IMG/VR virus record: IMGVR_UViG_3300002144_000408
Location: 1 to 21,069 of that record
Source of the DNA: a virus
DNA length: 21,069 bases
Strand: one strand, 5' to 3'
Shown: piece by piece, positions 1 to 21,069 of the stretch
Numbering within the stretch: position 1 is the stretch's first letter
Layout of the letters: each line of letters begins with the position of its first letter
Made by a program: the position numbers and the translations under genes
Notes under the pieces: model-generated
What the model was told of the DNA's origin: nothing
The model's input: the letters and a program-made list of their open reading frames with translations, nothing else
Databases searched by the model: none

Positions 1-60
1 TCTGCCATCATCCTCCATGCCGAGGTCATATCCATTATATGTACCAATAAACACGCCCAT
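1..60 (-). CDS. 5' end of an unidentified phage gene (runs off the window)
   Basis: An ATG at 60 opens a frame of 20 codons that stays open to the window edge; the peptide begins MGVFIGTYNGYDL. A GGA-containing ribosome binding site overlaps the stop codon of the upstream nuclease gene, four bases away, so the two are probably co-transcribed and translationally coupled. Too little is visible to assign a family. Confidence 0.45.
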   Translation of the reverse strand, partial: MGVFIGTYNGYDLGMEDDGR

Positions 61-64
61 GTTT

Positions 65-760
65 TCATCCGTTATTATGTACCTTATCTTTTTCATAGAG
101 CTCTTTATATGTTGACCTTACAGCTTTAAAATGATCATTGTAATCAGCGGGCTCGAACTCAAACACTTGAGGTTCATTATCGTCAACTCCAATGAAGATC
201 ACTCCTTTCTTTACTTTGTTACCAGTCATTTCTTCAAATGCTTTTGCGTAGAAGGATACTTGCATATAATAGTTTAGAATCCATTCTTCTTTCTTTGGCT
301 TCCTTGATGTCTTAAAGTCTACGACAGCAAGTTCTCCATTCCATTCACAAATACAGTCAACTTGACCTGCGGTTTGTAATTCGTCAGAATAGAGGAAACA
401 CTCCTGGTACCAAATATTATTTATTCGTTCATCCAAGATAGGTTTCATTGTGTTGAATAGATGAACATTGGCAGGCATATGTTTTTTCGCAAAATCTGGG
501 TCGTTATCTAAATAATCTTCGCAGAGTTTATGAACGGCAGTACCACGTCGAGCAGCTTGAGTTGAAATTTTATCCGCTTCTGCATGACCAACACGATCTC
601 TCCATTTTTGTATATCCTCTTTACCGAGAATACCTAAGACAGTCGTAACTGAGGGATAACCAGCACCAGACGGAGTTTGGTAAATACGTTTACCATCTAC
701 GGATGCTCGAGTTAATTTTTCGAGGACAGGCGCCTCTGAATTGTGTTCAAATAATTTCAT
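65..760 (-). CDS. PD-(D/E)XK (RecB/Cas4-like) exonuclease domain protein
   Basis: This 231-aa protein carries the ordered motifs of the PDDEXK_1 / RecB-type nuclease fold: RGTAVH with a conserved His near residue 77, GQVD with Asp135, VDFK with Asp148 and Lys150, then a Gln167/Tyr171 pair in the following helix. Family members cut DNA with Mg2+ and in phages are thought to act in recombination, replication or host DNA breakdown. There is no helicase domain and no C-terminal Cys cluster like that of the Fe-S Cas4 nucleases, so it looks like a stand-alone nuclease. The start at 760 is the only reasonable ATG, with a GGA upstream at a slightly long spacing. It lies downstream of PhoH and just past a terminator-like hairpin, so expression may depend on read-through. 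Its exact substrate cannot be told from sequence. Confidence 0.8.
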   Translation of the reverse strand: MKLFEHNSEAPVLEKLTRASVDGKRIYQTPSGAGYPSVTTVLGILGKEDIQKWRDRVGHAEADKISTQAARRGTAVHKLCEDYLDNDPDFAKKHMPANVHLFNTMKPILDERINNIWYQECFLYSDELQTAGQVDCICEWNGELAVVDFKTSRKPKKEEWILNYYMQVSFYAKAFEEMTGNKVKKGVIFIGVDDNEPQVFEFEPADYNDHFKAVRSTYKELYEKDKVHNNG

Positions 761-789
761 AATATAATTTCCAATAAGTTAAGTAGAAA

Positions 790-809
790 GGGTGGCCTTG
801 CGACCACCC
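790..809 (-). terminator. Hairpin with GCAA tetraloop after phoH (probable Rho-independent terminator)
   Basis: Read on the minus strand, an eight-pair GC-rich stem (GGGTGGTC against GGCCACCC, one G-U pair) closes a GCAA loop and is followed by TTTCT. On the plus strand the wobble becomes a C-A mismatch, so the structure is tuned for minus-strand RNA. It begins seven bases past the phoH stop codon. The U-tract is short, so termination may be partial, or the hairpin may protect the mRNA 3' end. Confidence 0.65.
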
Positions 810-816
810 CTTCGAT

Positions 817-1575
817 TTAAGCCACCATACGAGGCTTTAGAGCGGTTGTCTCCTTTGCTATAATATATTCTTTAACTAAACCACTTCTTACGATATCTTC
901 AATTCCAAATTGAACTATCTTAAAAGAGTGGCTCATACGAGATAGGACTTTGAGGAAATCCTGAAGTCCTGAGTTGTCATGTTTGTGTCTAGTTCCAGCA
1001 AGATCATCCTGAGCAGTATCACCACAGAATATGATTCGTGACGAATCTCCGACTCGAGTAATAATACTATCGAGTTCGTGATAAGTCATACTTTGACATT
1101 CATCTACAATAATAATAGAATTATCAAACGTTAAACCTCTAACGAACGACGATGTCATAAATTTGACTGAAGACTTTTGAGATAAGATACTCCATGCGTC
1201 TCCTCGGCCAAATAAGTCGTTTATAATATCGGAATAAGGTACACTATATAAAGCTTCTTTCTGCGCTAGAGTACCAGGCATGAAACCTTGTTCTCTTGTT
1301 TGAACTGCAGAACGAACAATTATAACTTGATGGTAATCATCGTTACTTAATATATCACATAAGCCTAGATAAAGACCACACATTGTTTTTCCTGTACCTG
1401 CCGTACCAATGGCAGCGATATTATACCCAGCATTATAACTATCGAACATTTCACCTTGTGTATCCGTTAAGGGACGAATCTGATTCATGCTGAACTTAGA
1501 ATCCATTCTTGAACCCTCCTTTTCCCTTCGTGACATTTTTTTATCCTTTAGTGATATACGACGTGCTCTTGACAT
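817..1575 (-). CDS. phoH: PhoH-family P-loop ATPase
   Basis: This 252-aa protein has the full PhoH signature: Walker A GTAGTGKT at residues 57-64, the RSAV/QGFMPGT region near 88-102, RGLTF at 146-150, Walker B IIIVDECQ at 154-161, and FCGDTAQDD at 183-191. PhoH proteins are P-loop NTPases related to the N-terminal domain of superfamily I helicases. They are very common in marine phages; the link to phosphate starvation is often quoted but the phage role is unproven, and RNA handling is plausible. The start at 1575 has a strong AAGGAGG site. Two further in-frame ATGs at 1536 and 1506 also have strong Shine-Dalgarno sequences, so shorter forms are possible. The conserved core begins only after residue 24. 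A terminator-like hairpin follows the stop. Confidence 0.92.
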   Translation of the reverse strand: MSRARRISLKDKKMSRREKEGSRMDSKFSMNQIRPLTDTQGEMFDSYNAGYNIAAIGTAGTGKTMCGLYLGLCDILSNDDYHQVIIVRSAVQTREQGFMPGTLAQKEALYSVPYSDIINDLFGRGDAWSILSQKSSVKFMTSSFVRGLTFDNSIIIVDECQSMTYHELDSIITRVGDSSRIIFCGDTAQDDLAGTRHKHDNSGLQDFLKVLSRMSHSFKIVQFGIEDIVRSGLVKEYIIAKETTALKPRMVA

Positions 1576-1616
1576 AAAACCTCCTTTGCATCAACAGATG
1601 TAAGAAGCAATTAGAA

Positions 1617-1865
1617 TTACTTCCAATCGTTGATTTTGTTTCCAGTGTATGATTTGTTTTGTTTCATTGATGTAAGTAAATCACGAAAACCTTGGTCGGG
1701 TTTTGCTCGACCTAACCGTGCACTATCAATTAACGGTACGGAGCCGGTTATGACCTGTTGGATTTGGGGGTTGTCTTGTAGGTAGACTTCGCGGTCAGCC
1801 ATCTTCATAAACTTATCGAAGATATCACCTGAGCCGTCTTTGTTTTTAAATGAGTAGATTGGCAT
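1617..1865 (-). CDS. FmdB-like small phage protein lacking zinc-ribbon cysteines
   Basis: The 82-aa product starts MPIYSFKNKDG and continues with a KMADREVYLQDNP stretch and RLGRAKPDQGF. It matches the pattern of small T4-like marine phage proteins usually labelled FmdB-like regulators. True FmdB proteins have a CxxC...CxxC zinc ribbon after the N-terminal beta-strand. None of those cysteines is present here, so zinc binding and any DNA-binding role are doubtful. An exact TATAAATA late-promoter word lies about 30 bases upstream, suggesting late transcription separate from the HAD gene before it. An AGGA lies upstream but with long spacing (about 11 bases). The function is unknown; the family label rests on recall of similar proteins. 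Confidence 0.65.
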   Translation of the reverse strand: MPIYSFKNKDGSGDIFDKFMKMADREVYLQDNPQIQQVITGSVPLIDSARLGRAKPDQGFRDLLTSMKQNKSYTGNKINDWK

Positions 1866-1894
1866 CTAATATATTATCCTAACATTCATATAAT

Positions 1895-1902
1895 TATTTA
1901 TA
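1895..1902 (-). promoter_or_regulatory. T4-type late promoter word TATAAATA
   Basis: The minus strand reads TATAAATA, the exact -10 consensus used by the T4 gp55/gp33 late machinery, at the 3' end of the HAD gene and about 30 bases before the FmdB-like start. T4 late promoters need no -35 box and none is seen. In AT-rich DNA an 8-mer can arise by chance, so this is a candidate supported mainly by its placement. Confidence 0.4.
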
Positions 1903-2479
1903 CGATTGACTCATAGATTTCTTTCCAATTTTTAACTTTTATTATATCATTATTAATATAGTCTTTATTGAAATCGTGTTCTATTAAAATTGATCTGAGA
2001 CCCAGATCAACTCCGCATTCAGCATTGAGAGGTTTATCTTCGACCCAAATACATCCGCTATCTTTATAAGGTAATAGACCTTCGTCTTTATCAGCTCCAC
2101 AGTCCAAACATATTAGTTCTTCAAACACGCCTTTACCAAATAGTCTTTCAAGATTTTCCATTCTTGCTTTCTTGGCGTATTCATCTTTTGATAAAGAAGT
2201 AATACAATGAAAGACATATCCTTCACTGTGTAATCTTTTAACGTATTTAATTGCGTCTCTTAAACCAGGTAGGAATCCAATCCTTGCAGATTCATTAAAC
2301 TGTCTTACAAGTCTCTTCGCGGAAGATTTTTCAATACCAAATGTTGCTTCAATATCATAAACGCCTTCAGTTGCAACTTTATAGCCATTCTCTGCCATCC
2401 ACTTGTAGAAGCTGTATTTCCAATCAAGGAGAACACCATCACAATCTACGAGGATTAGTTTGTCTTTTCTGTGGTCCAT
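1898..2479 (-). CDS. HAD-superfamily phosphatase (5'-nucleotidase-like)
   Basis: The 193-aa protein contains HAD motif I as LVDCDGVLLDW (nucleophile Asp12, acid/base Asp14), motif II Thr94 in CITSLS, a lysine-rich helix that may supply motif III, and motif IV as WVEDKP (Glu147, Asp148). The cap insertion after motif I is helical, as in 5'(3')-deoxyribonucleotidases and related phosphatases. A role in trimming nucleoside monophosphates fits the nucleotide-rich neighbourhood but is inference. The start is set at the ATG at 2479, which has AGGA five bases upstream; a longer reading frame begins only with TTG and has no site. A perfect TTGACA/TATAAT promoter lies just upstream, so this gene likely opens its own transcript. 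Confidence 0.75.
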   Translation of the reverse strand: MDHRKDKLILVDCDGVLLDWKYSFYKWMAENGYKVATEGVYDIEATFGIEKSSAKRLVRQFNESARIGFLPGLRDAIKYVKRLHSEGYVFHCITSLSKDEYAKKARMENLERLFGKGVFEELICLDCGADKDEGLLPYKDSGCIWVEDKPLNAECGVDLGLRSILIEHDFNKDYINNDIIKVKNWKEIYESIV

Positions 2480-2511
2480 ATTATTCCTGTTTATTATCAA
2501 TTTATACAACT

Positions 2512-2540
2512 ATTATAACAAACAATTGACCGGATGTCAA
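2512..2540 (-). promoter_or_regulatory. Perfect sigma70-type promoter P1 (TTGACA-N17-TATAAT)
   Basis: On the minus strand TTGACA at 2540-2535 and TATAAT at 2517-2512 are separated by exactly 17 bases. Transcription would start near 2505, about 25 bases before the HAD phosphatase ATG. The word TTGTATAAATTG just after the -10 recurs at the ligase promoter. Confidence 0.85.
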
Positions 2541-2545
2541 TGGTT

Positions 2546-2692
2546 TTATGAAAGAAAAGTTCTTTTATCAGAGAATTTCTGCTTTTGGAGGTCTTTCCTT
2601 GCCTGGTTCTTCTTTTTCTTTTGTTTCCGATCTTGTATCTTCGGTTCATACCAATCATCAGAATGAATGGTTGATTTGCGCTGCCGAGGCAT
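2546..2692 (-). CDS. Small, very basic 48-aa protein
   Basis: An ATG at 2692 with AAGGA eight bases upstream opens a 48-codon frame starting MPRQRKSTIHSDDWYEP. The middle is a lysine- and arginine-rich block with a run of KKKKN. It follows the DUF6433-like gene by 14 bases and ends a few bases before the -35 box of promoter P1, a tidy fit between two gene units. The overlapping longer frame (2497-2697) starts at TTG and runs through the promoter, so it is the less likely choice. The composition suggests nucleic acid or ribosome contact, but no family is recognised. Confidence 0.55.
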   Translation of the reverse strand: MPRQRKSTIHSDDWYEPKIQDRKQKKKKNQARKDLQKQKFSDKRTFLS

Positions 2693-2706
2693 AGCAATTT
2701 TCCTTA

Positions 2707-3141
2707 TTACTTAAAGTTAAGTGGATCTGTGAATAGTGTTGGAAAAGCTAATTCCAATGTTTTCTTTGTAAGCCCTTTAATTGGAGTATGAGAAATCATA
2801 TTCTCTGATAACATATTTGCATCTGGAATGTATAAGTCTTCAAGTAATTGAATAAACAATGCTTCTCTTCTATTCTTATTGAGGTTATCGTATCCACCGC
2901 CTTTAAAGAAAATTCTCAAACGTCTTGCTTCTCTATATAACATAGTTTCAAGATCGACGAGAATATTCTCTTTGAATGGTGGTTTCGTATCAGGTACTAA
3001 GAACTCAATATCTTTGTCGTAAATCAAACGAAGTACTTGTCTTAGTGGTACGGTGTCGTGTTTTTGTAAGTGCTCGACTTTTTCCTTTACACTTTTTGCC
3101 GCAGCTGTATTAATTATATCTGAGATTGCCATTCTTAACAT
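2707..3141 (-). CDS. DUF6433-like conserved T4-type marine phage protein
   Basis: This 144-aa protein begins MLRMAISDIINTAAAK and ends with the pattern ...LLEDLYIPDANML...IKGLTKKTLELAFP. That layout recalls the DUF6433 family found in T4-like marine phages. It appears helical, with no transmembrane segment or catalytic motif. The ATG at 3141 sits just after the RNase H stop at 3143 and uses an AGGA located inside the RNase H reading frame, so translation is coupled. Stable linkage to the RNase H/FEN gene hints at a DNA-replication role, which is inference only. Confidence 0.65.
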   Translation of the reverse strand: MLRMAISDIINTAAAKSVKEKVEHLQKHDTVPLRQVLRLIYDKDIEFLVPDTKPPFKENILVDLETMLYREARRLRIFFKGGGYDNLNKNRREALFIQLLEDLYIPDANMLSENMISHTPIKGLTKKTLELAFPTLFTDPLNFK

Positions 3142-3142
3142 A

Positions 3143-4000
3143 TTAAAAATCCTGTATATCACCAACCAAATTTTTCAACTTTTGCTTAATGAAGTAATTG
3201 AATAAGTGAGACCTTCCCACCTCTTCTTGGTTATTATAAGCCTCAAGAATATTATCAACAAACTCCTGAGGTATCATAGTAAGATCAATCATTTGTTTAT
3301 TACGATTGAACCTTAATTTTGTTTCTTCGTCCATTGCGCTTGGATCTTTACTATATAATTCAATACGCTTCTTAGTCATTGGTTTTTGTCTTTCACCAAT
3401 AGCAAGACAATTATCAGGACTTAATATGTTTGGTACACCATCACCAGTGTCACCACGAAGAACGTGTTCTGTTATATATTGCTGAGGATTTGCATGTCTT
3501 ACAAACTTCTTAAGGACGGGATTGTATTGGTCAACATTTGCGAATCTTTGTAATTGAATAAAGTCCTTATCACCAGACAGAATCAGAATCTTTTCTGCTC
3601 CTGTATTCAATTCAGTACCATGTTCTATACAGAGTGCTGCGATAATATCATCAGCTTCGCAACGATCAACATAGACTACTTTGTAAGGAAAGAACTCTTC
3701 AATTTCTCTACGTATTTGGTGGATGATATCAAACAAAGCATTCCAATCGAGTTCAGAATCATCTCTGTTCTTTTTACGATTTGCTTTATAGTATGGAAAG
3801 TAATCTTTTCTCCATACGTTTGTGTTATCAGCGCAGATTACGATTTCGCCGTATTCTTTCGAAAACTTCTTGCGATTGAATCTTATTGAATTGAGGAACA
3901 TGTGACGAAGTAGATTCTCATCAACTTCCATGTTTGTGTGATTACCAATACCTGCGAAAAGACTCGCGAGCATTACTTGGTTATAGTCAACTAATATCAT
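3143..4000 (-). CDS. rnh: RNase H / FEN1-family 5'-3' exonuclease (T4 rnh-like)
   Basis: The 285-aa protein has the acidic metal-binding residues of the FEN/T4 RNase H family in order: Asp5 in LVDYN, Asp58 in ICADN, the RKDYFPYYKANR helical-arch segment at 64-75, EADDIIA with Glu115/Asp117/Asp118, SGDKDF with Asp144/Asp146, and GDTGDGVPN with Asp184/Asp187 leading into the helix-hairpin-helix. T4 RNase H removes RNA primers and adjacent DNA from Okazaki fragments, working with DNA ligase, which is also encoded here. The length is close to that of T4 RNase H (about 305 aa). A perfect consensus promoter sits 32-60 bases upstream of the ATG. The next gene overlaps its translation signals. Confidence 0.88.
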   Translation of the reverse strand: MILVDYNQVMLASLFAGIGNHTNMEVDENLLRHMFLNSIRFNRKKFSKEYGEIVICADNTNVWRKDYFPYYKANRKKNRDDSELDWNALFDIIHQIRREIEEFFPYKVVYVDRCEADDIIAALCIEHGTELNTGAEKILILSGDKDFIQLQRFANVDQYNPVLKKFVRHANPQQYITEHVLRGDTGDGVPNILSPDNCLAIGERQKPMTKKRIELYSKDPSAMDEETKLRFNRNKQMIDLTMIPQEFVDNILEAYNNQEEVGRSHLFNYFIKQKLKNLVGDIQDF

Positions 4001-4031
4001 AATTTATCCATTATTTACATTTACAGATTAT

Positions 4032-4060
4032 ATTATATCAAACATCTTCATCAATGTCAA
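4032..4060 (-). promoter_or_regulatory. Perfect sigma70-type promoter P2 (TTGACA-N17-TATAAT)
   Basis: TTGACA at 4060-4055 and TATAAT at 4037-4032 (minus strand) are 17 bases apart. The -35 box lies inside the last codons of the preceding gene. Transcription would begin near 4025, 25 bases before the RNase H start codon. Confidence 0.85.
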
Positions 4061-4424
4061 TGGTTTCTTCTAAATTCTTTTTCAAACTACCGGCCACTTG
4101 AGTCTCATCACTATCGAGAATCTCAACATTTTGTTTGGCAAAATGTTGAAGTTGATGTTCTTCTCCCATTGTTTGTAGATGTAACGAACGAATAGATTCA
4201 AAGATTAAAATCATACTTGGAAAATATGTTTCAAAGTCTTCATCAAAATCGCAGCCTGCTCTTGCCATTTCTCCCAGTACGTTCTCCCATATAATTTCTG
4301 CTAATTCTGATGAATAAGATTCTTTATAATCTCTTATCTTCTCCGCAACACTTTCCTCATTAATTGGAGGATTAGAATGTATCTTTGGAAAATATATAAG
4401 GTTGTCTTTATTCTTGGTAGGCAT
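4038..4424 (-). CDS. Acidic protein of unknown function
   Basis: This 128-aa, strongly acidic protein has a short N-terminal segment (MPTKNKDNLIYFPKIH), a predicted helical middle, and an acidic tail ending DIDEDV. No catalytic motif, cysteine pair or membrane segment is visible. The start is set at the ATG at 4424; in-frame GTG (4427) and TTG (4430) codons precede it and the AGGA upstream could serve any of them. It overlaps the end of the glycosyltransferase gene by 17 bases, so the two are probably translated together. Its stop codon lies within promoter P2. Confidence 0.6.
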   Translation of the reverse strand: MPTKNKDNLIYFPKIHSNPPINEESVAEKIRDYKESYSSELAEIIWENVLGEMARAGCDFDEDFETYFPSMILIFESIRSLHLQTMGEEHQLQHFAKQNVEILDSDETQVAGSLKKNLEETIDIDEDV

Positions 4425-5370
4425 CACCAATATTCCTCAATAGAGTGTTCCACATTGTGGAAAATGATTGTATGTTGTTTCTTGCCAAATTAAATCTATC
4501 AGAGAAGGTAAATCCATTAAAGTAATTAGGATCGTTCTTCATCGCTATTAGAATTTGTTTTGCTACTGAAAACGCATAATTTGCATGATGATTCATATCT
4601 TCATTCCAATCATACATAATAGTTGCATTAGCACCAGTCTCAGGCAACGCTCCATAGTTTGGATGAATACAAATCATTTGAGATTTAATCGCTTCGAGTA
4701 ATGCAATACAAGATGTCTCTTTCCATATATTAGGATATAGGAAAATATGAGATTTCTTTAACGCTGCTAATACTTCATCATTTGACTTAACACCATGATA
4801 AGTCATATTAGGATGTTGCTTAATCTGTTCATATAATGGTTTATATGCTTCGTCTCGATTTTTCCAACCATAAATTTCAAATCCTGAATAGACATCGAGA
4901 TGGATATTTTTGAATTCTTTTGCTAACGAAGCAAAGATAGGAACAAGCAGTTCTAAACCACGGTGAGGAGTTGTATGATATACGAAACGAATTGTTTCCA
5001 TATCTTTTTCTTGTGGGTCATACTTTACTTCAACGGCATTATGAATAACAGAACATTTACCGTAAGGTATACCGAACCGCATAATGTACTGATCTCTTTG
5101 CCACGCTGTCACAAAGACAAAGTGATGAAACTTCTGCCAGCCTTCATCTTTTAAAATTTGATTTTCTGGATCTTCCGATAGATCATGACACCAAAAGATA
5201 TTTGGTACATCATTATATAGTTCTCTTGGTCTTGATAAATGGATAGCAACCTTTTCAAGTACTTCCGCGTCCATGTTATCAATCAATCGTTGTCTCATCA
5301 TTTCACTTCCGCCTTTTGAATTAGCAGACAGTTCTGAATCAATCACTACACCTTTATAAATGCAACTCAT
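4408..5370 (-). CDS. GT-B fold glycosyltransferase (GT4/group 1-like)
   Basis: The 320-aa product looks like a compact group 1 glycosyltransferase. An N-terminal KGGSEMM segment corresponds to the glycine-rich acceptor-side loop. WCHDLSE and FVFVTAWQRDQ resemble the end of the first Rossmann domain, followed by a VYHTTPHRGLELL segment equivalent to the SR-x-x-K-G region. Near residues 215-230 is the donor-site pattern KETSCIALLEAI, which matches the EX7E-type motif. Such enzymes move a sugar from a nucleotide sugar to an acceptor. The acceptor is unknown: modified phage DNA bases, a virion protein or host surface glycans are all possible. A GGAG site seven bases before the ATG supports the start. 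Confidence 0.78.
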   Translation of the reverse strand: MSCIYKGVVIDSELSANSKGGSEMMRQRLIDNMDAEVLEKVAIHLSRPRELYNDVPNIFWCHDLSEDPENQILKDEGWQKFHHFVFVTAWQRDQYIMRFGIPYGKCSVIHNAVEVKYDPQEKDMETIRFVYHTTPHRGLELLVPIFASLAKEFKNIHLDVYSGFEIYGWKNRDEAYKPLYEQIKQHPNMTYHGVKSNDEVLAALKKSHIFLYPNIWKETSCIALLEAIKSQMICIHPNYGALPETGANATIMYDWNEDMNHHANYAFSVAKQILIAMKNDPNYFNGFTFSDRFNLARNNIQSFSTMWNTLLRNIGDAYQE

Positions 5371-5387
5371 TTTATTTCTCCATTATT

Positions 5388-6020
5388 TTACTTGAGGGCA
5401 TGGGCCTCATTAATTTCATTGTATACGTCAGTAAGAGCAGAATGAAACGCAGCTACTGAACCATTGTTATGTATTCTATATGTAGCAATATCCATTTCTT
5501 CATTAAGGACGTATGCTTTATCAACTGCAGTAGCTCCATTAATAGTGTATTCTTTAATTAGCTTACCATTAAAGTACTTTCTTGAATCTGTTGAATAGTT
5601 GTGTCCTTCTCGAGTTAATTGAACAATGATAACGTTTTCTTTGCCAACTTTTTGAATGATAGGTTCAAGTTCTTCAACAAATCCACCATCCGCTAATGCA
5701 TAGTTATTGCCTTCGAATATTTCGTTAGCAACTGATTGTCCAAAGTAATCCAAACCTTTCTTTGGTTTGATAATATTTTCAGATACATGAATCATTGCTT
5801 CGCGTCTTGACATACCGTTTAGAGCAAACTCTTTCTTTTCTTTTTGCTCTCTATCATTATAGCCTTCCATGAACCATCTTTTATTAACCTCAAAGTGTTC
5901 AAAAGTTTCTTTAAATAATTGATACTTAAAGCTGAGATTACCAAATCCGAATTTTTCTTTGAAGAAGCTTGCTGCTTCGTCCTTTCCTGAAGCTGGGGGT
6001 CCGTTAAATATTACTATCAT
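5388..6020 (-). CDS. P-loop nucleotide kinase, dNMP kinase-like
   Basis: The protein starts MIVIFNGPPASGKDEAA, a beta-strand followed by the Walker A loop GPPASGKD at about residues 7-14. The Asp after the P-loop Lys also occurs in T4 gp1-type deoxynucleoside monophosphate kinases. Arg/Lys-rich NMP-binding and lid-like stretches follow (GYNDREQKEKKEF; QLTREGHNYSTDSRKYF), giving 210 aa, near T4 gp1 (241 aa). The role would be to phosphorylate dNMPs for phage DNA synthesis. The ATG at 6020 is chosen over an upstream frame because it places the P-loop at the N-terminus, as usual; it overlaps the end of the RuvC-like gene by 17 bases. A TTGACA/TATAAT promoter lies about 90 bases upstream inside that gene. 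Confidence 0.7.
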   Translation of the reverse strand: MIVIFNGPPASGKDEAASFFKEKFGFGNLSFKYQLFKETFEHFEVNKRWFMEGYNDREQKEKKEFALNGMSRREAMIHVSENIIKPKKGLDYFGQSVANEIFEGNNYALADGGFVEELEPIIQKVGKENVIIVQLTREGHNYSTDSRKYFNGKLIKEYTINGATAVDKAYVLNEEMDIATYRIHNNGSVAAFHSALTDVYNEINEAHALK

Positions 6021-6573
6021 ATTTCTTCTCTGTAAGTTGTGTGAAACCATATTTACAAATATAGTAGGCATCTACAATATCAGTTATAGGGTTCCATGAT
6101 TTGTTTATTATACCACATTTTTCGCGAATGTCAATAGATGTTTCTAATTCAAATGCTTTTATCATTGCTTCTTTATTTGCATTGCCTTTACCACACCCAA
6201 ACTTTTTAATCATTGTTGGTGGATAGACATCATAAGCGATTCCTTTCTCCCATAGTTTATGTTTAAGTAAACCACAGTTCTCTGCTATTTGAAATACTCT
6301 ACCAACCGCTCCAAATGCGTATCCTTCAATTCCAACAAAGTCACACTCAAAACATTTATCTTGAGACCAAGATCCAATGATATCATATCTGTCTTGATCG
6401 TTGAACCAAGTATCTGGATACATTGTTGCTTGATACTGCCCTTTCTCTCCAATTAGCAATTTCTTTTGCTTTACATAATAATAAAAAGTACAGTTATCGT
6501 AACTCCATTCTTCACCTTCATGAACACAAATTGCTGGACTACTTAAACTGTAGTCAACACCAGCGACTCTCAT
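6004..6573 (-). CDS. RuvC-like RNase H-fold nuclease (putative Holliday junction resolvase)
   Basis: The 189-aa protein begins MRVAGVDYSLSSPAI, which places the first catalytic Asp at position 7 in a GxD beta-strand as in RuvC. VGIEGYAFG supplies Glu83 as the second acid, and PITDIVDAYYI near the C-terminus supplies the paired acids Asp165 and Asp168 (DxxDA). The GKGNANKEAM stretch resembles the RuvC region leading into the last helix. RuvC-type enzymes resolve four-way DNA junctions; T4 uses the unrelated endonuclease VII, so this would be a different solution in this phage. The ATG at 6573 has GGGG upstream, and a longer frame would add an implausible leader. Confidence 0.72.
   Translation of the reverse strand: MRVAGVDYSLSSPAICVHEGEEWSYDNCTFYYYVKQKKLLIGEKGQYQATMYPDTWFNDQDRYDIIGSWSQDKCFECDFVGIEGYAFGAVGRVFQIAENCGLLKHKLWEKGIAYDVYPPTMIKKFGCGKGNANKEAMIKAFELETSIDIREKCGIINKSWNPITDIVDAYYICKYGFTQLTEKKYDSNI
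6107..6134 (-). promoter_or_regulatory. Sigma70-type promoter P3 (TTGACA-N16-TATAAT)
   Basis: Minus-strand TTGACA at 6134-6129 and TATAAT at 6112-6107 are 16 bases apart, one short of the other six. It is inside the RuvC-like coding region and would serve the P-loop kinase and glycosyltransferase, with a start point near 6100. Confidence 0.75.
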
Positions 6574-6602
6574 AATAAACCCCATAATATGTATTATGGT
6601 AT

Positions 6603-6610
6603 TATTTATT
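6603..6610 (-). promoter_or_regulatory. Possible late-promoter variant AATAAATA
   Basis: AATAAATA on the minus strand is one base from the T4 late consensus and sits 30 bases before the RuvC-like ATG, at the end of the wall hydrolase gene. The placement resembles that of the exact TATAAATA sites, but the match is weaker and could be chance. Confidence 0.25.
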
Positions 6611-7160
6611 AGTTTTCTCGGTAAAAGATATGAGATCCTATATGTCCAATTAAATCTAAAGAACTTGCCCAATAAGGTTCAATGTAAACTGTATGGTAAT
6701 GAGTTGCACCTTCTGTTAATCCATTCATACGACCTTCGTATATTGATTGATGAGCAACTAAGATTGATTCGTTCCATGCATCTGTTTCTGTAGGTTCATC
6801 TGACTTGCCATCGCAATACCAACTGAACTGACAACGATTTCTCACAGGTACAAGTACTTCAGCGTCTTTCCAAGAAGGTTTCATTTCTGCTTCATATATT
6901 ACTGAACAGATATTATCAGGGAATCTACGATCATTAACACGATTTAATACTACATCAGCAACTGCAAATTTACCAGCAAGATTCTCAGATCTACTTTCGT
7001 GGTAAATGTTTAATGCCATACAATATGTATCACGAGTCATTTTAAATGAATCTCCATGCATATCATAATCAATCGCAGTACCTTGAACCTTTGCCGTACC
7101 AAAAATCATTCCGACCATTAACGCTAGAGCTAAAAACCCAATTTTATTAAAGGTTCTCAT
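6609..7160 (-). CDS. SleB/CwlJ-type cell wall hydrolase with signal peptide
   Basis: The 183-aa protein matches the Hydrolase_2 (SleB/CwlJ) family: MALNIYHESRSENLAGKFAV carries the putative catalytic Glu near residue 55, followed by VADVVLNRV, FPDNICSVIYE, CQFSWYCDGK, and a late GATHYHTVY...PYWA...IGSHIFY block. Residues 1-27 form a signal peptide or signal-anchor (positive MRTFNK, then a hydrophobic run). This indicates export to the periplasm, where it could cut peptidoglycan as a lysin or as a virion/entry-linked enzyme. No large tail domain is attached. The start at 7160 overlaps the preceding gene by four bases. Confidence 0.85.
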   Translation of the reverse strand: MRTFNKIGFLALALMVGMIFGTAKVQGTAIDYDMHGDSFKMTRDTYCMALNIYHESRSENLAGKFAVADVVLNRVNDRRFPDNICSVIYEAEMKPSWKDAEVLVPVRNRCQFSWYCDGKSDEPTETDAWNESILVAHQSIYEGRMNGLTEGATHYHTVYIEPYWASSLDLIGHIGSHIFYREN

Positions 7161-7432
7161 TTAGAATTCATCATTAAGTAATGCTGAGTCAATTCATCAC
7201 CTTTAAGCAATTTGCCAAACGTATGTATTAACTTATTTTTTTGATAGCGTTTAATAGTACCATTGTTTAATTCAACATCAGTTACAGTTTTACCACCTTC
7301 GGTATCTTGTGGACGAGTGTCATACCACATTGATGATAGTGAATGACCATGAATTGTCTGAACTCCTTTAGCCCATTTCTCCGCTTCTTCCATTATGGCA
7401 AAATCTTCAACCATTTTAGTATATTGTGTCAT
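7157..7432 (-). CDS. Small hypothetical protein between ligase and wall hydrolase
   Basis: This 91-aa soluble protein starts MTQYTKMVEDFAIMEEAEKW. The first third looks helical. A short region with VTDVELNNGTIKRYQKN resembles a beta-hairpin seen in small phage proteins. No family is recognised and no catalytic motif is visible. It overlaps both neighbours by four bases (ATGA-type with ligase), so it is certainly part of the same translated unit. Confidence 0.65.
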   Translation of the reverse strand: MTQYTKMVEDFAIMEEAEKWAKGVQTIHGHSLSSMWYDTRPQDTEGGKTVTDVELNNGTIKRYQKNKLIHTFGKLLKGDELTQHYLMMNSK

Positions 7433-8706
7433 AGTTTCTCTCCTGGTTCAAAACCTCTAAAACATTTAAATCGTGGGAATCTTAAACTGTACAGTTCATC
7501 TGAGTCTTGACTGATAGTAATTGCATCAGCTCTTATTTCAACTAACTGACCAATGACAGTGTCAACACTATTCCAAATATCATCCCGGTTAGCATCGCTA
7601 AGACCTGTCCCAACATTAACTTTGATATGTTTACCTTCGTCGGTACCTTCACAGACGAGAGCTCCTGTGCTTCCTTCATTTTTTCCGGTTCCTTCTTCAA
7701 TGCCAATAACCTTTAATGTAACTTCAATGTAAGGTTTCATTTTTAGCCAACCGTAAGATCGTTTACATTCATAAAGACCGTTGATAGGTTTGACCATGAT
7801 ACCTTCGTATCCTTCTTCTATTGCTGTATTATTAATTCTTTTGAACTTATCACCATCATCTTTAATATTAAGAACGTTGTATTTCGTAACAACAATACAA
7901 TCATCAAAGTACTCAGAATTTCCAAATCCTTTTAATAATTCTTTTCTTTTAATTAGAGGTAATGTACCTTTACCTTCTCTAAATTCAGTAAGAGGTAAAA
8001 AGTCAAATAATGCAAAGTATGCATCTTCAGTCTGAGCTCCTTCTTTACGATGAACTTGTTTCATTAATGATTGGAAATCTTTCGACATAACTTCGCCATC
8101 AAAGACTAAGTCATTAAAGATCTTTTTACTAAACGCTTTTTCGATATGTGGGAAATTGGTAAGTAGTTTACCATTTCGGGAATAGATGACTGCATTACCG
8201 TTTTGAACGATTATGATTGCTCTTACACCGTCATACTTATATTCTACAATGCAGTCTCCTGTAATCTTTTTAGGATTATTGTCACCACTGTGAGCAAGCA
8301 TACAGGTGAATACAGGGATTGTATTTTTTCTAACATTGTTGACTGTCTTGAGAGATACTCCGCAACGTAGGTCTTTAATTAAGATTCTACGGTACCAATC
8401 ATTCCATTGTTCATTTGTTGCTGCTTCTCTTGCGACGACGATTGCATCTCGAGCAGCATGACCAGTTAATTCACGATTCTTTAATTGATCTGCGAGAATA
8501 TAGAAATCCTCAGGCAATAGACCAGGACCGTCGGTTTGACTTGTAGGTACATCAGCCACACCAAAGGTAATCATATTATCAAGACAATATAATAAACCTT
8601 TGACTAGACCTTCATCATCAATATATTGAGACAACATATCTTCTTTATAGAGTCGACTGTTATCTCTCTCAAGTAACTGAATTAATTTCCAAGGATCTGT
8701 TTTCAT
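7429..8706 (-). CDS. ATP-dependent DNA ligase (T4 gp30-like)
   Basis: The 425-aa protein has all the nucleotidyltransferase motifs of ATP-dependent ligases: motif I EYKYDGVRA with adenylated Lys157, motif III FDGEVMS at 202-208, motif IV EGIMVK at 301-306, motif V WLKMK at 320-324, and a C-terminal OB domain ending RFPRFKCFRGFEPG. The N-terminal 150 residues are helical and match the DNA-binding domain region of T4-type ligases. It is slightly shorter than T4 gp30 (487 aa). It seals nicks in lagging-strand synthesis after RNase H. It is preceded by a perfect consensus promoter, with the start codon about 25 bases from the expected transcription start. The ATG at 8706 is the first in frame. 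Confidence 0.93.
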   Translation of the reverse strand: MKTDPWKLIQLLERDNSRLYKEDMLSQYIDDEGLVKGLLYCLDNMITFGVADVPTSQTDGPGLLPEDFYILADQLKNRELTGHAARDAIVVAREAATNEQWNDWYRRILIKDLRCGVSLKTVNNVRKNTIPVFTCMLAHSGDNNPKKITGDCIVEYKYDGVRAIIIVQNGNAVIYSRNGKLLTNFPHIEKAFSKKIFNDLVFDGEVMSKDFQSLMKQVHRKEGAQTEDAYFALFDFLPLTEFREGKGTLPLIKRKELLKGFGNSEYFDDCIVVTKYNVLNIKDDGDKFKRINNTAIEEGYEGIMVKPINGLYECKRSYGWLKMKPYIEVTLKVIGIEEGTGKNEGSTGALVCEGTDEGKHIKVNVGTGLSDANRDDIWNSVDTVIGQLVEIRADAITISQDSDELYSLRFPRFKCFRGFEPGEKL

Positions 8707-8737
8707 ATTATAATTACTTTTCTCAATTTATACAACC

Positions 8738-8766
8738 ATTATAAACGGTTTCACAAAGAATGTCAA
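8738..8766 (-). promoter_or_regulatory. Perfect sigma70-type promoter P4 (TTGACA-N17-TATAAT)
   Basis: TTGACA at 8766-8761 and TATAAT at 8743-8738 on the minus strand, spacer 17. It lies in the 78-base gap before ligase. Downstream of the -10 the word TTGTATAAATTG is shared with promoter P1. Confidence 0.87.
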
Positions 8767-8784
8767 TAGTTATTTTGACTTTTT

Positions 8785-9090
8785 TCAGTCATTATTCAGA
8801 TCTTCACCATTTCGACCACGATCTTCGTTTCCATCAGCGTTCAATTCAGTCATATCCTGCTGTTTGTACTTGAAGTTCCTATCTTTCAAATGAGGATACC
8901 TTGTTTCTGCAGGATGTACGGTATTAAATTCAGATTCGTGCCGTTCTTTACTAGTCATTCGAGTATCTCCTTCTAGACCTAAGTCAGCGTCATCCTTTTT
9001 GCCGAAGATCCGATCCCAACCATCATCATACGCTTTAGTAGATGCTTTGCTTGTTAAGGAGTCTCCTGTTATGTCGTTCTTTGTTGCCAT
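8785..9090 (-). CDS. Acidic, low-complexity phage hypothetical protein
   Basis: This 101-aa hydrophilic protein begins MATKNDITGDSLTSK and contains the recognisable stretch YDDGWDRIFGKK, a motif I associate with small T4-like marine phage proteins. The C-terminal half is charged and probably disordered, ending in a run of Asn, Asp and Glu. Its ATG overlaps the stop of the 57-aa gene (TAATG), with GGA six bases upstream. No function is proposed. Confidence 0.6.
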   Translation of the reverse strand: MATKNDITGDSLTSKASTKAYDDGWDRIFGKKDDADLGLEGDTRMTSKERHESEFNTVHPAETRYPHLKDRNFKYKQQDMTELNADGNEDRGRNGEDLNND

Positions 9091-9263
9091 TATATTTCCA
9101 GGGCTAATTGTTTCGGTCCAACCTTACGGAAGAACATACAGTTGTCTTCGTTGAGTTCGAGTATAAATTCCTCTCCAACATTTAAAGGCTTGTCGTCTAT
9201 ATTTACATCACTTAACAATAAACCTTCGCTAGTTATATCAAACTTGTAACCTACGTGCATCAT
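9090..9263 (-). CDS. 57-aa hypothetical protein in a coupled gene chain
   Basis: The frame begins MMHVGYKFDITSEG and looks like a compact beta-rich protein (alternating hydrophobic strands around FILELNEDNCMFFRKV). It starts with an ATG at 9263 that overlaps the TGA of the preceding gene (ATGA), with AGGA seven bases upstream, and ends overlapping the start of the next gene (TAATG). The gap-free fit and good site make it a real gene despite its length. No family is recognised. Confidence 0.7.
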   Translation of the reverse strand: MMHVGYKFDITSEGLLLSDVNIDDKPLNVGEEFILELNEDNCMFFRKVGPKQLALEI

Positions 9264-9673
9264 CTTGCCATCCTAGATATTTCTGTTGCTTCTTGTTGAT
9301 TCATAATTGGAACTGCGTTTGATTTATGCATCGTAGCAATACCTTTTATGAGTGTACCCGTGTATTTTGGCGATTCTTTTTTAGTTCCATGACCACCGCC
9401 ACCTGATTTATGGCAAGAAGGATATTCTTGTACTTCTCTACGAAATGATTCAGTTGGTACGAATGGTTGGAACTCAGATTTAGGTTTCACCTTTCCTAGA
9501 CAATAATTTATATATTCATCGACACTGTCGTATCTGAGATCATGCATACCTCTACGTTTCATTGCCTTATTGTGTAGTCGCCAATCAAGCTCGTATTGAG
9601 CCATTTTAGCTTTAGTGATTTTAACTTTACGTTTCCGAGTGGAAATCGTTGATAGACCTCTTGCCAATGCCAT
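9260..9673 (-). CDS. Conserved T4-like marine phage protein (GIATMHKSNAVP motif)
   Basis: The 137-aa basic protein has an N-terminal Arg/Lys block, a YELDWRLHNKAMKRRGMH helix, a Gly-rich linker with SGGGGHG, and ends with a KGIATMHKSNAVPI segment. I recognise that last segment as a conserved motif of hypothetical proteins in T4-like cyanophages and relatives. The function is unknown. It is the first gene after the roughly 170-nt structured RNA. Its ATG follows the RNA's U-tract by about 15 bases, with only a weak GGA as ribosome site, so it may be controlled by that element. Confidence 0.7.
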   Translation of the reverse strand: MALARGLSTISTRKRKVKITKAKMAQYELDWRLHNKAMKRRGMHDLRYDSVDEYINYCLGKVKPKSEFQPFVPTESFRREVQEYPSCHKSGGGGHGTKKESPKYTGTLIKGIATMHKSNAVPIMNQQEATEISRMAR

Positions 9674-9689
9674 AATATAAATCCGTCAA

Positions 9690-9860
9690 ATAAAAAGAGA
9701 ATTGGTGTCGATCCTTTGGTGTTCCGTTCCTACGCAGTATGTCGGTAGTTCAGGCGTTACTCCCGGATGCAGTGGTCTTCTCTGGGTCATTATAGTTAAG
9801 TCACGATACGTCTTTAAACGTAAGGACAACTATTCGCCGATTGGATTTACCACCAATTCA
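9690..9860 (-). ncRNA. Probable structured RNA (small RNA or cis-regulatory leader), about 170 nt
   Basis: This 225-base stretch has no gene on the minus strand but looks organised. Promoter P5 would start transcription at about 9860. The RNA then opens with GAATTGGTG (9859-9851), which pairs perfectly with CACCAATTC (9707-9699); the latter is followed by TCTTTTTATTT, a terminator-like U-tract. Inside the nine-pair closing stem, nested helices fit: ATCC 9846-9843 with GGAT 9714-9711, a seven-pair helix with one bulge between 9826-9819 and 9734-9728, and GTAT/ATAC at 9809-9806 and 9740-9737. The result is a rod with ends paired, like 6S RNA in outline, but I see no 6S, tmRNA, RNase P or known riboswitch sequence signature. 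A second ACCAA at 9720-9716 could compete for the 5' strand, which would suit a switch controlling the gene at 9673. Confidence 0.6.
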
Positions 9861-9866
9861 AATTAT

Positions 9867-9895
9867 ATTATACAACACTATTAACCAAATGTCAA
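9867..9895 (-). promoter_or_regulatory. Perfect sigma70-type promoter P5, driving the structured RNA
   Basis: TTGACA at 9895-9890 and TATAAT at 9872-9867 on the minus strand, spacer 17; a second overlapping TATAAT follows immediately. The -35 begins four bases past the bS21 stop codon. The predicted start point falls on the first bases of the closing stem of the structured RNA. Confidence 0.87.
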
Positions 9896-9898
9896 TAG

Positions 9899-10189
9899 TT
9901 AACTGAATTTATTTCTTCTTCTAGGATTAAAAGGATTAGCCGTCAGTAGTTTCTTCTGATGCCTTTTAACAGCCATAGCCTTTTTACGCTTCCTTACCGC
10001 AGTTGGCTTTTCGTAAAATTCTCTTGTACTAATTTCATTTAAGATTCCTGCCTTCTCAACATTCTTCCTAAAAATTCGCAATCCTACGTCAAAAGGCATT
10101 GCGGTCGCAGGCCTTGTATCTTTAGGGTGTCTTTTCTGTGGAGTCAGATCAACTGAACGTCCACCATTTCTTCGGGTCTTATTATACAT
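9899..10189 (-). CDS. rpsU: Ribosomal protein bS21 homologue with N-terminal extension
   Basis: From about residue 31 the protein follows bacterial bS21 closely: [20 protein letters not shown], then [16 protein letters not shown] and [11 protein letters not shown]. bS21 sits on the 30S platform next to the anti-Shine-Dalgarno end of 16S rRNA and helps choose mRNAs. Phage bS21 could replace the host copy and favour phage messages. The 96-aa product has about 30 extra basic N-terminal residues and an Arg-rich tail (NPRRRNKF). The ATG at 10189 lies two bases after the cold-shock stop codon and lacks a clear Shine-Dalgarno, so it probably depends on coupling; an internal ATG at 10099 would give a bS21 of ordinary size but has no good site either. 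Confidence 0.9.
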
Positions 10190-10191
10190 GA

Positions 10192-10389
10192 TTAAACAAT
10201 GTTAGTTGCTTTTTGTCCTTTTTCGCCTTGAACTATATCAAACACAACTTGTTGATTTTCTTGTAGTGATGTATATCCATCTCCAATGATAGCTGAGTGA
10301 TGCGCAAACACATCTGCTCCGCCGTCGTCTGGGGTAATAAACCCAAAACCTTTAGTTGCATCAAACCATTTTACTTTTCCTGTACTCAT
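10192..10389 (-). CDS. Cold-shock domain protein (CspA family)
   Basis: The 65-aa protein is a single cold-shock domain: [15 protein letters not shown] holds RNP1, VFAHH is the RNP2 position, and the C-terminal strand ends GQKATNIV. These proteins bind single-stranded RNA or DNA and melt mRNA structure. The variant residue in RNP2 (VFAHH rather than VFVHF) is common in Csp homologues. It is the first gene after promoter P6, with a leader of about 63 bases that can form a hairpin, and it is joined to bS21, giving a small translation-related operon. Confidence 0.93.
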
Positions 10390-10411
10390 TCTTTCTCTCT
10401 GTTATGAAGTC

Positions 10412-10439
10412 TTACCTTCGTTATTAAATCTAAAGGTAA
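10412..10439 (-). promoter_or_regulatory. Hairpin in the cold-shock gene leader
   Basis: On the minus strand TTACCTT (10439-10433) and AAGGTAA (10418-10412) can form a perfect seven-pair stem with a 14-base AU-rich loop, in the leader between promoter P6 and the csp ATG. Bacterial csp genes often carry structured thermosensing leaders. This one is short, so a control role is only a suggestion. Confidence 0.35.
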
Positions 10440-10459
10440 ATCCCTTCAATTCTGAGACT

Positions 10460-10488
10460 ATTATATCACAGTTTAATATGAATGTCAA
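10460..10488 (-). promoter_or_regulatory. Perfect sigma70-type promoter P6 (TTGACA-N17-TATAAT)
   Basis: TTGACA at 10488-10483 and TATAAT at 10465-10460, minus strand, spacer 17. It drives the csp-bS21 pair. It lies in the gene-free stretch between the Bfd-like stop (10556) and csp; otherwise this stretch holds only the leader hairpin. Confidence 0.87.
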
Positions 10489-10555
10489 TAGTTTTTTACG
10501 ATTTATTATAGTGCTGCTATTTTTGTTTGGCGATTTCTTTATTATATGCCATTTA

Positions 10556-10726
10556 TCAGACGTCATTCTTACGATCCTCGTCATTCTTTAAATAAGTTAC
10601 ACACCCATTGTCAAACACTCTACCACCTTCTAAACATTTCCCGCATTTAGATCCGATCACTGATATTAAAGAACAATTTTTCTGTAGCATTTTTTCAGTA
10701 ATCGCATTACAAATGCAGACATACAT
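10556..10726 (-). CDS. Short Bfd-like [2Fe-2S] ferredoxin
   Basis: The 56-aa protein starts MYVCICNAITEKML and has GSKCGKCLEG further on, giving Cys4, Cys6, Cys28 and Cys31. This is the Cx1C...CxxC arrangement of bacterioferritin-associated ferredoxin (Bfd, Fer2_BFD family), which binds one [2Fe-2S] cluster and in bacteria reduces iron stored in bacterioferritin. The spacer between the cysteine pairs is 21 residues here against 31 in E. coli Bfd, so a helix is shortened. The ATG at 10726 overlaps the nuclease stop codon (TAATG); a longer upstream frame has no family match. Placement two genes after iscU suggests a shared Fe-S function. The target could be host bacterioferritin or another redox partner. 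Confidence 0.8.
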   Translation of the reverse strand: MYVCICNAITEKMLQKNCSLISVIGSKCGKCLEGGRVFDNGCVTYLKNDEDRKNDV

Positions 10727-11205
10727 TACTTGGCTGCTTTTGCCATTTCTTTGTCGTATGCCTTTTGATCTACACAACCTGACTCTAAAAGTTTAACTCG
10801 ATTCACCATGTGTTGTGCCTGAGTATCTTCTTTGGATCCACCATAGTAAGGTACACAATGACCTTCTTCTGACATTACTGTAGTAACAGGGCGCCATGCA
10901 TCAGTTGTCGGACAATATACATCGAAGTCTCCAAGGATACGACCAAACTTGCCTTTCATATCTACACCATCTGAAGCAACCTGAGTTCTCAATGTTGGTG
11001 ATTTACCTAACAGTTCTTTTAATCGTTTGCTTGCAGCTTTGCCGAATAGCTTCTCAACTGTATCACTTGTTCTTGATTCTGGTGTATCAATTCCCATGAT
11101 ACGAACTCTTTCGTTTCGTAACCATATTCCAAAGCCAAGATCAATATCGACATCAACGGTATCGCCGTCAACTACTTTAATTAAATTTGTTCTATACTCG
11201 TACAT
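10726..11205 (-). CDS. Staphylococcal nuclease-like (SNase/TNase) protein
   Basis: The 159-aa protein shows the thermonuclease core: KVVDGDTVDVDID (metal-binding Asp cluster), VRIMGIDTPES with Arg35, Asp40, Thr41 and Glu43 in the same places as in S. aureus nuclease, and KGKFGRILGDF with Arg89 matching the second catalytic Arg. There is no signal peptide, so it would act in the cytoplasm, perhaps on host nucleic acids or in DNA processing. The ATG at 11205 lies within the 3' end of iscU, with AGGA seven bases upstream, a 25-base overlap that suggests coupling. The C-terminal 40 residues are helical and charged and extend past the usual domain. Confidence 0.85.
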   Translation of the reverse strand: MYEYRTNLIKVVDGDTVDVDIDLGFGIWLRNERVRIMGIDTPESRTSDTVEKLFGKAASKRLKELLGKSPTLRTQVASDGVDMKGKFGRILGDFDVYCPTTDAWRPVTTVMSEEGHCVPYYGGSKEDTQAQHMVNRVKLLESGCVDQKAYDKEMAKAAK

Positions 11206-11579
11206 TGTTTTTTCCTATAATCGTTTACCGCAGTTTTAATTGCATCTTCCGCTAATACCGAACAGTGGATCTTAACAGGTGGGAGTGCAAGTTCTTCTGC
11301 GAGTTCAGTGTTTCTAATTGTTTCTGCTTTGTCGATGTGCATACCTTTGACCCACTCTGTAAGGAGACTGCTTGAAGCAATTGCTGAACCGCATCCATAC
11401 GTTTTAAAACAGGCATCTTCTATAACGCCGGAGTCATTAACTTTGATCTGTAATCGCATTACGTCACCACATGCGGGGGCGCCTACCATCCCAGTTCCTA
11501 CAGTAACATCTGTCGGATCCATCTTCCCTACATTTCTAGGGTTTTCATAATGATCTAATAATTTTTCACTATAGGCCAT
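11181..11579 (-). CDS. iscU: IscU-type Fe-S cluster assembly scaffold
   Basis: The 132-aa protein is a complete IscU: MAYSEKLLDHYENPRNVG at the start, cluster ligands Cys37 and Asp39 in APACGDVM, Cys63 in YGCGSAIASSS, and His105/Cys106 in KIHCSVLAEDA. The chaperone-recognition motif LPPVK is kept at residues 99-103, the same numbering as in E. coli. IscU receives sulfur from IscS and builds [2Fe-2S] clusters that HscA/HscB help transfer, so this phage copy should be able to use the host machinery. The start at 11579 (the family's MAYSEK start) has no strong site of its own; a mini-ORF with a strong site overlaps it. No iscS, iscA or hscA is in the window. A C-terminal tail of about ten residues extends past the usual end. 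Confidence 0.92.
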   Translation of the reverse strand: MAYSEKLLDHYENPRNVGKMDPTDVTVGTGMVGAPACGDVMRLQIKVNDSGVIEDACFKTYGCGSAIASSSLLTEWVKGMHIDKAETIRNTELAEELALPPVKIHCSVLAEDAIKTAVNDYRKKQCTSIEQI

Positions 11580-11622
11580 TAGAATCAACTTTTGTTGATG
11601 CTGTGTTAATTGTCTCGCTCAT
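11569..11622 (-). CDS. 17-codon mini-ORF overlapping the iscU start
   Basis: An ATG at 11622 with an excellent site (AAGGAG, six-base spacing) opens MSETINTASTKVDSNGL and stops at a TAG that lies just inside iscU in another frame. It overlaps the iscU ATG by 11 bases. iscU itself has no good Shine-Dalgarno, so ribosomes ending here could restart at iscU, or shift frame into it. It may be a coupling leader rather than a functional peptide. Confidence 0.5.
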   Translation of the reverse strand: MSETINTASTKVDSNGL

Positions 11623-11644
11623 GCTCGACTCCTTTGTCTAACTG

Positions 11645-11652
11645 TATTTATA
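11645..11652 (-). promoter_or_regulatory. T4-type late promoter word TATAAATA before iscU
   Basis: Exact TATAAATA on the minus strand, overlapping the end of the preceding gene and about 23 bases before the mini-ORF ATG. The spacing gives a start point near 11637 and a short leader with a strong ribosome site. This suggests iscU, nuclease and Bfd-like genes can be transcribed late. Confidence 0.45.
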
Positions 11653-12250
11653 AGTATCTGAACTTAATATGATTATATTTTTCCATTATAGAGTTTCGTT
11701 CTTGAACCCACTCATTGCGAGGGGTGGATCTTTCGTAACCTTCATCGTTCTGATAAATGTTCTCTGCGCTCATTCCATCAAATCCTAATAGAATGATTTC
11801 GTTAAACCGTTTTGATTCACACGCATGTAATAAAGCGTTGCCGCCTGATGATATATCAACTTCGGGAATCTTTATAACCATATCTTCATCGTCAACCCAA
11901 GTAACATAATTTGCGCCGGTGCAACCAGATATGACTGCCTGAGTTCTTGATAAACCGTATTTGGTATCTCTTGTATTCTGAATGACCGGTAAACCCTCTC
12001 CTTTTAAAGCAGATATGATATGTTCCACGGCTCCTGAAGGTATTGGTGCCCATTCACTAAAGTAACATAGATTGTCTTTACAATAACCACTCTTATATAT
12101 TAAATGTTGCATATAAGTATCAACACAAACTAACGCGTCTGGGCTTTCTTTATATGCGCCATTGCATCCGTATACAAAAGCATCAGGGAATTCTGCTCGA
12201 TAATTTCTACCTAAACGAGATTCACCATTACCTAATATAATTGCTACCAT
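11648..12250 (-). CDS. Rossmann-like protein with GNG motif (DUF115 / sialyltransferase-like)
   Basis: The 200-aa protein opens with a beta-strand and a glycine loop, MVAIILGNGESRLG, resembling the IxGNGPS opening of DUF115 proteins and family GT42 sialyltransferases. FVYGCNGAYKESPDALVCVDT follows, much as in those families, where the second segment reports residues near the nucleotide site. Later strands include EIILLGFDGMS and a YERSTPRNEW segment. It may bind a nucleotide or nucleotide sugar and modify a surface molecule, or it may be another phage Rossmann-like protein. The ATG overlaps the glyA stop by seven bases. Confidence 0.45.
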   Translation of the reverse strand: MVAIILGNGESRLGRNYRAEFPDAFVYGCNGAYKESPDALVCVDTYMQHLIYKSGYCKDNLCYFSEWAPIPSGAVEHIISALKGEGLPVIQNTRDTKYGLSRTQAVISGCTGANYVTWVDDEDMVIKIPEVDISSGGNALLHACESKRFNEIILLGFDGMSAENIYQNDEGYERSTPRNEWVQERNSIMEKYNHIKFRYL

Positions 12251-13404
12251 AGCGTAGGATCTTCTAATATATTAATAATTCTTTCGCCTAACTCTTTAAA
12301 TTGTTCTTCATCCCAACCGCGAGTTGTTTCAGCAGCAGTTCCTATACGAATTCCACTTGTTTCTTTAAAGTTTCGAGGATCGTTAGGAATACCATTTTTG
12401 TTTACAGTGATACGATGTTTCTCTAAGATATCAGCAGCTTGTCTTCCACTCAATTCAGAGTTAATTAAACTAACTAATATAATATGACTATCGGTTCCAC
12501 CTGTAAGTACTTCTAAGGTTTTAGATTTGCTTAATGTTTCAGATAAGGCTTGTGCGTTTATAACAACCTGGCGGGCATAAGCTTTAAACTCTGGTGTGTT
12601 GGCTTCAATGAATGCCTGAGCTTTAGCCGCAATCATATTCATCAAAGGACCGCCTTGAGTACCTGGGAATATTGCTGCATTAATATGTCTTGTGTATTCA
12701 GTATTGTTCCATAATATAATACCGCCTCTTGGTCCGCGCAATGTTTTGTGAGTCGTAGAAGTAACAACATCAGCGTAAGGAATAGGGCTATCATAGACAT
12801 CGCCGGCAATCAAACCGGAATAGTGAGCCATGTCAACCATAAGAAATGCACCTACCGAATCAGCAATCTCTCTAAATCGTTTCCAATCAATTTGTCTTGG
12901 GTATGCACTTGCACCGGCAATAATCATTTTAGGTTTATGAGCTTCTGCCATTAAAGCAACATCATCATAATTAATTAAACCATCTTCGCCAACACCATAC
13001 GTATGAGCATCAAACCATTTACCTGAAATAGTTACAGGAGCTCCATGAGTCAGATGTCCGCCGCTTGCCAAATCCATACCGAGAATTGTATCACCAACAT
13101 TTAGAAAGGCTTTCATTACTGCAAGATTAGCATTGGCACCAGAATGTGGTTGAACATTCGCATATTCACAACCGTATATTTCTTTCAGTTGGTCAATTGC
13201 TAAAGTCTCAACTTCATCCATGAATTCGCAACCATTATAATAACGGGCTCCTGGATATCCTTCTGCATATTTGTTTGTAAACTCTGAACCACATAATTTC
13301 ATGACTGCCTTGGAAGCAAAGTTCTCAGAGGCAATTAATTCTACAGTTAGTTTTTGGCGGGAGAGTTCTTTTTGGTAGATTTTGTTAATTCTTTCATCAA
13401 TCAT
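12244..13404 (-). CDS. glyA: Serine hydroxymethyltransferase
   Basis: The 386-aa PLP enzyme carries VELIASENFAS and NKYAEGYPGARYYNG near the N-terminus, QPHSGANANLAVM, MVDMAHYSGLIAG (Asp191, His194), and the cofactor-lysine motif STTHKTLRGPRGG with Lys220. It converts serine and tetrahydrofolate to glycine and 5,10-methylene-THF. The latter is the methyl donor for ThyX, encoded upstream; glycine is a substrate for the 5-aminolevulinate synthase in the same window. It is about 30 residues shorter than the E. coli enzyme (417 aa), mainly at the C-terminal end. A perfect consensus promoter (P7) lies 129-157 bases upstream, inside the glutaredoxin gene, so glyA can be transcribed apart from the duplicated genes. 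Confidence 0.95.
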   Translation of the reverse strand: MIDERINKIYQKELSRQKLTVELIASENFASKAVMKLCGSEFTNKYAEGYPGARYYNGCEFMDEVETLAIDQLKEIYGCEYANVQPHSGANANLAVMKAFLNVGDTILGMDLASGGHLTHGAPVTISGKWFDAHTYGVGEDGLINYDDVALMAEAHKPKMIIAGASAYPRQIDWKRFREIADSVGAFLMVDMAHYSGLIAGDVYDSPIPYADVVTSTTHKTLRGPRGGIILWNNTEYTRHINAAIFPGTQGGPLMNMIAAKAQAFIEANTPEFKAYARQVVINAQALSETLSKSKTLEVLTGGTDSHIILVSLINSELSGRQAADILEKHRITVNKNGIPNDPRNFKETSGIRIGTAAETTRGWDEEQFKELGERIINILEDPTLW

Positions 13405-13409
13405 TGTAT

Positions 13410-13673
13410 TTAATAGTCCTCACTCATTTTCAATTGGCACTCCTTTACGAAGTGATAAAAAGTACCGATATACCGATCATCCTCAAATATTTGAGGTAAT
13501 ACATTTGTACTTACATTCAATTCTTTCAGTTTATTATAATATAAAGTGAGTCCAATGTCAAGGAATGTATACTCACCATACATATCATTTGCTGTCTTCT
13601 TTGCCTTATCACAAAACTGACAGCCTTTTGTACCATAGATGTAGATCACTTCTTCGGAGTGTTCTCTTTCCAA
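13410..13673 (-). CDS. Glutaredoxin (intact copy of a duplicated gene)
   Basis: The 87-aa protein is a full glutaredoxin: YIYGTKGCQFCDKAKK holds the dithiol active site Cys18/Cys21, VLPQIFEDDRYIG the cis-Pro loop and following strand, and a C-terminal helix completes the fold. Glutaredoxins reduce disulfides, including the C-terminal pair of class I ribonucleotide reductase, and some carry Fe-S clusters. The first 42 codons lie in the duplicated block, so an almost identical N-terminal half occurs at 14225-14100 fused to another gene. Promoter P7 is embedded in codons around residues 38-47. It overlaps the 105-aa gene upstream by 28 bases. Confidence 0.88.
   Translation of the reverse strand: MEREHSEEVIYIYGTKGCQFCDKAKKTANDMYGEYTFLDIGLTLYYNKLKELNVSTNVLPQIFEDDRYIGTFYHFVKECQLKMSEDY
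13533..13561 (-). promoter_or_regulatory. Perfect sigma70-type promoter P7 inside the glutaredoxin gene
   Basis: TTGACA at 13561-13556 and TATAAT at 13538-13533, minus strand, spacer 17. The -35 is made from the last bases of the duplicated block and the -10 from unique sequence. The matching site in the other repeat copy keeps TTGACA but has no TATAAT, so only this copy forms a promoter. The next gene start is glyA. Confidence 0.8.
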
Positions 13674-14099
13674 TTGTTAATGTAATCAAGCTGTTTAGCC
13701 TGGGACCACTCTTCCGCTAACAGTTCGTTATCTTCTTTGAATAATCGTAGTACTTTTTCTGTATCAGCAAAATCGACGTTAGTAACTGTTTCACCTAACC
13801 ATCTTTGAGAGAACTCTTTTACTTCTTCTGATTCCACAAATTCCTGGGCAAATTGCCTTGCAAGCTTATCTGGTATCCGATCCTCGTGAAGGCCTTCGCG
13901 AGGTATAATGTATCTCTGTTTGAATACTGAAATTGTATCTACTATTACATAATCACCTTTCATCTTTCACTCCCTTAATTAGTTTACGCTCAGATATTGG
14001 TTGTCCAAATTCACGAGCAAAAACTGTTTTGCCTTTATCAGGACTTTCGTAAATATACTTTTTCTTTTCTTCACTAATTTTAATATCTTTTGTCATTAT
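13549..14099. repeat. Tandem direct repeat, copy 1 (period 552)
   Basis: This block repeats directly at 14101-14651 with only four base differences, at 13554, 13567, 13839 and 13898. It covers the 3' part of the chimeric ORF, the whole 105-aa gene and the first half of the glutaredoxin gene. Two differences are silent and two change an amino acid (Thr/Lys, Phe/Ser). Outside the borders the identity stops abruptly. Confidence 0.97.
13646..13963 (-). CDS. Duplicated 105-aa phage hypothetical protein, copy 1
   Basis: The product starts MKGDYVIVDTISVFKQRYIIP, a beta-hairpin, then has charged helices with VKEFSQRWLGETVTNV and a Glu/Lys-rich end. It resembles small phage proteins with a strand-rich start and helical tail, but I assign no function. 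It differs from copy 2 by one residue, Phe in place of Ser near residue 42. Its start overlaps the chimeric ORF by 11 bases and its end overlaps the glutaredoxin by 28, the same arrangement as in the presumed ancestral operon. Confidence 0.75.
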   Translation of the reverse strand: MKGDYVIVDTISVFKQRYIIPREGLHEDRIPDKLARQFAQEFVESEEVKEFSQRWLGETVTNVDFADTEKVLRLFKEDNELLAEEWSQAKQLDYINNWKENTPKK

Positions 14100-14225
14100 T
14101 AGTCCGATGTCAAGGAATTTATACTCACCATACATATCATTTGCTGTCTTCTTTGCCTTATCACAAAACTGACAGCCTTTTGTACCATAGATGTAGATCA
14201 CTTCTTCGGAGTGTTCTCTTTCCAA
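13953..14225 (-). pseudogene. Chimeric ORF: truncated glutaredoxin fused in frame to the 47-aa gene
   Basis: The first 42 residues repeat the glutaredoxin N-terminus, including the CQFC active site, up to FLDIGL. One junction codon follows, then the complete 47-aa protein MTKDIKISEEKKKYIYE... The cis-Pro half of glutaredoxin is missing, so the thioredoxin fold cannot complete and redox activity is unlikely. The fusion is exactly what a 552-base tandem duplication would make at its junction. The 47-aa part may still be made alone: its own ATG at 14096 has GGA six bases upstream. Whether to call this a pseudogene or a new fusion gene depends on expression. Confidence 0.8.
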
Positions 14226-14515
14226 TTGTTAATGTAATCAAGCTGTTTAGCCTGGGACCACTCTTCCGCTAACAGTTCGTTATCTTCTTTGAATAATCGT
14301 AGTACTTTTTCTGTATCAGCAAAATCGACGTTAGTAACTGTTTCACCTAACCATCTTTGAGAGAACTCTTTTACTTCTTCTGATTCCACAGATTCCTGGG
14401 CAAATTGCCTTGCAAGCTTATCTGGTATCCGATCCTCGTGAAGGCCTTCACGAGGTATAATGTATCTCTGTTTGAATACTGAAATTGTATCTACTATTAC
14501 ATAATCACCTTTCAT
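14198..14515 (-). CDS. Duplicated 105-aa phage hypothetical protein, copy 2
   Basis: This copy is identical to the one at 13646-13963 except for Ser instead of Phe near residue 42. It overlaps the 47-aa gene before it by 11 bases and the chimeric ORF after it by 28 bases. All its start signals are kept, so both copies should be translated, which would double the dose. Confidence 0.75.
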   Translation of the reverse strand: MKGDYVIVDTISVFKQRYIIPREGLHEDRIPDKLARQFAQESVESEEVKEFSQRWLGETVTNVDFADTEKVLRLFKEDNELLAEEWSQAKQLDYINNWKENTPKK

Positions 14516-14648
14516 CTTTCACTCCCTTAATTAGTTTACGCTCAGATATTGGTTGTCCAAATTCACGAGCAAAAACTGTTTTGCCTTTATCAGGACTTTC
14601 GTAAATATACTTTTTCTTTTCTTCACTAATTTTAATATCTTTTGTCAT
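14505..14648 (-). CDS. 47-aa phage protein (KGKTVFAREFG motif), intact copy
   Basis: An ATG at 14648 with AGG seven bases upstream opens MTKDIKISEEKKKYIYESPD, followed by KGKTVFAREFG and a basic tail. The YESPDKGKTV-x-x-R-x-FG pattern is one I associate with tiny proteins of T4-like phages. The function is unknown. It overlaps the preceding 92-aa gene by 17 bases and the 105-aa gene by 11. An identical sequence is the C-terminal half of the chimeric ORF. Confidence 0.7.
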   Translation of the reverse strand: MTKDIKISEEKKKYIYESPDKGKTVFAREFGQPISERKLIKGVKDER

Positions 14649-14910
14649 TATATAACCTACGAACAATTTTGTTTACAATATAGTCTGCTTCTGGATATTC
14701 ATCCATCATATCAACAACGTTATCAATAATATCTAAATTTTCGAGCATTTCATTTCGTCTTTCCAACCATGCAAGTTGTTCACGGTGTTGCTCAAGATGC
14801 TCTATATAATGTAGATCATGTAACTTTTTAATTAATGCATTCATACGTAACCACTTGTGGTAGTCAATATCGCCGTCTTCGTTAAAAGGGTTATCTTTAT
14901 GATCGTCCAT
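14632..14910 (-). CDS. Helical 92-aa hypothetical protein
   Basis: This protein begins MDDHKDNPFNEDGDIDYHKW and is mostly predicted helix, with a possible coiled coil around LHYIEHLEQHREQLAWLERRNEML. It is soluble and charged, with no catalytic motif. It starts eight bases after the YbaN-like gene and overlaps the 47-aa gene, so it is part of the operon. No family is recognised. Confidence 0.6.
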   Translation of the reverse strand: MDDHKDNPFNEDGDIDYHKWLRMNALIKKLHDLHYIEHLEQHREQLAWLERRNEMLENLDIIDNVVDMMDEYPEADYIVNKIVRRLYNDKRY

Positions 14911-14918
14911 AATACTAT

Positions 14919-15335
14919 TTATTTAAATAAACCAATTTTCTCGCCTGCTTCTTTACGACGATCGTATTCTTCTGGTGTTGAAGGATATCTCCACCCCCAT
15001 AATGCGCCTAGAGCCATAAAGGATCCAGAGTAAGCTACTGCTTTCCAGTTCCCGGTTGTTACAATCATTAAGATTAAAGCAAAGGCCATAAATCCTAACA
15101 TCATATACTTTGCCTTTTGTGGAAACACTTTCTTTGTTTCCCAGTTAGTTAAAAATGGTCCAAACAGTTTATGGCCATACAACCAATTGTGCATTCTATC
15201 TGAACTCTTTGCGAAACAATAAGCCGCAAATACAGCAGGAATGCTAAAAGGAATACCCGGTAGGATAACTCCAATATAAGCAACACCTAATGAAAGGAAA
15301 CCCAATCCACTCCACATTAGTTTTTTCATACTCAT
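14919..15335 (-). CDS. YbaN/DUF454-family small inner-membrane protein
   Basis: The 138-aa protein matches the DUF454 (YbaN) layout: a first hydrophobic segment with LGVAYIGVILPGIPFSIPAVF, then the family's CFAKSSDRMHNWLYGHKLFGPFL stretch, and two more membrane segments around residues 78-110 (MMLGFMAFALILMIV and AYSGSFMALGALWGW). YbaN proteins are bacterial inner-membrane proteins of unknown function, often near heme or porphyrin genes in some genomes by my recall. It shares its first base with the stop of the membrane protein gene before it. It looks like a host gene acquired by the phage. Confidence 0.78.
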   Translation of the reverse strand: MSMKKLMWSGLGFLSLGVAYIGVILPGIPFSIPAVFAAYCFAKSSDRMHNWLYGHKLFGPFLTNWETKKVFPQKAKYMMLGFMAFALILMIVTTGNWKAVAYSGSFMALGALWGWRYPSTPEEYDRRKEAGEKIGLFK

Positions 15336-16213
15336 TATATTTTCCTTCGTTTTAATGTGGTGGTTAAACCTGTCTTAACCAATCCACCTGCATTTTCTTT
15401 TATTTCAACAGATAAGCCACTTTCTTTTTCTTTTATCTCCATGTTCATTATTTGACTATTATCAATTAATGGTTTAGAAGGAGTTTCACGATCGCGTTTA
15501 AAGGCTGCCGTGCTTACGATTAATAACATTATTGCCAAAGGATCAAATACAAATATAATTACAAGTATAATCCATCGTACTGCATCGTCATAATATTCTT
15601 TAGCATTAGATCCGTATATCATATCTGCGATATATTTCACAGGACCTAATTCCGATTCTTGTTCTAACTGAAGTCTCTGTATTGGTAACTTCTGTTCGTT
15701 ATATTGTACAATACTATCCACTGCTTTGTCAATGGTTATTGCTAAATTATTTCTTTCTTCTGTTTGACGACCATTTACATAGTTACGATCTTTAGGTTGT
15801 GAAGTCTCTAATACATAATCCAGACTTTCGATACGGTCTTGTGCGGCTTTGAGTTTGGATTGTTCTGCGGCTATTCTTGTATCAATGATACTTGCTTCGA
15901 GAGAATAGGTATCTGATACTAATGCTGAATCAATATGAGCTTTAGATAAGAATCCAAATATACCCATACTTGTAATTAACATTAGGACTATAACTGCGGC
16001 TGTAAAATAACCACGTACTAAATTATTAATACGATCCCATTCGTAATGTAACCATGCTGCAGATACAAGTTTGCTGATCTCTAACACTGTTGCCATAATC
16101 GCAATGCCGATAACAGCACCACTGAAGATCGTCATTAATCCGACGATACTAAAATAAGCAGCCGTAGTAGCAAGAGTAAGAGATGTTCCGAGGGTTAACC
16201 ATTTCATTTTCAT
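15335..16213 (-). CDS. Membrane protein with four TM helices and periplasmic or cytoplasmic coiled coil
   Basis: The 292-aa protein has hydrophobic segments at about residues 7-27, 31-51, 68-89 and 212-237. Between the third and fourth lies a charged helical stretch (about 100-190) rich in Glu, Gln, Leu and Lys, likely a coiled coil. The last helix carries VFDPLAIMLLIVS, a pattern found in several phage membrane proteins of unknown role. The hydrophilic C-terminal tail of about 50 residues is probably cytoplasmic. It sits four bases after the 5-aminolevulinate synthase gene. Possible roles include superinfection exclusion or membrane remodelling, but nothing in the sequence decides this. Confidence 0.75.
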   Translation of the reverse strand: MKMKWLTLGTSLTLATTAAYFSIVGLMTIFSGAVIGIAIMATVLEISKLVSAAWLHYEWDRINNLVRGYFTAAVIVLMLITSMGIFGFLSKAHIDSALVSDTYSLEASIIDTRIAAEQSKLKAAQDRIESLDYVLETSQPKDRNYVNGRQTEERNNLAITIDKAVDSIVQYNEQKLPIQRLQLEQESELGPVKYIADMIYGSNAKEYYDDAVRWIILVIIFVFDPLAIMLLIVSTAAFKRDRETPSKPLIDNSQIMNMEIKEKESGLSVEIKENAGGLVKTGLTTTLKRRKI

Positions 16214-16217
16214 AATA

Positions 16218-17420
16218 TTAGTGAACGTGTTTAAACGTTTCCAGTAATCCTGCGACCAAATCTTCCATCATACCATTAGTGTGAAGTGGTGTAGGTGTAA
16301 TTCTAAGCCGCTCTTTACCCACATCGACTGTTGGGTAATTAATAGGTTGTACATATAATCCATGTTCGTTTAATAGCCTGTCTGAAATTGCTTTACATTT
16401 CTTTGCATCTCTAACCATCACTGGTAATATATGAGTGCAACTGTTTGGATGTATTTCGATATTGTTCTCTATAAATAGTTGTCTTAATGTTTCAGCTCGT
16501 TCTTGATGTAGTTCTCTCAATTCATTATGATCCATTAAATAACGAATAGAAGCAATTGCTCCTGCTGCCATTACAGGACTCATACTTGTTGTAAATATAA
16601 ATCCACTTGCCACAGATCTAATTGCATCAAGAACAATACTGTCACCAGCAATATAACCACCGTGACAACCAAAGGCCTTTCCTAAAGTTCCATTGATAAT
16701 ATCAACTCTGTCTTGTAAGCCTTCCTTTTCGCAATATCCTGCGCCTGTATCTCCATAGAGACCAACTGCATGTACTTCGTCAATATATGTCATTGCGTTA
16801 TATTTATCTGCTAAGTCACAAATTTCTGCAATAGGGCCAACATCTCCATCCATACTATATACAGATTCAAATACAATACATGGTGTTAACTCAGCCTCAG
16901 TTGCAGAAATAAGACAGGCTTCTAATGATGCCATATCATTATGTTCCCAAACACGTTTCTCTGCTCTGCTGTGTTTCATTCCCATAATCATTGAGGCATG
17001 ATTCTTGTTATCTGAAACAAAACATATATTAGGAATGATACGAGATAGAGCAATTAACGCCCATTCGTTTGCTACATAAGCAGAAGTAAATAATAGACCA
17101 CTTTCTTTTTGATGTAATTTCGCAATTACATTTTCGAGTGTAACATGATAATGAGAGGTACCGCCAATATTACGAGTACCTCCACTACCGCTTCCTGTCT
17201 TTAACAGCGCGGTTTGCATTGCGTCAATTACATACTTGTTTTGTCCCATTCCCAAATAATCATTTGAGCACCAATTGACAATTGTCTTTGGAGAATAAGG
17301 TGAGTACCAAGTCGCTTTAGGAAAGTTTCCCTTATCACGAACGATATCGTTAAATACCCTGTACTTACCTTCTTCTTTTAATTTATCAATCACATCATGA
17401 AAAGGTTTTTTGTTAATCAT
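16218..17420 (-). CDS. hemA: 5-aminolevulinate synthase (first step of heme synthesis, Shemin pathway)
   Basis: The 400-aa alpha-oxoamine synthase reads as ALAS rather than KBL or Bio[18 protein letters not shown] is the typical ALAS start, [17 protein letters not shown] marks the glycine/succinyl-CoA site, [12 protein letters not shown] gives Asp214 and His217, [12 protein letters not shown] holds PLP Lys248, and [11 protein letters not shown] and [10 protein letters not shown] close the set. Lysine 248 has the same number as in Rhodobacter ALAS. It condenses glycine with succinyl-CoA to 5-aminolevulinate, which feeds heme and other tetrapyrroles. The Shemin route is used by alphaproteobacteria, which supports such a host. 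It follows nrdB by 13 bases, so it is likely co-transcribed with the nucleotide genes. All visible catalytic residues are intact. Confidence 0.94.
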
Positions 17421-17433
17421 TTTCTACGCCTAG

Positions 17434-18681
17434 TTAGCTTGCGTAGGCATCGTCCCAAGTTCCTTCTAAACCAGCAACCTCATATTCGGTTACACGATTT
17501 TCGAAGAAGTTTGTATGGTCTGCTCCATTGAGCACCCATTCTAACCAAGGTAATGGATTATCTTTTACCTTGAAGTTCGGTTTCATGCCTAACTGTAATA
17601 ATCTTCTATCCGTTATATATTTTATATATTCTTTTACTTCGGATTTTTCCAGTCCTTCAATAGATCCCAGTGCGTAGGCAAGATCAATAAACTTATCTTC
17701 TAGGTCTACAATATCTTTCGACATTTCATAGATTTCTTTTTTGAACTCATCGTCAACAACACGACTATGTTCTTTCACAAACGCTTTAAACAATTTAGAG
17801 TTACCTTCAACGTGAATTGATTCATCACGAATACTCCATTCTACTACTTTACCCATACCTTTCATTTTACCGAAACGTTGAAAGTTCAATAGCATAACGA
17901 AAGAAGCAAACAATGCAACACCTTCGTTAAATACAGATTTGGCTAAAGATAGACCTAAACCGCGTAAAGTATTTGTATCTGCTTTACGCATATATTCAAT
18001 CTTGTCTGCCATTTCAGAATAATCTAAAAACGCGTGGTATTCACTATCAGGCAAACCTAAGGTCTCATTCAATAGAGCATATGCACGTTGATGAATACCT
18101 TCTCTTGCGGCAAACGATCCTAACATATTACGGATTTCGTTATTCTTAAACTTTGGAATAAACTGATCGTAATAGTTCTGTCCTACAGCAACATCAGACT
18201 GAGTAAACAACCTTAGGATGTTTGTAATATAATCTTTCTCAACTTTGCCAATCTTACCACCTTTCCAATCAGACACATCTTCAGATAAATCCAATTCATC
18301 TTCAATCCAGTGCGCTTTCTCGTGTCTTGTCGTAATCTCAACAGCCCAAGGGTAATGAAATGGTTTATAAGTTTCTGAAAACTCTAAAAGACCACCTTGC
18401 TTTTTAATTAATGTATTAGAGATTGTCATTAGGTCGTTATACGTACCTATATGTTTGTCATCAATAAAGATTTGCGGTAATGATCTTACTTCTTTGCCGT
18501 TTGACATCCTTTGATAGAATGAGAGACGTTGTTCTTCGTCATCTAATACTACCTGCGTGTAACCAAACCCATGTTGTGTAAACCATGCCTTTGCCTTTTC
18601 ACAAAAAGGGCAATTTGATTTGGTATAAATTAATACTTCCATTTTCTTTCCTGTCTTACTGGTGGGTATTGCGCCAACCAT
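17434..18681 (-). CDS. nrdB: Class I ribonucleotide reductase small subunit fused to N-terminal glutaredoxin
   Basis: Residues 14-95 are a glutaredoxin domain: MEVLIYTKSNCPFCEKAKAW with Cys24/Cys27 and LPQIFIDDKHIGTY. The rest is a class I NrdB with diiron ligands Asp163 (FTQSDV), Glu194/His197 (REGIHQRAY), Glu253 (NEGVALF) and Glu287/His290 (RDESIHVEG), and the radical tyrosine at Tyr201 in the E. coli Tyr122 position. The C-terminal tail ends WDDAYAS, the segment that docks on NrdA. Fusing the reductant to the radical subunit gives NrdA its own thiol supply. Two starts are possible: 18681 with AAGGA, or 18642 (MEVLIY) with AGGA; the latter gives a tidier domain start. nrdA is 21 bases upstream. 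Confidence 0.93.
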   Translation of the reverse strand: MVGAIPTSKTGKKMEVLIYTKSNCPFCEKAKAWFTQHGFGYTQVVLDDEEQRLSFYQRMSNGKEVRSLPQIFIDDKHIGTYNDLMTISNTLIKKQGGLLEFSETYKPFHYPWAVEITTRHEKAHWIEDELDLSEDVSDWKGGKIGKVEKDYITNILRLFTQSDVAVGQNYYDQFIPKFKNNEIRNMLGSFAAREGIHQRAYALLNETLGLPDSEYHAFLDYSEMADKIEYMRKADTNTLRGLGLSLAKSVFNEGVALFASFVMLLNFQRFGKMKGMGKVVEWSIRDESIHVEGNSKLFKAFVKEHSRVVDDEFKKEIYEMSKDIVDLEDKFIDLAYALGSIEGLEKSEVKEYIKYITDRRLLQLGMKPNFKVKDNPLPWLEWVLNGADHTNFFENRVTEYEVAGLEGTWDDAYAS

Positions 18682-18702
18682 ATTCTTTTTCCTTATATTC
18701 TG

Positions 18703-20490
18703 TTAGCCTTGACAATCTAGACAATCATCTTGTTGTGCGTCCGATAATCCAAACTGTACTTTGTCTGGGTTGATAACATCATCTAACTTTTCGCGCTTTA
18801 CTTTCTCTGAAACGTTTTCTGCTCTATTAGATGATTCTGTTCTTAAATAGTATAAACCTTTACAACCTTCTACCCATGCTTGATAATGCACAGCGTGCAA
18901 GTATCGTTTATCAGCACCGGCCGGGAAGAAGATGTTTAAGGACTGTCCTTGACACAAATACTTCTGTCTATCTCCTGCTAACTTAATTAATACAAGTTGA
19001 TTCAATTCTATTGCCGTTTTAAAAACGTTCTTTACATGATCATCTAGAAAGTCTAGATGTTGAACTGAGCCACCACTGGTAATAATAGTTGACCATACCT
19101 CATCTGTATTCTTGCCAATGGTTTCTAATATCTTTTCAAGATGTGGATTTTTGTTTAAGTGAGAACCTACTCTTGTTCTCGAAGTAAACGCATTTGCTTT
19201 CCACGGTTCAATAGATGGCGATGTATCAACTATCATAGAACTATTTGCATTTGGAGCAATTGCTAACATATGAGCGTTACGACGGCCAGTTCCTTTCATA
19301 TCAGGAGCCTCACCGCGTCGCCTACCCATATCCAATGTTGCCTCAACTGCCTTTTGTTTAATAGTACTGAAGATTTCTTCGTTAGCATCAATAGCCGCTT
19401 GACTATCAAACGCAATTGAATTTTTCTGAAAGTAAGAATGTAATCCCATAGCACCAAGACCTAATGATCTTTCCTGTTGAGCACTATATCTTGCCTTACT
19501 AATTTCGTCGCCAGCATTTTCAATAAAGAACTGTAATACGTTATCTAAAAATACGATAAGGTCTTTAACCATATTCGTATCTTTCCATTCATCGTATGTT
19601 TCTAGATTGACTGAAGATAAACAACATACCGCGGTTCTTTCTTCATTGGTCACAAGGTGAATTTCGTTACAAAGATTAGATCCTTTAATTGATAGACCAA
19701 GATCTTTCTGTGATTGTGGTAAAGATCTGTTTGCGGTATCAATAAAGTTAACATAAGGTTCACCAGTACGATATCTTGTCTCGAGTACTAATTCCCATAG
19801 CTTACGAGCATCAACCATTTCACGAACTGTTTGGTCATTAGGATCCAATAAACCCCATTGCTTTCCTTCTTTTACTGCTTCCATAAATTTATCAGTTAAG
19901 TTAACAGCATGGTGAAGATTCAAATTCTTTCTATTCACGTCTCCAGTAGGAATACGCATATTAATGAATTCTACAATGTCAGGATGGTCAATATCCATAT
20001 AGGCTGCATAAGAACCTTTTCTTGTACGTCCTTGGCGGTATGCAACCATATCAGCATCAACTGTATGCAGAAACGGCATCGGTCCTGGAGCTTTATTTGA
20101 TACTGCTCGTACGTCTGACCAATGACCACCTACACCACCACCTTTAACGGATAACCATCGTAGCTCAGCAGTATGGTCAATTAGCCCTTCTAATGTATCA
20201 GGCACATAAGTTAAGAAACAGCTGATGGGTAAAGCTTTAACCTTTTCACCTTTTAGCACTGCATTAGACAGTACAGGAGATGAATACATAAACCAACCTT
20301 GAGATACATAATCGTATATTCTTTGTGCTAATTTGGAATTGCCATTACTAAAAGCTACTGCAGCCCGTGCGTATGCCTTCTGCGGACTCTTTTCATCGTC
20401 TCTGCAATAATAATCTTTTAATAATTTATAAGATTGTTCCGATAGAGTTTTATCTCTTTTCGTTTCAATCTCAATACCTAAATACTGCAT
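18703..20490 (-). CDS. nrdA: Class I ribonucleotide reductase large subunit without ATP-cone
   Basis: The 595-aa catalytic subunit keeps all active-site parts: redox Cys91 (PISCF), Asn272/Cys274/Glu276 (SNLCNEI), the paired redox Cys289 (AVCCLSS), the PNANSSMI loop, Tyr547/Tyr548 (GLYYLRT) for radical transfer, and a C-terminal CLDC pair at 590-593 that takes electrons from glutaredoxin. The E. coli protein is 761 aa and starts with an ATP-cone; here that regulatory domain is absent, so dATP shutdown through the activity site is not expected. It reduces NDPs to dNDPs for phage replication. The start at 20490 has a strong AGGAG site. It follows thyX by 22 bases and precedes nrdB by 21. Confidence 0.95.
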   Translation of the reverse strand: MQYLGIEIETKRDKTLSEQSYKLLKDYYCRDDEKSPQKAYARAAVAFSNGNSKLAQRIYDYVSQGWFMYSSPVLSNAVLKGEKVKALPISCFLTYVPDTLEGLIDHTAELRWLSVKGGGVGGHWSDVRAVSNKAPGPMPFLHTVDADMVAYRQGRTRKGSYAAYMDIDHPDIVEFINMRIPTGDVNRKNLNLHHAVNLTDKFMEAVKEGKQWGLLDPNDQTVREMVDARKLWELVLETRYRTGEPYVNFIDTANRSLPQSQKDLGLSIKGSNLCNEIHLVTNEERTAVCCLSSVNLETYDEWKDTNMVKDLIVFLDNVLQFFIENAGDEISKARYSAQQERSLGLGAMGLHSYFQKNSIAFDSQAAIDANEEIFSTIKQKAVEATLDMGRRRGEAPDMKGTGRRNAHMLAIAPNANSSMIVDTSPSIEPWKANAFTSRTRVGSHLNKNPHLEKILETIGKNTDEVWSTIITSGGSVQHLDFLDDHVKNVFKTAIELNQLVLIKLAGDRQKYLCQGQSLNIFFPAGADKRYLHAVHYQAWVEGCKGLYYLRTESSNRAENVSEKVKREKLDDVINPDKVQFGLSDAQQDDCLDCQG

Positions 20491-20512
20491 TCCCTACTCC
20501 TAATCATTATTA

Positions 20513-21069
20513 TTATTCTGTTATGTATTCGTTTGCTAAAGGAAAGATCTTAGCAATGGCGTGGGCAATGGCGATAGCAAGTTCTTGATGCTCTAACTGA
20601 GTGCCGTTTCCAGATCGTAATTCAATATAATGAATCCATGATCTCAACGTGCCGTTTGCATATAGTCTTGATACTGTATTACCTTCAGGCAATACTGCTC
20701 GTGCTTGTTCTTTTGCTATTCCTTTTGATATAGCCCAGTTATACAGTTCCTTGCTCTGCCTGATATGTGCCATTTGTTTCATTCTAAATAATTCGTTTAT
20801 CTCACGCTGTACAGGATCAGCAGTATCAATTGCTATACTTGCCTGACGATTCTTTGGATCTTGTAATCTTGCTTCGCGCGGAATCATTTCCAAATCTTTA
20901 ACAGGATCTGCATATCTTTGTGAAAATTCCTGAAAGCTAAAACTACGATGTCTCAAAAACTGACGTGCGATATCTCTTGTTGTTTCTACTTCTAAACAAA
21001 CACTGACCATCTCTAACGGACTCCAATGTTTATGCTTGATTAAATAATTAACAAGCTTATCGTTTGTTG
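20513..21069 (-). CDS. thyX: Flavin-dependent thymidylate synthase ThyX (5' end beyond window)
   Basis: The visible frame includes IKHKHWSPLEM, QFLRHRSFSFQEFSQRYAD (the ThyX motif RHRxxSxxxxSxR) and a C-terminal GTLRSWIHYIELR region with the conserved Arg that activates dUMP. The ATG at 21010 is internal: the frame stays open upstream to the window edge and encodes the standard KHxHWSPLE segment, so the gene is cut by the window. ThyX makes dTMP from dUMP using methylene-THF, FAD and NADPH. With GlyA and the NrdAB pair it completes a dTTP supply route that does not need ThyA or dihydrofolate reductase turnover. Confidence 0.95.
   Translation of the reverse strand, partial: TNDKLVNYLIKHKHWSPLEMVSVCLEVETTRDIARQFLRHRSFSFQEFSQRYADPVKDLEMIPREARLQDPKNRQASIAIDTADPVQREINELFRMKQMAHIRQSKELYNWAISKGIAKEQARAVLPEGNTVSRLYANGTLRSWIHYIELRSGNGTQLEHQELAIAIAHAIAKIFPLANEYITE

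Follow-up and report, generated by a model that had tools for sequence, protein, structure and literature searches.

A Conserved Phage-Encoded Structured RNA, Often Adjacent to a bS21 Gene, Without a Match in Rfam

The Locus and Its Promoter

The window analyzed here is an entire virus record of 21,069 bases (IMG/VR IMGVR_UViG_3300002144_000408), and all coordinates are positions in that record. Its minus strand carries a gene for ribosomal protein bS21 followed by a gene for a 137-aa protein of PHROG 27048 (Table 1). As a sequence-only reading of this DNA had described, no recognizable gene was found in the gap between the two. The PHROG 27048 protein has a basic N-terminus (TRKRKVKITKAK), and a C-terminal KYTG..IKGIATMHKSNAVP motif was near-invariant among the PHROG 27048 proteins of alignment A5; both features were also found in PHROG 27048 proteins of phages that lack the RNA described below.

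The same reading had placed a perfect promoter so that transcription would begin on the first base of a closing helix, here called P1, and had remarked that the paired ends of the RNA are followed by a U-tract. Both observations were borne out. The promoter matches the sigma-70 consensus at 12 of 12 positions, and the seven bases separating its -10 box from the start of P1 (position 9859) fit a transcription start on or next to the first base of that helix. The two strands of P1 pair perfectly and the T-tract lies directly past them. Scanning of the window for TTGACA-N16/17-TATAAT yielded seven perfect sites, all on the minus (coding) strand (13561, 10488, 9895, 8766, 6134, 4060, and 2540); weak sites were about as numerous as in shuffled sequences, and the perfect sites stand out.

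Elsewhere on the minus strand, a tandem duplication was observed at 13410-14515. A 105-aa ORF is present there twice in almost identical form (13646-13963 and 14198-14515), as are two glutaredoxin-like ORFs that begin with MEREHSEEVIYIYGTKGCQFCDKAKK (13410-13673 and 13953-14225), the second of which diverges past ~40 residues. To the eye, a 400-aa ORF at 16218-17420 resembles 5-aminolevulinate synthase or a closely related pyridoxal-phosphate enzyme.

Table 1. Features of the RNA locus in the source record.
Feature	Position	Strand	Basis
bS21 gene, upstream of the RNA	9899..10189	minus	PF01165, E 5.5e-14
Promoter TTGACA-N17-TATAAT	9867..9895	minus	12/12 sigma-70 match
Structured RNA	9697..9860	minus	covariance-model match, 164 nt
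P1 (closing helix), 5' strand GAATTGGTG	9851..9859	minus	covariation
Arm A: P2, conserved internal loop, P3	9776..9845	minus	column 20-93 covariation
P2, two pairs	9845-9844 with 9777-9776	minus	
P3 module, ~40-nt variable hairpin, L001/L287 type	9792..9833	minus	
Arm B (core): P4, internal loop GGGAGTAAC / AACACCAAAG, P5	9710..9770	minus	covariation
P4	9770 and 9768-9765 with 9714-9711 and 9710	minus	
P5	9748-9745 with 9733-9730	minus	
P1, 3' strand CACCAATTC	9699..9707	minus	covariation
T-tract directly past P1	9692..9696	minus	enriched in homologs
Downstream 137-aa gene	9260..9673	minus	PHROG 27048, alignment

A Family of Homologous RNAs

A search of IMG/VR with the 137-aa protein returned 62 loci (referred to by L numbers), and in most of the closer ones a related RNA was plain ahead of the PHROG 27048 gene. 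Pattern scans and a bS21 search added further homologs, giving a total of ~75 IMG/VR contigs, a count that includes partly redundant metagenome assemblies, and 40 distinct sequences. One pattern scan contributed L287 and otherwise produced mostly chance matches in coding sequence; another, equally dominated by coding chance matches, found again only the L388 and L070 types. Homologs were 133-205 nt long, apart from a 95-nt short form (L388). The RNA is not protein-coding: most reading frames contain stops, none is open across the family, and indels are not in triplets.

A covariance model, R1, was built from 32 sequences. The source-record copy scored 126 bits (E 2.9e-31), a value that gives its placement and is no independent test, this copy being a training member. 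Sequences outside the training set were also matched: the L388 short form at 68 bits (E 6e-16) and the two domains of L070 at 48 and 19 bits, together with the L335 copy, which is near-identical to L001. Each searched record contained a single match, except for the split halves of the L070 form. L335 and L024 carry a tRNA gene past the RNA and ahead of the PHROG 27048 gene; its anticodon, TGT, corresponds to threonine in the genetic code. The RNA ahead of the tRNA gene in L024 has decayed to a remnant.

The promoter is conserved together with the RNA. Most homologs retain a 12/12 promoter at the 5' end of the RNA, 4-7 nt ahead of P1, the gap being 13 nt in three of them (L073, L087, and L287); it is absent in groups in which the RNA lies directly behind bS21. 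A run of at least 5 Ts past P1 was found in 62.5% of homologs versus 9% of shuffled tails, and several copies lack the tract, among them L388, L070, and L073.

Covariation Supports a Common Fold

Taken by itself, the source sequence proves little. Its best single-sequence fold (-41 kcal/mol) is energetically unremarkable, with z = -0.75 and 46 of 200 shuffled sequences folding as well, so that the single-sequence folding check proposed from the sequence lent no support. An ordinary folding energy would suit a chance hairpin, or a mere terminator between two genes with no conserved RNA. That explanation retains next to no probability: it is refuted by covariation, and the conserved letters, modules, and compensatory changes recur in 40 distinct sequences.

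Helices were set by a column-pair covariation scan of an alignment of 32 sequences (A3). Across the 27 proposed pairs, 90.0% of cells were paired, compared with 26-48% when the partner was slid by 1-3 columns, and two-sided changes occurred at 19 of the 27. Pairing and covariation values as high were reached in none of 500 shuffles; a measure of further pair types showed no excess over shuffles. An RNAalifold consensus on alignment A1 recovered P1, P4, and P5 and missed P3. We also traced the changes on a tree of the downstream 137-aa protein, which is independent of the RNA, and found 60 independent two-sided changes between standard pairs, at 23 pairs, versus 2-7 with slid partners. P1 contributes 25 such pair-preserving changes; over its 8 counted pairs 93.8% of cells are paired, and 6 of these pairs show two-sided changes. 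P4 and P5 covary as judged by the column-pair scan, the slid controls, and the protein tree, and column pair 20-93 in arm A occurs as C-G, G-C, or U-A. Taken as a whole, the comparative evidence confirms that positions 9860-9697 of the minus strand encode a conserved structured RNA, and the earlier proposal of a real structured RNA covarying in related phages is thereby strongly upheld.

Two further candidates were considered. Pairing of columns 120-121 with 186-187 (CC/GG) is doubtful, as only 51.6% of cells are paired and UU faces UC or CU in half of the sequences. A k-turn in arm A (GA/GA opposite CC/GG) remains a candidate only, the flanking stem pairing uncleanly.

Architecture of the RNA

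The sequence-only reading had envisaged nested helices forming a rod. Covariation instead supports a fold in which P1 closes two separate arms. Arm A has few pairs. Arm B consists of P4, a two-pair continuation, and then P5; in its conserved internal loop GGGAGYAAC for the most part faces AACRCCAAAG, and the P5 hairpin, which contains CGACAUACUGA, is kept, like arm B itself, in every intact copy. In L388 and four identical contigs P1 closes arm B directly, arm A being missing as a unit. As judged from this natural 95-nt form, arm B is the core and arm A is optional. L070 and its relatives offer a second arrangement, in which the arms are neighbors and have separate closing helices (GATTGTTGG/CCAACAATC and CTTGGTAGAGG/CCTCTGCCGAG).

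Comparison of the homologs indicates that hairpin modules are exchanged in both arms. P3 is swapped among a 30-nt hairpin that is constant, one of 40 nt (source record, L001, and L287), and a tetraloop hairpin, and the P5 loop may bear an extra hairpin of 34 nt or shorter. The 30-nt P3 module (GGAATCACGGAGTTAATAGCTCTACC) is almost invariant among L003, L010, L025, L039, and others that are otherwise very different, which suggests a binding partner of its own or recent exchange. In the IMG/VR pattern scan it occurred inside this RNA only. The invariant letters of the family lie mostly in internal loops and not in an exposed antisense seed.

A switch had also been proposed, in which ACCAA (9720-9716), the sole candidate strand put forward, would compete for the 5' strand of P1. 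In the source record this competitor can pair over 6 nt; in most homologs its reach is only 3-5 nt, compared with the 9-10 pairs that P1 usually keeps there. Since ACCAA is therefore unable to outcompete P1 in most homologs, the proposed switch is unsupported; this result on conserved alternative pairing covers ACCAA.

Searches for Known Relatives

With Rfam 15 (4227 models), no match at the gathering score was obtained in the source record or in 11 RNA loci, L024 giving a tRNA only. Relaxing the threshold to E values of up to 10 for four copies (source record, L005, L015, and L388) produced chance-level hits far below gathering. Likenesses noticed by eye to 5S rRNA, to parts of 16S rRNA, and to glycine and glutamine riboswitches were rejected, as none had an Rfam match at E up to 10, and ARAGORN reported no tRNA or tmRNA in the source record. 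The earlier statement that no known family signature is recognizable thus holds for the source record and its homologs, and the RNA represents a new family by the measure of these 4227 models. Phage-encoded structured RNAs are a known kind, and the function of this one may yet turn out to be a familiar one. A literature search, itself of incomplete coverage, found no description of it.

Comparison with isolates was similarly negative. Blastn of the source-record, L015, L010, L070, and L388 copies against isolate phages gave promoter-like or short chance matches only, and the RNA was absent, by model search, from four isolate phages (Melnitz, HTVC008M, C48C1, and PhiW-14). A pattern scan of genome contigs returned 108 stretches, the first 100 of which were scored without a credible model match. 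No match was found in 563 proteobacterial genomes of two classes (289 and 274), a weak negative given strict filters and few candidates per genome. By ribonucleotide reductase the nearest isolate is Melnitz, a Methylophilales phage of the Kyanoviridae, with 70.9% identity. The sequence-only reading had spoken of pelagiphages; this was close, although that affiliation is not borne out, as the nearest isolate is Melnitz and both it and Pelagibacter phage HTVC008M lack the RNA.

That reading had also considered a 6S-like RNA, an open-promoter mimic sequestering host RNA polymerase. The size, the paired ends, and the RNA's own promoter are in keeping with 6S RNA, itself a discrete RNA of ~150-200 nt with paired ends. 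However, no Rfam model matched, the 6S families included; the covarying helices form a three-way arrangement of P1 and two arms instead of a rod around a large central bubble, and the promoter-mimic bubble is absent; and L388 retains only a 95-nt arm. We consider this explanation very improbable.

Other structured RNAs offer partial parallels. The glnA riboswitch and tmRNA of marine T4-like phages are likewise found near promoters in the same broad phage group, and Melnitz carries a glutamine riboswitch (glnA) and a two-piece tmRNA (PMC9004378); the present RNA differs in having no Rfam or ARAGORN match and in not being found in Melnitz. GOLLD and ROOL are likewise ornate RNAs of phages or mobile DNA without an assigned biochemical function. 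They are several times larger, and no Rfam match links them to this RNA. According to one report, GOLLD, ROOL, and OLE form RNA-only complexes (PMC12286853).

Genomic Context and Possible Modes of Action

In most copies the RNA lies between bS21 and the PHROG 27048 gene, 20-60 nt ahead of a coding start. This context raises the possibility of a cis-acting leader, riboswitch-like or protein-sensing, in which P1 and the T-tract would form a terminator for the next gene. At most loci promoter, RNA, and start codon stand in line, with ~20-25 nt from the RNA to the ATG; a T-tract follows P1, the conserved internal loops resemble a binding pocket, and riboswitches are in use in marine T4-like phages, as in the case of Melnitz above. 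Several observations argue against a leader. In L021/L027, L025, and the groups of L028 and L039, the RNA is found 5-10 nt past the bS21 stop codon and lacks a separate promoter. In all of these except L021/L027 the distance is 9-10 nt, and a 12/12 promoter serving the following gene stands past the RNA. The downstream gene varies, and the PHROG 27048 gene also occurs without the RNA (L029-L038). In addition, ACCAA, the sole candidate for a switch strand, lacks conservation. We therefore regard a cis-acting leader as rather unlikely, though it deserves consideration.

The neighbors themselves differ among homologs. By eye, the RNA of L073, L087, and L287 lies ahead of a gene for a small membrane protein, with an epimerase gene as a further neighbor in L073 and L287, and that of L070 has MazG-like and ParB/HNH-like neighbors and precedes the latter. 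Comparison of these loci indicates that the constant element is the RNA and not the gene before or after it.

An association with the bS21 of the phage is plausible by analogy with OLE RNA, a structured non-coding RNA of Bacillota (~600 nt) of unclear function, which binds bS21 and whose fold is changed by it (PMC12054373). The RNA might bind this protein, or else the 30S platform, forming a ribonucleoprotein or retuning host ribosomes. bS21 is directly upstream at most loci, and a passage of PMC9723584 that cites earlier work states that the bS21 of phage HTVC008M enters E. coli ribosomes. The two RNAs have a link to bS21 in common: OLE binds the protein (PMC12054373), and here the phage bS21 gene is adjacent in most copies. 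The present RNA is far shorter than OLE, is phage-borne, and has no Rfam OLE match. OLE's SD/anti-SD mimic is absent, CCUCC and GGAGG being found in none of 39 homologs; AGUAGG alone was present, in 23 of the 39. Furthermore, bS21 is absent from the 107,852-base contig bearing the split form of the RNA and from shorter contigs with other neighbors, which may be incomplete, and many phages with bS21 lack the RNA. A bS21-linked action is accordingly doubtful in our estimation, as is the more specific proposal that the RNA belongs to a novel class of phage RNAs whose complexes with phage bS21 or the host 30S platform would redirect host translation early in infection.

Discussion

We favor, as the probable explanation, a stable and discrete structured RNA that belongs to a new family and acts in trans, over a cis-acting leader. 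The main reason is that the RNA stays constant while its neighbors vary; it has its own promoter or lies directly behind bS21. Several features weigh against this explanation: the leader-like position of most copies shortly before a coding start, the want of a T-tract in copies such as L388, L070, and L073, the small number of pairs in arm A, and P1 enclosing the whole RNA, which would be an unusual terminator hairpin.

In the favored model of a trans-acting RNA, the family comprises RNAs of ~95-205 nt from T4-like phages related to the Kyanoviridae. Transcription by the sigma-70 polymerase of the host would begin with the first bases of P1 and stop past P1 and the T-tract, so that both ends would be paired and protected. 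Expression would probably fall early in infection, as we infer from the sigma-70 promoter. Core arm B and optional arm A stand on P1, their invariant unpaired letters serving as putative protein-binding or tertiary sites, and the folded RNA would most likely act by attaching to a protein or particle, of either host or phage origin.

Deeply conserved, structured non-coding RNAs of phages without known relatives are rare, and known RNAs of this sort (GOLLD, and OLE in bacteria) have each remained an open problem. The present RNA is small, and its natural variants are ready constructs, comprising a 95-nt core, optional arms, and forms with or without the promoter. Its frequent adjacency to a phage ribosomal protein gene offers a testable idea of how phages may retool host machinery.

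Follow-up and report, generated by a model that had tools for sequence, protein, structure and literature searches.

The direct repeat found in the 21,069-base virus record IMGVR_UViG_3300002144_000408 is probably, if by a modest measure, a natural, lineage-specific tandem duplication of 552 bp that arose by illegitimate recombination, with four differences between its copies that came later or already existed. The record, whose ends are classed as 'linear' by IMG/VR, was analysed in its entirety and is called the window here. Whole-window self-comparison returned this direct repeat alone, 14101-14651 against 13549-14099, spanning 551 bases at 99.27% identity with a period of 552. The two copies are adjacent and head-to-tail with one novel junction between them, as befits a tandem segmental duplication, and 547 of their 551 bases are identical, an agreement that cannot be reached by chance. 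Tandem Repeats Finder accepts periods of up to 500 and therefore does not see the repeat. A sequence-only reading had already described it, and the coordinates, period, number of differences and two amino-acid changes given there all agreed with the self-comparison and with a base-by-base comparison of the copies. Beyond that reading, the unit was found to hold two whole genes and part of a third, namely the 47-aa and 105-aa genes in full and a glutaredoxin gene up to codon 34 (minus strand), and its doubling has created an in-frame fusion ORF. The anatomy, the single copy in relatives, the polarity of the differences, the junction and the cut through a promoter are observed; we infer that two copies really stand in the DNA molecule, how they were joined, and that the duplication is largely unselected and transient. 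The repeat looks like an ordinary duplication, such as phages are already known to undergo, and most likely captures a spontaneous segmental duplication at a passing moment, without a selected role.

All genes of the surrounding cassette lie on the minus strand, in the 5' to 3' order DUF454, 92-aa, 47-aa copy B, 105-aa copy B, fusion ORF, 105-aa copy A, glutaredoxin and glyA, with the following features:

15335-14919, minus strand: DUF454 protein (Pfam E 2.3e-27)
14910-14632, minus strand: 92-aa protein
14101-14651, minus strand: repeat copy B, the upstream one on the coding strand, with the ancestral base at three of the four differing sites and a derived one at 14106
14505-14648, minus strand: 47-aa gene, copy B, with its ATG at 14648 and an overlap with the end of the 92-aa gene
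14198-14515, minus strand: 105-aa protein gene, copy B, with ancestral Ser42
14434-14455, no strand: perfect 22-nt palindrome in the 105-aa gene of copy B (in copy A 13882-13903, with one mismatch)
14108-14113, minus strand: promoter remnant in copy B, the -35 hexamer TTGACA only (best downstream partner AAAGAT, 9/12 overall)
14100-14101, no strand: duplication junction, on the coding strand GACATCGGACT / A / ATAATGAC, with 0-2 nt of homology, compared with the nearest relative, L006
13953-14201, minus strand: 82-aa fusion ORF that the junction creates, read from the sequence
13549-14099, minus strand: repeat copy A, the downstream one on the coding strand, with derived bases at 13567, 13839 and probably 13898
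13646-13963, minus strand: 105-aa protein gene, copy A, with derived Phe42
13410-13649, minus strand: intact glutaredoxin, 79 aa from GTG, with derived Thr28 (Pfam PF00462, PDB 1ego)
13533-13561, minus strand: perfect sigma-70-type promoter TTGACA-17-TATAAT inside the glutaredoxin gene, upstream of glyA
13404-12244, minus strand: glyA (SHMT E 1.8e-150)

The junction, in a wider view of the coding strand, reads ...CTTGACATCGGACT-A-ATAATGACAAAAG..., and its parents are GGACTCAC in the glutaredoxin gene and GGTTATATAATGAC at the start of the 47-aa gene. Judged against the window's own flanks, the join has 0 nt of homology and one extra A; the homology becomes 2 nt if the ancestor had the bases of L006 at both sites (GGACTAAC, GGTTAAATAATG). 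Such a join, at 0-2 nt, lacks the several base pairs of homology that mark microhomology amplification of the T4 type. The junction sequence occurs in no other viral contig scanned, a set that perhaps did not cover records very near the window, and the join is therefore taken to be new. Mechanistically, codon 34 of the glutaredoxin gene would have been joined illegitimately, with next to no homology, to the start of the upstream 47-aa gene, whether through a template jump or end joining in replication or through unequal exchange between two co-infecting strain variants. The 47-aa and 105-aa genes would thereby have been doubled, with one intact glutaredoxin gene left downstream, a fusion ORF made and the glyA promoter kept single, and the four differences would be later mutations or pre-existing strain differences.

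Relatives were found by scanning viral contigs with three proteins (105-aa, glutaredoxin and 92-aa) and an alignment of the 105-aa protein, which together gave 117 loci on 81 distinct contigs, the alignment scan contributing the best 80 of its 110 matches. Among the matches listed, each of the 117 loci has exactly one 105-aa gene (cut by the contig end in L020), and none of them shows a direct repeat of at least 60 nt at E 1e-5 near that gene. The comparison of copy number that the sequence-only reading had proposed thus gave one copy in each of the 81 other contigs among the matches listed and two in none, so that one copy is the ancestral state and the two copies of the window are derived. 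The order DUF454, 92-aa, 47-aa-like, 105-aa, (glutaredoxin), (glyA) is retained in the nearer relatives. The nearest, L006 (a contig common to L012, L026 and L056), has a 105-aa protein 82% identical by full alignment and DNA 88-92% identical to the window on both sides of the 105-aa gene; at these values, the relatives compared include no genome of the same species. By NrdA, the closest isolate is Methylophilales phage Melnitz (70.9%), a Kyanoviridae phage that infects marine OM43 bacteria, according to the account in PMC9004378, and the phage of the window, a marine one, is probably Kyanoviridae-like (T4-type).

The four differences (plus strand, copy A / copy B) are 13554 A / 14106 G, 13567 G / 14119 T, 13839 A / 14391 G and 13898 G / 14450 A. 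On the coding strand, 13567 changes Lys28 to Thr in the glutaredoxin and 13839 changes Ser42 to Phe in the 105-aa protein, and those at 13554 and 13898 are silent. Their polarity was read from 15 aligned relatives, two of which (L001 and L003) are without glutaredoxin and so unreadable at 13554 and 13567. At 13567 the coding strand has A in all 13 readable relatives, making the C of copy A (Thr28) derived; at 13554 it has T in 12 of 13 (C in L021), making the C of copy B derived; and at 13839 it has C in 14 of 15 (G in L005), making the T of copy A (Phe42) derived. Position 13898 is more varied, with T in 9 of 15 including the nearest, A in four, G in one and C in L034, and the C of copy A is probably derived there. 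Judged against the relatives, three new changes thus fall in copy A and one in copy B, a distribution that fits both mutation after duplication and the joining of two strain haplotypes.

The sequence-only reading had called this a very recent tandem duplication. Its derived and lineage-specific nature is borne out by the single copy in the 81 other contigs, and the point differences it cited exist; the age itself is less secure, in that 0.7% (four changes in 551 bp) is much for a phage if all arose after duplication, and the changes may instead be strain differences that existed beforehand. At phage mutation rates, four differences imply many replications. A near-perfect repeat of 551 bp should collapse by recombination, yet its copies have lasted long enough to differ at four sites, which is hard to square with either 'very young' or 'neutral'. 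The tension would be eased if each copy derived from a strain of its own, if the loss of short duplications is slow, if selection acted, or if the repeat is a product of assembly. Duplications of 2.6-3.3 kb in Pseudomonas aeruginosa, as described in PMC12607827, disappear only slowly and may last for many generations in the absence of selection.

The last of these readings, in which one copy present in two strain variants, together with a chimeric junction from a library chimera, a whole-genome amplification chimera or a minority molecule, led the assembler to walk the segment twice, is rather unlikely and still deserves weight. The caveat of the sequence-only reading concerning an artefact stands, for the stretches identical between the copies, 271 nt (13568-13838) and 201 nt (13899-14099), exceed the usual short-read k-mers. 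Common k-mer sizes and read lengths are shorter than 201-271 nt, and the right-hand alleles were therefore placed by paired reads at best. A divergence of 0.7% also matches that typical of co-occurring strains, and the duplication is in none of the other 81 contigs among the matches listed. Against this, the junction bases were found in no other scanned viral contig and are nothing that strain variants could yield by simply overlapping; an assembler makes no join without junction reads, and some molecule must presumably have supplied them. Moreover, the join is not inverted, as the commonest amplification chimera is, and two of the four differences lie within 20 nt of the junction or flank and would be phased on single reads. 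Natural duplication is favoured because of the anatomy of the repeat, the single copy in relatives, the derived alleles on both copies and the new join. Gene conversion, keeping the copies of an old duplication alike, might explain the two long identical tracts and the clustering of the differences in two small groups, but it is highly improbable, given that the duplication is in no relative among the matches listed, including L006 at 82% protein and 88-92% DNA identity.

Selection for the amplification itself, with extra 47-aa and/or 105-aa protein being of help and the Phe42 copy diverging to a new role, is a doubtful alternative. Several features would suit it, in that two small genes lie whole within the unit while the neighbours are spared, the 105-aa gene bears a window-specific patch and, in one of its copies, another amino-acid change, the repeat has persisted long enough for four differences, and T4 amplifies tifA against toxIN in the account of PMC9391042. 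Against it, no relative among the matches listed has the duplication, there are only two copies, and family, sequence and structure searches returned no function for either small protein. For the 105-aa protein, no Pfam family passed the cut-off, PHROG had no match to the window protein, and neither a PDB sequence relative at E < 0.05 nor a phage record by tblastn turned up; its AlphaFold model is middling (pLDDT 75.9) and has no Foldseek match at E <= 0.001 in PDB or BFVD. In bacterial genomes, 23 stretches matched a pattern, and none of them encodes a relative. The 47-aa protein has a conserved core, IYESPDKGKTV, and weak tblastn matches to cyanophage hypothetical proteins. Selection on dose, which the sequence-only reading had tied to the 105-aa protein, might have a part, and the 47-aa gene is doubled as much as the 105-aa gene.

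The promoters also argue against selection, as the extra genes gain none. Seven perfect TTGACA-16/17-TATAAT sites occur in the window against 0.044 expected, all on the coding strand (at 13561, 10488, 9895, 8766, 6134, 4060 and 2540, minus strand, most beginning TTGACATT), and by this excess they are very likely promoters. The left breakpoint of the duplication falls within the 17-nt spacer of the site at 13561-13533, so that this strong promoter, inside the glutaredoxin gene and upstream of glyA, was not duplicated and stays single. The -35 hexamer in copy B has lost its -10, leaving the second gene set without a promoter gained, and a new promoter created by the join was ruled out, the best -10 being AAAGAT. 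A promoter-like site of 10/12 at 14675-14647 was set aside, its class being no commoner than in shuffles. Among the 32 loci with a glutaredoxin match in L042-L078, the glutaredoxin-internal promoter is perfect in 19, scores 11/12 in L065 and scores 8 or 9 in the other 12; two of these 12 (L049 and L060) have glyA adjoining glutaredoxin, and the other ten (L069-L078) have no glyA directly after it, the contig of L075 ending soon after.

The intact glutaredoxin matches Pfam PF00462 (E 2.6e-05, 24.8 bits against a cut-off of 22.9) and the PDB glutaredoxin 1ego (E 3e-07). A CxxC active site and a cis-Pro region are the defining marks of a glutaredoxin; C10, C13 and P52 are invariant in the alignment, and the intact copy bears these marks. 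The fusion ORF comprises glutaredoxin residues 1-34, one Ile and the whole 47-aa protein (with its own ATG at 14096), and measures 82 aa from GTG, or 90 aa in the ORF list, counted from an upstream TTG. Its truncated glutaredoxin keeps the CQFC motif and has no residues past 34, and so neither the cis-Pro region nor the invariant P52-Q53, and the alignment with relatives shows conserved residues after position 34. At 16.8 bits for PF00462, under the cut-off of 22.9, the truncated form does not qualify as a glutaredoxin, and with everything past residue 34 gone it is unlikely to yield a working enzyme. A second glutaredoxin-like stretch, with a CPFC motif visible in the translation, lies at the N-terminus of NrdB (17434-18681).

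Older changes are recorded in the same cassette. L006 reads CGTGAAG, 33 nt and CAGATAAG, whereas both copies in the window read CGTGAAG, 21 nt and CAGATAAG, a radical, window-specific change at about residues 24-31 of the 105-aa protein; the patch segment is in none of the 80 other proteins of the 105-aa type compared, among the matches listed. Its new bases complete the 22-nt palindrome CCTCGTGAAGG/CCTTCACGAGG, the left arm of which is nearly all ancestral, and the patch is, by the look of its sequence, a likely template-switch scar, with a tail that template switching leaves unexplained. The palindrome was found in no other contig scanned, records very near the window perhaps not being covered. 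Its hairpin folds at -9.4 kcal/mol (z -4.6) in copy B and more weakly in copy A (-5.3, z -1.75). An equal or longer palindrome arose in 4 of 300 simulated windows, a window-wide test that is modest taken alone, and a chance origin is disfavoured mainly since the right arm sits exactly in the patch that differs from relatives. Being present in both copies, the palindrome is older than the duplication. An elaborate 'accordion' in which a 105-aa anti-host protein was reshaped by template switching and duplicated, its Phe42 copy now diverging under selection and the fusion being expressed, is very improbable. Template switching yields multi-residue changes without selection, as PMC8604942 describes, a point against the selective reading of the duplication.

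The window and L006 have a yet older deletion in common, which at a GAAG repeat took out a small membrane-protein-like ORF, roughly 61 aa long in L002, that is present upstream of the 105-aa gene in L002, L007 and L014, and the first residues of the 47-aa protein (14648-14505) therefore stem from the lost ORF. In L006 (3440-3640), glyA was lost by a different join, its first codons being fused in frame to the next gene, a relative of the window's 200-aa protein. The gap between the 92-aa and 105-aa genes ranges from 115 to 597 nt among relatives, and a glutaredoxin match between the 105-aa gene and glyA is missing in 5 of the 33 loci L042-L074 (L042 and L044-L047), so that the 105-aa gene also occurs without glutaredoxin. 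The 92-aa to glyA cassette is a fast-changing accessory spot where small rearrangements recur, and against this background the duplication surprises less.

Natural duplication is further favoured by these other indels and by precedent in T4, whose tandem amplifications and deletions arise at short homologies in the account of PMC9391042. The segmental amplification of T4 dmd-tifA described there (Srikant et al. 2022, PMC9391042) likewise repeats a short stretch carrying small genes head-to-tail, through recombination inside the phage's own genome, and those genomes also undergo deletions. The T4 joins have 6-10 bp of microhomology and the read depth rises about tenfold, whereas the join in the window, at 0-2 nt, is shorter than is typical, a point against the natural view; selection by toxIN was proven in T4, and the window has two diverged copies known from an assembled contig alone. 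The T4 gene 16-18 (Hp17) amplifications and rII-region recombination (via PMC9391042) also produced tandem copies through short sequences, but under laboratory selection and at homologies of 2-10 bp. The Pseudomonas aeruginosa duplications make persistence without selection conceivable for short tandem duplications such as this one, although they are 2.6 kb or longer, engineered and on a bacterial chromosome (PMC12607827).

Tandem duplications in wild phages are rarely caught because they collapse. Should the repeat prove an artefact, it would serve as a useful caution on strain mixtures. As a duplication, it gives an order of events, from template-switch patch to duplication to point changes, and points to the 92-aa to glyA cassette as a place where gain, loss and fusion recur; a diverged duplication preserved in a contig in this way marks where a phage genome is plastic.
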